Assembly: GCA_030540195.1 (NCBI GenBank) | Contig: JAUNWT010000008.1 | Span: 1-46,888 of the forward strand | Source of the DNA: Bacillota bacterium | GTDB taxonomy: Bacteria > Bacillota_I > Bacilli_A > Erysipelotrichales > Coprobacillaceae | DNA length: 46,888 bases | Reading direction: 5' to 3' | Part shown: positions 1-46,888 of the stretch, one piece after another | Layout: each line of letters opens with the position of its first letter | How positions within the stretch are numbered: position 1 is the stretch's first letter | Notes under the pieces: generated by a model | Seen by the model: the letters and a program-made list of their open reading frames with translations, nothing else | Database searches by the model: none | What the model was told of the DNA's origin: nothing | Translations under genes and position numbers: made by a program

Positions 1-68
1 CAATAGGTTCAGCCCCTTATTTAGTTATCTAACTGTAAAAGACGGGATTATAACATAAGGAGTATTCT

Positions 69-671
69 ATGAAAAAATTTCTTTTAAAAATAATCATTAT
101 TTTCTTAATTATTGTTACTGGGTTTGGTGGCTATTATGGTTATTTAGGCTATCAAATCTATCAAGATAAAATAGAAGAACAATCTTTATCCAAAAGAGTC
201 AATCAACTAAAGAGTAAAGAAGATTATGTTACACTTGATCAAATTTCACCCATTTATAAAGAAGCGGTTTTAGAAAGTGAAAATCGTCGTTTTTATCAAC
301 ATGGTCCTGTAGATTATTATGGTTTAGCTCGTGCCATGTTTACAAATATTACAACCTTTTCTTTTAAAGAGGGTGGTTCAACCATCACTCAACAACTTTC
401 AAAAAATCTATGTCTTTCTTTTGAAAAAGATCTTTCTCGTAAATTTGCGGAAGTCTTTATCGCTAGAGATTTAGAAGAAATGTACAGTAAAGATGACATA
501 TTAGAGATGTATTTAAATATTACATATTTAGGTGAAGGAAATTACGGGATTCAAGCTGCAAGTCAATATTATTATCATATTGATGCTATTGATTTAAACA
601 AGCAACAAAGTGATGTACTGGTTAGAACTTTAAAAAGACCAAGTATTTATAATCCTTCTAAGATAAATTAA
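69..671 (+). CDS. mtgA: Monofunctional peptidoglycan glycosyltransferase (GT51)
   Basis: Polymerises lipid II into glycan strands at the outer face of the membrane. The 200-residue protein starts with a short basic stretch and one hydrophobic anchor (about residues 7-28), followed by a GT51 domain. The family motifs are visible: the catalytic-glutamate block AVLESENRRFYQHGPVD, then EGGSTITQQLSKNL, then the membrane-proximal block LEMYLNITYLGEGNYGIQ. There is no transpeptidase domain, so it is a stand-alone glycosyltransferase rather than a class A PBP. The start is supported by an AAGGAG site seven bases upstream of the ATG. It converges on perR and the two genes share a terminator. Family assignment is firm; the mtgA symbol follows general usage for monofunctional members. 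Confidence 0.88.
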   Translation: MKKFLLKIIIIFLIIVTGFGGYYGYLGYQIYQDKIEEQSLSKRVNQLKSKEDYVTLDQISPIYKEAVLESENRRFYQHGPVDYYGLARAMFTNITTFSFKEGGSTITQQLSKNLCLSFEKDLSRKFAEVFIARDLEEMYSKDDILEMYLNITYLGEGNYGIQAASQYYYHIDAIDLNKQQSDVLVRTLKRPSIYNPSKIN

Positions 672-700
672 AAGACAGCAAATTAAGCTGCCTTTTTTTC
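672..700. terminator. Bidirectional terminator between mtgA and perR
   Basis: The arms AAAAGACAGC and GCTGCCTTTT pair with one mismatch around an AAATTAA loop, and a T-run follows on the plus strand. The hairpin overlaps the end of perR, so it can serve both convergent genes. Confidence 0.65.
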
Positions 701-1081
701 TAAACATTTTTCACAGATACCAGACATATTGATGTCAATAACATCAATATGATGCTTATAAGTTTGTTCAAATTGTTTGATGATTTTTTCGTCATTGTTA
801 TCAAGGTCATAAATGGTTTGACAACAGTTACACATAAAATGCATGTGTGGTTGAATATTACCATCATAATGAACCATAGTATCTCCTAAATCAAGTTTTT
901 TGATTTGTTTTGTTTCAACAAGTTGATTTAAGTTACGATAAACCGTTCCTAAACTTAAATGAGGATAATCTACTTTTAAATCTTGATAAATCATTTCTGC
1001 CGTAGGATGGTCATATCTATGTTTTAAATTGTTGAAAATGAGCTCTCTTTGTTTAGAGTATCGAATCTTAATTTCTTTCAA
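683..1081 (-). CDS. perR: PerR-type peroxide-sensing Fur-family repressor
   Basis: A 132-residue metalloregulator expected to repress peroxide-defence genes until its bound iron oxidises regulatory histidines. The winged helix covers about residues 1-70. All five residues that make the regulatory metal site of Bacillus PerR can be placed by alignment: H25 (in DHPTAEMIY), D73, H79 and H81 (in YDGNIQPHMH), and D92. The structural zinc site is formed by the C84/C87 pair and the C-terminal CEKC. This pattern favours PerR over Zur or Fur, but specificity is inferred. It lies just downstream of ylbJ on the same strand, and a palindromic operator with a Per-box-like overlap sits immediately upstream, consistent with autoregulation. 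Confidence 0.88.
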   Translation of the reverse strand: MKEIKIRYSKQRELIFNNLKHRYDHPTAEMIYQDLKVDYPHLSLGTVYRNLNQLVETKQIKKLDLGDTMVHYDGNIQPHMHFMCNCCQTIYDLDNNDEKIIKQFEQTYKHHIDVIDINMSGICEKCLEKKAA

Positions 1082-1091
1082 AATTTTCTCC

Positions 1092-1118
1092 TAATAGTAA
1101 TGGTTACTATTATTATAA
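1092..1118 (-). promoter_or_regulatory. Putative PerR/Fur-family operator upstream of perR
   Basis: A perfect 9-bp inverted repeat, TAATAGTAA / TTACTATTA, spans 1092-1112 with a 3-nt centre. Overlapping it at 1104-1118 is TTACTATTATTATAA, which read on the minus strand matches the Bacillus Per box TTATAATnATTATAA at 12 of 14 defined positions. The site ends about ten bases before the perR start, a good position for repression. Confidence 0.6.
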
Positions 1119-1136
1119 ATAAATACCATATATCTG

Positions 1137-2045
1137 TCAAATCAATCCAAATTGAAGAAAAAGTAAACAAAGAATAAAGGAAAGAATTCCATGATAGAGA
1201 CGAGAAAGAAAATATTTTTTAAAAGAATAGGGAATAGCTTCTAAGAGATTATCAGCTTGCATCATAACGGAAAAACCACTAAAAGAGAGAAAGAAACATA
1301 CAAAAGGAAGCATTTTTTTAGACTGATGAATGATCTTTAAAGAGCCACTACTAAATTCTAAAATTCCTTTAAGATAATCAAAAGAAAATTGAGGAAAAAC
1401 ATCTTGTAAAAAAGAAACAAGAAATTGGAAAATCAACATATATCCTAAAATAAAGAGAAATGCATAAACACTGGAAAGAACACTTTTTTTAAAGGCTTTT
1501 ACAAAAGAAAGATGGGGTTGTTTTAGAGTTTGAAGGACTTGTTTAAAAGTAAGTTTTTTTTGAGGGTGATGATAAAAGGAAGCGAGTATAAGACTTGGCA
1601 AAAGATGACAAATAAAAATCAAAAGAGAATAGGGTGTATTTAAGGAAACAAAAATAAAAGAAATAGAACTAAAAGAAGCAATGGATAAAAGGTGTTGAAG
1701 TTCTTCAAGATCGATATAATTTAATTCATAAGCTTCTTTAATGATTTTTACATTGGTTGGATAGCCACAAAAAAAGGAAACAAAATAAAGAGAGGACATC
1801 ATTGGTGTTAAAGAAAATAAAGCATAAAATGGTTTTTGGAGAAAATAAGCAAGAATGTCTAAAATACCTAAATTTAAACAAAGAGAAACAAGAATCATAA
1901 AAGGAAGTAAAGAAGGTAATAGATTTTTAAAGACAATGGTAATGACATCATGGCTGACATCAACAATCGTTGACATATGAAAAAAAGAAAAGAGAGTTAA
2001 AAATGTGACAAAGAGTAAAGTAAAATAGTCATTATATCTTTTCAT
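1137..2045 (-). CDS. ylbJ: YlbJ-like sporulation integral membrane protein
   Basis: A 302-residue polytopic membrane protein with about seven or eight hydrophobic segments. The recognisable block is FFCGYPTNVKIIKEAYELNYI, near residue 92, corresponding to the GYP...K...Y signature of YlbJ/nucleoside-recognition (Gate) proteins. The LLPSLLPFMILVS segment near the N terminus also fits. In Bacillus, YlbJ is a sporulation protein of the mother-cell programme, but its biochemical role is not settled. The gene ends about 55 bases before perR on the same strand; perR has its own operator in that gap, so the two may not be strictly co-transcribed. It is divergent from hflX. The family call is good; an actual role in sporulation here is inference. 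Confidence 0.72.
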   Translation of the reverse strand: MKRYNDYFTLLFVTFLTLFSFFHMSTIVDVSHDVITIVFKNLLPSLLPFMILVSLCLNLGILDILAYFLQKPFYALFSLTPMMSSLYFVSFFCGYPTNVKIIKEAYELNYIDLEELQHLLSIASFSSISFIFVSLNTPYSLLIFICHLLPSLILASFYHHPQKKLTFKQVLQTLKQPHLSFVKAFKKSVLSSVYAFLFILGYMLIFQFLVSFLQDVFPQFSFDYLKGILEFSSGSLKIIHQSKKMLPFVCFFLSFSGFSVMMQADNLLEAIPYSFKKYFLSRLYHGILSFILCLLFLQFGLI

Positions 2046-2085
2046 AGAGGCTCCTAATTGGTAGAATACTTAAAGAGGTGAAAGA

Positions 2086-3291
2086 ATGAAAGCAATCTTA
2101 GTATTAACATCAACAAATTCTTTTTTTGAAGAAGAACTTAAATCTTTATGTGAAGCTTGTCATATTGAAGTAGGAGAAGTTGTGATTCAAAAATTAGAAA
2201 AAATAAATCCAGCAACGTATATAGGTAAAGGTAAAATTGAAGAAATTAAATTAAAACTTCAAGATGAAATGATTATCTTTGATGATGAACTGACACCATT
2301 ACAAGTTAAAAACTTAACAGATTTATTAGAAACAGAAGTTACAGATCGTACAGATTTGATTTTACGTATTTTTGATGAGCGTGCTAAAACAAAAGAAGCG
2401 AAGCTTCAAGTGGAAATAGCACGTGATCAGTATTTATTACCACGTCTTGTAGGAATGCAAGAACATATGTCTCACCAACAAGGTGGTTCGGGTTTTAGGG
2501 GTTCAGGTGAAAAACAAATTGAACTTGATCGAAGAATAATTGCTAGAAAGCTTGCCCGCTCTCGAAAAGAACTGGCTGAAATCGTCAAACAAAGACAAGT
2601 ACAAAGACAAAGAAGAAAGAATAACCAAATTCCAGTTATTGCTTTAGTAGGTTATACAAATAGCGGAAAATCGACTTTATTGAATACGTTATGTCCTGAT
2701 AAACAAAAGAAAGTTTTTGAAAAAGATATGTTATTTGCGACTTTAGAAACATCCACAAGACATATTAAAATGAAAAATCATGATTGTTTACTTACAGATA
2801 CTGTTGGTTTTATTGAAAGATTGCCTCATCATTTAATTCAAGCTTTCCGTTCCACTTTAGAAGAAGTAAAAGAAGCAGATCTTTTATTACATGTTGTCGA
2901 TACAAGTTTTGAAGACTATCAAATGCAAATAGAAACAACCAATGAAGTCTTAAAATCATTAGGAGTTGAAAATACACCAATGATTTATGTTTATAATAAA
3001 ATTGATTTAAATAAATATGCTTATATCCAACCACAATCACCTTATGTTTTTATTTCAGCAAAATATAAAAGAGGTCTTGATTTATTAGAAGATGAAATTT
3101 CACATCTTCTCTTTAAAGATTATGAAGTATTTGAACTCTCTATTCCTTATAGTCAAGGAGAAGACTTTAAATATTTACATCAACATTGTTATGTAAAAGA
3201 AATTGAATATTTAGAAAAGAGTATTTATTTAAAAATAGAAGCAAGAAGGCAAGAAATAAAGAACTATTTACATTATTGTTTAAAACATTGA
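2086..3291 (+). CDS. hflX: Ribosome-associated GTPase HflX
   Basis: A 401-residue GTPase that binds 50S subunits and rescues or splits stalled ribosomes under stress. The N-terminal HflX domain includes the typical stretches GKGKIEEI and TDRTDLILRIFDERA. It is followed by the glycine-rich linker QQGGSGFRGSGEKQIELD and a basic coiled helix. The G domain begins near residue 185: G1 is GYTNSGKST, G3 is DTVGF and G4 is NKID. Length and order are normal for the family. The ATG is preceded by AGAGGTG. I see no clear terminator after the stop, so some transcription may run into the small RNA locus downstream. Confidence 0.95.
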   Translation: MKAILVLTSTNSFFEEELKSLCEACHIEVGEVVIQKLEKINPATYIGKGKIEEIKLKLQDEMIIFDDELTPLQVKNLTDLLETEVTDRTDLILRIFDERAKTKEAKLQVEIARDQYLLPRLVGMQEHMSHQQGGSGFRGSGEKQIELDRRIIARKLARSRKELAEIVKQRQVQRQRRKNNQIPVIALVGYTNSGKSTLLNTLCPDKQKKVFEKDMLFATLETSTRHIKMKNHDCLLTDTVGFIERLPHHLIQAFRSTLEEVKEADLLLHVVDTSFEDYQMQIETTNEVLKSLGVENTPMIYVYNKIDLNKYAYIQPQSPYVFISAKYKRGLDLLEDEISHLLFKDYEVFELSIPYSQGEDFKYLHQHCYVKEIEYLEKSIYLKIEARRQEIKNYLHYCLKH

Positions 3292-3315
3292 GAAAACACT
3301 TTAGAAAATAAATAG

Positions 3316-3344
3316 TTGATATACGATTTAATTGTAGATAAAAT
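3316..3344 (+). promoter_or_regulatory. Promoter of the type III antitoxin-like RNA
   Basis: A -35 element TTGATA at 3316-3321 and a -10 element TAAAAT at 3339-3344 are separated by exactly 17 bases, predicting a start near 3351. This places the promoter directly before the repeat-bearing RNA and after hflX. Confidence 0.7.
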
Positions 3345-3350
3345 AGAATA

Positions 3351-3481
3351 GTAAATAAAACTGCCTACTAGGAGGCGAAGTGATAAATACCCTAGACAAT
3401 CGATTAATCGGCCACCCAGTTGGCAAGGAGAAAAATACACTGGTGGAAAAAAAGAAAGTTCAGATGAGCTTTCTTTTTTTT
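3351..3481 (+). ncRNA. Type III antitoxin-like RNA (CptI/ToxI-like), two pseudoknot repeats
   Basis: A short transcript is predicted between a 17-bp-spaced promoter and an intrinsic terminator. Inside are two degenerate repeats with a 48-nt period. Each begins with a 14-nt hairpin: GCCT-ACTAGG-AGGC at 3363-3376 and GCCA-CCCAGT-TGGC at 3411-3424. An A-rich stretch ending AAATAC follows, then a segment complementary to the hairpin loop. CTAGG (3368-3372) can pair with CCTAG (3391-3395), and CCAGT (3416-3420) can pair with ACTGG (3439-3443), giving an H-type pseudoknot in each repeat. Loop pairs and the fourth stem pair change in a compensatory way between repeats. Type III antitoxins such as ToxI and CptI are tandem-repeat pseudoknot RNAs encoded ahead of a terminator and their toxin gene; here the next gene is a broken CptN/ToxN-like ORF. 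The architecture is seen; the family name is inferred. Confidence 0.72.
3451..3481 (+). terminator. Intrinsic terminator between antitoxin RNA and toxin remnant
   Basis: The arms AAAGAAAGTTC (3451-3461) and GAGCTTTCTTT (3466-3476) form an 11-bp stem with one G-U pair around an AGAT loop, followed by a T-run. Type III toxin-antitoxin loci characteristically carry a terminator at this point, which limits toxin transcription relative to antitoxin. Confidence 0.85.
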
Positions 3482-3487
3482 GTGTAA

Positions 3488-3972
3488 GAAAAACTCTATT
3501 TCATAAGATATGAATTTATAGAAAAATATAATCCTTATTATAATCTCATGGAAAATAAATCTTTTGGAACAAAAAGACCTACATATTTTTGTTTTAGAGA
3601 TAAAATGAATACAGAAATCTTGTGGTTTGTCCCAATGTCTACAAAATATGAAAAATATTTGAAAATAAATGAGGATATAAAGCAAAAAATAAATAGAGAA
3701 CCTAATAATTTTGTTTTTGCAAGAAATGTTGGTGGAAAAAAAACGGTTTTTTAATTCAAAATATGTTTCCTACATTAGAAAGATATATTGATAGAGAATA
3801 TACTAGGCAAGGGATGACAATTAAAATACCTAAATCAGTAAAAAAAGAAATTGGGAAAAAAGCAAGAAATATTTTCATGTTTACAAATAAAGGTGTTAAA
3901 GCAACTTTTACAAATTTACCAGAATTCATAAAGGATATTGAAAATGAATTGGAAACAAAAATAGAAAGATAG
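3488..3972 (+). pseudogene. Frameshifted CptN/ToxN-like type III toxin
   Basis: Two ORF pieces in different frames together read as one protein of about 160 residues. The first frame is open from 3488 (after an in-frame TAA at 3485) and reads EKLYFIRYEFIEKYNPYYN, then MENKSFGTKRPTYFCFRD, ILWFVPMSTKYEKY and GGKKTVF, stopping at 3752-3754. The second frame continues LIQNMFPTLERYIDREY to the stop at 3970-3972. Adding one T to the T6 run at 3747-3752, or one A to the A8 run at 3736-3743, joins them as GGKK..FLIQNMFP. There is no ATG, GTG or TTG in frame between 3488 and 3548 and no clear ribosome site, so the N terminus also looks damaged. ...RPY/RPT...FVP(M/I)SSK-type motifs and the RNA upstream suggest a type III endoribonuclease toxin. 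Loss of function is likely, though slippage on the homopolymers or sequencing error cannot be excluded. Confidence 0.68.
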
Positions 3973-3993
3973 GTAAACTATCTTTCTATTTTT
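3957..3993. terminator. Bidirectional terminator between toxin remnant and DUF1846 gene
   Basis: A perfect 16-bp inverted repeat: AAAAATAGAAAGATAG (3957-3972) and CTATCTTTCTATTTTT (3978-3993) around GTAAA. It overlaps both stop codons of the convergent genes. Confidence 0.85.
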
Positions 3994-5470
3994 GATATAT
4001 ACGATTAAATTGGAATTTATCTTCTGAAGTTAAACGAATACCTAAACGTTTTAAAGTATCAATATCTGTTTCAGATAGGATAACAGATGAATGTGCTTCA
4101 CAGTATTGTAATTGTTCAATACAAGATAAAGCTTTTTTAGCGTTTTCATTATTATTTGCGGAAATAGATAATGAAAGTAAAACTTCATCTGTATGTAAAC
4201 GAGGATTCTTATTTTTTAAAATTCCTTTTTTTAGTTTAGCAACAGGTTCAATAACTTCAGGTTCAATGAGTAAAATATCATCATCGATATTGGCAAGATA
4301 CTTTAAAGCATTTAATAAACATGCTGAAGCACTTCCAAGTAAAGATGTTGTTTTACCAGTAATAATATGTCCATCATTAAGTTCAATCGCAAATCCTGGT
4401 TCATTGGTTTGTTCTTCAATTTCTAATGCAGGATTGACACATTTACGATCTGTAGCTTTTAAATCTAAAGAAAGCATGATGGCTTCAATTTTAGAGATAG
4501 CTGATCTATTAACAAGCCCACGTTTAAAATCAAGTTTTGTTTGATAATAACGACGAATGATTTCTTGTTTACTTGCTTCTTTACATGCTTCATCATCAAT
4601 AATCGCATTTCCAGCCATATTTACTCCCATGTCTGTAGGTGATTTATATGGACAAGTTGACATGATTTTTTTGAATGTTGATTCTAAAACAGGGAAGATT
4701 TCAACATCTCTATTATAGTTGACAGTTGTTTCGTTATAAGCTTCTAAATGGAATGGGTCAATCATATTGACATCATTTAAATCTGCCGTTGCTGCTTCAT
4801 AAGCTAAGTTTACAGGATGTTTTAAAGGAATATTCCAAATAGGGAATGTTTCAAACTTCGCATAGCCTGCTTTAATACCATGAGTATATTCATGATAAAG
4901 TTGTGATAAACAAGTCGCCATTTTTCCACTTCCTGGACCAGGTGCTGTTACGACAACGAGTGGTTTTGTTGTTTCAATGTAATCATTGATTCCAAATCCT
5001 TCTTCTGAAACGATTTTTTCAATATCGTTTGGATAACCTGCAATAGGATAATGTCTAAAAACTTTAATACCTAAGTTTTCTAGTTTCTTTTGAAAAGCAA
5101 TAGCGTGTACTTGATTTTCAAAACGTGTAATTGTAACACTTCCAACATAGAGTCCAATGTTTTGGAAAGCATCAATCAGTCTTAATACTTCTAAATCATA
5201 AGTGATTCCTAAATCACCACGCATTTTATTGTTTTCAATGTCATTAGCGTTAATGACAATAATAATTTCTGCATCTTGTTTTAGTTCTAATAACATTTTT
5301 AATTTACTATCAGGTTCAAATCCTGGTAAAACACGAGATGCATGGTGGTCATCAAATAATTTACCACCAAATTCTAAATAAAGCTTATTATCAAATTGTT
5401 TGATACGTTCTTTGATATGTTTTGATTGTAATTCAATGTATTTTTCGTTACTAAATCCAATTTTTCTCAT
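3986..5470 (-). CDS. DUF1846 domain protein
   Basis: A 494-residue cytoplasmic protein matching the DUF1846 family along its whole length. Recognisable stretches are the N-terminal [34 protein letters not shown] near residue 35, [17 protein letters not shown] near 85, and the glycine-rich nucleotide-binding-like [21 protein letters not shown] near 175. Structures of the family suggest a nucleotide-binding fold but no activity is established, so I give none. The start codon is 12-13 bases after AGGGAG. It is monocistronic: divergent from argF and convergent with the toxin remnant. Sequence quality and codon use look like the surrounding housekeeping genes. Confidence 0.9.
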
Positions 5471-5537
5471 CTTTCATTTTCTCCCTGTTCTTTATTATAT
5501 ATAATTTGTCTTATTTTTAAACAAAATAATAATTATT

Positions 5538-5574
5538 TATCAATATTGAAGAAATATCAATATTTTGATAAAAT
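5538..5574 (+). promoter_or_regulatory. argF promoter overlapped by 10-bp direct repeats
   Basis: The -35 TTGAAG (5546-5551) and -10 TAAAAT (5569-5574) have a 17-bp spacer. TATCAATATT occurs twice, at 5538-5547 and 5555-5564, overlapping the -35 element and spacer. The second copy also forms TATCAA-TATT-TTGATA. This may be an operator, but the regulator is unknown. Confidence 0.55.
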
Positions 5575-5599
5575 AATGGTTATTAAAAGGGGGATTATT

Positions 5600-6592
5600 A
5601 TGAATCTTAAAAATAGACATTTTTTAACGTTAAAAGATTATTCAAAAGAAGAAATTAGATATTTATTAGACTTAGCACATCAATTAAAAGCAGATAAAAA
5701 AGCTGGAAAAATAGGACAACATTTATTAGGGAAAAATGTATGTTTGATTTTTGAAAAAACATCAACAAGAACACGTTGTTCATTTGAGGTGGCTGCTTTA
5801 GATGAAGGTGGACATGCAACATTTTTAAGTAACTCACAAATGGGAAAAAAAGAATCCATTGAAGATACAGCGAAAGTATTAGGAAGAATGTATGATGGTA
5901 TTGAATTTAGAGGATTTAAACAAGAAACCGTAGAAGCTCTTGCTAAATATTCAGGAGTACCAGTTTGGAATGGTTTAACAGATGTTGATCATCCAACACA
6001 AACCCTTGCAGATTTCCTTACTATCGAAGAACATTTAGATAAACCATTAGAAGATATTAAATTTGTCTTTACGGGAGATATTCGTAACAATGTATGTTAT
6101 GGGTTAATGTATGGAGCTGTTAAAATGGGAATGCATTTTGTTTGCCTTGGTCCAAAATCATTACATATCGATCCAGAAGTTCTTGCTTATTGTAAAGAAG
6201 AAGCAAAAAAATCTGGTGGAACAATTGAAGTGACAGATAATGTAGATGAAGCAGTAAAAGATGCAGATGTTATTTATACTGATATTTGGGTAAGTATGGG
6301 TGAAGATGAAAGTCTTTATAAACCAAGAGTAGAAATGTTATCACCATATAAAGTCACTCAAGAAATGATGAGTAAAACAGGGAAAGATTCAACATTATTC
6401 ATGCATTGTTTACCTTCATTTCATGATTTTGAAACAACTGTTGCGAAAACAAAACATGACGAAGGAATCGATATTCGTGAAGTAGAAGATGAAGTCTTTA
6501 GATCAAAGAATTCTGTTGTTTTTGATGAAGCAGAAAATAGAATGCATACAATTAAAGCGGTTATGGTAGCGACAATTGGAAGAGATGCGTAA
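5600..6592 (+). CDS. argF: Ornithine carbamoyltransferase
   Basis: Transfers a carbamoyl group to ornithine to make citrulline in arginine synthesis. The 330-residue protein carries the carbamoyl-phosphate loop STRTR (in [16 protein letters not shown]), the [13 protein letters not shown] block, and the ornithine-site motif HCLPSFHD, where most relatives have HCLPAFHD. I place the start at the ATG at 5600, which follows the AAGGGGG ribosome site. An in-frame upstream ATG lies before the promoter -10 and would add 18 unrelated residues. The gene is alone, away from argCJB and argGH. The neighbourhood is biosynthetic: no arginine deiminase or carbamate kinase gene is adjacent, which argues against a catabolic role. 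Confidence 0.93.
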
Positions 6593-6604
6593 GCATCTTT
6601 TTTA
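6583..6604 (+). terminator. argF terminator
   Basis: AGATGC-GTAA-GCATCT followed by a T-run. The hairpin loop contains the argF stop codon. Confidence 0.8.
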
Positions 6605-6666
6605 AATTTAAGTCTTTTTTAAGCAAAATTTTTAATTTTGTGCTATGATAATTTTAGGTGATCATC

Positions 6667-7425
6667 ATGAAAGGTAAGACATATGTACTCTCTGACATTC
6701 ATGGTAATTTTGAAATATTCAAAAGAATGTTAGATAAAATACAATTTAATAGTCATGATCAACTTTATATACTTGGAGACATTTGTGATCGTGGGCCTTG
6801 TAGTTTGGATATTTATTTTTATATTCAAAAATTTGATAATATTACCTTGCTCAAAGGAAACCATGAACATATGATGCAAGAGGCTTTAAAAGAAGCCATT
6901 GATCACGATGATTTTGATTTTCCAAGTTGTGAATTTAAGCTTTGGTCACAAAATGGCGGAGAAAAAACGATTGAAAATATTCGCCAATATCTACGTAAAA
7001 AGAAATTGTATCATTGCGATTATACTATTGTAAGAAATGTTTTTTTAAGAAATCTCTATAATTATCTTAAAAACTTACCTTTGTATTTAGAATTAACAGT
7101 CAATAATAAAGATTATGTTCTAGTTCATGCTGGAATTGATCCTGAAAGAAATCTTGATGATCAAGAAGAAGATACTCTTTTATGGATTCGTGATTATTTC
7201 TTTTTAAGTGAATGTGATTTAAATAAAACGTATATTTTTGGTCATACCCCATTATGTTTTATTAACCGTGATCAAAGTTTTAATGTGTGGTATGATGATG
7301 AATTTCATAATAAGATTGGAATTGATGGGGGACTTGCTTTAGGAGAAAGAGGTCAACTTAATTGTATTTGTTTAGATGATGGACAAGTATTTGTCCTTAA
7401 AATGAGTGAGGTAAACGATGCGTAG
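6667..7425 (+). CDS. Calcineurin-like serine/threonine-type protein phosphatase
   Basis: A metal-dependent phosphoesterase of the PPP/diadenosine-tetraphosphatase group, about 252 residues. The three metal-site motifs are intact: DIHGN near the N terminus, GDICDRG, and GNHEH. Later histidines occur in VHAGIDPE and FGHTP. The start is taken as the ATG at 6667, five bases after AGGTGA; a GTG three codons earlier overlaps that ribosome site. Its last 8 bases overlap the following RpiR-type regulator, so the two are translationally coupled. The true substrate, protein phosphate or dinucleoside polyphosphate, cannot be told from sequence. Confidence 0.85.
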   Translation: MKGKTYVLSDIHGNFEIFKRMLDKIQFNSHDQLYILGDICDRGPCSLDIYFYIQKFDNITLLKGNHEHMMQEALKEAIDHDDFDFPSCEFKLWSQNGGEKTIENIRQYLRKKKLYHCDYTIVRNVFLRNLYNYLKNLPLYLELTVNNKDYVLVHAGIDPERNLDDQEEDTLLWIRDYFFLSECDLNKTYIFGHTPLCFINRDQSFNVWYDDEFHNKIGIDGGLALGERGQLNCICLDDGQVFVLKMSEVNDA

Positions 7426-8230
7426 TGCTTTTTATGCTTTAATTAATTTTATCAACACATCAAAAGTAGATGATGTTTATTCCAATGCAGCAAAGATGAT
7501 TTTGGAAAATATTAATAAAATACCAGAATATAATATCACCGATGTAGCAGAAATGTGTTTTGTTTCTACAGCGACGATTTCAAGGTTGTGTCGTAAGTTA
7601 AATTATGAAAGTTTTAGTGACTTTAAAATGGATGTTACTATGAATTTGCGCTATTTTAATCATGATTCTATGCGTATGCAATTTGATCATCAATTGCCTG
7701 TTTTTCCTATTGAAGGAAAAACAACTAAAGATTTATTTATTGATCATTTTGAAAATATTGTACAAAACTTAAGATCAACTTATGAAATGATTGAATTTGA
7801 AGAATTAGAAAAACTGGTAGACCTCATTTATCAAAGCAATGAAATTTGTTTTGCGGGTAACTTTTTTACCCAATCCGTTTCCATGCAACTACAAATTGAA
7901 TTATCTTATTTAGGAAAGAAATGTACAGGAATGTATCCTTTACAAAGTCAAAAAGAAGTAGTTCGTAATTTAACAGAAAATGATTTGATTATTGTTTCTT
8001 CAATTGCAGGAGGTTATTGGCAAGATCATCCTGATATGTTAAGAGAGATTGCGAAAAGTAAAGCACATAAAATATGTATTACCCAAGTAGAAAATATGCC
8101 ATATCAAGATCAATTTGATATGATTATACAGGTAGGAACCGATCATTTATCTTTAATTGGTAAGTTTTCAATTACTTATATTTTTGAATTGTTAGAAGCA
8201 CTTTATCATATAAAATATGGAAGAGTATAA
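7418..8230 (+). CDS. RpiR-family transcriptional regulator (HTH + SIS)
   Basis: A 270-residue regulator. The N-terminal HTH_6 domain covers about residues 1-75, with the helix-turn-helix in ITDVAEMCFVSTATISRLCRKLNYESFSDFK. A SIS sugar-phosphate-binding domain follows from about 115, recognisable from ICFAGNFFTQSVSMQLQ and DLIIVSSIAGGYW. Proteins of this type sense phosphosugars. The SIS domain is divergent, and no sugar operon is adjacent, so the ligand is unknown. It overlaps the phosphatase gene by 8 bases, suggesting a shared transcript. Confidence 0.85.
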   Translation: MRSAFYALINFINTSKVDDVYSNAAKMILENINKIPEYNITDVAEMCFVSTATISRLCRKLNYESFSDFKMDVTMNLRYFNHDSMRMQFDHQLPVFPIEGKTTKDLFIDHFENIVQNLRSTYEMIEFEELEKLVDLIYQSNEICFAGNFFTQSVSMQLQIELSYLGKKCTGMYPLQSQKEVVRNLTENDLIIVSSIAGGYWQDHPDMLREIAKSKAHKICITQVENMPYQDQFDMIIQVGTDHLSLIGKFSITYIFELLEALYHIKYGRV

Positions 8231-8231
8231 G

Positions 8232-8253
8232 AAAAAGGGCGAAAGCCCTTTTT
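8232..8253. terminator. Bidirectional terminator between rpiR-like gene and argH
   Basis: AAAAAGGGC-GAAA-GCCCTTTTT, a 9-bp stem with a GAAA tetraloop, with A-tract and T-tract on the two sides serving both strands. Confidence 0.88.
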
Positions 8254-9628
8254 AAAATTGTTTTAAGTATTCTTCATTTAAAGCGATGACTTTTTTCATC
8301 ATGTCTTGACCACAGGCACCAATTGTATTTCTTTTATTAACACAAGTGTTGACATCGATTGCTTGATAAACATCTTCTTCAAAGACATCAGAAATATTTT
8401 TAAATTCTTCTAAAGAAAGTTCATCAAGATCTTTATTTTGACTAATTGCATATAAAACAAGTTGTCCAATAATACCATGAGCATCTCTAAATGGAACACC
8501 TTTGTTGACTAGATAGTCTGCAGCATCTGTCGCATTTGTAAAGCCACCTGTAGCTGATTTTTTCATTTTATCTTTATTAAATGTTGTTGATTTTAACATA
8601 TCACTTAATAATTGAAGACATCCTTTAGTGGTATTTAATGCATCAAAATACATTTCTTTATCTTCTTGCATATCTTTATTATAAGCAAGAGGAAGACCTT
8701 TCATAGTTGTTAAAAATCCCATAAGCGCGCCATAAACACGTCCTGTTTTTCCTCTGATTAATTCACAAATATCAGGGTTTTTCTTTTGTGGCATGATTGA
8801 TGAACCAGTTGAGAAAGTATCATCTAAATCAATAAATTGATATTCATTTGTATTCCAAATAATCATTTCTTCAGATAAACGTGACATATGCATCATCATT
8901 GTAGACATCGCACTTAAAAGTTCAATTAAATAATCACGATCAGAAACACCATCAATACTATTTAAACAAGGTCCTTTAAAACCTAAGATTTCAGCACTGT
9001 ATTCTCTATCTAATGGATAAGTTGTTCCAGCAAGAGCACCAGAACCTAATGGACAATAATCCATTCTTTCATAAATATCATGTAAACGAGATTGATCACG
9101 TTTAAACATTTCAAAGTAAGCTCCCATATGATGAGCTAAAGTAATTGGTTGTGCTTTTTGTAGATGGGTAAAACCAGGCATGATGGTATCAACATGTTCT
9201 TTCATGATTTCATGAATGGTTTTTAATAAATCAACAAGTAATGTATTCAACATTTCAATTTGATCTTTTGTATAAAGTCTCATGTCTAAAGCAACTTGGT
9301 CATTTCTACTTCTACCTGTATGTAATTTTTTTCCTGTATCTCCAATACGATCAATTAATGTGGATTCGACAAAGCTATGAATATCTTCAAAGCTTTCATC
9401 AATTTCTAATGTTCCATTTTCAACTTCATTTAAAATTTCTTTTAAAGTTTTTTCAATTAATTGACCTTCTTCTTGAGTTAAGATTTCTTGTTTTGTCAAC
9501 ATTTTTACATGACCAATACTTCCTTTGATATCTTGACTAGCAAAAGTCTTATCAAATTTAATAGAAGCATTAAAATCATAAACAAGTTGGTTTGTTGGTT
9601 TAGTGAATCTTCCACCCCATAAATTCAT
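8252..9628 (-). CDS. argH: Argininosuccinate lyase
   Basis: Cleaves argininosuccinate to arginine and fumarate, the last step of arginine synthesis. The 458-residue length is standard. The family signature [12 protein letters not shown] is intact, as are the N-terminal [11 protein letters not shown] and the [13 protein letters not shown] segment with the substrate-binding residues. It follows argG on the minus strand with about 40 bases between them. That gap contains a hairpin which may reduce argH expression relative to argG. The start follows an AGGAGG site. Confidence 0.97.
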
Positions 9629-9646
9629 AAATTTCCTCCTTTAAAT

Positions 9647-9669
9647 AAAAAGAGCAGTGGGCTCTTTTT
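9647..9669 (-). terminator. Hairpin between argG and argH
   Basis: AAAAAGAG (9647-9654) and CTCTTTTT (9662-9669) pair around a 7-nt loop, with a T-rich tail on the minus strand. The argG stop codon lies in the arm. It is either a partial terminator or an mRNA-stability hairpin, because argH has no obvious promoter of its own in the short gap. Confidence 0.6.
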
Positions 9670-10879
9670 ATTTTTTGTTATTTAATTTCATTGCACGTAC
9701 TTTAGTTGAAAGACCATATAAAGTAATGAATCCTTCAGCATCATGATGATCATATAAATCACCAGTTTTAAATGAAGCGATATCTTCATCATATAATGAA
9801 TAAGGAGAAGTTGTACCTTCTTTAATAATATTTCCTTTATATAATCTAAAGTTTGTTGTACCTGTTACATATTCTTGAGTTTTATCAACGAAAGCAGTTA
9901 AAGCTTCTCTAAGTGGTGAGAACCATTTAGCAGCATAAACAAGTTCAGCAAATTCAACCGAAACAAGGCGTTTATATTTAAGTGTTTCTCTATCTAAGAT
10001 AAGTTCTTCTAATTGTTGGTGAGCTTCCATTAAGATTGTTCCACCTGGTGTTTCATAAACACCTCTTGATTTCATACCAACAACACGGTTTTCAACGATA
10101 TCAATAATACCAATACCATGTTGACCACCGATTTCATTTAATTTTTCTAAGATTTCTCTTTGTGACATCTTTTCACCATTTAAAGCAACAGGAACACCTT
10201 TTTCCCAATCAATTGATAAGTGAACATCTTCTTCTGGAGCTTTTTCTGGAGAATTTGATAATACTAGTAAGTGATCATAATTTGGTGCACATGATGGATC
10301 TTCAAGTTCTAATCCTTCATGAGAAATATGCCAAATATTTCTATCACGTGAGTAACTATTATCAGCAGAGAAAGGTAAATTAATACCATGAGCTCTACAA
10401 TATTCGATTTCAGATTCACGAGAATCCATTGTCCATTTTGGATCACGCCAGGCAGCAATAATTTTTAAATCTGGAGCTAAAGCTTTAATACCTAATTCAA
10501 AACGAATTTGGTCATTTCCTTTACCAGTTGCACCATGACAAATTGCTGTTGCGCCTTCTTGACGAGCAACATCAACAAGTACTTTAGCGATTAATGGACG
10601 AGCAGTTGCAGTCCCTAATAAGTATTTGTATTCAAATACAGCATCTGCTTGAACAGTAGGCATAATATAATTTTCTACGTATTCATCAACAACATTTTTG
10701 ATATAAAGTTTACTTGCACCACAAGCTTTAGCACGTTCTTCTAGACCGTCTAATTCTTCTTTTTGACCAACGTCAATACAGCAACAAATAACTTCACAAT
10801 CATAGTTTTCTTTTAGCCATGGGATGATCGCAGTTGTATCTAATCCACCAGAATAAGCTAAAACAACTTTTTCTTTCAT
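9668..10879 (-). CDS. argG: Argininosuccinate synthase
   Basis: Joins citrulline and aspartate in an ATP-dependent reaction. At 403 residues it is full length. The PP-loop AYSGGLDTTA is at residues 8-17, and the citrulline/aspartate region ATGKGNDQIRFELG is intact, as is the C-terminal VEFAELVYAAKWFSPLREAL block. It is first in an argG-argH unit with a promoter in the divergent region shared with the membrane-protein gene at 11000. The start follows the AAGGGGGAA ribosome site. Confidence 0.97.
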   Translation of the reverse strand: MKEKVVLAYSGGLDTTAIIPWLKENYDCEVICCCIDVGQKEELDGLEERAKACGASKLYIKNVVDEYVENYIMPTVQADAVFEYKYLLGTATARPLIAKVLVDVARQEGATAICHGATGKGNDQIRFELGIKALAPDLKIIAAWRDPKWTMDSRESEIEYCRAHGINLPFSADNSYSRDRNIWHISHEGLELEDPSCAPNYDHLLVLSNSPEKAPEEDVHLSIDWEKGVPVALNGEKMSQREILEKLNEIGGQHGIGIIDIVENRVVGMKSRGVYETPGGTILMEAHQQLEELILDRETLKYKRLVSVEFAELVYAAKWFSPLREALTAFVDKTQEYVTGTTNFRLYKGNIIKEGTTSPYSLYDEDIASFKTGDLYDHHDAEGFITLYGLSTKVRAMKLNNKK

Positions 10880-10920
10880 TTATAGTTTCCCCCTTATTTT
10901 TTCTCTTATAAATTATTATT

Positions 10921-10949
10921 ATCATAAACTACTTTTTTCAAATATGCAA
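10921..10949 (-). promoter_or_regulatory. Candidate argG promoter
   Basis: On the minus strand, TTGCAT (10944-10949) and TATGAT (10921-10926) are 17 bases apart, about 40 bases ahead of the argG start. I could not identify a convincing ArgR box here. Confidence 0.45.
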
Positions 10950-10999
10950 CAATTGTCAAGAAAAGAAATATTTGCTTTAATAAAAAAGGGAGGGTAAAT

Positions 11000-12388
11000 A
11001 TGGATAAAGAGGTTATTTTAGAAAAAGAAAAACAGGAAAATATACAAGAAGAAATAACGGTATTGCAAAATGAAAATCAAGAAGAAAGTATTGTTGATAC
11101 AGATAGTAAACTGAATAAATTGGTTTTAGATTATAAATATCAACCATTTGTAGATGAAATCTATCAACATTTAGATACAAAACATCAAGAACTATTAGAG
11201 GATGAATATAAAGCAATCACTTTAAGAAATGAAAAGTATGCACAAACATTACCAGGAATAGGTATACGACTTTATTTTAATTATAAAAAGAGTTTGTATT
11301 TTATAAATAGTGTTATCAGTTATCTATTTCATCAAATCGGTGGGTCACTTGCTTGGGCAGGTGCATTATGGTTTGTTTTAGGAAATATGTTTCGTGGTTT
11401 CTTATTTGATTTTTATTATCAAATCATTAAGATTTCTGATCCAATATTTCATAATTTAGCTGTCTTTTTTTATCGTAATAAAGTACGTTTAGCGGTAGCA
11501 CCAGATGATTTTTCTTTTAGTTTAGAAAAATGTGTTGCTAATTTAGATAATGATCCTTATGCCATTTGGCAAAAAACGCATGAAATTATTATTTTTGTCA
11601 CGTTTATGACCATTGTTCTTTTTATCATAAAAAATATTGTTTTTATTATTAAAAATGTAAAAACAAAAGATCAAGATGCAAAGCATCAATTTAAGTATGA
11701 TACAAAACGTTCTTTGTTTATGTTACAAGTTGATCAAGATGATAGCTTTAGCTATGTTAAACAAAACTTTAAACAACGTTTAAAAAGATATTGTGGAAGT
11801 GATTTTCAAAGAAGAAAATATATGACAAGTTATGTAAATGTTTATCAGAGTCATGTTTTAGAAACAAAAGAAGGTATGTCTTTAACTTCTAAAGAATATC
11901 GTAATGTTATTTTAGGTACAATTTGGGAAGGAATTATACATGTTATTTCATGGATTTCTTTTGTTTTTGCGTGCTCATTGGCGCTTATTGGACTATGTAC
12001 TTATTATATTCAATTTTGTAAAGATTGGCCTGTTGTAGCACAAACATATTCTCAAAGTAATTCAATTCCATTGATTAAAGAAATATTTTATGCTTGTTCA
12101 AAATTTATAGAACTTTTATCTATTACAATAGAAAATGATTTTGAAAGATTTATTTGGGGTGGCTATATTTTTGTTCTTATTGTTTTATTAGTTATAACTG
12201 TCTATAAACGTGTCATTCGACCAACAATGAGACATTATCGAAGAGGAATCAATTTTTATCTCAAAAAAGAAGCGGGGACTTATCAAGAAGAAGCTATTTT
12301 TAAAAGTGTTTCGGTCTTTAAGTTTTGGTCTTTTCTAGGTCTTTGTGTCTTTTTACCATTTGTTGTCTTTATTCTTTATAACATCTAA
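11000..12388 (+). CDS. Unknown multi-pass membrane protein
   Basis: A 462-residue protein that I do not recognise. The N-terminal ~75 residues are acidic and soluble (rich in E, Q and N). At least five hydrophobic segments follow, at about residues 110-140, 195-220, 310-340, 385-405 and 440-460. Between the second and third there is a long polar, basic, probably cytoplasmic loop (about 215-305) with KQNFKQRLKRYCGSDFQRRKYMTS. There is no signal peptide and no enzymatic motif. It has a good GGGAGG ribosome site and ends just before the T-box leader of argCJB. Its placement between argG and argC could hint at a link to arginine metabolism, but the sequence gives no direct support. Confidence 0.75.
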   Translation: MDKEVILEKEKQENIQEEITVLQNENQEESIVDTDSKLNKLVLDYKYQPFVDEIYQHLDTKHQELLEDEYKAITLRNEKYAQTLPGIGIRLYFNYKKSLYFINSVISYLFHQIGGSLAWAGALWFVLGNMFRGFLFDFYYQIIKISDPIFHNLAVFFYRNKVRLAVAPDDFSFSLEKCVANLDNDPYAIWQKTHEIIIFVTFMTIVLFIIKNIVFIIKNVKTKDQDAKHQFKYDTKRSLFMLQVDQDDSFSYVKQNFKQRLKRYCGSDFQRRKYMTSYVNVYQSHVLETKEGMSLTSKEYRNVILGTIWEGIIHVISWISFVFACSLALIGLCTYYIQFCKDWPVVAQTYSQSNSIPLIKEIFYACSKFIELLSITIENDFERFIWGGYIFVLIVLLVITVYKRVIRPTMRHYRRGINFYLKKEAGTYQEEAIFKSVSVFKFWSFLGLCVFLPFVVFILYNI

Positions 12389-12397
12389 AAAACATTA

Positions 12398-12425
12398 TTG
12401 ACAAAATAAAAATTTGTCATATAAT
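12398..12425 (+). promoter_or_regulatory. Promoter of the argCJB T-box transcript
   Basis: TTGACA (12398-12403) and TATAAT (12420-12425) with a 16-bp spacer. The inverted repeat TGACAAA / TTTGTCA (12399-12405 and 12413-12419) fills the interval, and may be an operator on top of the T-box control. Confidence 0.8.
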
Positions 12426-12431
12426 GATTTT

Positions 12432-12660
12432 AAACTCGAGGACTAAAAGAGTAGTCTTTATGGAAATTAAAGCGATCCTATGTTGATGGAAGATAGGAAT
12501 GGAAATAAAGATGAAGCGCATTTACGAGAGAAAAGATGGAAATAAAAGTATATCTTTTGGTAGATCTGCCTTAAAGATGAAAGAGGTTGTAAGGTCAACT
12601 TGCAACAATTAGAGTGGTAACGCGGTCAATCGTCTCTATTTATAGAGACGATTTTTTATT
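12432..12660 (+). promoter_or_regulatory. T-box leader, apparent Arg (CGC) specifier
   Basis: A tRNA-sensing attenuator upstream of argC. The T-box core AGAGTGGTAACGCGG (12611-12625) differs from the consensus AGRGTGGNACCGCGG at one position. The terminator CGTCTCTATT-TATAGAGACG plus T-run (12631-12657) follows. In Stem I, TCTTTAT pairs with ATAAAGA. The 5' side of the specifier loop carries AGTA, and the 3' side reads GAAGCGCA at 12514-12521, which places CGC, an arginine codon, after the GAA of the loop-E motif. The base of Stem I pairs CTCG with CGAG. Uncharged tRNA-Arg would stabilise the antiterminator and switch the operon on. The T-box itself is firm; the exact specifier register is inferred and agrees with the downstream genes. 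Confidence 0.9.
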
Positions 12661-12681
12661 TTTTATAGGGGGAAAAGTAGA

Positions 12682-13719
12682 ATGATTAATGTCGGAATTG
12701 TTGGTTCAACTGGTTATGGAGGATGTGAGCTTGTAAGATTTTTATTAACACATCCTAATGTTAATATTGAATGGGTTTCATCAAGAACATATAGTGATCA
12801 AGAATATAGTGATGTTTATAAAAGTTATTTCACTTTATTAGATCAAAAATGTGTGGATGAAGATATTGAAAAATATTTAGATAATGTTGATGTTGTTTTC
12901 TTTGCAACACCTCAAGGGGTTTGTGCAAAGATGGTCAATGAAAATGTTTTAAAAAAAGTAAAGGTTATTGATTTATCAGCGGATTATCGTATTAAAGATG
13001 TTGAAACTTATGAATCATGGTATGGAATTAAACATGCTTCACCTGAATTTATTCAAGAAGCTGTTTATGGATTATGTGAAATCAATAGGGAAGATGTTAA
13101 AAAGGCGCGTTTGATTGCTAATCCTGGATGTTATCCTACATGTTCAATTTTATCGATTTATCCACTTGCTAAAGCAGGACTTATTGACATGGATACATTG
13201 ATTATTGATGCTAAAAGTGGAACAAGTGGTGCTGGTAGAGGTGCTAAAGTGCAAAATCTTTATTGTGAAGTGAATGAAAGTATTAAAGCTTATGGTGTGG
13301 CAAGTCATCGTCATACACCAGAAATTGAAGAACAATTAGGGTATGCTTCTTCATCAAAAGTATTACTTAACTTCACACCACATCTTATTCCAATGAATCG
13401 TGGAATTTTGATTACTGCTTATGCAAAGTTAAAAGAAGGAGTTAGCGAAGAAGAAGTTAAAAAAGCTTATGATATTTATAAGGATGAATATTTTGTACGT
13501 GTCTTAAAAGAAGGAAATGTTCCAGAAGTAAGAAATGTAAAATGTTCGAACTTTGTAGATGTTGCTTATAAAGTAGATCCTCGTACACATAGAGTTATTA
13601 TGATGGGAGCCATGGATAACCTCGTTAAAGGAGCTGCTGGACAAGCAATTCAAAATATGAATATTATGTTTGGTTTAGATGAAAAAACAGGGCTTATGTT
13701 AGCACCTGCAGTATTATAA
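12682..13719 (+). CDS. argC: N-acetyl-gamma-glutamyl-phosphate reductase
   Basis: The NADPH-dependent third step of ornithine synthesis. The 345-residue protein has the Rossmann motif GSTGYGGCELVRFL near the N terminus and the catalytic cysteine in NPGCYPT. The GTSGAGRGA and THRV segments typical of AGPR are also present. It is the first gene of the argC-argJ-argB operon under the T-box leader, and is followed 12 bases later by argJ. The start follows AGGGGGAAA. Confidence 0.97.
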   Translation: MINVGIVGSTGYGGCELVRFLLTHPNVNIEWVSSRTYSDQEYSDVYKSYFTLLDQKCVDEDIEKYLDNVDVVFFATPQGVCAKMVNENVLKKVKVIDLSADYRIKDVETYESWYGIKHASPEFIQEAVYGLCEINREDVKKARLIANPGCYPTCSILSIYPLAKAGLIDMDTLIIDAKSGTSGAGRGAKVQNLYCEVNESIKAYGVASHRHTPEIEEQLGYASSSKVLLNFTPHLIPMNRGILITAYAKLKEGVSEEEVKKAYDIYKDEYFVRVLKEGNVPEVRNVKCSNFVDVAYKVDPRTHRVIMMGAMDNLVKGAAGQAIQNMNIMFGLDEKTGLMLAPAVL

Positions 13720-13731
13720 GGGGAAAAGAGT

Positions 13732-14955
13732 ATGAAAGTAATAGATAATGGGACAGTTACTAATCCAAAAGGTTATAAAGGCGCTGGATTACATATTGGA
13801 ATCAAAAAGAAAAATAAAGATTTTGCTTTAATTGTTTCTGATGTTGAAGCAAAAGCAGTAGGAACTTTTACAACAAATATGGTAAAAGCAGCACCTGTTT
13901 TATGGGATAAACATGTTGTAGAAAATTATGAAACAGTCAAAGCAATTGCAATTAATAGTGGGATTGCTAATGCTTGTACAGGTGAACTTGGAAATCAAGC
14001 AAATGAAAAATTTGCGAGTATCGTTGGGGATGGTTTAGAAGTCAATAAAGAAAAAGTTCTTATTTGTTCAACGGGAGTTATTGGGAAACAACTTCCTACT
14101 GAACCAATTGAAAAGGGAATTGGGGAAGCTTTAAAACAATTAAAAGATGATCATCAAGCAGGAATCGATGTAGCGACTTCAATTATGACAACAGATACCA
14201 AACCAAAGCATCTTGCTGTAGAAATTGAAGTAGGTGGAAAAACGGTAACAATTGGTGCTTGTTGTAAAGGGTCAGGAATGATTCATCCAAATATGGCCAC
14301 AATGTTAGGGTTCATTACAACTGATTTAAATATTTCTAAAGAATTATTAAATAAGGCTTTAAAATCAGTTATTCCTGATACTTTTAATATGATTTCAGTA
14401 GATCGTGATACATCGACAAATGATACGGTTTTATTACTTGCTAACGGTTTAGCAGGAAATGATGAAATCACAGAAGAAAACGAAGATTATCAAACATTTA
14501 AAGATGCTCTTTATTATGTCAATGAATATCTTGCTAAATGTATTGCCGGTGATGGAGAAGGTGCTACAAAACTTTTAGAAGTCAATGTCAAAGGAGCTAA
14601 AGATGTTAAACAAGCAAAAGTTGTCGCAAAAAGCGTATGTACCTCACCACTTGTTAAAACAGCTATTTATGGTAATGATGCAAACTGGGGTAGACTTTTA
14701 TGTGCGATGGGCTATTCTGGTGAAGAATTTGATCCTTATCAAGTTGATTTATTTATTGAAAGTGAATTTGGTAATTTACAACTTGTAGAAAATGGAATGG
14801 CTACTGATTATAGTGAAGAATTTGCTACAAAAATCTTATCAAGTGAATATGTTAAAGCAAACATTGATATGAAAATTGCAGATGGAAAAGCTACTGCTTG
14901 GGGTTGTGATTTAACGTATGATTATGTAAAAATTAATGCTGATTATCGTTCGTAG
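13732..14955 (+). CDS. argJ: Bifunctional ornithine acetyltransferase / N-acetylglutamate synthase
   Basis: Moves the acetyl group from N-acetylornithine to glutamate, closing the cyclic pathway, and in many bacteria also makes acetylglutamate from acetyl-CoA. The 407-residue precursor has the self-cleavage site KGSGMIHPNMATMLGF; the Thr after MA is the nucleophile. The C-terminal signature GNDANWGRL is also present. Its presence explains why no argE is needed. No argA is seen nearby, so this enzyme may supply both activities. It is co-directional with argC and argB at 10-12 base spacing. Confidence 0.96.
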   Translation: MKVIDNGTVTNPKGYKGAGLHIGIKKKNKDFALIVSDVEAKAVGTFTTNMVKAAPVLWDKHVVENYETVKAIAINSGIANACTGELGNQANEKFASIVGDGLEVNKEKVLICSTGVIGKQLPTEPIEKGIGEALKQLKDDHQAGIDVATSIMTTDTKPKHLAVEIEVGGKTVTIGACCKGSGMIHPNMATMLGFITTDLNISKELLNKALKSVIPDTFNMISVDRDTSTNDTVLLLANGLAGNDEITEENEDYQTFKDALYYVNEYLAKCIAGDGEGATKLLEVNVKGAKDVKQAKVVAKSVCTSPLVKTAIYGNDANWGRLLCAMGYSGEEFDPYQVDLFIESEFGNLQLVENGMATDYSEEFATKILSSEYVKANIDMKIADGKATAWGCDLTYDYVKINADYRS

Positions 14956-14966
14956 GGGGAAATGAG

Positions 14967-15839
14967 ATGCAACAAGAATTTAAAAAAGAAATCAATAAAG
15001 CGGAGATTCTTGTCGAAGCTTTAGGATATATGCAAAAATACGAAGGGGATATCGTTGTTATTAAATATGGCGGAAGTGCCATGACAAATGAAATCATTAA
15101 AAAAAGTGTTTTAAAAGATATCGCTGTTTTAAAATCTGTTGGTTTAAAACCAATTATTGTTCACGGTGGAGGGAAAGACATCAACCGTATGTTAGATCGT
15201 GTACAAATTAAAAGCGAGTTTAAAAATGGTTTACGTGTAACTGATAAAGATACTTTAGAAATTGCAGAAATGGTTTTATCAGGAAAAATCAATAAAGGTC
15301 TTGTTACTCATTTGGAACAAATTGGGACACATGCTGTTGGTTTATCAGGAAAAGATGGGAATATGATCACGGTAGAAAAAGTGATGCCTCAAGGTGAAGA
15401 TATTGGTTTTGTTGGAAAAATCACACATGTTGACACAACGCTTATTAATACTTTGTTAGATCAAGGTTATACACCAATTATTTCGACAATTGGTCTTGAT
15501 GAAAAATATCATGCTTATAATATTAATGCGGATGATGTTGCAACTGCAATTGCTCGTGCCGTAAAAGCAAGTAAACTTGTTTTCTTAACAGATATTGAAG
15601 GGGTTTTAGAAGATCCAAATGATTCAAGTACACTTATTTCAAAAATTGATACAGAATCCGCTAAGGAACTTTTTGAAAGTGGTGTTATTACTGGGGGAAT
15701 GATTCCTAAACTTAAAAACTGCTTAGATGCGGTACAAAATGATGTTAAACGTGTCCATATTTTAGATGGTCGTTTGGAACATAGTTTATTAATTGAAATC
15801 TTTACAAAAAAAGGTGTTGGAACGATGATAAAAAGATAG
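14967..15839 (+). CDS. argB: Acetylglutamate kinase
   Basis: Phosphorylates N-acetylglutamate. The 290-residue amino-acid-kinase fold shows VIKYGGSAM, the substrate loop VHGGGKDINRML, NADDVATAIA and the C-terminal GGMIPKL. It ends the argCJB operon; the terminator starts inside its last codons. The next enzyme, acetylornithine aminotransferase (argD), is absent from this window and must be encoded elsewhere if the pathway is complete. Confidence 0.97.
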   Translation: MQQEFKKEINKAEILVEALGYMQKYEGDIVVIKYGGSAMTNEIIKKSVLKDIAVLKSVGLKPIIVHGGGKDINRMLDRVQIKSEFKNGLRVTDKDTLEIAEMVLSGKINKGLVTHLEQIGTHAVGLSGKDGNMITVEKVMPQGEDIGFVGKITHVDTTLINTLLDQGYTPIISTIGLDEKYHAYNINADDVATAIARAVKASKLVFLTDIEGVLEDPNDSSTLISKIDTESAKELFESGVITGGMIPKLKNCLDAVQNDVKRVHILDGRLEHSLLIEIFTKKGVGTMIKR

Positions 15840-15858
15840 TGCAAAGCACTATCTTTTT
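15831..15858. terminator. Bidirectional terminator after argB
   Basis: A 12-bp stem, AAAAGATAGTGC / GCACTATCTTTT, around AAA, followed by T. It overlaps both the argB stop and the end of the convergent metallophosphoesterase gene. Confidence 0.9.
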
Positions 15859-16667
15859 AATGTAATTATATTCACTTCATCACGTGTTAAGAAACGATGT
15901 TTTTCACTACTTTCCTTATTAAAACCATTAGAAATCAATAAAGTTGTATTGTTTTTTGTATGTTTTCCACTTACGTAATTTTTACCCTTATCCTTTGTTT
16001 CAAGACCTCCTATAAATGGTATTTTATAATAACCACCTAAAGTATGCCCGGATAATTGTAGTTGAATGGAATACTGACTAATGACATCAAAATAATCAGG
16101 TTGATGAACAAGAGCTATTTTATAGTTTTTTTCATTTGTTTCATTGATAACTCCTGAACAATCCCCAGTATTTTCTAAGCCAATTAATTGAATCATCTCA
16201 TCTTTATAATAGATATTTCTCGCTTCGTTATGCAATACTTCAAAACCAGCTTCTGTTAAAATACTGGAACATGTAGAAGAATCATTTTGATCTTTATCTC
16301 CTGATACCGCAAATTTTCCATAACGACTTTGAAGATTCTTTAATATTTTTGAAACTTGATTGTTTTCAAAACTACCTTCATTAAAAATATCGCCACCAAA
16401 AAGAATCATATCTAAATTCTTTTCATTTAAATCTTGAATAATACTCTTCAATCTTGTTAAATCATTTTTTTCAGATAAATTTAAATCTGAAAGATATCCA
16501 ATTGTAAACCCATTAAATGATTTGGGCAATGAATTTTCTGTAAATGTTGTTTTTGTGATTGAGCAACGATCTTGACTTTGTTCATACCATTGAAAAATGC
16601 ATAAAGCAACAAGAACACAAAGGACAATGAGAAAAAGCTTTTTAAATTTCTTAATTATTTTTTTCAT
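15849..16667 (-). CDS. Membrane-anchored metallophosphoesterase with degenerate active site
   Basis: A 272-residue protein with an N-terminal basic stretch and a transmembrane anchor (about residues 10-27), followed by a YkuE-like calcineurin domain facing outward. The expected motifs are present but altered. SDLHx is SDLNL, GNHD is GDKD, and GHTHGG is GHTLGG, so the metal ligands normally supplied by His and Asn at these positions are missing. GGDIF and LVHQPDYF remain. It may therefore be inactive or have changed chemistry. Its start overlaps the RNase J stop by one base (TAATG), so it is translationally coupled to that gene. Confidence 0.78.
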   Translation of the reverse strand: MKKIIKKFKKLFLIVLCVLVALCIFQWYEQSQDRCSITKTTFTENSLPKSFNGFTIGYLSDLNLSEKNDLTRLKSIIQDLNEKNLDMILFGGDIFNEGSFENNQVSKILKNLQSRYGKFAVSGDKDQNDSSTCSSILTEAGFEVLHNEARNIYYKDEMIQLIGLENTGDCSGVINETNEKNYKIALVHQPDYFDVISQYSIQLQLSGHTLGGYYKIPFIGGLETKDKGKNYVSGKHTKNNTTLLISNGFNKESSEKHRFLTRDEVNIITLKR

Positions 16668-18433
16668 TATTTCTTATTCATTATAACAGGAATAATCATT
16701 GGATTTCTTTTAGTTTTACGATAAAAATATTGAGATAAAACATCACGTGTTGTATTTTTTATTTCACCAAAAGTTGTCTTACCTGCAAGTAATTGACTTA
16801 AAGCTTGACCAACAAGATTTTCTGCTTCACGAATCATTGGGAAACTATCTTTCATATAAACAAAACCACGAGAAATAATAACTGGCTTTGCAAGAAGTTT
16901 TCCTTCATGAGAATCCATAGAAATTAAGACAGAAACCATACCATCTTCTGATAAAATTTGACGATCTCTTAAAACTGCAGTTGATAAACCAGATAGATCA
17001 TTTCCATCAACATAAATATCATCGACATGAATTCTTGGTCCTAAACGGGCTGTTCCTTTATTTAAAAGAATGGTATCTCCATTACTTAAAACAAAAGAAT
17101 TTTCTTTAGGAATACCTACTTCTTGAGCAAGTTCAGCATGAATCTTTAACATACGATATTCCCCATGTACTGGGAAGAAATATTTTGGCTTTGTAAGTAG
17201 CATCATTAATTTTTGTTCTTCTTGACTTGCATGCCCTGAAGTATGAAGGTTGTTAAAAGCGGTATTGACAAGTACTTTAGCACCTGCTCTAAATAAACGG
17301 TTAACAACGACATTAATGCTTGAAGCATTTCCTGGAATTGGACTTGATGAAAAGACAACAGTATCCCCAGGTTTAATTTTAACGAATTTATGTGTTCCAT
17401 TAGCGATACGACTTAAGGCCGCTAAGGCTTCACCTTGACTTCCAGTACATAAAATTAAGATTTCATTATCAGGAAGTTTCTTAGCTTCATTATTACTAAT
17501 AAAGAAAGAATCAGGTGCTTTGATATAACCCATTTGACGTGATACTTGGATATTGTTTTCCATAGAACGACCAAATACCAAAATTTTACGATTGAATTTA
17601 ACAGCTGCTTCTACAATCTGTTGAACACGATGAACGTTAGAAGCAAAAGTTGCTACGATTAAACGTCCTTCTGTTTTTCTAAATTCATCTTGAACAGCAT
17701 AAGCTACTTGTTTTTCACTCTTAGAGAAAGTAGGAACTTCTGCATTTGTTGAATCACTTAATAATAAAGTGACACCTGTTTCTCCTAAAAAAGACATCTT
17801 TTGGAAATCGGCAGGTTCACCTACAGGCGTTAAATCAAATTTGAAATCTCCTGTAGAAACAATACGTCCGTTAGGGGAATTAATAATAATTCCTAAACTT
17901 TCTGGAATAGAGTGGTTTGTTTTAAAGAAACCGATATTAAAATATTTTGTTTTAATTTGATATTCATCATCAATACGAATCAAATGCGTTGCATTTGTAA
18001 GACGTTTTTCTTCAAGCTTTCTTGTAATCATGGCACAAGCTAAAGGAGAAGCATAAATAAATGGAATCTTTACCACTTGTAATAAGAAAGGAATCCCACC
18101 TATATGATCTTCATGACCATGAGTAATTAATAATCCTCTAATTTTATGTTCATTTCTTTTTAAATAACTATAATCAGGAATGACATAATCAATTCCTGGT
18201 AATCCTTCTTCAGCAAATTTTACACCAGCATCAATGATGATGATTTCATTATCATGTTCTACACAATACATGTTTTTTCCAATTTCATTTAAACCACCAA
18301 GAGCATAAACCTTAGTATCTTGACTTCTATTATGTTTAACCGGTTTATGAGGTTTATGTGTTGTGTTTTTGCGTTGATGATATTTATTTGTTTTATTGCC
18401 ACGCGTTTTATTATAATTTGGCTTTTCTTGCAT
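16667..18433 (-). CDS. rnj: Ribonuclease J
   Basis: A metallo-beta-lactamase/beta-CASP ribonuclease with endonuclease and 5'-exonuclease activity, central to mRNA turnover and rRNA maturation in Firmicutes. At 588 residues it is slightly longer than the usual ~555, because of a basic, His-, Lys- and Asn-rich N-terminal tail of about 38 residues before VYALGGLNEIGKNMY. The zinc motif HGHEDHIGG is intact, as are STGDFKFD and the beta-CASP segments. The C-terminal domain includes DDIYVDGNDLSG. The only paralogue seen in this window, so J1 versus J2 cannot be decided. The basic tail may bind RNA. Confidence 0.95.
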   Translation of the reverse strand: MQEKPNYNKTRGNKTNKYHQRKNTTHKPHKPVKHNRSQDTKVYALGGLNEIGKNMYCVEHDNEIIIIDAGVKFAEEGLPGIDYVIPDYSYLKRNEHKIRGLLITHGHEDHIGGIPFLLQVVKIPFIYASPLACAMITRKLEEKRLTNATHLIRIDDEYQIKTKYFNIGFFKTNHSIPESLGIIINSPNGRIVSTGDFKFDLTPVGEPADFQKMSFLGETGVTLLLSDSTNAEVPTFSKSEKQVAYAVQDEFRKTEGRLIVATFASNVHRVQQIVEAAVKFNRKILVFGRSMENNIQVSRQMGYIKAPDSFFISNNEAKKLPDNEILILCTGSQGEALAALSRIANGTHKFVKIKPGDTVVFSSSPIPGNASSINVVVNRLFRAGAKVLVNTAFNNLHTSGHASQEEQKLMMLLTKPKYFFPVHGEYRMLKIHAELAQEVGIPKENSFVLSNGDTILLNKGTARLGPRIHVDDIYVDGNDLSGLSTAVLRDRQILSEDGMVSVLISMDSHEGKLLAKPVIISRGFVYMKDSFPMIREAENLVGQALSQLLAGKTTFGEIKNTTRDVLSQYFYRKTKRNPMIIPVIMNKK

Positions 18434-18530
18434 ATTTTTCCTCCTTGTTTTTTTGTTTTATTATAACATACACTTAAAATGTATTATAGACTATCAAAAG
18501 AAAAAAAGTCAAATGAATTATACCCAAATA

Positions 18531-18555
18531 AAAAAAGATTCCCGAATGAGAATCT
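18531..18555 (-). terminator. Terminator after the DegV gene
   Basis: On the minus strand AGATTCTC-ATTC-GGGAATCT (one G-U pair) followed by a T-run. Confidence 0.75.
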
Positions 18556-19411
18556 AAATTTTTTTACATATAGCGATTGCTAGTGCATGTGGTCCAATAT
18601 GACAAGAAACACTTAAAGATAGTGGATCACAAATAACTTCTTCTCCTGGATACATTTCTTCAAGCTCTTTCTTTAAAGCAAGAGCAGGTTCTTGATCATA
18701 TGTGTAAGCAACACAAATATGGACATTATGATAATCATTACCAAAGCGTTCTTCAATATCTTTAGCAATGGCTTCTTTCATGATTTTTGTACCTTTTGCC
18801 ATCGTTCTTGTTTTCGCAAAAGAATCTAATTTTTCTCCTTGAATTTGTAGGATTGGTTTAATTTTTAACATTCCTCCAAGAAGGGCAGCTGCAGGAGTAA
18901 TACGACCACCTTTTTTTAAGTAATCAAGCGTATTTACTGTAATATAAATAGAAGCATTTAATTTATTTTCAGTTAAAATATCATGAATTTCTTGTCCGCT
19001 TTTACCTTCATCAGCCATTCTTTTAGCATCAATAACATCATATTTTTGAGTGACGGAAATACGTTGACTATCAACCACAAAAACACGGTTGTCATATTCT
19101 TGGGCAAGCATACAAGCAGTTTGACATGAACCACTTAATCCACTAGACATCGGAATATGAACAATTTCATCATAATCTTTTAAGATTTGATCCCATAATT
19201 CTTTAACATTCCCCACAACTGGTTGTGAAGTGAAAATTTCAGCACCTGAAATTTGTTTTTCAAAAAACTCATCTTGAGTTAAATTGATATCTTCATAAAA
19301 TGTTTGATCATCAATAGTAAAAGGCATTGGTAAAACAAAAATGCCAAGTTCTTTTGCTTCTTCTTGACGTATACCAGCGTTACTATCAGTCACGATTGCG
19401 ACTTTTTTCAT
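18554..19411 (-). CDS. DegV family fatty-acid-binding protein
   Basis: A 285-residue DegV/FakB-like protein. Members bind a fatty acid and, with the kinase FakA, present it for phosphorylation and phospholipid synthesis. The N-terminal VAIVTDSNAGI, the HIPMSSGLSGSCQTA segment and TLDYLKKGGRITPAAALLGGMLKIKPIL are the characteristic blocks. Monocistronic, divergent from trxA, with its own terminator. The fatty acid specificity cannot be inferred. No fakA is nearby. Confidence 0.9.
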   Translation of the reverse strand: MKKVAIVTDSNAGIRQEEAKELGIFVLPMPFTIDDQTFYEDINLTQDEFFEKQISGAEIFTSQPVVGNVKELWDQILKDYDEIVHIPMSSGLSGSCQTACMLAQEYDNRVFVVDSQRISVTQKYDVIDAKRMADEGKSGQEIHDILTENKLNASIYITVNTLDYLKKGGRITPAAALLGGMLKIKPILQIQGEKLDSFAKTRTMAKGTKIMKEAIAKDIEERFGNDYHNVHICVAYTYDQEPALALKKELEEMYPGEEVICDPLSLSVSCHIGPHALAIAICKKI

Positions 19412-19538
19412 AACATCACTCCGTTTCTAGTCTAATTACAAAGACATCATAACAGTTATGGAGATAAAATTCAAATATTATAAGCATATCCCTTGTAAAA
19501 AAAAGGAGTTTTGGCATAATATACATGAGGTGAAAAAA

Positions 19539-19844
19539 ATGGAAATTATTAATAGTACACAATTTGATGAAGTAACATCAAAAGGAATTGTCGTTGTTGA
19601 TTTCTTTGCAAATTGGTGTGGACCTTGTAAAATGTTAGCACCTGTTTTAGAAGAAATGGCAGAAGAATATAAACAAGTTAAATTTGTTAAAGTAGATGTT
19701 GATCAAGATGTTGATTTAGCAAGAAGATATGGAATTCAATCAATTCCTAATGTTATTTTCTTTAAAGATGGAAAAGCCGTTGATCAATTAGTTGGATTTG
19801 CAGGAAAAGATGGCGTTTTAGAAAAATTGAATCCTTTATTATAA
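19539..19844 (+). CDS. trxA: Thioredoxin
   Basis: A 101-residue thiol-disulfide reductase with the canonical WCGPC active site, DFFANWCGPCKMLAP near residue 25, and the cis-proline segment SIPNVIFF. I choose the ATG at 19539, which follows GAGGTG by six bases and gives the standard length; an in-frame upstream ATG at 19458 would add 27 unrelated residues. It is followed by a small hairpin and the HAD gene. Thioredoxin reductase is not in the window. Confidence 0.95.
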   Translation: MEIINSTQFDEVTSKGIVVVDFFANWCGPCKMLAPVLEEMAEEYKQVKFVKVDVDQDVDLARRYGIQSIPNVIFFKDGKAVDQLVGFAGKDGVLEKLNPLL

Positions 19845-19866
19845 TAGGCATTATGCCTATTTTCTT
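19843..19866 (+). terminator. Weak terminator after trxA
   Basis: AATAGGCA-TTA-TGCCTATT followed by TTCTTC. The tail is not a perfect T-run, so read-through into the HAD gene is likely. Confidence 0.55.
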
Positions 19867-19868
19867 CT

Positions 19869-20459
19869 ATGATTAAAAATATTGTTTTAGATATGGGAAA
19901 TGTTTGTTGTAGATGGGATGTTGATTATATTTCTTCTAAACTTACAACAAACAAAGAAGATCAAGAATTTCTTATTAAACATCTTTTTCAAAGTCCACAA
20001 TGGATTCAATTAGATAAAGGAAGTATATCTTTACAAGAAGCTAAACAACAATTACTTGAAAGTGTTTCAAAAGAAAAAAGAAAATTGATAGAATATGGTT
20101 TTGAACATTGGTTTGATTATTTTGAACAATTTGATGAAATGGAAGAATTTATTAAAGAATACAAACAAAAAGGGTACCATTTCTATTTATTATCAAACTG
20201 TTCTATACAATTCAATCAATACTATCAAACTAAATCAATTTTTCAACATTTAGAAGGTCTTTATATTTCAGCGGCACATCAAAAAATAAAACCAAATTTA
20301 GATATCTTTGAAGATTTCTTAAAGGAATATCATCTAAATGCAAAAGAATGTCTCTTTGTAGATGATTTAAAAGAAAATGTAGAAGCTGCAAAAAAAGTAG
20401 GAATGCAAGGACTTGTCTATCAAGGAAATATTCATGAATTGAAACAAATGATAAAGTAA
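19869..20459 (+). CDS. HAD-IA family hydrolase (YihX-like)
   Basis: A 196-residue haloacid-dehalogenase-type phosphatase. Motif I is LDMGNVCCRWD, of the DxGNV kind seen in YihX-like sugar phosphatases, where the usual second Asp is replaced by Gly. Motif II is LLSNCS, and motifs III/IV are AHQKIKPNLDIF and LFVDDLKENV. The substrate is unknown. The ATG comes 10 bases after the trxA terminator hairpin and has no visible ribosome binding site, so it is probably weakly translated or coupled to trxA. Confidence 0.8.
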   Translation: MIKNIVLDMGNVCCRWDVDYISSKLTTNKEDQEFLIKHLFQSPQWIQLDKGSISLQEAKQQLLESVSKEKRKLIEYGFEHWFDYFEQFDEMEEFIKEYKQKGYHFYLLSNCSIQFNQYYQTKSIFQHLEGLYISAAHQKIKPNLDIFEDFLKEYHLNAKECLFVDDLKENVEAAKKVGMQGLVYQGNIHELKQMIK

Positions 20460-20504
20460 AGTATGGGGTTTATCAAAAATGATGATAAATACCATACTTT
20501 TTAC
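20458..20504 (+). terminator. Terminator after the HAD gene
   Basis: A long stem-loop: outer arms AAAGTATGG / CCATACTTT and inner arms TTTATCA / TGATAAA, then a short T-run. Confidence 0.75.
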
Positions 20505-20532
20505 TTTACCATTTAATAAAATGTGCTAAAAT
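20505..20532 (+). promoter_or_regulatory. Promoter of the L,D-transpeptidase gene
   Basis: TTTACC (20505-20510) and TAAAAT (20527-20532) with a 16-bp spacer, about 35 bases before the start codon. Confidence 0.6.
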
Positions 20533-20566
20533 AGGGAAGAAATGTCGAATTAGGGAGAGATATATC

Positions 20567-22003
20567 ATGGAAAAAATGAATAAATGGTATAAAAACCATC
20601 AAAAGCCAGTATTAATTAGTGCAATTATTGTCCTAATTATACTTGTTGCTTATCTTGCGGGGAGAATTTATTTCAATGATAAGTTTTTAAAAGGAACAGT
20701 GATCAATGATTGTTCTGTTGAAACGTTATCATTAGATGAAGCAAATAAAAAACTCGCAAAACAAGTTTCTTCAAAATCATTAACTCTATTATTTAATGAT
20801 GGACAAAGTGAAGTTTTACAATCAACACAATTGGGAATTACCTATAATGAAAATAATTCTTTACAAAAAGTCATGGATCAACAAAATAAATGGTTATGGT
20901 TTACAGGATTCTTTGGTAAAGATAAACAAACATTAACAGATTTAATTAATGTGAATGATGAAAGCTTAGGACAAGGGATTCAATCTTTACAACATGCCCA
21001 AGCTGACCAACAAGTAGATCCTACAGATGCTTATATTCAATATCAAAATAATCAATTCAGTATTGTTAAAGAAACATTAGGTTCTAAATTGAATGTTGAA
21101 CAACTTACAAATAATATTAAAGTAGCTATTAGTGAAGGTAAAAATAAATTAGATTTGACAAAATCAAAAAGCTATGTTTTACCAACAGTTTATGAAGATG
21201 ATCAAGATTTGAAAAATCATTTAGATGCAGCGAATCAATATTGTTTATCTTCTATTCACTATACAACACCTAAAGGAACAGAAATTACTTTAGATGGAAG
21301 TGAAACAATGAATTGGCTTACGAAAAATGAAGATGGTACATATACAAAAGATGAAAGTACTTTTAAAAGTAAATTGAATGAATTTGTTAAAAACTTGGCA
21401 AGTCAATATAATTCCATTGGAGCAACAAGAACATTTACCGGACAAGATGGACAAAGTCATACCGTAAGTGGTGGAACTTATGGATTTAGAGTTTCTCAAG
21501 ATAAAGAAGTGAGTGCTTTACTTACTTTAATGAATGAAAATAAAAGTGATGAAAATCGTGTACCTGAACATACAGGACAACTTCCAAGTGAAGGTAACGG
21601 AGGACTTGGTTCAAGTTATATTGAAGTGAATATTACAAAACAACATCTATGGTTTGTAAAAGATGGTGCTGTTGTTTTAGAATCGGATTTTGTTAGTGGT
21701 AAAGAAAGTGATTCTTCTAGACTTACACCAAGTGGAACTTACTATATTTATAATAAGGAAAGAAATCGTGTGTTAAGAGGAACAAAACAGCCAAATGGGA
21801 AATATGAATATGAATCACCTGTTTCTTATTGGATGCCTTTTAATAAAGGAATTGGATTCCATGATGCTTCTTGGCGTAGTACGTTTGGTGGAAGTATTTA
21901 TATTAATAGTGGATCTCATGGATGTATCAACTTACCAACAAGTTTTGCAGGGTCACTTTACTCACAAATCTATGTAAACTTACCAGTTGTTGTTTATCGA
22001 TAA
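20567..22003 (+). CDS. L,D-transpeptidase (YkuD) with peptidoglycan-binding domain
   Basis: A 478-residue cell-wall enzyme that forms 3-3 crosslinks or attaches proteins. A short cytoplasmic tail and a transmembrane anchor (about residues 15-34) precede a PG_binding_4-like region (about 40-340). The catalytic YkuD domain begins at YIEVNITKQHLWFVKDGAVV. The active-site motif GSHGCINLP is intact with its catalytic cysteine, and the conserved GIGFHDA segment lies before it. Monocistronic, with promoter and strong terminator visible. Confidence 0.93.
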   Translation: MEKMNKWYKNHQKPVLISAIIVLIILVAYLAGRIYFNDKFLKGTVINDCSVETLSLDEANKKLAKQVSSKSLTLLFNDGQSEVLQSTQLGITYNENNSLQKVMDQQNKWLWFTGFFGKDKQTLTDLINVNDESLGQGIQSLQHAQADQQVDPTDAYIQYQNNQFSIVKETLGSKLNVEQLTNNIKVAISEGKNKLDLTKSKSYVLPTVYEDDQDLKNHLDAANQYCLSSIHYTTPKGTEITLDGSETMNWLTKNEDGTYTKDESTFKSKLNEFVKNLASQYNSIGATRTFTGQDGQSHTVSGGTYGFRVSQDKEVSALLTLMNENKSDENRVPEHTGQLPSEGNGGLGSSYIEVNITKQHLWFVKDGAVVLESDFVSGKESDSSRLTPSGTYYIYNKERNRVLRGTKQPNGKYEYESPVSYWMPFNKGIGFHDASWRSTFGGSIYINSGSHGCINLPTSFAGSLYSQIYVNLPVVVYR

Positions 22004-22036
22004 AAAAAGAGAGATTGCTAAGCAATCTCTCTTTTT
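22004..22036. terminator. Bidirectional terminator between the L,D-transpeptidase gene and csp
   Basis: A 15-bp perfect stem, AAAAAGAGAGATTGC / GCAATCTCTCTTTTT, around TAA. Confidence 0.92.
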
Positions 22037-22044
22037 AATTAATG

Positions 22045-22245
22045 TTATTTTACAACAACGTTTTGAGCTTGAGGACCACGATCAGTTTCAGTTACATCGT
22101 AATCAACAGTTTGACCTTCTTCTAAAGTTTTGTATCCATCAGCTTGAATAGCAGAGAAGTGAACGAAAATATCTTTTCCTTCTTCACTAGTAATGAATCC
22201 AAATCCTTTTTCAGCGTTAAACCATTTAACTTTTCCTACAGCCAT
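22045..22245 (-). CDS. cspA: Cold-shock protein (CspA family)
   Basis: A 66-residue single-OB-fold RNA chaperone. RNP1 is KGFGFIT and RNP2 is IFVHFSAI. The start is the ATG at 22245, seven bases after AGGAGGT, giving the standard length; the reading frame stays open upstream but that part is untranslated leader. It has a long structured 5' leader typical of csp genes. Confidence 0.96.
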
Positions 22246-22415
22246 GTCTGTACCTCCTAATAAAATTACAAATGGAAATACTCTATGTATAAAATCACAA
22301 ATATGAGATTGTGTACATAAAGTGAAATACAACTTCCTTCATATTTGTGATATTTTAGAAAATTATATAAAACCTTTGCATATCTATTATATCATCACAA
22401 AAAATATTTTGTAAA
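22246..22415 (-). promoter_or_regulatory. csp promoter and long structured 5' leader
   Basis: On the minus strand the -35 TTTACA (22410-22415) and -10 TATAAT (22386-22391) are 18 bases apart, predicting a start near 22379 and a leader of about 134 bases. The leader contains a perfect 13-bp inverted repeat, ATCACAAATATGA / TCATATTTGTGAT (22294-22306 and 22339-22351), enclosing about 32 bases. Structured leaders of cold-shock genes act as thermosensors in other bacteria; that role is inferred here. Confidence 0.7.
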
Positions 22416-22469
22416 CATTTTCATTTTATTTTTTTAATGATAAAATAGATAGAAAGGAGGGTAAAAAAT

Positions 22470-22811
22470 ATGCCTTATATTTCATTTAAAACAAATCATA
22501 AATTAACGCTTAGACAAGAAAATATGATTAAAGAAAAATCAGGAGAATTAATTTCTCTTATTCCGGGAAAGTCAGAAAAAGCTTTGATGATTCATATGGA
22601 AGATGATCAAATTATGTATTTTAAAGGAGAAGAATTGACATGCATGATGATTGAAATCAATCTCTATCGAAGTGCAGAATTTGAAGATAAGAAAAAACTT
22701 ACTGAAGCGATGATTCAAATGATTCATGAAACAACAAAAATTGATCCAAATAATATTTACGTCATTTTTCATGAATTTGATCATTGGGGACTCAATCAAA
22801 CACTAATTTAA
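22470..22811 (+). CDS. MIF/tautomerase superfamily protein
   Basis: A 113-residue protein of the macrophage migration inhibitory factor-like tautomerase superfamily. It starts Met-Pro, so the catalytic N-terminal proline would be exposed after Met removal. The C-terminal NNIYVIFHEFDHWGLNQTLI resembles the end of MIF-like proteins. The ribosome site AAGGAGG is strong. It stands alone between csp and a convergent esterase. Bacterial relatives are mostly uncharacterised, so no substrate is given. Confidence 0.8.
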   Translation: MPYISFKTNHKLTLRQENMIKEKSGELISLIPGKSEKALMIHMEDDQIMYFKGEELTCMMIEINLYRSAEFEDKKKLTEAMIQMIHETTKIDPNNIYVIFHEFDHWGLNQTLI

Positions 22812-22841
22812 AATGAGAGCAATTTTTTATTGCTCTCATTT
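22811..22841. terminator. Bidirectional terminator between MIF-like and esterase genes
   Basis: A 13-bp perfect stem, AAATGAGAGCAAT / ATTGCTCTCATTT, around a T5 loop. Confidence 0.82.
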
Positions 22842-23663
22842 GCTTACATGGCCACTATTTAAACCTTCATCCTTTTTATTTAAAGGAAGCCAATCAAGTA
22901 TTTTTAAAATATAACGATCCCAGAAATCCCATTCATGATTACCTGGTCCTTCTTCATAAGTAAGATCTACTTTTTCCTCAAGTAAATAATCACGATATTT
23001 ACGATTTGTTTCAAGTAAAAAGTCATCTGTACCAATACACATATACATCTTAGGAAGTTGATCGTGAGGAATTTTCTTAACTAAAGCATAATAATCTTTA
23101 TCACTTCCTTGAAGTTTTGAAATATCACCAAATAAACTTTCATAATATTTTTTAGCATCAACCCCTTGAATAATAGGAGGTTTACAATTCACCCAATCTT
23201 CTAACATCAAGGCACTTGAAAGCCCGGCGATATAACCAAAAGTTTGATAATATTTTAAACCATTAACGATAGCTCCATAACCACCCATCGAAAGGCCAGC
23301 GATAAAAGTATCTTCTTTTTTATGAGAAAGAGGGAACATCGCTCTTGTCATTTCTACAAGTTCTTCACCAATAAATTGACCATAGTGATTATGTGTATGT
23401 TCTTGATCGACATAGAACATATTTTCACCACTAGGCATTACTACACATAAACCTCTTTCATTTGCGAAACGTTGAATACGTGTTCCATAAAGCCAATCAT
23501 TTTGATCACCAAAAATACCATGAAGTAAATAAAGTGTTTTATATTCTTTTCTTTTTGTATAGGTCATACTTTCCATGTCTAAGGTATCAACGGGTAAAAC
23601 TACAGTGACATCAACAGTACGAAGTAATGCTTTTGATAAATAATTTAATTGAATAACTGCCAT
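22836..23663 (-). CDS. Alpha/beta-hydrolase esterase (esterase D / EstA-like)
   Basis: A 275-residue cytoplasmic esterase. The oxyanion region is LLHGIFGDQNDWLYGTR, the nucleophile elbow is GLSMGGYGA, and the catalytic His is in GPGNHEWDFWD. The catalytic Asp is probably in GTDDFL. This is the putative-esterase family with S-formylglutathione hydrolase-like and tributyrin-esterase members. It begins two bases after the methyltransferase stop, so the two are an operon. Confidence 0.88.
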   Translation of the reverse strand: MAVIQLNYLSKALLRTVDVTVVLPVDTLDMESMTYTKRKEYKTLYLLHGIFGDQNDWLYGTRIQRFANERGLCVVMPSGENMFYVDQEHTHNHYGQFIGEELVEMTRAMFPLSHKKEDTFIAGLSMGGYGAIVNGLKYYQTFGYIAGLSSALMLEDWVNCKPPIIQGVDAKKYYESLFGDISKLQGSDKDYYALVKKIPHDQLPKMYMCIGTDDFLLETNRKYRDYLLEEKVDLTYEEGPGNHEWDFWDRYILKILDWLPLNKKDEGLNSGHVSK

Positions 23664-23665
23664 AA

Positions 23666-24433
23666 CTACACCTTCCTTAATATATCTAATGTATGGGAAC
23701 TTGCCCCAATAAGATCTTGTCTTTCACAAGTTGATAAATGATACTGCATAAAGAGTTCAAAAGTTTCATCATCCATTTTATTTAAAATAGGGCGCATATA
23801 ATCTGCTGGTCCATCAGCTGCGACAATTTTAATTCTTTCCAAATTTAAATCTTTATTCAATTGTTCAATTAGTTCTAAACGTACATAACTATAAAGATCA
23901 TCGATATTTGTTTGAGTTTGGAAATTTTCATCGATCTTACCATTTTCTAATGCGTCTTTAATATGTCCATCTCTAAAACCATGCACTAAAACACTATAAT
24001 CATTCATAACATAAGCGACAAGAATGACACCACCAGTTTTGGTTACACGTTTTGCTTCTGATAAAGCTTTTAATTTATCTTCATAACTAAATAAATGATA
24101 CATCGGACCAAATAAAAGGGTCACATCAAAAGTTTCATCTTGATATCTTGATAAATCTAAAGCCGTTCCTTGATAAGCTTTCACATTACTTTTTTTTGCT
24201 TTCAACATTCCTAAATTATATTTAACAAGTTCAATAGCATCGACTTCATAACCTTCTTGACTTAAGGCTACAGAATATCTTCCTGTCCCAGCACCGATAT
24301 CTAAAAGACGATCTCCTGGTTTTAAATAATCATGAATATATTTCATTGAAGTACGATATTCAACTTGTCCATGTTTTCTAGTAAGGCGTTTATCCTCACA
24401 AAACTTTCCATAATAATTTTCTAATTCGTTCAT
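23666..24433 (-). CDS. Class I SAM-dependent methyltransferase
   Basis: A 255-residue methyltransferase with the AdoMet motif RLLDIGAGTGRYSVALSQ near residue 39, followed by the acidic residue in VDAIELV and the post-motif LLFGPMYHLFS. The substrate is unknown. It is the first gene of a two-gene minus-strand unit with the esterase. Confidence 0.88.
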   Translation of the reverse strand: MNELENYYGKFCEDKRLTRKHGQVEYRTSMKYIHDYLKPGDRLLDIGAGTGRYSVALSQEGYEVDAIELVKYNLGMLKAKKSNVKAYQGTALDLSRYQDETFDVTLLFGPMYHLFSYEDKLKALSEAKRVTKTGGVILVAYVMNDYSVLVHGFRDGHIKDALENGKIDENFQTQTNIDDLYSYVRLELIEQLNKDLNLERIKIVAADGPADYMRPILNKMDDETFELFMQYHLSTCERQDLIGASSHTLDILRKV

Positions 24434-24513
24434 ATCTTTTTCCTTTTCTTTTATATTCTTCTTTATTGTATAATAATTTCTAAAAAGAATGTAGATATTT
24501 TTATAAAAAATGC

Positions 24514-24542
24514 TTTACAAAGTCTTTGAAATAGTGTAGATT
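24514..24542 (+). promoter_or_regulatory. Promoter of the tRNA-His pair
   Basis: TTTACA (24514-24519) and TAGATT (24537-24542) with a 17-bp spacer, 18 bases before the first tRNA. Confidence 0.55.
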
Positions 24543-24560
24543 ATTATATGCAGTTGATAC

Positions 24561-24637
24561 GGCGGACGTGGCGAAGTGGTTAACGCACCGGATTGTGGCT
24601 CCGGCACTCGTGAGTTCGATTCTCATCGTCCGCCCCA
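24561..24637 (+). tRNA. tRNA-His (GTG), copy 1
   Basis: A complete cloverleaf of 77 bases including an encoded G-1, opposite C73, and a 3' CCA. The acceptor is GCGGACG / CGTCCGC, the anticodon stem CCGGA / TCCGG carries GTG, and the T arm has TTCGATT. The extra G at the 5' end is diagnostic of tRNA-His. Confidence 0.96.
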
Positions 24638-24664
24638 TATTTTGACTGTTTTATATAGATACTT

Positions 24665-24741
24665 GGCGGACGTGGCGAAGTGGTTAACGCACCGGATTGT
24701 GGCTCCGGCATTCGTGAGTTCGATTCTCATCGTCCGCCCCA
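24665..24741 (+). tRNA. tRNA-His (GTG), copy 2
   Basis: Identical to copy 1 except for one C-to-T change in the variable loop (24711), and 104 bases downstream of it. A T-run immediately follows and may end the transcript. Confidence 0.96.
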
Positions 24742-24791
24742 TTTTTTTATAAGTCTTGATAAAGGCTTTTTTTGTTTATAGGGGAAGAAAT

Positions 24792-25253
24792 ATGATTAGA
24801 TTAGTACAACCTCAAATTGAAGAATTAAAATACCGTAAAAGACTCTTAAAAGATTCTCAAACCATGGCTTTTAATAAATGCAATGGGGGAACTGTTGATT
24901 TCAATGAAAAAATTTGGCAACCTTGGTATGCTTTATGGATGAATGATGCCAAACATTATTATGCCTATATTTATGATGAGAGTCTAAAAAAATATATCGG
25001 TGAAGTTTCTTATTATTTTGAAGAAGAATACCGAGAGTATGTTCTTAATATTATTGTTGAAGCTAAATATCGTCATTTAGGTAAAGGAAAAGAGGCTTTA
25101 GAACTTTTATGCAAGCAAGCTAAAGAAAATGGCTTACGTTTTTTATGTGATGATATTGAAAATAATAATCCAGCTAAAAAACTTTTTCTTGATTTAGGCT
25201 TTAAAGAAGTTTGGGCAAGAGAAAATATTACGATGTTGAAAAAACGTCTTTAG
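24792..25253 (+). CDS. GNAT family N-acetyltransferase
   Basis: A 153-residue acetyltransferase. The acetyl-CoA-binding region is IIVEAKYRHLGKGKEALELLC, followed by the late NNPAKKLFLDLGFKEV that is typical of GNAT proteins. I choose the ATG at 24792, which follows GGGGAAG by about six bases. The substrate is unknown. It lies directly after the tRNA pair. Confidence 0.85.
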   Translation: MIRLVQPQIEELKYRKRLLKDSQTMAFNKCNGGTVDFNEKIWQPWYALWMNDAKHYYAYIYDESLKKYIGEVSYYFEEEYREYVLNIIVEAKYRHLGKGKEALELLCKQAKENGLRFLCDDIENNNPAKKLFLDLGFKEVWARENITMLKKRL

Positions 25254-25274
25254 AACCGGTTGGTTCTTTTTTTT
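25252..25274 (+). terminator. Terminator after the acetyltransferase gene
   Basis: AGAACC-GGTT-GGTTCT followed by T8. Confidence 0.85.
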
Positions 25275-25432
25275 ACAAGATTTACACATTTCTTTTATAT
25301 ATTAAAAAAATAAATTTCTGTTTATTTGTTTTTAGTTAAATAAATTTTAAATACGATTATTTGTGGTTTAAAGAAAGCTAAAAACATCTTTAATGTTTTC
25401 TTTTTGTTAAAGTAGAGCTATGGAGGAAAGTT

Positions 25433-25510
25433 ATGGATGATTTAACGATTTATGAAACAGAAATAATTGTCGTAAAAATGGACGAAGAGTCCATTTTTTT
25501 GTTAGAATAG
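25433..25510 (+). CDS. Possible 25-residue leader peptide
   Basis: A short ORF with a good GGAGGAAAG site six bases upstream, encoding MDDLTIYETEIIVVKMDEE followed by SIFLLE. Its second half lies inside a strong intrinsic terminator (25474-25500), and it is followed 20 bases later by a second small gene. A further hairpin, AAAACAT / ATGTTTT, sits upstream at 25381-25399. The arrangement resembles an attenuator in which translation would affect the terminator, but no run of identical codons is present. It could equally be a fortuitous ORF in an untranslated leader. Confidence 0.4.
   Translation: MDDLTIYETEIIVVKMDEESIFLLE
25474..25500 (+). terminator. Terminator inside the leader ORF
   Basis: AAAAATGGAC-GAAGA-GTCCATTTTT, a 10-bp perfect stem, then more T. 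It sits between the leader ORF start and the small gene at 25530. Confidence 0.85.
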
Positions 25511-25529
25511 AGAAAAGGAGAGAATGATT

Positions 25530-25700
25530 ATGGAAGTAACAATTAATGGTGTAAAAAAAGAAGTCAGCAAAGAAGAGATGAAAGATCGTGTGATAGGTTA
25601 TTATGACGCAGTAGGTATCAAACATTTTTATTTAGAAGTTGATGAAATGGATGATGAAGAGTTAAAAGCTTTATATGTAAATTCATTTGCAAGCGAATAA
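25530..25700 (+). CDS. Small acidic protein of unknown function (56 residues)
   Basis: I do not recognise this protein. It begins MEVTINGVKKEVSKEEM and ends in a small acidic helix, EVDEMDDEELKALYVNSFASE. The AAGGAG site is nine bases from the ATG at 25530; an alternative in-frame ATG at 25524 is too close to that site. It ends four bases before the cupin start. The cupin has no ribosome site of its own, so the pair is probably translationally coupled. No membrane segment is present. Confidence 0.65.
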   Translation: MEVTINGVKKEVSKEEMKDRVIGYYDAVGIKHFYLEVDEMDDEELKALYVNSFASE

Positions 25701-25704
25701 TAGT

Positions 25705-26085
25705 ATGAAATTAATTAGTCAAAATCAGGCTATTCATGTAGATAAAACAAATGGGACAGAGGTGGATTATTATTTATTAGAAGATGCTGAAATTCATTAT
25801 AATAAAATTAATCCTCACACTTTACAAGAATGGCATAGACATCATCATATTTCAGAAAATATTTTTATTTTAAAAGGAGAACTTGTTTATCGTTATTTAG
25901 ATGAAATACGTCATGAACAATTCTTGCTATTAAAACAGGGAGATTTGCTTTCTGTTGAAAATGATATTCATACTTTTGAAAATCAAACAGATGAGGTTGT
26001 AGAATTTATAGTATTTCGGTATCTTCCTTCTTATAAAAATCAAAGAGAAATGATTAAAAATGATAAAGAAGTTATTGAAAGATAA
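25705..26085 (+). CDS. Small cupin-domain protein
   Basis: A 126-residue single-domain cupin. Motif 1 is HTLQEWHRHHHISENIFILKGEL, with histidines suited to metal binding. Motif 2 is GDLLSVENDIHTFENQT, with a His. Small cupins of this type bind metal and often small molecules, but the ligand is unknown. The ATG at 25705 is chosen because upstream sequence belongs to the preceding gene. It is followed by a terminator at 26139. Confidence 0.82.
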   Translation: MKLISQNQAIHVDKTNGTEVDYYLLEDAEIHYNKINPHTLQEWHRHHHISENIFILKGELVYRYLDEIRHEQFLLLKQGDLLSVENDIHTFENQTDEVVEFIVFRYLPSYKNQREMIKNDKEVIER

Positions 26086-26122
26086 GATACGGTACAGGTA
26101 ATATTTGTAGATTAAAAATAAA

Positions 26123-26318
26123 AAATAGCGTATAAAGGAACTGTTATTATAAAAAATAGCAGTTTTTTTATTATTTTTAATAGTGTATAAAATATTTTAT
26201 ATAACTTATACAGTGTATGAAATAATGTGATATTATAGTTAATAGTGTATAATAAATGTATAAAACAATAAAATAAATCTATACAGTATATGAAAAACTG
26301 TTCTATAGTGTATAAAAA
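26123..26318 (+). promoter_or_regulatory. Array of about six AGTGTAT boxes upstream of the lac activator
   Basis: The 313-base gap before the activator gene holds repeated copies of a box close to (A/T)(C/T)AGTGTATRAAA. They sit at about 26124 (AATAGCGTATAAAGG), 26179 (AATAGTGTATAAAAT), 26210 (ACAGTGTATGAAATA), 26241 (AATAGTGTATAATAA), 26283 (ACAGTATATGAAAAA) and 26304 (TATAGTGTATAAAAA). The third lies inside the perfect palindrome ATACA-G-TGTAT (26208-26218). Intervals between boxes 2-6 are 30, 32, 41 and 22 bases, close to whole helical turns. They are probably regulator-binding sites. Nothing else of note lies in this gap except the cupin terminator. Confidence 0.62.
26139..26169 (+). terminator. 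Terminator after the cupin gene
   Basis: AACTGTTATT / AATAGCAGTT (one G-U pair) around an A-rich loop, then T-run. It lies between the first AGTGTAT box and the others. Confidence 0.72.
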
Positions 26319-26399
26319 TAGTGATTGTTAGAGATTTGTAAGCCCTAACAAAACGGTTTATAGTTGTAAGCGGTTAGAACAGTTGTAACGGAGGACAAC

Positions 26400-28985
26400 A
26401 TGAAAACAAAAAAAGAAATACTTTTAGAATTTATTCAAGAATATTCAAACCAATATCAAATGGAAGAATATCCCCAACTAACAACTTTGTTTCTATCCGA
26501 AAAATTGAATATGCAGCGAACAAATATTTCAACTCTTTTGAATCAATTAGTAAAAGAAGGAAAAGTAAAGAAGATTGATGGAAGACCTGTTTTATATCAA
26601 TTGGTTTTTAATGAAAATGAAAAACATGATTTTGAAAGTTTAATTGGTCATGATCAATCTTTAAAAGAAGCTATTATGCTAGCAAAGGCTGCTGTTTTAT
26701 ATCCTTCTGTTTTACCTAAGATTCTCTTAACTGCAGAAAGAGGAAGTGGAATTGATTGCTTTGTAAAGAGTATTTATGAATTTGCTGTAAAGTCAAAAGT
26801 ATTAAAAAATAATGCACCTTATATTATTTTTGATTGTCAATCTTATAGTGAGAATCAAAATAAAATTAAAGACATCTTTTTAGAAAATCAAGGTTTAATT
26901 CAAAAAGCAAATACAGGATTACTTTTTTTGAAAAATGCACATTTATTAGATGATTACTTATTATCTGATTTCTTACAATCAATGCAACATCTTGCAACAA
27001 GTGAGAAGTATAAATGTATTTTCATTTGTCATATTGATTCACTTCAAAAAATAAAATCCTATACACTTACAAATGAATTAGATTACACGATTTCTATTCC
27101 ACCCTTAAAATCAAGAAGTTTAAAAGAAAGATTTGATTTAATTAAGATGTTTTTAAATCAAGAAGCAAAACAAATTCAATGTTCTATTCAACTTGCAAAT
27201 ACTGTTTTGCACTCTTTGTTGCTCTATGAATGTTCAGGACAAATTAAAGAATTAAAAAATGATATTCATAATGCCTGTGCTAACAGCTATGTACGTATTC
27301 AAAAAAATGAAAGACATATTGAATTGCTTCTTTCTGATTTTCCAAATCATGTAAGAAAAGGCATGATTTATTATAAGCACTATAAAGATGAAATTGATGA
27401 ACTTGTTTCATCAAATAGTCAATATACATTTACAGGTGATCAAGTATTAAAAAGTACAGCTCTACAAAAAGAACATATTTATTCAACGATAGATGAAAAG
27501 AAAAAAGAATTAAAGAAACAACAATTGACCCAAGAAGAAACGGATTCTTTAATTCTTGTAGAATTAAAAAAAGATTTTCAAGAATATTTTTATCGTATTA
27601 CTGGAAATATTCATTCAAAAGAACAATTAGAAAAAATAGTATCATTAAAATTAATACAGGATATTGAAGAATTTTTAAATCAAATGTCTAATCGATATAA
27701 TATTCTTTTTGAAACAAAAACTTTATATGGATTAGCGTTACATATTGATACCGCAATTATTCAAACATCTAAAAAACAAAGACTATCGCCTAAAGAAAAA
27801 AATGATTTTATTCAACAATTTCCAGAGTATTATAAACAAACACTTCAATTTATTAAAAAAATTGATGAAGATTTTGGAATACACCTTCCTAATGATGAAG
27901 TCATTATGGTGATGTTATTTCTTATTTGTGGGCAAGAAGAAATACACCATCAAGAAGTTGTCACACTTATTGCAATGCATGGAGAACATACAGCAACATC
28001 CATTGTTGAAGTTGTTAAAAAGTTAAGTGGAAAGCAATCAATATATGGCTATGATTTAAAATTAGATCAAATGATCAATGAATCTTATGAAGAATTGAAA
28101 GAATATATTTTACATATTCATCAAGGAAAAGGAATGATTCTTATTTATGATATGGGTTCTATTCGTACGATGGCAGAATCAATAAAGATTGAACTTAATA
28201 TCGATATTGAATTTTTAGAAATACCATTAACACTTATTGCGATGGCGAGTGTCAATAAAGCAAATGAATTATTATCACTTAATGAAACATATCAATATTT
28301 ACAAGAACATTTTAAAGATCTTCAATATGTAAGAAATAATAGTCAAAAAGAAGCACTTGTATTGATTTCTTCACTAGAAAGTGAATTGGTACAAGCAAAG
28401 AATTATCTTTTAGAGCGTTTTGATTTGAAAGATATTGAAATTTTCTTGATACAAGAAAGTCAGATTGAATCTATTTATAATCGTATTGATCAAATTGCTA
28501 GTCAATATAAAATTAAAGGACTTATTTCTAGACAAGAAATTCACTTATCACAATTTACAATGATTCCACTTTCTAATGTTTATAAATTAAATGCTAAAAG
28601 TTTAGATGATCTATTTACAGATGAAGATGATTTAGAAAATCTATTTGATTATCTACAAGAACAGTTTGAAGATATTCAAATAGAAGATTTAAAACAACCA
28701 TTGATCCATTTTGCAAATAAACTTGAAATCATTTTAAATCAAAAAATAGATTATGATACACTTATTGGATTGTTAATTCATATTATATGTTTAATTGACC
28801 GTTTGAAAAAACATCTTTCACCAGCTGTCCATTTTCAAGCAGCAAGTGATATTCTAACAAAAGATAGAAGTACTGTTGAAAAAGTGAAAGAAATTCTTTT
28901 ACCAATAGAACAAATATGTCGTATTACTATTAGTGATGTAGAAGCTGCAACCATTATTTCAATTATAAAGGGGAAAGAACAATGA
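26400..28985 (+). CDS. LevR-like PTS-regulated transcriptional activator
   Basis: An 861-residue regulator. A winged HTH (about 1-70) is followed by an AAA+ sigma-54-activator-like domain (about 78-310), PRD1 (about 400-510), an EIIA-Man-like domain (about 515-640, candidate His in AMHGEHTA at H527/H530), a partial EIIB-like region and PRD2 at the C terminus. The AAA+ domain is degenerate: the Walker A region reads TAERGSGIDC (111-120), with Ile where Lys is required, and I see no GAFTGA loop. It therefore probably does not act through sigma-54 ATPase chemistry. It heads the lactose PTS operon, 0-4 base spacing to lacF, and an array of repeated boxes precedes it. Confidence 0.85.
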   Translation: MKTKKEILLEFIQEYSNQYQMEEYPQLTTLFLSEKLNMQRTNISTLLNQLVKEGKVKKIDGRPVLYQLVFNENEKHDFESLIGHDQSLKEAIMLAKAAVLYPSVLPKILLTAERGSGIDCFVKSIYEFAVKSKVLKNNAPYIIFDCQSYSENQNKIKDIFLENQGLIQKANTGLLFLKNAHLLDDYLLSDFLQSMQHLATSEKYKCIFICHIDSLQKIKSYTLTNELDYTISIPPLKSRSLKERFDLIKMFLNQEAKQIQCSIQLANTVLHSLLLYECSGQIKELKNDIHNACANSYVRIQKNERHIELLLSDFPNHVRKGMIYYKHYKDEIDELVSSNSQYTFTGDQVLKSTALQKEHIYSTIDEKKKELKKQQLTQEETDSLILVELKKDFQEYFYRITGNIHSKEQLEKIVSLKLIQDIEEFLNQMSNRYNILFETKTLYGLALHIDTAIIQTSKKQRLSPKEKNDFIQQFPEYYKQTLQFIKKIDEDFGIHLPNDEVIMVMLFLICGQEEIHHQEVVTLIAMHGEHTATSIVEVVKKLSGKQSIYGYDLKLDQMINESYEELKEYILHIHQGKGMILIYDMGSIRTMAESIKIELNIDIEFLEIPLTLIAMASVNKANELLSLNETYQYLQEHFKDLQYVRNNSQKEALVLISSLESELVQAKNYLLERFDLKDIEIFLIQESQIESIYNRIDQIASQYKIKGLISRQEIHLSQFTMIPLSNVYKLNAKSLDDLFTDEDDLENLFDYLQEQFEDIQIEDLKQPLIHFANKLEIILNQKIDYDTLIGLLIHIICLIDRLKKHLSPAVHFQAASDILTKDRSTVEKVKEILLPIEQICRITISDVEAATIISIIKGKEQ

Positions 28986-29290
28986 CAAAAGAAGAAGCAA
29001 GTATGATTGGTTTTGAAATTGTAGCTTATTCAGGAGATGCAAGATCTAAATTATTATTAGCAGTTGAAAATGCAAAAACAGGGAATTTTGATAAATGTGA
29101 TCAATTAATTGAAGAAGCAAATGCTTGTTTAGTTGATGCACATAAATCACAAACAGAATTATTACAACAAGAAGCACGTGGTAACCACGTAGAGGTTGGC
29201 TTTATTACGGTTCATGCACAAGACCATTTAATGACAACTTTATTATTAAAAGATATTATTTCAACATTAATTGATGTTTATAAAAAATAA
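28982..29290 (+). CDS. lacF: PTS lactose-family EIIA component
   Basis: A 102-residue all-helical EIIA of the lactose/cellobiose (Chb/Lac) family. The phosphorylated histidine is H78 in [10 protein letters not shown], at the same number as in known LacF. It passes phosphate from HPr to EIIB. The start overlaps the end of the activator gene by four bases (ATGA). It is followed by the EIICB gene. Confidence 0.93.
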
Positions 29291-29301
29291 GGAGAATGTG
29301 T

Positions 29302-30939
29302 ATGGATGCAATTATTAAGCCAATTGAAAAAATGAAACCATTTTTTGATAAAGTGGCAAGAAATAAGTATTTAAAAGCAATTAAAGATGGTTTTATTTCA
29401 AGTATGCCAATTATTTTATTTTCAAGTATCTTTCTATTAATAGCCTATGTTCCAAATGTTTTTGGTTTCTATTGGTCAAAAGAAATAGAAGCAATCATTA
29501 TGAAACCTTACAATTATTCGATGGGAATCTTAGCGATTGCAGTAGCAGCAACTACAACGAAACATTTTACAGATACTTTAAATCGTGAAATGCCAGCAAA
29601 TAATCAAATAAATAGTATATCAACGATGATTTGTGCTATTTGTGGATTCTTAATTTTAAGCAGTGATGCATTAGATGGCGGATTTGCAAGTGAGTTCATG
29701 GGATCAAAGGGATTACTTACTGCCTTTATGACAGCATTTGTGGTAGGAAGTATTTATAAATTTTGTATTAAACGTAATATTACAATTAAAATGCCTGAAC
29801 AAGTTCCTCCAAACTTATCGCAAACATTCAAAGATGTTATTCCGTTTGCTTTTTCAATGATCATTATTTGGTTATTTGATTATCTTTTTAGAATGGCTAC
29901 AGGTATTTGCTTTGCTAAAGGGGTTATTCAAGTGTTCCAACCATTATTTTCAGCAGCCGATGGTTATGTTGGTTTAGCACTTATTTATGGAGCAATGTCT
30001 TTATTCTGGTTTATTGGCGTTCATGGTCCATCTATTGTAGAACCAGCAATTTCAGCAGCATTAGTTTTAAATATGTCTACCAATTTAGCTGCTGTTCAAG
30101 CAGGACAACATGCTGATAAAGTTTTAACTTTAGGAGCACAATATTTTGTTGTCTGTTTAGGTGGAACAGGGGCAACTCTTGTTATATGTTTGATGTTTGC
30201 CTTCCTTGCTAAATCGAAAGAATTAAAGGCTATTGGAAAAGCGAGTTCAATACCAGTATTATTTAACGTTAATGAACCTTTCTTATTTGGGGCACCGATT
30301 GTTTTAAATCCAGTATTCTTTGTACCATTTATTTTTGCTCCAATCGCCAATGTTTGGTTATTTAAAATTTTTGTAGACGTCTTTAATATGGATGGTTTCA
30401 TCTATACTCTTCCTTGGACAACACCAGGGCCTCTTGGAATTGTACTTGGATGTGGTATTAAATTATTACCTGTTATCTTCTTGATTGTTGTTTTGGTAAT
30501 GGATTTTGTTATTTATTATCCATTCTTTAAAGTTTACGATAATCAAAAATTAGAAGAAGAAAAAAACAATCACTTTGAAGTAAAAGAAGATGAAAGTGTT
30601 GAAGTTGATGGAAAAGTATTAGACTCTAAAAAAATTCTTGTATTATGTGCCGGTGGGGGAACAAGTGGTTTACTTGCAAATGCCCTTGCTAAAGGAGCTA
30701 AAGAAGAAGGAATTCCATTAGTTACAGCTGCAGGCTCTTATGGAGCACATTTAGATATTATGGGTGATTATGACCTTGTTATTTTAGCACCACAAGTAGC
30801 TTCTTATTATGAAGATTTAAAGAAAGATGCAGATCGTATGGGAGTTAAATGCATTGCCTGTGAAGGAAAACAATATATTGATTTAACACGAAATCCAAAA
30901 GGTGCACTAGAATTTGTATTTAAGATTATGGGGGAATAA
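29302..30939 (+). CDS. lacE: PTS lactose-specific EIICB component
   Basis: A 545-residue permease-kinase: an N-terminal EIIC membrane domain of about ten hydrophobic segments (about 25-405), a charged linker rich in Glu and Lys (about 415-440), and a C-terminal EIIB domain. The EIIB active-site Cys is C449 in [10 protein letters not shown]. The conserved [16 protein letters not shown] motif of EIIC is present. I choose the ATG at 29302, seven bases after GGAG; the ATG two codons earlier is too close. The fusion order C-B is that of lactose transporters. Substrate is inferred from lacG. Confidence 0.92.
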
Positions 30940-32345
30940 TGATGAAATTTGCAGATGATTTTATTTTTGGTGGAGCTACAGCAGCTTACCAATGTGAAGG
31001 AAGTACAAGGGAATATGGGAAAGGAAAAGTTGCTTGGGATGATTTTTTAGCCAAAAAAGGTCGTTTTCAAGCAAATCCGGCAAGTGATTTCTATCATCAA
31101 TATCCTGTTGATTTAAAATTATGTAAGATGTTTGGTATCAATGGTATACGTATATCAATTGCATGGAGTCGTATTTTTCCTGATGGTATTGGAAAAATCA
31201 ATCAACAAGGCGTTGATTTCTATCATCAACTTTTCCAAGAATGTCATAAAAATGGGGTAGAACCATTTGTTACATTACATCATTTTGATACACCAAATAC
31301 TTTATTTCAAAAAGGTGATTTCTTAAATAAAGAAACAGTTGATGCTTTTGAAAAATATGCAAGTTATTGTTTTGAAGAATATAAAGATGAAGTAACCTAT
31401 TGGTTTACTTTTAACGAAATTTGGGCAGTTTGTACAAATCAATATATTGAAGGAACTTTTCCAAATGGAGAAAAGTATAATATGACAAAAGCGTTTCAAT
31501 CGATGCACTATATGATGCTTGCTCATAGCAAAGCGGTGTTAGCTTATAAAAAAGGTGGTTATAATGGAAAAATAGGGATTGTTCAATCATTGGAATATAA
31601 ATATCCTTATAACGAAAATAAATTAGAAGATATTATCGCAGCAAAAAATGAAGATGTTTTACAAAATCAATTCTTATTAGATGCTACTTTTTTAGGATAT
31701 TACAGTGATGAAACTTTAAAAATTGCGCAAAAATTATGTGCCCTTAATCAAGGAACATTAAATATTGAAGAAGCTGATCTAGAAGTCATGAAAAAAGCAG
31801 CTAAAGAAAATGATTATTTAGGTATGAATTATTATCAAAGCCGTTTTATTCAAGCATATGATGGCGAAAATGATATCTATCATAATGGTACAGGAGAAAA
31901 AGGAACATCTCGTTTTCGTTTAAAAGGTGTTGGAGAAAGAATGAATAAAGAAGGTATTGATCGTACAGATTGGGATTGGTTGATTCATCCTGAAAGTATG
32001 TTTGATATGCTTGTACGTATTAAACAACAATATCCCCAATATAAAGCAATCTATATTACGGAAAATGGAATGGGGTATAAAGATGATTTTGAAGATGGAA
32101 TTATTGATGATACACCACGTATTGATTATGTAAGAAGACATCTTTATTATTTACTAAAAGCGATTGAAGCGGGTGTTAATGTTAAAGGATATTTTATATG
32201 GTCGTTAATGGATATGTTTTCTTGGACAAATGGTTATAATAAAAGATATGGGTTATTTTATATTGATTACAAAACACAAAAAAGATATCCAAAAGCTTCA
32301 GCTTATTGGTATAAATATGTTTCACAAACAAAGGAATTGTTCTAA
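30939..32345 (+). CDS. lacG: 6-phospho-beta-galactosidase (GH1)
   Basis: A 468-residue GH1 enzyme that hydrolyses lactose-6-phosphate. The acid/base Glu is in TFNEIWA and the nucleophile Glu in YITENGMGY. Whole stretches such as ASDFYHQYPVDLKLCKMFGINGIRISIAWSRIFP and the C-terminal GYFIWSLMDMFSWTNGYNKRYG follow the LacG pattern rather than 6-phospho-beta-glucosidases. The start overlaps the lacE stop (TAATGATG); the second ATG at 30942 is equally possible. Product galactose-6-phosphate would need the tagatose pathway, not found in this window. Confidence 0.92.
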   Translation: MMKFADDFIFGGATAAYQCEGSTREYGKGKVAWDDFLAKKGRFQANPASDFYHQYPVDLKLCKMFGINGIRISIAWSRIFPDGIGKINQQGVDFYHQLFQECHKNGVEPFVTLHHFDTPNTLFQKGDFLNKETVDAFEKYASYCFEEYKDEVTYWFTFNEIWAVCTNQYIEGTFPNGEKYNMTKAFQSMHYMMLAHSKAVLAYKKGGYNGKIGIVQSLEYKYPYNENKLEDIIAAKNEDVLQNQFLLDATFLGYYSDETLKIAQKLCALNQGTLNIEEADLEVMKKAAKENDYLGMNYYQSRFIQAYDGENDIYHNGTGEKGTSRFRLKGVGERMNKEGIDRTDWDWLIHPESMFDMLVRIKQQYPQYKAIYITENGMGYKDDFEDGIIDDTPRIDYVRRHLYYLLKAIEAGVNVKGYFIWSLMDMFSWTNGYNKRYGLFYIDYKTQKRYPKASAYWYKYVSQTKELF

Positions 32346-32995
32346 TGATAAAAGGTGTTATCTTTGATTTTAATGGAACATTGTTTTTTGATAACGATAA
32401 ACATGTAAAAGCCTGGGGTGCAATTTCAAGGCTGTTAAGAAAGAAAGATATTACAGATGAGGAACTTCATAAACATTTTAATGGAGTTCCTAATCAAAAA
32501 ATAATCCAATATATGAAAAATAACCAAGCAACAAAAGAAGACATAGAATATTATTCAAAATTAAAAGAGAAATACTATCGACAATTTTGTAAAGAAGATC
32601 AAGCTTCATTTCATTTAGTTGAAGGAAGCTATGATTATTTCAAACAACTTAAAGATCAAAAAATTCCTTTTACAATAGCAAGCGCTTCTATTAAAGAAAA
32701 TATTGATTTTTTTGTTGAATCATTTCATTTAGATAAGTGGATGAAAGTAGAAGATATTGTTTATGATAATGGAACATATCAAAATAAAATAGCAATGTTT
32801 AAAGATGCAGCTTTAAAATTGAATGTCAATATTCAAGATTGTATGATTATTGAAGATTCTAAAAGCGGTATAGAAAATGCTTATCAAGCAGGATGTAGAC
32901 AAATTATTGTTGTAAATTCTGCAAATAATAAAAAAGAATATGAAAAAATGCCTGGAGTTATAAAAGTAATCGATGATTTTAAAGAACTTTTATAA
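32345..32995 (+). CDS. HAD-IA hydrolase / beta-phosphoglucomutase-like protein
   Basis: A 216-residue HAD-superfamily protein with a helical cap. Motif I is FDFNGTLF: the nucleophile Asp is present but the second Asp of DxDGT is Asn, as in several sugar-phosphatase subgroups. Motif II is TIASASIKEN, and motif IV is IIEDSKSGIENAYQAG. It overlaps the lacG stop by one base (TAATG), so it belongs to the lactose operon, and may dephosphorylate a sugar phosphate that accumulates there. The substrate is inferred only from context. Confidence 0.85.
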   Translation: MIKGVIFDFNGTLFFDNDKHVKAWGAISRLLRKKDITDEELHKHFNGVPNQKIIQYMKNNQATKEDIEYYSKLKEKYYRQFCKEDQASFHLVEGSYDYFKQLKDQKIPFTIASASIKENIDFFVESFHLDKWMKVEDIVYDNGTYQNKIAMFKDAALKLNVNIQDCMIIEDSKSGIENAYQAGCRQIIVVNSANNKKEYEKMPGVIKVIDDFKELL

Positions 32996-33015
32996 TACCT
33001 CCGGGTATTTTAATT
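32994..33015 (+). terminator. Weak hairpin at the end of the lac operon
   Basis: AATACC-TCCG-GGTATT followed by TTTAATT. The stem is short and the T-run poor. Confidence 0.4.
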
Positions 33016-33147
33016 AAAAGGAAAATGAGGATGATAAATAGTCTTAGTTTTCCTTGTTTTTTTATTGATCGAAATCTTTTTTACGTGTTTATTTTTACTT
33101 GTTTTGATAGACACATATTCTTTTTTTAATTCTTTAGTGTATTTCAA
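33010..33147 (-). CDS. Possible small basic protein (45 residues, TTG start)
   Basis: A TTG-started ORF directly after galE on the same strand, with GGAGGT seven bases upstream. It encodes a very lysine-rich peptide that reads MKYTKELKKEYVSIKTSKNK and then HVKKISINKKTRKTKTIYHP near the end. I do not recognise it. The ribosome site lies in the 3' arm of the galE hairpin, which could occlude it. Lysine-rich frames are common in AT-rich DNA, so this may not be real. Confidence 0.3.
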   Translation of the reverse strand: MKYTKELKKEYVSIKTSKNKHVKKISINKKTRKTKTIYHPHFPFN

Positions 33148-33180
33148 AATAAAAACCTCCAAAGTACTAACCTTGGAGGT
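33146..33180 (-). terminator. galE terminator hairpin
   Basis: On the minus strand ACCTCCAA / TTGGAGGT (8 bp) around a 10-nt loop, then TTTTTATTTTG. The 3' arm also looks like a ribosome binding site for the small ORF after it. Confidence 0.65.
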
Positions 33181-33190
33181 ATACTTCATT

Positions 33191-34168
33191 TTATTTACTG
33201 TTTTTTAAATGGAAATTCCATGCAGTTTGAATAATTTGTTTAATATCAGTGTATTGAGGTTGCCAACCTAAAATTTCTTTAGCCTTAGAATTATCAGCAA
33301 CTAATTTAGCGGGATCACCTGCACGACGAGGTGCCATTGTAACACGAATTGGAAGTTGAGTCACTTCTTTGGCAGCGTTGATAATTTCTAAAACAGAATA
33401 ACCTTCACCATTTCCTAAGTTAAATGTTTGACTTTGATTTCCTTGATAAAGATAGTTTAAAGCACGAATATGTGCATCTGCTAAATCATTTACATGAATA
33501 TAATCACGAATGCATGTGCCATCTTTTGTATCATAATCATTTCCAAAAACATAAATCGTTTCACGTTTTTTAAGTGGAACTTGTAAAACTAGTGGAATTA
33601 AATGTGTTTCAGGGTTATGTAATTCTCCAATTAGACCATTTTCATGAGCTCCACATGCGTTAAAATAACGTAAAGCAACATATTTCATGCCATATGCTTG
33701 ATCACACCACTTCATCATTTTTTCCATTGCTAATTTTGTTTCTCCATAGGTATTTGTAGGATTTGTTTCATCACTTTCAACGATTGGAATATGCTTAGGT
33801 TCACCATAAGTAGCGGCAGTAGATGAAAAAACAATATATTTAACATTATGTTCTTTCATAACTTCTAATAAACAAATCATTCCATAAACATTGTTATTGT
33901 AATATTCAAGAGGTTCTTTCATGCTTACCCCAACTAAAGAGTTTGCTGCAAAATGAATAACCCCTTTAATATCTTCTTTTTCAAAAACGCTATTTAAAAA
34001 TTCTTTATCACGTAAATCTCCTTGATAGAATTTTGCTTTAGGATGAATCAATTGTTTAAAACCTGTTTGTAGGTTATCAACGATAACAACATCTTCTCCT
34101 TTTTCAATTAATGCATAAACTGTATGAGAGCCTATATAACCAGCTCCTCCTAATACTAAAACACTCAT
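33191..34168 (-). CDS. galE: UDP-glucose 4-epimerase
   Basis: A 325-residue short-chain dehydrogenase/reductase that interconverts UDP-galactose and UDP-glucose. The NAD motif GGAGYIGSHT is at residues 7-16, the catalytic pair is in TYGETK, and the Ser of FSSTAATYG precedes it. It is divergent from galTKM, sharing the operator-rich region between them, and completes the Leloir set. Confidence 0.96.
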   Translation of the reverse strand: MSVLVLGGAGYIGSHTVYALIEKGEDVVIVDNLQTGFKQLIHPKAKFYQGDLRDKEFLNSVFEKEDIKGVIHFAANSLVGVSMKEPLEYYNNNVYGMICLLEVMKEHNVKYIVFSSTAATYGEPKHIPIVESDETNPTNTYGETKLAMEKMMKWCDQAYGMKYVALRYFNACGAHENGLIGELHNPETHLIPLVLQVPLKKRETIYVFGNDYDTKDGTCIRDYIHVNDLADAHIRALNYLYQGNQSQTFNLGNGEGYSVLEIINAAKEVTQLPIRVTMAPRRAGDPAKLVADNSKAKEILGWQPQYTDIKQIIQTAWNFHLKNSK

Positions 34169-34202
34169 TTTTAGTCCTCCTCGATGATTTAATTCTATAC
34201 TT

Positions 34203-34279
34203 TTAGTAAAATTTAGTCAATAAATTAGTAAAATATTTACTAAAAATAGTAAAAATATTTGACAATATTTACTAAAATG
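34203..34279. promoter_or_regulatory. Galactose regulator operators between galE and galT
   Basis: The divergent region holds repeated TAGTAAA / TTTACTA half-sites. The best is the palindrome TTAGTAAAATATTTACTAA at 34225-34243 (8-bp arms, 3-nt centre). Other half-sites lie at about 34203, 34213 (TAGTCAA), 34247 and 34268. The same elements occur at the LacI-family regulator's promoter (39132-39162), which supports it as the ligand. Confidence 0.75.
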
Positions 34280-34318
34280 ATACAATAAGTATAGAAAGAA
34301 AGTGGAGGAAAGAATAAA

Positions 34319-35809
34319 ATGAATCATCAAATTAATCGACTTATTCATTTTGGTTTACAACATCATTTAATCACAGAAGATGATGAAATTTATGCAGTGA
34401 ACTTATTATTAGATTTATTTCATTTAGATCATTTTACTAAAGAAAAAATAAATGAAGAATTAGAAGTGGCGACAGATATTTTAGAAGAAATGTTGAATTA
34501 TGCAACACAAGAAGGTTTGATTGAAGATAATATAACCGAAAGAGATCTTTTTGATACACGTATCATGAATTGTTTAATGCCTCGTCCAAGTGAAGTGATT
34601 CAAACATTTAAGAAGTATTATCAAGAAGACGAAAAAAAGGCAACAAAGTATTTTTATGATTTATCGATTGCATCGAATTATATTCGAAAAACAAGAACGG
34701 ATAAAAATATTCGTTTTAAACAATTTTATAAATATGGAGATATTGAAATTACGATCAACTTATCTAAACCAGAAAAAGACCCAAAGGAAATTATGAAGGC
34801 AAAGACAATTAAAGCGAGTGGTTATCCAAAATGTCTTTTATGTAAAGAAAATGTAGGTTTTGCAGGTAACTTTAATCATCCTGCAAGACAAAGCCATCGT
34901 ATTATTCCTTTAATGTTAAATGGACATCGTTATTACATGCAATATTCACCTTATGTTTATTACAATGAACATTGCATTGTCTTTAATGAAAATCATCAAC
35001 CAATGGTGATTAATGAAAATACCTTTAGATCATTGTTTTCATTTGTTAAACAATTTCCACATTATATGTTAGGTTCTAATGCGGATTTACCTATTGTAGG
35101 AGGATCTATTTTAACACATGATCATTTCCAAGGAGGACATTATACTTTTCCAATAGAAGGGGCAACAGTTGTTAAAGAAATATCTTTAGATCAATATCCT
35201 GATTTACAAATCAATGTGTTAAATTGGCCTTTATCAACGATTCGAGTACGTTCAACAAATGATGAACAAATGATTCAATTTGCTTTAGATACTTTAAATA
35301 AATGGATCAATTATTCAAATGAAAAATTGGATATTATTGCCTATAGTAATGAAACAAGACATAATACGATTACGCCAATTTTAAGAAAGAAAAAGGAATT
35401 GTATGAAATGGACCTTGTTTTAAGAAATAATCGTACAAGTGAAACATATCCTGATGGTATTTTCCATCCTCATCAAAACTTACATCATATTAAAAAAGAA
35501 AATATTGGTTTAATTGAAGTCATGGGACTTGCTGTTTTACCAGCAAGATTAAAAGATGAATTAGAAGTTTTAAAAGAATGTTTATTAGGGAAAAAGAATA
35601 TTTTAGAAATTTCAAATATGCAAAAACACATCCCATGGTATAATGAATTAAAGAGCCATGATTTTAATGAAGATACAGTGGATCAATTACTTAAAGAAGA
35701 ATTAACGCATAAATTCGTTAATGTATTAGAAGATGCAGGTGTCTTTAAAATGAATGAAGAAGGAAAAGAAGCTTTTATTAAATTTGTAGAAATGGTAGGA
35801 GAAAAATAA
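34319..35809 (+). CDS. galT: UTP/UDP-glucose-hexose-1-phosphate uridylyltransferase (GalT, Firmicute type)
   Basis: A 496-residue Leloir enzyme that exchanges UMP between UDP-glucose and galactose-1-phosphate. It is the longer Firmicute GalT type rather than the ~350-residue enterobacterial HIT-type. Characteristic blocks are ARQSHRIIPLMLNGHRYYMQYSPY and the histidine-rich LTHDHFQGGHY. It starts after GTGGAGGAAAG and overlaps galK by one base (TAATG). Confidence 0.95.
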   Translation: MNHQINRLIHFGLQHHLITEDDEIYAVNLLLDLFHLDHFTKEKINEELEVATDILEEMLNYATQEGLIEDNITERDLFDTRIMNCLMPRPSEVIQTFKKYYQEDEKKATKYFYDLSIASNYIRKTRTDKNIRFKQFYKYGDIEITINLSKPEKDPKEIMKAKTIKASGYPKCLLCKENVGFAGNFNHPARQSHRIIPLMLNGHRYYMQYSPYVYYNEHCIVFNENHQPMVINENTFRSLFSFVKQFPHYMLGSNADLPIVGGSILTHDHFQGGHYTFPIEGATVVKEISLDQYPDLQINVLNWPLSTIRVRSTNDEQMIQFALDTLNKWINYSNEKLDIIAYSNETRHNTITPILRKKKELYEMDLVLRNNRTSETYPDGIFHPHQNLHHIKKENIGLIEVMGLAVLPARLKDELEVLKECLLGKKNILEISNMQKHIPWYNELKSHDFNEDTVDQLLKEELTHKFVNVLEDAGVFKMNEEGKEAFIKFVEMVGEK

Positions 35810-37083
35810 TGAAAAAAGCAAGTTTAGTGATTAAAGAAATTCAAGAGGGAAGTTATAATGATATTTTAAAAGTAGTTTATATTGATGAAAATCGTATTGA
35901 AAAACAACCTCAAAGATATGTAGAAGCCATTGAAAAATTTATTTCACTTTATGGGGATCAAGAAATTGAAATTTATAGTACACCAGGTAGAAGTGAAGTG
36001 AGTGGAAATCATACTGATCATCAAAATGGTGAAGTTTTAGCAGCCGCTATTAATTTAGATATTATTGCTGTTGTTTCTAAAAATTATGTCGTAAAAGTTT
36101 TATCAGATGATTATGATTTAAAACCTATTTCTTTAGATGAATTATCAAAAAAAGAAGATGAAGTAGGAACATCTGAAGGTTTAATGAGAGGTGTTCTTGC
36201 TCGCTTTAAAGAATTAGGCTATGAAATTGGTGGATTTAACGCTTATATGACAAGTGATGTTTTACAAGGGTCAGGGTTATCTTCATCAGCAGCCTTTGAA
36301 GTCATGATTGGAACCATTCTTTCAGGACTTTATAATGAAATGAAAGTCGATCCTGTCGTGATTGGACAAGTGGGACAATATAGTGAAAATGTCTATTTTG
36401 AAAAACCATGTGGTTTAATGGATCAAAGTGCTTGTTCCGTAGGAAGTTTAATTCATATTGATTTTAAAGATAATAGTAAGCCCGTTGTTGAAAAAGTAGA
36501 TGTTGAATTTTCTTCATTTAAACATAGTTTATGTATTGTTGATGTCCATGCTTCTCATGCTGATTTAACAGATGATTATGCAGCTGTTCCTTATGAAATG
36601 AAAAAAGTAGCTCAATTTTTTGGTAAAGAAGTTTTAAGAGAAGTGGATGAAAAAGATTTTTATGATCAATTAGTAGAAGCAAGAAAAGAAGTGGGAGATC
36701 GTGCGATTTTAAGAGCAATTCATTTATTTAATGAAAATAAACGTGTTGAAAAAGCAGTTGCTTCTTTAAAAAATAATGATTTTGAAACCTTTAAACAAGT
36801 CATTAAAGCTTCTGGAGATTCGTCCTATAAATACTTACAAAATGTTTATTCAAATAAATATCCAGATAATCAAGCTGTTTCTTTGGCACTTGCTTTATCA
36901 GAAGGTATTTTAGAAAATCATGGTGTATGTCGTGTTCATGGGGGAGGATTTGCGGGAACGATCCAAGCCTTTGTAGAAGATGGATATGTTGATCATTATA
37001 AAGAAGAAATTGAAAAGTATTTTGGTGAAGGTTCTTGTCATGTTTTAAAAGTAAGAAAATTTGGTGGAATGAAGGTACTTTAA
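35809..37083 (+). CDS. galK: Galactokinase
   Basis: A 424-residue GHMP kinase that phosphorylates galactose. The sugar motif is GRSEVSGNHTDHQNG (usually GRxNLIGEHTDYNGG, so several positions are substituted). The ATP motif is LQGSGLSSSAAFE and the third motif GGGFAGTIQAF. The substituted sugar motif appears normal for this divergent group next to long GalT proteins, but I cannot confirm specificity from sequence. Confidence 0.9.
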   Translation: MKKASLVIKEIQEGSYNDILKVVYIDENRIEKQPQRYVEAIEKFISLYGDQEIEIYSTPGRSEVSGNHTDHQNGEVLAAAINLDIIAVVSKNYVVKVLSDDYDLKPISLDELSKKEDEVGTSEGLMRGVLARFKELGYEIGGFNAYMTSDVLQGSGLSSSAAFEVMIGTILSGLYNEMKVDPVVIGQVGQYSENVYFEKPCGLMDQSACSVGSLIHIDFKDNSKPVVEKVDVEFSSFKHSLCIVDVHASHADLTDDYAAVPYEMKKVAQFFGKEVLREVDEKDFYDQLVEARKEVGDRAILRAIHLFNENKRVEKAVASLKNNDFETFKQVIKASGDSSYKYLQNVYSNKYPDNQAVSLALALSEGILENHGVCRVHGGGFAGTIQAFVEDGYVDHYKEEIEKYFGEGSCHVLKVRKFGGMKVL

Positions 37084-37084
37084 G

Positions 37085-38101
37085 ATGATTAAAATAGAAA
37101 AAGTAGAAAATAATATTGATTTAATTACAATTAAAAATGATGAGTTAGAAGTTGTTGTTTCTAATTATGGATGTACGCTTGTTAAAGTGTTGATGAAAGA
37201 TCAAGCAGGAAATATTGATGATGTGGTTTTAGGATATGATGATTTTAAATCTTATCAAACATTAGATGCTTATATTGGTGCTCTTGTTGGAAGAGTGGCT
37301 AATAGAATTAAAAAGGGAACATTTGAATTAAATGGACAAACCTATCATTTACCAATCAATAATGGACCAAATTCCTTACATGGAGGAATCAAAGGTTTCT
37401 CTTATCAAGTATTTGATTATCAAGTGTTAGATGAAACGAGTGTTGAATTCCATTATGTTTCTAAAGACGGAGAAGAAGGGTATCCTGGTACGTTAGATTT
37501 CAAGGCAGTTTACTTACTCGAAGGGGACACACTTACGATGCATTATCATGCGACAACTTCTAAAGATACACTTATTAATATTACCAACCATTCGTATTTT
37601 AATTTATCAGGTAAAAAAGAAAATGTGTATCAACATTTATTAAAAGTCCATGCTGATCAATTTGCATGTATTGATCCTGATGGTCTTCCTACAGGTGAAA
37701 TAAAAGATGTCAAAGGAACTTCCTTTGATTTCAATGAATTTGCCTATATTGGAGATCGTGTAGATAATGAGGATGAACAATTACAACTTGGTAAAGGATT
37801 CGATCATCCAATGATTTTTAATACAAAAGAAAACCAAGTCGAATTAGTTCATGAAAAAACAGGAAGAAAATTAACTGTTTCAACGACTTTACCCCAAGCG
37901 CAAATCTACACAGCCAATTATTTAGATGGTCGCCTTGGTAAATATGGTCAACATTACAATGCACGTGATGCTATCTGTATTGAAACACAAAATATGCCTG
38001 ATGCGATTCATCTAGAAGAAAATCCAAGTACGATTTTAAAAGCAGGCGACACTTATGATGAAAAGACATCTTATAAATTTGAAGTTTTAAAAAATCTCTA
38101 G
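37085..38101 (+). CDS. galM: Aldose 1-epimerase (mutarotase)
   Basis: A 338-residue epimerase interconverting alpha and beta galactose. Family markers are the N-terminal GCTLVKVLMKD, GRVANRIKKGTF, the catalytic His of ITNHSYFNLSG, and the catalytic Glu in CIETQNMPDA. It starts two bases after galK and closes the galTKM operon. Confidence 0.94.
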   Translation: MIKIEKVENNIDLITIKNDELEVVVSNYGCTLVKVLMKDQAGNIDDVVLGYDDFKSYQTLDAYIGALVGRVANRIKKGTFELNGQTYHLPINNGPNSLHGGIKGFSYQVFDYQVLDETSVEFHYVSKDGEEGYPGTLDFKAVYLLEGDTLTMHYHATTSKDTLINITNHSYFNLSGKKENVYQHLLKVHADQFACIDPDGLPTGEIKDVKGTSFDFNEFAYIGDRVDNEDEQLQLGKGFDHPMIFNTKENQVELVHEKTGRKLTVSTTLPQAQIYTANYLDGRLGKYGQHYNARDAICIETQNMPDAIHLEENPSTILKAGDTYDEKTSYKFEVLKNL

Positions 38102-38120
38102 AAAAATAATCTAGAGATTT

Positions 38121-38122
<2 letters not shown>
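38091..38122. terminator. Bidirectional terminator between galM and the regulator
   Basis: AAAATCTCTAG / CTAGAGATTTT, an 11-bp stem around a 9-nt loop, then T. It overlaps the galM and regulator stops. Confidence 0.82.
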
Positions 38123-39125
<1,003 letters not shown>

Positions 39126-39131
39126 TTATCA

Positions 39132-39162
39132 TTTAGTAAACTTGAAATCAATATTTACTAAA
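39132..39162. promoter_or_regulatory. Operator at the regulator's own promoter
   Basis: TTTAGTAAA (39132-39140) and TTTACTAAA (39154-39162), 9-bp inverted arms separated by 13 bases, between the regulator and the M16 peptidase gene. These match the half-sites at galE/galT. Confidence 0.7.
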
Positions 39163-39229
39163 ATATCATCTTCGTTTACAAAACATCTATTCAAAGGTAA
39201 AATAAGGAGTAAAGAAATGAGGTAGTACA

Positions 39230-42097
39230 ATGAAAATAAATGAATCAAAACATGGCTTTGTCGTTCAAAGAATGACAGAAGTAAGTGAACTAAATTCAAC
39301 AATGTATGAAATGGAACATATAAAAACCCATTTAAAACTTGCTTGGTTAAAACGTGATGAAGAAAATAAAACATTTGGCATTGCGTTTAAAACCTTACCA
39401 AGTGATGATAGTGGGGTTTTTCATATTTTAGAACATTCGGTTTTATGTGGCTCTCAAAAATATCCGGTTAAAGAACCTTTTGTAGAATTAATGAAAAGTT
39501 CAATGAGTACTTTTTTAAATGCCTTGACTTTTGAAGATAAAACTTTTTATCCTATTTCATCTAGAAATAATCAAGATTTTATGAATCTTACGAAAGTTTA
39601 TTTAGATGCGGTTTTCAACCCTTTGATTTTAAATAAAAAAGAAATCTTTTTACAAGAAGGCTGGCATATTGAAGCTACAGAAAACCCAACTTATAAAGGG
39701 GTTGTTCTAAATGAAATGAAAGGGGCTTTTTCAAGTCCTCATGAAATCATGATCAATGCACTTAATCGTGCTTTATTTAAAGATAATTGTTATCAATATG
39801 TTTCAGGGGGTGATCCTGAAGCCATTACTGATTTAACTTATGAACAATTTATCCAAACTTATCAAAAATATTATCACCCTTCTAATGCCTTTGTCTTTTT
39901 AGATGGCGATGTACCACTTGATGACGTTTTAGAACTCTTAAATCAAGAATATCTTTCTTCAATGGAAGCAAATTTACCAATAGAAGGGCCTGTTTATCAA
40001 CAACCTGTTCAAGTTTCTAGACAAGTGGTAGATTATGAAATAGGAGAAGAAGAAAATGCGGAAAATAAATATCGTATAGCCTGGGGAAATGTGATTGGAA
40101 GTTATCAAGACTATGAAAAGGTCATTGCGATGCAAGTATTAAGTGATGTTTTATGTGGGGATAATCAAGCTGTTTTAAATAAAGTTCTTTTAGAAAAAGG
40201 ACTTGCTGAAAATGTTTATTTAACTATTAATGATGGTGAATTACAAAATTGGTGTCAATTAGAAGTAGATCATGTTAAAGAAGAAAACTTAGATCAAGTT
40301 AAAGAAATTGTTTTTGATACTCTTCAAACATTAATTAAGGAAGGAATTGATCATCAACAACTTGAAGCAACACTTGCTTATTTAGAACTAAATTTAAAAG
40401 AAAGAAATTTTGGAGGTTATCCTCAAGGAATTATTTTTGGTTTTCAAGTATTAGAAAGCTGGCTTTATGGAGGAAAACCAGAAGCGCATTTAGAATATGG
40501 AAAGATCTTTGATGATTTGAAAAAGAAAGTAAATGAAGGGTATTTTGAAAATCTTATCAAAGAAGTTCTTTTAGAAAATAAACATAGTTGTGAAATTGTA
40601 TTAAAACCTTCAAAAGAATTAGGACAACTCCGTCGAAAAAAAGAAGAAAAGAAATTAACGGATGCTTTAAATTCTATGACAGATGTTCAAAAACAACAAT
40701 TACATACAGAACAAAAACAATTAGATGCTTTCCAACAAGCACCAGATACTCTTGAAAACTTAAATACATTACCAAAATTAAGTCTTGAAGATATTGAAGC
40801 AAAAGCACAAAAAATTCCTTCAAAATTGATAGATATAGAAGGATGCAAGGTTTTAAAACATCAAACAGAAACGAATGGTATTTACTATTATGCTCTTTAT
40901 TTTAATATCGATCATTTAGATTTAGATCAAATCAGTACGTTATCTTTTATTTGTTCCTTATTAGGAAATATCTCTACGACAAAACATAGTGCGAAAGATC
41001 TTTCTACCAAGATTCGTCTTCTTTGTGGATCAATGAATTTCTCTATTAATACATATGAAACAACAAATAAAGAAAATCAAGTTTACTTAAAAGCTTCATT
41101 TTCTACTTTAGAAGAAAATGAAAGAGAAGCTTTAAAACTTCTTATTGAAATCTTACAAGAATCTATCTTTGATCAAGAAAAAATGATTCATGATATTTTA
41201 AAACAACGCATTATTTCATTAAAACAAGCGATTACTATGGCAGGTCATAGTTTATCAATGAAAAGAGTTTTAGCGATGGTAAGTCCTTCGGGCGTTATTG
41301 ATGAATATAGTGGAGGTATTGCTTATTATAAGTGGTTGAAAGAATTAGATGATCATTTTGATTTTGTTGAGTTAAAACAAAAATTAGAAAATATTTATCA
41401 AAATATTTGTTTCTATAATCGTTTAACTTTATCTTTTACAGGAAAGGATGATACAAATTTAGAAAAACAAGTTCTTTATTTAAAAGAAACATTAAAAGTT
41501 TCTGGTACTTTAGAAAAAGCAACCATCAAACCTTTTTCTATCAAAAAAGAAGGAATCATTATTCCTTCAGATATTGCCTATGCCTCTAAAGGAGGGTATC
41601 TTTTAGATACTTCTAAAGTGACACCACTCGCTTCCAAAATTATTTCATTAGCGTATTTATGGAATGTAGTTAGAGTACAAGGTGGGGCTTATGGTACAGG
41701 TTTAGTATCACGTGCTTCAGGATTTACATGTTGTTATTCTTATCGTGATCCAAATGGAAAAGAATCTTTAAAGAAATATGAAAAATGTGGAACATTCTTA
41801 AAAGATTATTTAAAGGAAAATCATGATTTAACGGGATTTATTATTGGAACACTTTCAGGGTTAATGCCACTTATGATGCCTTATAATATTGGTAAATATG
41901 GTGATTTGTATTACTTTAATAAAAATGATGAAAAAGCAAGACAAGAACAATTAGAAGCGATTTTAAATGTAGATAAGGATGAATTGTTAGAAATTGCGAA
42001 AGAAATCGATGAAACTTTAGAAAAAGGTGGAATATGTATTATTGGTGGTAAAAACCAAATTGATCAATGTGATCTTGATGAAGTTATTTCATTATAA
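39230..42097 (+). CDS. M16C family zinc metallopeptidase (PreP-like)
   Basis: A 955-residue insulinase-family peptidase of the presequence-protease/M16C type. The inverted zinc motif HxxEH is H65-x-x-E68-H69 (in FHILEHSVLCGS), and the third ligand Glu lies in VVLNEMKGAFSSP. The C-terminal half is the inactive homologous domain closing the chamber. It degrades unfolded peptides in the cytoplasm in known relatives. The GTGGTAC.../GGTAGT region upstream has only a modest ribosome site. It heads a tight three-gene cluster, five bases before the esterase. Confidence 0.9.
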   Translation: MKINESKHGFVVQRMTEVSELNSTMYEMEHIKTHLKLAWLKRDEENKTFGIAFKTLPSDDSGVFHILEHSVLCGSQKYPVKEPFVELMKSSMSTFLNALTFEDKTFYPISSRNNQDFMNLTKVYLDAVFNPLILNKKEIFLQEGWHIEATENPTYKGVVLNEMKGAFSSPHEIMINALNRALFKDNCYQYVSGGDPEAITDLTYEQFIQTYQKYYHPSNAFVFLDGDVPLDDVLELLNQEYLSSMEANLPIEGPVYQQPVQVSRQVVDYEIGEEENAENKYRIAWGNVIGSYQDYEKVIAMQVLSDVLCGDNQAVLNKVLLEKGLAENVYLTINDGELQNWCQLEVDHVKEENLDQVKEIVFDTLQTLIKEGIDHQQLEATLAYLELNLKERNFGGYPQGIIFGFQVLESWLYGGKPEAHLEYGKIFDDLKKKVNEGYFENLIKEVLLENKHSCEIVLKPSKELGQLRRKKEEKKLTDALNSMTDVQKQQLHTEQKQLDAFQQAPDTLENLNTLPKLSLEDIEAKAQKIPSKLIDIEGCKVLKHQTETNGIYYYALYFNIDHLDLDQISTLSFICSLLGNISTTKHSAKDLSTKIRLLCGSMNFSINTYETTNKENQVYLKASFSTLEENEREALKLLIEILQESIFDQEKMIHDILKQRIISLKQAITMAGHSLSMKRVLAMVSPSGVIDEYSGGIAYYKWLKELDDHFDFVELKQKLENIYQNICFYNRLTLSFTGKDDTNLEKQVLYLKETLKVSGTLEKATIKPFSIKKEGIIIPSDIAYASKGGYLLDTSKVTPLASKIISLAYLWNVVRVQGGAYGTGLVSRASGFTCCYSYRDPNGKESLKKYEKCGTFLKDYLKENHDLTGFIIGTLSGLMPLMMPYNIGKYGDLYYFNKNDEKARQEQLEAILNVDKDELLEIAKEIDETLEKGGICIIGGKNQIDQCDLDEVISL

Positions 42098-42111
42098 AAG
42101 AGGTGTTTTCA

Positions 42112-42855
42112 ATGTTAGAAAAATATGATGTTTATTTAAGACCATTTAATTGTCAAAGAACATTGCATATTTATTTGCCAAATGATTATTATCAAAGTGA
42201 TGAAAGATATCCAGTTGTTTATATGTTTGATGGACATAATTTGTTTTTGGATAGTGATGCTACTTATGGCAAATCATGGGGCTTAGCTGAATTCTTAGAT
42301 CATTATGATAAGAAATTGATTATTGTTGGTATTGAATGTAATCATGAAGGAAATGAAAGATTGAGTGAGTATTGTCCCTATAACTTAAACAGTCGTTATT
42401 TTGGACGTGTTCAAGGAAAAGGCGTTCAAACATTAGATTGGCTTGTATATGAACTAAAACCAATGATTGATCAAAAATATAGAACATATCCTTTTAGAGA
42501 ATGTACAGCCATTGCAGGAAGTTCTATGGGTGGGTTAATGGCTTTTTATGGAGTCATCAAATACAACCAATATATTTCTAAAGCCGCTTGTTTATCACCT
42601 GCTTTTGGTTTATGTAAAAAACGTTTAGAAAGAGATCTTCCTCAAAATTTAAATCCTGATACACGTATATATATGTCTTTAGGAACGGAAGAATTTAAAA
42701 GACCACAACGTTATATTAAAAACATTCAAGAGTTTAATGATTATATTGTATCCAAAGGTGCAACAAGTTATATCAATATTATTCCTGGAGGTCATCATAA
42801 TGAAGCTGAATGGGAAAAACAAAATGAGTTATATATGAATGTGATGTGGAAATAA
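42112..42855 (+). CDS. Putative esterase (alpha/beta hydrolase)
   Basis: A 247-residue esterase of the putative-esterase (esterase D-like) family. YPVVYMFDGHNLFLDSDATYG is the oxyanion region, AGSSMGGLMAF the nucleophile elbow, and PGGHHNEAEW contains the catalytic His. The start is the ATG at 42112, seven bases after AGAGGTG; a GTG three codons earlier overlaps the ribosome site. The substrate is unknown. Its stop overlaps the next gene (TAATG). Confidence 0.85.
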   Translation: MLEKYDVYLRPFNCQRTLHIYLPNDYYQSDERYPVVYMFDGHNLFLDSDATYGKSWGLAEFLDHYDKKLIIVGIECNHEGNERLSEYCPYNLNSRYFGRVQGKGVQTLDWLVYELKPMIDQKYRTYPFRECTAIAGSSMGGLMAFYGVIKYNQYISKAACLSPAFGLCKKRLERDLPQNLNPDTRIYMSLGTEEFKRPQRYIKNIQEFNDYIVSKGATSYINIIPGGHHNEAEWEKQNELYMNVMWK

Positions 42856-43436
42856 TGAAAATCGAATTATACGATAAAATTAAAAATCTTTATTTAAAAT
42901 ATCATAAAGAAAAAACATGGAATCATGTAAATGATGTAGCCAAAGAAGCTCAAAAACTTGCAACACAATATCATTTGGATATTGAAAAATGTAAGATAGC
43001 TGCATTATTACACGATATTAGTGCAATCCTTTCACCAGAGGATATGTATAAATACGCTAAAGAATTAGGATATCAAATAGATCCAAGTGAAGAAAAATAT
43101 CATTTTTTATTGCATCAAAGAATTTCTAAAGAAATAGCACGTATCTATTTTTATATAGAAGATGAAGATATTTTATCAGCAATTGAATGTCATACAACTT
43201 TGAAAAAAGAAATGAGTGATTATGATAAAATTATTTTCTTGGCTGATAAACTTGCATGGGATCAAGGAGGAATACCTCCTTATTATCAGCAATTAAAAGA
43301 GGCAATTAATATTTCTCTAGATAAAGGATGTTATTGGTTTATTAATTATCAGTTTGAAACACATCAACTTCTTATGCCTCATACTTGGTTATTAGAAGCT
43401 TATGAAAAATTAAAACAGACAAATGAAAGCAAATAG
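42855..43436 (+). CDS. yqeK: HD-domain phosphohydrolase, YqeK-like
   Basis: A 193-residue HD protein with the motif KTWNHVNDVAKEA, followed by ALLHDISAIL (HD pair) and a later histidine in HQRISKEIA and ECHTT, the pattern of YqeK. YqeK proteins hydrolyse diadenosine tetraphosphate symmetrically. Here the gene is not in its usual position beside nadD and rsfS. It overlaps the esterase stop by one base. Confidence in the HD fold is high; the YqeK role is inferred. Confidence 0.75.
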   Translation: MKIELYDKIKNLYLKYHKEKTWNHVNDVAKEAQKLATQYHLDIEKCKIAALLHDISAILSPEDMYKYAKELGYQIDPSEEKYHFLLHQRISKEIARIYFYIEDEDILSAIECHTTLKKEMSDYDKIIFLADKLAWDQGGIPPYYQQLKEAINISLDKGCYWFINYQFETHQLLMPHTWLLEAYEKLKQTNESK

Positions 43437-43499
43437 TGTCGGGAAGAAATCTTTTTTCTTAACTATAATACAAGTACAGTAGAGAAAAGGAGAAAAGAT

Positions 43500-44354
43500 A
43501 TGGATTGGATAAATGCAATTGAGGAGACCATTCAATATATTGAAAGTCACTTAACAGAAAATATAACAGTGAAGGATGTTGCAAAACATGTTCATATTTC
43601 TGAGTTTTATTTTCAAAAAGGATTTGCCATGTTATGTGGATTCACTATTAGCGAATATATTCGTAAAAGAAGACTATCGCTTGCAGGTAATGAAATTGCA
43701 GGAAGTGATATAAAAATTATTGATATTGCTTTAAAGTATGGATATGATTCACCAGATAGTTTTACCAAAGCTTTTACACGTTTTCATGGTGTAACACCAA
43801 CAGTAGCTCGTAAGAAGCATACAACTTTGAAATCCTTTGCTCCACTGAAACTAACAATAGCTTTAGAAGGAGGATATCTTATGGATTACAAGATTGAAAG
43901 AAAAAAAGCATTTAAAGTTATCGCTAATGAAAAAACATTTGCGTATGAAAATGCTAAAAAAGTTGTTCCTGATTTTTGGAAAGAACACTATCAAACAGGT
44001 AAAGGAAAAGTTATTAGAGGGATTTATGGAATTAATATTGATAAACAAATGGGACAAGAAAGTTTTGATTATTTAATTGCTGATCCTTATCAAGGACAAG
44101 TTATTCCAGAAGGTTTCGCTTTAGAAACTATTCCTGAATTTGAATGGGCAATTTTTCCATGTGTTGGCGCAATGCCTATAGCCTTGCAAGATGTAAATAT
44201 TAAAATATTTACAGAGTGGTTACCGGCTTTAAAAGATTATGAATTTGCTGCGGGATATTGTGTAGAATATTATGATGATCCAACAAAATATCCTAAAGGT
44301 ACATTGGATGAAAATTATTATTGTGAAATTTGGATTCCTATTAAAAAAAGATAA
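43500..44354 (+). CDS. AraC-family regulator with GyrI-like ligand domain
   Basis: A 284-residue regulator. The AraC DNA-binding domain (about residues 8-105) has two HTHs, ENITVKDVAKHVHISEFYFQKGF and KIIDIALKYGYDSPDSFTKAFTRFHGVTP. A GyrI-like effector-binding domain follows (about 125-284), with EFEWAIFPCVGAMP near the ligand pocket. This arrangement occurs in Rob- and BmrR-type regulators that respond to hydrophobic small molecules. The regulated gene is not evident, and it is monocistronic with a clear AAAAGGAG site. Confidence 0.9.
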   Translation: MDWINAIEETIQYIESHLTENITVKDVAKHVHISEFYFQKGFAMLCGFTISEYIRKRRLSLAGNEIAGSDIKIIDIALKYGYDSPDSFTKAFTRFHGVTPTVARKKHTTLKSFAPLKLTIALEGGYLMDYKIERKKAFKVIANEKTFAYENAKKVVPDFWKEHYQTGKGKVIRGIYGINIDKQMGQESFDYLIADPYQGQVIPEGFALETIPEFEWAIFPCVGAMPIALQDVNIKIFTEWLPALKDYEFAAGYCVEYYDDPTKYPKGTLDENYYCEIWIPIKKR

Positions 44355-44357
44355 AAG

Positions 44358-44397
44358 AAATCTCTAATAGAGTTATTTTCTATTAGAGATTTTTATT
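44358..44397. terminator. Bidirectional terminator between the AraC-type and Nudix genes
   Basis: A 14-bp perfect stem, AAATCTCTAATAGA / TCTATTAGAGATTT, around GTTATTT, with T-tract. Confidence 0.9.
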
Positions 44398-44814
44398 TGA
44401 TAGGATATCAATTAAAAATGGAACAACTTTTTCATTAGACATTTCATCTAAAGAAGAAATAAGGCGATATTCACTATGTTCTTCAGGATCTAATTGAATT
44501 ACATAATCATTTGTATTTTTTAAAGTACAAATATAAACAAGACGGGTAAACATAATATTTTTACCTTTGTCAAAATTACTATCTTCATGAATAATTTGTA
44601 TGACGTCAACATCTAAATTAACTTCTTCTTTAGCTTCTCTGATTAAAGCTTCTACAGGTGTTTCAAAGTCTTCTACAGAGCCTCCAGGAATATCCCAATA
44701 TTCAGGATATACATTTGGTTTTCCTCTTTTGATAATACTTCTTTTAATGACAAGATATTTGTCATTGATTTTCATTAAACCATGTACAATGAGTTTGTTT
44801 CGAAATTCTTTCAT
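44383..44814 (-). CDS. Nudix hydrolase
   Basis: A 143-residue Nudix protein. The Nudix box is GGSVEDFETPVEALIREAKEEV, followed by NL where the consensus has GU. The N-terminal region LIVHGLMKINDKYLVIKRS is common in dNTP/NTP pyrophosphatase-like members. The substrate is not defined. It is divergent from a second Nudix gene. Confidence 0.88.
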   Translation of the reverse strand: MKEFRNKLIVHGLMKINDKYLVIKRSIIKRGKPNVYPEYWDIPGGSVEDFETPVEALIREAKEEVNLDVDVIQIIHEDSNFDKGKNIMFTRLVYICTLKNTNDYVIQLDPEEHSEYRLISSLDEMSNEKVVPFLIDILSNKNL

Positions 44815-44921
44815 ATGATTTTCCTCCTTATGGGTAAGTTCTATTATAAATCTGTTTTCAATAAAAATGCAATGAGAAAAATATGATATAATAAAATCAA
44901 TAAAGATTTGAGGAAATGTGT

Positions 44922-45545
44922 ATGGATAAAAATAAAAAATGGATTGATTATATTATTGAATTACAAAGTTTAGCACAAGCTGGACTTACTTATGGAAAAG
45001 ATGTTTATGATCAAGAGCGCTATGAACGTATTCGTCAACTTTCCGCTATAATGATGGCAGATATTTCAAATAAACCAGTAGAACAAGTAGAAGGTCTTTT
45101 TTGTAATGAAGTAGGGTATCAAACACCCAAAATTGATACACGTGCCGCTATTTTTAAAGAAGATAAAATCTTACTTGTACAAGAGAAAAATGGAACATGG
45201 GCACTACCTGGTGGTTGGTGCGATGTCAATGTTTCTGTTATGGAAAATACCATCAAAGAAGTAAAAGAAGAAGCAGGTCTTGATGTTGTTGTTAAAAGTG
45301 TCATTGCACTTCAAGATAGAGAAAAACATAATCAACCAATCTATGCTTATAAAGTATGTAAAATATTTATGCTTTGTGAGGTAGAAGGTGGTGCTTTTAA
45401 AGAAAATAGTGAAACAGTAGGTTTTGATTATTTTAGAAAAGATAATCTTCCATTACTTGCTGTAGAGAAGAATAATGAAGAACAAATTCAAATGTGTTTT
45501 GATGCTTATGAAGCAGGAGAAAATTGGAAAACATATTTTGATTAA
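44922..45545 (+). CDS. Nudix hydrolase with N-terminal domain (ADP-ribose pyrophosphatase-like)
   Basis: A 207-residue protein with an N-terminal helical domain (WIDYIIELQSLAQAGLTYG to about residue 55) and a C-terminal Nudix domain. The Nudix box is GGWCDVNVSVMENTIKEVKEE, followed by AGLD. This family is annotated as ADP-ribose pyrophosphatase-like hydrolases. I choose the ATG at 44922, about eight bases after GAGGAA; the ATG two codons upstream is too close. Confidence 0.86.
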   Translation: MDKNKKWIDYIIELQSLAQAGLTYGKDVYDQERYERIRQLSAIMMADISNKPVEQVEGLFCNEVGYQTPKIDTRAAIFKEDKILLVQEKNGTWALPGGWCDVNVSVMENTIKEVKEEAGLDVVVKSVIALQDREKHNQPIYAYKVCKIFMLCEVEGGAFKENSETVGFDYFRKDNLPLLAVEKNNEEQIQMCFDAYEAGENWKTYFD

Positions 45546-45566
45546 TTTTTTAAAGAAGGTGAAAAA

Positions 45567-45989
45567 ATGAATGATGAATTAAAAGCTATTCTTGATCAAA
45601 TGGAATTATGTATTGAAGATGATGAAATTACTTATGAATTTGATGATTTGATTGAAAAAATAAGTGATTTAAATTTAGGATTATCTTCTATAGAACCGTT
45701 ATTGCGTTTTATAGAAAAACATCCTTTAGTCGATTTTGGTTTTCCTGGAGAAATAGTCCATTATTTAGAAAAATTTTATAAACAAGGATATGAAGAAAAA
45801 TTGATTGCCTCATTAAATAGAAAACCAACACGTCATACTGTTTTTATGTTGAATAGATTAATTAATGGAACTACGCATAAAGAAGATTATTTGTTATTAA
45901 TGAATGACATTGTTCATAGAGATGATGTTGAACAAGAAATAAAAGATGATGTACAAGAATTTTTAGATTTTCAAAAAGAGATGGAGTAA
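45567..45989 (+). CDS. Small helical protein, immunity-like
   Basis: A 140-residue acidic helical protein. LSSIEPLLRFIEKHPLVDFGFPGEIVHYLEKF and EEKLIASLNRKPTRHTVFMLNRLIN are the most recognisable stretches; I have seen similar ones in immunity-like small proteins of Firmicutes but cannot name a family. No catalytic motif or membrane segment. It starts after AAGGTG and is followed six bases later by another small gene, so the two are probably one unit. Its function is unknown. Confidence 0.7.
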   Translation: MNDELKAILDQMELCIEDDEITYEFDDLIEKISDLNLGLSSIEPLLRFIEKHPLVDFGFPGEIVHYLEKFYKQGYEEKLIASLNRKPTRHTVFMLNRLINGTTHKEDYLLLMNDIVHRDDVEQEIKDDVQEFLDFQKEME

Positions 45990-45994
45990 CAGAA

Positions 45995-46285
45995 ATGAAT
46001 ATAATAATAAATGATTTTCCTTTTGAGGATCAACAAAATACAGCATGCATTGTATGCTGTCATATTTTAGAAGGACAACCTATTTTATATGTAAGTCATG
46101 ATGAAGATGATGGTATGTGGCAATTTCTATGTGGAAGTAATCATAATATGGAAGATGCAAGAATTGTTTCTTTATTTGAAACTTATAACCTTGATAACTC
46201 TATTGGCTTATTAAAAGATATGCCACGAGGTTATTATGCAATAAGAGAAAATGTAGAAAGTGATTGGATTATTAAAAAGAAATAA
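45995..46285 (+). CDS. Small protein of unknown function (96 residues)
   Basis: A 96-residue protein with CIVCCHILEGQPILYVSHDE, then DDGMWQFLCG and a C-terminal MPRGYYAIRE followed by W. The WQFLCG and GYYAIRE motifs suggest a small compact alpha/beta domain of the kind found among uncharacterised immunity-like proteins. It follows the previous gene by five bases. No membrane segment. It is followed by a terminator. Confidence 0.68.
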   Translation: MNIIINDFPFEDQQNTACIVCCHILEGQPILYVSHDEDDGMWQFLCGSNHNMEDARIVSLFETYNLDNSIGLLKDMPRGYYAIRENVESDWIIKKK

Positions 46286-46289
46286 TAGT

Positions 46290-46322
46290 AAAAGAAGCAA
46301 TTTAGGAGTGCTTCTTTTATTT
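46290..46322 (+). terminator. Terminator before the Sir2 gene
   Basis: AAAAGAAGCA / TGCTTCTTTT, a 10-bp perfect stem around a 9-nt loop, then ATTTATG. Confidence 0.78.
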
Positions 46323-46361
46323 ATGTGATATAATTTTGATTAGTTAAAGGAGTTGATTTAT

Positions 46362-46888
46362 ATGAAAATATTAGCTTTTACAGGAGCAGGAATATCAAAA
46401 CAAAGTAATATTCCAACATTTATGGAAAGACCAGATGTAAGGGAAAAACTATTTAGAAGTTATGCCAATACACATCATAAAGAATATAATGAAGTTATTA
46501 AACAGCTTAAAGCCAATATGAATGGTGCTAAACCCAATGATGCACATATTGCTTTAGCTGAATATCATGTACCAATTATTACGATGAATATTGATGGATT
46601 GCATAAATTAGCTGGAAGTGATGCTTTAGAATTACATGGTGGTTTACCAGAAGATGACGAAATGGATATAGCGTATTCTTTATATAATAAACCAGTACTT
46701 TATGGTGATCCAGCACCAAATTATCAAAAAGCCTATGAAATGGTTTATAAATTACAACCAGAAGATATCTTTTTGGTAGTAGGATGTTCATTTCATACAG
46801 GAATATCTGTTGATTTAAGAGAAGTTGCGAAAGCTAGAGGAGCAAGAATTATCGAAATACAAGAAGATGCTGCTCATAATGTTAGAAA
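46362..46888 (+). CDS. Sir2-family NAD-dependent deacylase, cut by window end
   Basis: The first ~175 residues of a sirtuin-like protein. The NAD-binding motif is FTGAGISKQSNIPTF, the NID motif is TMNIDGLH (usually TQNIDGLH), and the catalytic His is in ELHGG. Later segments VLYGDPAPNY and FLVVGCSFHTGIS fit the Rossmann half. Between the catalytic His and VLYGD there is only a short stretch with no cysteines, so the usual zinc-binding CxxC pairs are absent. The ATG follows AAAGGAG by about eight bases. The 3' end lies outside the window, so overall length is unknown. Confidence 0.85.
   Translation, partial: MKILAFTGAGISKQSNIPTFMERPDVREKLFRSYANTHHKEYNEVIKQLKANMNGAKPNDAHIALAEYHVPIITMNIDGLHKLAGSDALELHGGLPEDDEMDIAYSLYNKPVLYGDPAPNYQKAYEMVYKLQPEDIFLVVGCSFHTGISVDLREVAKARGARIIEIQEDAAHNVR

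Follow-up and report, generated by a model that had tools for sequence, protein, structure and literature searches.

The tandem pair of pseudoknots encoded at positions 3363-3443 of a 46,888 nt window (the whole stretch of Coprobacillaceae DNA analysed here, contig JAUNWT010000008.1) is very probably the CptI-type antitoxin RNA of a CptIN locus that arrived recently, has since had its toxin gene broken and now probably represents a decaying remnant. The RNA is identified as a type III antitoxin because it is followed by a terminator and then by pieces of a CptN toxin. This toxin class is known, with a crystal structure, and the window locus is a divergent, toxin-broken member of the CptIN family. 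The features of the locus are as follows.

3292 to 3990 (ends approximate), + strand: whole module of ~690 bp, probably inserted, absent at the same place in four genomes of the same genus.
3316 to 3344, + strand: promoter-like site, TTGATA-17-TAAAAT, 18 nt before repeat 1, matching 10 of 12 consensus positions.
3363 to 3395, + strand: antitoxin repeat 1, with S1 at 3363-3366/3373-3376, L1 at 3367, S2 at 3368-3372/3391-3395 and L2 at 3377-3390.
3411 to 3443, + strand: antitoxin repeat 2, with S1 at 3411-3414/3421-3424, L1 at 3415, S2 at 3416-3420/3439-3443 and L2 at 3425-3438.
3446 to 3481, + strand: Rho-independent-type terminator between antitoxin and toxin, with a 16 bp stem and a T run (-16.7 kcal/mol, z -5.1).
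3488 to 3751, + strand: first half of the cptN toxin pseudogene, with no start codon and an in-frame TAA at 3485-3487.
3742 to 3972, + strand: second half of the cptN toxin pseudogene in another frame, the break lying at or near an 8-A run at 3736-3743.
3960 to 3994, no strand assigned: inverted repeat (a minus-strand self-match), probably the module-end terminator, situated where relatives have another terminator.

Each repeat is 33 nt long, the first arranged as GCCT-A-CTAGG-AGGC-(14 nt)-CCTAG and the second as GCCA-C-CCAGT-TGGC-(14 nt)-ACTGG, and the two share the geometry of an H-type pseudoknot comprising a 4 bp S1, a 1 nt L1, a 5 bp S2 that abuts the 3' strand of S1 (0 nt between) and an A-rich 14 nt L2 (GAAGUGAUAAAUAC and AAGGAGAAAAAUAC). 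They start 48 nt apart and are identical at 22 of 33 positions. Six of the nine base pairs are the same in both, three are changed on both sides (T-A to A-T in S1; T-A to C-G and G-C to T-A in S2) and none is broken. When 11 substitutions were simulated at random, all nine pairs were kept in 0.3% of trials, and were kept along with at least three two-sided changes in 0.03%. The first-pass annotation had described two repeats preserving one H-type pseudoknot through compensatory changes, among them a swap between T-A and A-T in the first stem, and five nucleotides of complementarity between each loop and its downstream segment; all of this is present exactly (CTAGG with CCTAG, CCAGT with ACTGG). 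Its statement that only an AAATAC linker is conserved in sequence went too far, as the two copies also agree in GCC/GGC, in three S2 pairs and at 10 of the 14 L2 positions. S1 is hypothesised to continue across a 2 nt bulge, such that ACU-GCCU would pair with AGGC-GA-AGU in repeat 1 and leave a 9 nt L2 (GAUAAAUAC); this is put no more firmly because repeat 2 supports just two of the three extra pairs (U-A and C-G, with one G-G mismatch).

Single pseudoknots of this size are frequent by chance, with 94 found on the window's plus strand and 69 expected, and it might be supposed that the pair reflects nothing beyond fortuitous complementarity in A+T-rich intergenic DNA. That reading is hardly credible for the tandem arrangement, however: in a scan for this pseudoknot class, the two same-geometry copies starting at 3363 and 3411 form the sole such tandem on either strand of the window, none appeared in 3000 dinucleotide shuffles of the 190 nt region, the expectation is ~0.05 per shuffled window, and the pair sits just where the CptIN family predicts. 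Tandem Repeats Finder did not detect the window repeats because they are too divergent. Nested RNA folding favours repeat-repeat pairing over the hairpins and is uninformative here, since the program cannot draw pseudoknots. As for the flanking signals, promoter-like sites of the quality of TTGATA-17-TAAAAT occur at chance level in the region, so this site is weak, while the terminator at 3446-3481 was unlisted by a simple terminator scan that demands three G-C pairs.

The toxin assignment rests on NCBIfam NF047359 ('type III toxin-antitoxin system CptIN family toxin'), which matches the first half of the pseudogene over profile positions 2-85 (E=6.4e-18) and the second over positions 84-145 (E=1.3e-13), the two halves thus meeting at the same point of the profile. 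As the gene is split, neither half by itself reaches the 90 bits required of a whole protein (they score 65 and 51). PDB 4RMO, the CptN of known crystal structure, is likewise matched by the first half (E=1.7e-5) and by the second (E=2.1e-8). The frame at 3488-3751 reads ...KRPTYFCFRDKMNTEILWFVPMSTKYEKY... and that from 3742 reads ...FLIQNMFPTLERYIDREYTRQG..., and the catalytic-region motifs persist, with PMSTK and DREYT in the window toxin corresponding to PLSSR and EREYT in 4RMO. The toxin pieces were named by NCBIfam but by neither Pfam nor PADLOC, and the ToxN/AbiQ profile PF13958 matched neither half. In the family tree the window toxin lies on a very long branch of unsure placement, with a highest identity of 39%, and the genome assembly, rated 97% complete, contains no other CptN.

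With an in-frame stop, no usable start and a frame break, the toxin open reading frame is not intact, and for this reason the locus is classed as a remnant rather than a working CptIN system. That the toxin is nonetheless still made, either because ribosomes or RNA polymerase slip past the break at the 8-A run or because the break is an assembly error, is improbable. It is true that the frames join at a homopolymer run, that conserved motifs are still recognisable on either side and that a GTG at 3482 lies near the expected start; this GTG, however, directly precedes the TAA at 3485, no other in-frame standard start is found from there to 3548, and the stretch from terminator to toxin gene offers neither a usable start codon accompanied by a recognisable ribosome-binding site nor any apparent Shine-Dalgarno sequence. 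General assembly trouble is unlikely, since the neighbouring genes on the same contig are unbroken, although a local error at the toxin break is possible.

Type III loci in general consist of tandem pseudoknots, a terminator and a toxin gene (PMC5086642). The CptIN family has been described in Coprococcus catus, Ruminococcus torques and Eubacterium rectale, with the structure deposited as PDB 4RMO, and the E. rectale CptI has a one-nucleotide L1, a 9 nt L2 forming an extended A-minor twist and a kink U at position 30 (PMC4627078; the E. rectale sequence used here was taken from a primer in that paper). The window locus resembles these systems in having two tandem H-type pseudoknots with a one-nucleotide L1, followed by a terminator and then a CptN-homologous toxin; in the A-rich L2 sequences, which end AUAAAUAC and AAAAAUAC, resembling AUAUAAAUG in E. 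rectale; and in a toxin that keeps the Ser-Ser/Thr-basic motif and the conserved tyrosine region. It differs in its period of 48 nt rather than 45, an S1 of just 4 bp, an L2 of 14 nt instead of 9, the abutment of S2 on the 3' strand of S1, a sequence outside the CptI model and a broken toxin gene. With the ToxIN systems (Pectobacterium atrosepticum ToxIN and AbiQ; PF13958) it shares the general plan and mechanism class, but ToxI repeats are ~36 nt long and of other sequence, and PF13958 matches neither half of the window toxin.

About 80 distinct CptN loci were found by searching the order, class and phylum of this bacterium and by scanning 85,000 species genomes; most of them, both among related genomes and throughout Bacillota, have two, or sometimes three, H-type pseudoknots spaced 45-52 nt apart directly before the toxin. 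From these, 59 distinct repeats were aligned, with their phase set by an AAAT motif and consensus similarity, not by pairing. S1 is paired in 98.0% and S2 in 96.0% of cases, giving 96.9% of cells paired against 84.0% in shuffles, and when the partner strand is slid by 1-3 columns pairing falls to 22-50%. Two-sided changes occur in 10 of 11 pairs (all six in S2 and four of five in S1), with 88 cells changed on both sides compared to 20.2 in shuffles. The loop-downstream complementarity, whose loss in homologous loci had been named beforehand as the observation that would count against the fold, is therefore maintained at the level of the family, and the earlier view of an RNA structure under selection is supported by compensatory changes within the same fold in homologous CptIN loci. 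No close relative of the window subtype was found, and the covariation thus applies to the family, not to orthologues of these two repeats; likewise, plasmids, phages, viral contigs and genomes of the same family and order yielded no close relatives of the module.

The first-pass annotation had implied a novel riboswitch-like RNA, a candidate rejected here since a terminator and CptN pieces follow the repeats and no riboswitch or other Rfam family matches the window RNA at gathering score. Small riboswitches such as SAM-II likewise have an H-type pseudoknot with an A-rich loop in the minor groove, as in the CptI type, and preQ1-I is another small pseudoknot riboswitch. The A-minor twist of CptI has itself been likened to SAM-II (PMC4627078). 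The window RNA is set apart from these by its repetition and its link to a toxin gene. A cis-regulatory element that senses some signal and controls read-through of the terminator would fit H-type pseudoknots followed by a terminator, but is very improbable and already largely refuted by the CptN context: the sole downstream gene is the broken toxin, the next being convergent; no Rfam riboswitch matches; and the same layout precedes CptN in dozens of genomes, in loci that were found through CptN. Elsewhere in the window, a T-box leader is present on the + strand at 12430-12640 (RF00230, 116.8 bits), and two tandem tRNA genes lie at 24562-24738.

The less ordinary aspect of the window RNA is that it falls outside the covariance model of standard CptI and is undetected by Rfam. 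The model, built from the 59 repeats, gives no match at 3363-3443; it recognises the loci L018, L034, L048 and L094 and misses L019, L023, L044 and L105, all of which precede CptN homologues, and sequence divergence is therefore common in the CptI class. With an L2 of 14 nt against the usual 9-10, and S2 directly adjoining the 3' strand of S1, where 2 nt usually intervene, the geometry of the window repeats is at the edge of the range seen among CptIN loci. Membership of the CptIN family is set by the toxin, a fit to the antitoxin primary sequence being usual but not defining. No CptI family was detected by Rfam even in the intact CptI loci tested, and a search at gathering score likewise failed to detect the ToxI repeats in the tested loci, which is part of the reason why the window RNA looked unknown. 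Another CptI subtype outside the standard model is found at L023 (G143:C7:23334-23786), where a divergent CptN (67 bits) is associated with a pair of short pseudoknots, spaced by ~40 nt, and with linkers that carry a repeated GTAGACAGATTGAAGAAA.

In the two nearest genomes (G001 and G002), whose flanking DNA is 93-98% identical, the gap between hflX and the convergent PRK13663-family gene is ~40 bp and contains one terminator, and G004 and G005 similarly have just a terminator at this site. As the site is empty in these relatives, the ~690 bp module is most simply explained as an insertion, probably a recent one, between the two genes in this genome's lineage. Within the genus, a further genome carries a CptIN remnant (L003) at a different place and in a far more advanced state of decay, and the empty sites and two remnants within one genus suggest rapid gain followed by loss of CptIN modules.

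In an intact locus of this type, the repeat RNA would be made from one promoter, and a leaky terminator would let a minority of transcripts read on into the toxin gene. Whereas the layout and the folds can be read from the DNA itself, the subsequent steps are modelled on the E. rectale CptIN (PMC4627078): the toxin would be an RNase cutting the RNA between repeats, each freed pseudoknot would sit on the toxin and inhibit it, and two proteins and two RNAs would form a ring (a heterotetramer). Following the proposed recent arrival of such a module between hflX and the PRK13663-family gene and the later breakage of the toxin gene, an antitoxin RNA would have been left behind without a working cognate toxin, and most likely the window RNA is at present a relic.

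The RNA might instead be a still-working orphan antitoxin, kept for protecting the cell from CptIN toxins borne on plasmids or phages, although this is improbable. All nine pairs are kept in both repeats despite the broken toxin, and the presence of three type III loci of the ToxN family in this genome shows that modules of this sort are in circulation here. Against this, the toxin may have been broken too recently for the RNA to decay, and no close relative of the window CptN was found in plasmids, phages, viral contigs or the same order. Moreover, a CptI antitoxin is reported to act selectively on its own toxin (PMC4627078). Slightly less probable still is a more specific form, in which a divergent CptI-type antitoxin (its S1 either shorter or continued over the bulge, with a 9 nt L2 in the latter case) has outlasted its own toxin and is retained to neutralise CptIN toxins that enter the cell.

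At least three ToxN-family loci are carried by this genome besides the CptIN remnant. Two of them, L118 (G000:C82:3331-3810) and L119 (G000:C112:28468-28989), are intact ToxIN loci, the former having two ToxI-like repeats and the latter three. The third, L120 (G000:C150:15891-16331), which lies outside the window and is preceded by ToxI-like repeats (TCGGAGAACCAGAGCCTTAGTTGG), encodes a 571 aa ToxN-family toxin fused to a HipA-like kinase region (PF13958, E=3e-19; PF07804, E=4e-5, under the PF07804 curated cut-off); such a joining of a type III toxin to a HipA-like kinase seems unusual. In other genera of the same family, the proteins of L012, L013, L014 and L015 are ~190-280 aa long and match CptN weakly (41-51 bits) over their C-terminal ~135 aa. 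The N-terminal region of the L012 protein has no Pfam match, and its gene adjoins a relaxase-like gene. These proteins are possibly CptN-fold RNases with a different, protein-encoded form of control.

An apparently unknown structured RNA is thus settled as a type III antitoxin, which suggests that type III loci may be recognisable from their tandem pseudoknots alone. The gap in Rfam means that intergenic antitoxin RNAs can be missed, and can resemble new riboswitches. Were the orphan RNA indeed to protect its host, anti-addiction would have an example among type III systems.

Follow-up and report, generated by a model that had tools for sequence, protein, structure and literature searches.

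A conserved operator-like array ahead of a lactose PTS operon and its LevR/CelR-like regulator in a genome without detected rpoN

The repeated boxes at positions 26123 to 26318, ahead of a putative lactose phosphotransferase (PTS) operon, are genuine and not a product of chance, and the array formed by them is very probably, judging from comparative data, the binding place of the neighbouring sugar-sensing regulator. The whole analysed stretch of 46,888 nucleotides, from a bacterium of the Coprobacillaceae, is called the window here. The array is best explained (probability roughly 0.6) by a PTS-gated regulator which would work without sigma-54, would have kept its ancestral operator and, sitting at about position -60, would probably activate its own gene together with the lac operon. 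The features concerned are the following (centres of boxes are given relative to the predicted -10 element; sites were scored with a 10-mer matrix at a cut-off of 6).

26126-26135, plus strand: outlying weak box TAGCGTATAA, with a terminator-like hairpin downstream of it; matrix score 9.8 of 14.4
26181-26190, plus strand: box 1, TAGTGTATAA, core centre at -173
26206-26215, minus strand: box 2, CACTGTATAA, centre at -149, read by eye and below the matrix cut-off
26211-26220, plus strand: box 2', CAGTGTATGA, centre at -143, overlapping box 2
26243-26252, plus strand: box 3, TAGTGTATAA, centre at -111
26279-26288, minus strand: box 4, TACTGTATAG, centre at -76
26306-26315, plus strand: box 5 (proximal), TAGTGTATAA, centre at -48, about -60 from the predicted start
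26336-26341, plus strand: predicted -35 element TTGTAA (promoter scan)
26337-26350: second cre-like copy, one mismatch to TGWAANCGNTNWCA
26359-26364, plus strand: predicted -10 element TATAGT (promoter scan), 17 bp spacer
26365-26378, plus strand: cre-like sequence TGTAAGCGGTTAGA, covering the predicted start point (about 26371), one mismatch to TGWAANCGNTNWCA
26400-28985, plus strand: regulator with wHTH, degenerate sigma-54 AAA domain, PRD1, EIIA-man and PRD2 (Pfam, alignment and model)
28982-29290, plus strand: lactose PTS EIIA, overlapping the regulator gene by four bases
29296-30939, plus strand: lactose PTS EIICB
30939-32345, plus strand: 6-phospho-beta-galactosidase
32345-32995, plus strand: HAD-family phosphatase, closing the putative operon

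The box and its regulator

A protein-based search yielded 78 loci with relatives of the regulator (26–97% identical) from Erysipelotrichia, Lachnospiraceae, Clostridium, Streptococcus, Enterococcus and others. Intergenic DNA up to 4 kb from the regulator genes was ranked for 74 non-redundant loci (73 fetched loci and the window, 72.9 kb in total; near-duplicates L066, L129, L130, L131 and L143 excluded). Among all 9-mers, AGTGTATAA took rank 1, being present in 56 of the 74 loci versus about 1.8 expected from dinucleotide shuffles; its reversed form did not occur in the same 72.9 kb. None of the 29 control loci, of which 17 were further LevR-like loci and 12 were rpoN, LacI or pattern loci, contained AGTGTATAA. 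Alignment of 187 sites from 67 loci, seeded with [AT]GTGTATA, gave an asymmetric 10-mer site with the consensus (T/A)(A/T)GTGTATAA. Its first base differed between loci whose regulator carries the GAFTGA loop (T in 26 of 31 sites) and GAFTGA-less loci (A in 87 of 119). Of the latter loci, 57 of 65 had GTGTATAA; in the other eight it was not found within 4 kb, some of these being cut by contig ends. The operators of NrdR, ArgR and CopY, considered as candidates, were dropped once the co-occurrence with the family was clear.

Within the window's genome, AGTGTATNAA had 53 matches versus 39 for the reversed control. Groups of at least three boxes within a few hundred bases were confined to the array and to positions 54-189 of contig C4, where the group lies upstream of another PTS operon with IIB-IIC genes. 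In congener G004, whose contig is longer, the same four C4 boxes come right after the gene of a regulator paralogue and precede the PTS genes in question. A genome scan for the box before other PTS genes, as had been proposed, leads to a second tight group at a paralogue-linked PTS operon, and a random scatter of box copies, named beforehand as the contrary outcome, is not what was found. The pair pattern GTGTATAAN{40,70}GTGTATAA occurred twice in the window's genome, both times in this array, and had no match in congeners G001 (72% complete), G002, G003 and G005, which are without a close copy of the regulator; with shorter gaps it was absent from the window's genome and gave chance-like matches elsewhere.

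The idea that a single protein, the adjacent LevR-like regulator, reads all boxes ahead of its own operon gains support from comparative genomics, since the box accompanies the family and is found again at the paralogous PTS operon of the same genome. On these grounds we are highly confident that the regulator at 26400-28985 binds the boxes. Reading by some other conserved regulator which happens to control PTS operons is very improbable: the window's genome does encode other regulators, and the link between regulator and box is itself drawn from sequence comparison, but the loci were picked by the regulator protein alone and represent several PTS gene orders, and the box still ranks first; it is also found with the paralogous regulator and the PTS operon there, and congeners without the regulator are without paired boxes. 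The recognition-helix region, moreover, was the best conserved part of those measured (mean 0.73).

The regulator consists of 861 residues and has the LevR/CelR-type architecture of N-terminal HTH, AAA, PRD and EIIA-man domains; Pfam matches were to PRD, EIIA-man, a TrmB-like HTH (below cut-off) and the sigma-54 activation domain (weak). His448, His527 and His794 in the PRD and EIIA domains are kept; in the family alignment, the PRD1 and PRD2 histidines are present in 26 of 26 rows and that of EIIA in 25. An AlphaFold2 model (mean pLDDT 83, pTM 0.41) matches the AAA domains of LuxO and VpsR, besides EIIA-like domains.

The lac operon, with the HAD gene last, adjoins galE, galT, galK and galM (window 32345-38101). 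In the window's genome lacD had no match and lacB none over the cut-off; galactose 6-phosphate may be dephosphorylated and then enter the Leloir pathway. Repeats similar to TTTACTAAA, seen by eye at the gal genes (34190-34290) and at 39140-39165, at a LacI-type regulator gene (38121-39113), are likely a GalR operator. Other observations were a T-box leader at 12430-12640, upstream of the gene at 12682, and the recurrence of AGTGTATAAA at similar offsets in the first 40-85 bases of contigs C68, C71, C96, C131 and C141 of the same genome; two such contig ends which were read (L054, L055) have a repeated sequence in common.

Geometry of the array

AGTGTAT occurs on the plus strand at 26182, 26212, 26244 and 26307, with further variants at 26285 (AGTATAT) and 26127 (AGCGTAT). 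The original prediction had placed the last five boxes 30, 32, 41 and 22 bases apart, close to whole helical turns. These spacings are correct for starts at 26182, 26212, 26244, 26285 and 26307 if orientation is ignored. The second and fourth boxes of that series are minus-strand sites, however, and the array, as read with the consensus, is one of five sites in alternating orientation (+, -, +, -, +). The centre spacings then become 24, 38, 35 and 28 bp, or 2.3, 3.6, 3.3 and 2.7 turns of 10.5 bp, which gives no support to simple helical phasing. The palindrome ATACA-G-TGTAT, which had also been pointed out, does exist at 26208-26218; it is incidental, consisting of two overlapping opposite sites, box 2 and box 2'. 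Box 2 shares its register with minus sites in Anaerostipes and Kandleria. The sixth and most upstream copy, at 26126-26135, may lie outside the array proper; it is identical in L005. All five boxes are unchanged in G004, whose regulator is 97% identical, and a search of Rfam gave no match at the array.

The same succession, + - + - + at about -182, -149, -111, -76 and -48, was found with all or most of its sites in Anaerostipes, a Lachnospiraceae MAG, Thomasclavelia and Kandleria, and the sequences between the sites were on average only 39% identical (composition alone would give 32%). Sites in register numbered 21 of 32, or 13 of 24 without L068 and L069, the test reusing some of the loci which had defined the register; Markov shuffles gave a mean of 0.38 and a maximum of 3 in 2000 runs, and rotation of the upstream DNA a mean of 2.45 and a maximum of 15 in 5000, none reaching 21. 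By locus, the counts were four of four in L067, L068 and L069, three in L114 and L080, two in the window, one in L141 and none of four upstream in L132, which is a close relative. In the window, sites of like orientation are separated by 62 and 63 bp; in relatives the distances are 71 and 60-64 bp, which supports a fixed geometry and not whole-turn phasing.

Chance clustering in AT-rich DNA could be invoked, AGTGTAT being common across the window (11 copies versus 5.74 expected, four of the 11 in the array). It has a negligible probability when set against the restriction of tight groups to two places, the conservation in G004, the 9-mer ranking, the empty control loci, the register test and the pair pattern.

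Promoters, sigma-54 and the direction of control

The LevR-like mechanism with sigma-54, which had been implied by the original prediction, is not borne out in the window: neither a GAFTGA loop nor Walker motifs, rpoN or a -24/-12 promoter were found. Aligned with GAFTGA-bearing relatives, the regulator has the GAFTGA loop deleted, and its Walker motifs are lost (GPTGVGKT of CelR-like relatives is replaced by AERGSGID, LFLDE by LFLKN). RpoN (PF04552, Sigma54_DBD) was not detected in the window's genome, which is 97% complete, and TGGC-N8-TTGCW with up to one mismatch revealed no sigma-54 promoter between 24057 and 27206.

These losses extend over the family. In a tree of 72 proteins (19 duplicate, truncated or interrupted rows excluded), 54 GAFTGA-less proteins, including the regulator, formed one group with support 100; its sister group comprised nine GAFTGA-bearing Clostridium-type proteins (support 98), the joint group of 63 having support 100. 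Sigma54_DBD was detected only in G013 among 11 genomes with a close member (E below 1e-90, the window's genome counted), and not in the other ten; in 48 further genomes it was over the cut-off in 22, one hit being a fragment. RpoN was present in all five genomes with a GAFTGA member; among the genomes searched which have only GAFTGA-less members it was present in 17 of 43 and not detected in 26, some of which incompleteness of MAGs may account for. A second, separate GAFTGA-less LevR-like group (L018, L019, L021, L023) was also noticed; no rpoN was detected in the genomes and no AGTGTATAA box was found at these loci.

The promoters downstream of the box divide in the same manner. At each of the nine GAFTGA loci, GTGTATAA boxes are followed by a TGG(C/T)A...TTGC sigma-54 promoter (seven by scan, two more by reading); none of the 65 GAFTGA-less loci has a box-linked one, two distant matches in L099 and L125 being chance-like. 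In the latter loci, sigma-70-type -10 elements accumulate at 52-53 bp (6 versus 1.03 expected) and 60-62 bp (18 versus 1.98) from the start of the box, in a histogram made after the spacing had been noticed by eye; other distances are near background. This count leaves out the nine GAFTGA loci, the truncated L139 and the near-duplicates L066, L111, L129, L130, L131 and L143, and L068 was probably missed because a reading frame is open 150 bp upstream. The window belongs to the 52-53 bp class (TTGTAA-17-TATAGT), the C4 paralogue operon to the 60-62 bp class. A genome-wide search with a promoter-plus-box pattern, covering the 60-62 bp class and not the window's own spacing, gave six matches versus six in the control, only the C4 PTS promoter being convincing. 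In the window, where 13 promoter-like sites were found versus 7.5 expected, the -35 element is weak and both -35 and -10 are non-consensus; nevertheless, the window promoter is in all likelihood of the sigma-70 type.

Sigma-54 might still act close to the start codon through a promoter of non-canonical form, GCGGTTAGAACAGTTGT, whose GG...TTG(T/C) element was seen again, on reading by eye, in several relatives' upstream DNA, though few in number. This is most improbable, with a spacing one base too long, a regulator without GAFTGA and Walker motifs, no rpoN found, and an element which is better read as cre-like. The latter reading also applies to the GCGGTTAG...AGTTG element near the start codon, in preference to a second operator or a stretched -24/-12 promoter. 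Cre-like matches numbered seven in the window versus 4.24 expected, and the best match to the CcpA model in the window's genome reached 255 bits, below the cut-off of 442. One cre-like site covers the predicted start, where it may serve catabolite repression.

Class I activators such as CRP have their site at -61.5 or -71.5. A fixed distance between site and promoter, as expected of such activators, is apparent from the two peaks, which correspond to a proximal box near -60 or -69 relative to the predicted start. The following course of events is proposed. The regulator would be derived from CelR/LevR-type enhancer-binding proteins that work with sigma-54. Its winged-helix DNA-binding domain, its box and its histidines phosphorylatable by the PTS would have been kept, whereas the GAFTGA loop and a functional ATPase would have been lost, as would, in this genome, sigma-54 itself. 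It would bind the five-site array, in which the proximal box is centred some 60 bp ahead of a promoter of the housekeeping type, would most likely contact RNA polymerase directly, in a class I-like manner, and no longer remodel a sigma-54 polymerase. This contact would most likely switch on the regulator's own gene, lacFEG and the HAD gene, gated by PTS phosphorylation, and the cre-like site over the start point would probably add repression by glucose.

Activation is, on balance, the likelier direction of control. Repression from the bound array, by an upstream nucleoprotein complex or a loop which shuts off the promoter as long as the PTS state is unchanged, for which GalR-like repression is a model, appears rather unlikely in the window, although it is not without parallels in the family. 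A reversed box inside the promoter spacer was seen in 10 of the 27 promoters listed, in the branch with Clostridium, Erysipelothrix and Breznakia, and combines there with strong TTGACA promoters; in L073, L075 and L078, boxes lie, by eye, near or downstream of the promoter of the regulator's own gene. The window and its closest relatives have no box in the spacer or the -10 element, the window's non-consensus -35 and -10 also speak against a repressor, and PMC10864463 describes CelR and LevR, which are characterised relatives, as activators. The spacer boxes, together with boxes near or downstream of the own -10 element in some members, indicate that activation is not general. For the whole PTS-controlled branch (Erysipelotrichia, Lachnospiraceae, Clostridium, Streptococcus) it seems somewhat probable that the sigma factor was switched: contact with sigma-54, GAFTGA and ATP hydrolysis would have been dropped and the ancestral box kept, remote enhancers would have become sigma-70 operators at a fixed distance, and the regulator would act as an activator in some branches and a repressor in others.

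The promoters with the reversed box between -35 and -10 are strong PTS promoters (L096, L097, L099, L100, L102, L108, L112, L116, L119, L123), and at these loci a cre-like sequence often lies over the -35 element. At L128 of Streptococcus sanguinis (about 11818-12060), which has a family member and no detected rpoN, box-like sequences followed by a TTGACA promoter and an EIIA-like gene were noticed by eye.

Comparison with known systems

A UAS motif of CelR is said to have been published by Nie in 2016 (cited in PMC10864463), and the box may be identical with it. That no operator of this sequence was known, as the original prediction had it, may therefore not hold: the box also lies ahead of sigma-54 promoters at loci of CelR-like regulators. 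The literature searched, which took in few subscription papers, gave no report of a LevR/CelR-like regulator or branch working without sigma-54, and no title among the matches listed named AGTGTATAA as an operator. Activators of the CelR/LevR type using sigma-54 and homologues without it are already known.

According to PMC10864463, CelR and LevR are sigma-54 activators with upstream sites; CelR works at -24/-12 promoters and has ATPase activity, and LevR of Bacillus subtilis has its UAS at -125. In PMC3162934, LevR/CelR-like activators are placed in sigma-54-containing Firmicutes. The window's regulator resembles CelR of Clostridium acetobutylicum and Bacillus thuringiensis in its HTH, AAA, PRD and EIIA-man architecture, its PTS operon target and its several upstream sites, and probable relatives in Clostridium carry the GTGTATAA box; CelR depends on sigma-54, whereas the window protein has neither GAFTGA nor Walker motifs and its genome no detected rpoN. 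LevR of B. subtilis, compared here by its domains, has a similar domain order and PTS control, but is sigma-54 dependent.

Enhancer-binding-protein homologues which lost sigma-54 are represented by TyrR, DhaR and HupR, with GAFTGA lost or changed and sigma-70 used (PMC3162934), and by VpsR, a fold match of the regulator model. These four differ in domain layout and are not PRD/PTS-controlled LevR-like proteins. Their DNA-binding domain is C-terminal. With class I activators (CRP) the regulator would share the proximal site at about -60 or -69, in separate loci; the window differs in its alternating array of several sites, and the contact with polymerase is a proposal here.

Control of lactose and beta-glucoside PTS genes by such regulators is predicted in gut Erysipelotrichia, Lachnospiraceae and some streptococci without sigma-54, and automatic annotation could mislabel proteins of this family as sigma-54-dependent. 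The box is common to closely related regulators that possess or lack the sigma-54 machinery; these form a natural series in which a change of sigma factor can be studied, and comparison of such neighbours could test what an enhancer-binding protein needs for working with the housekeeping RNA polymerase.
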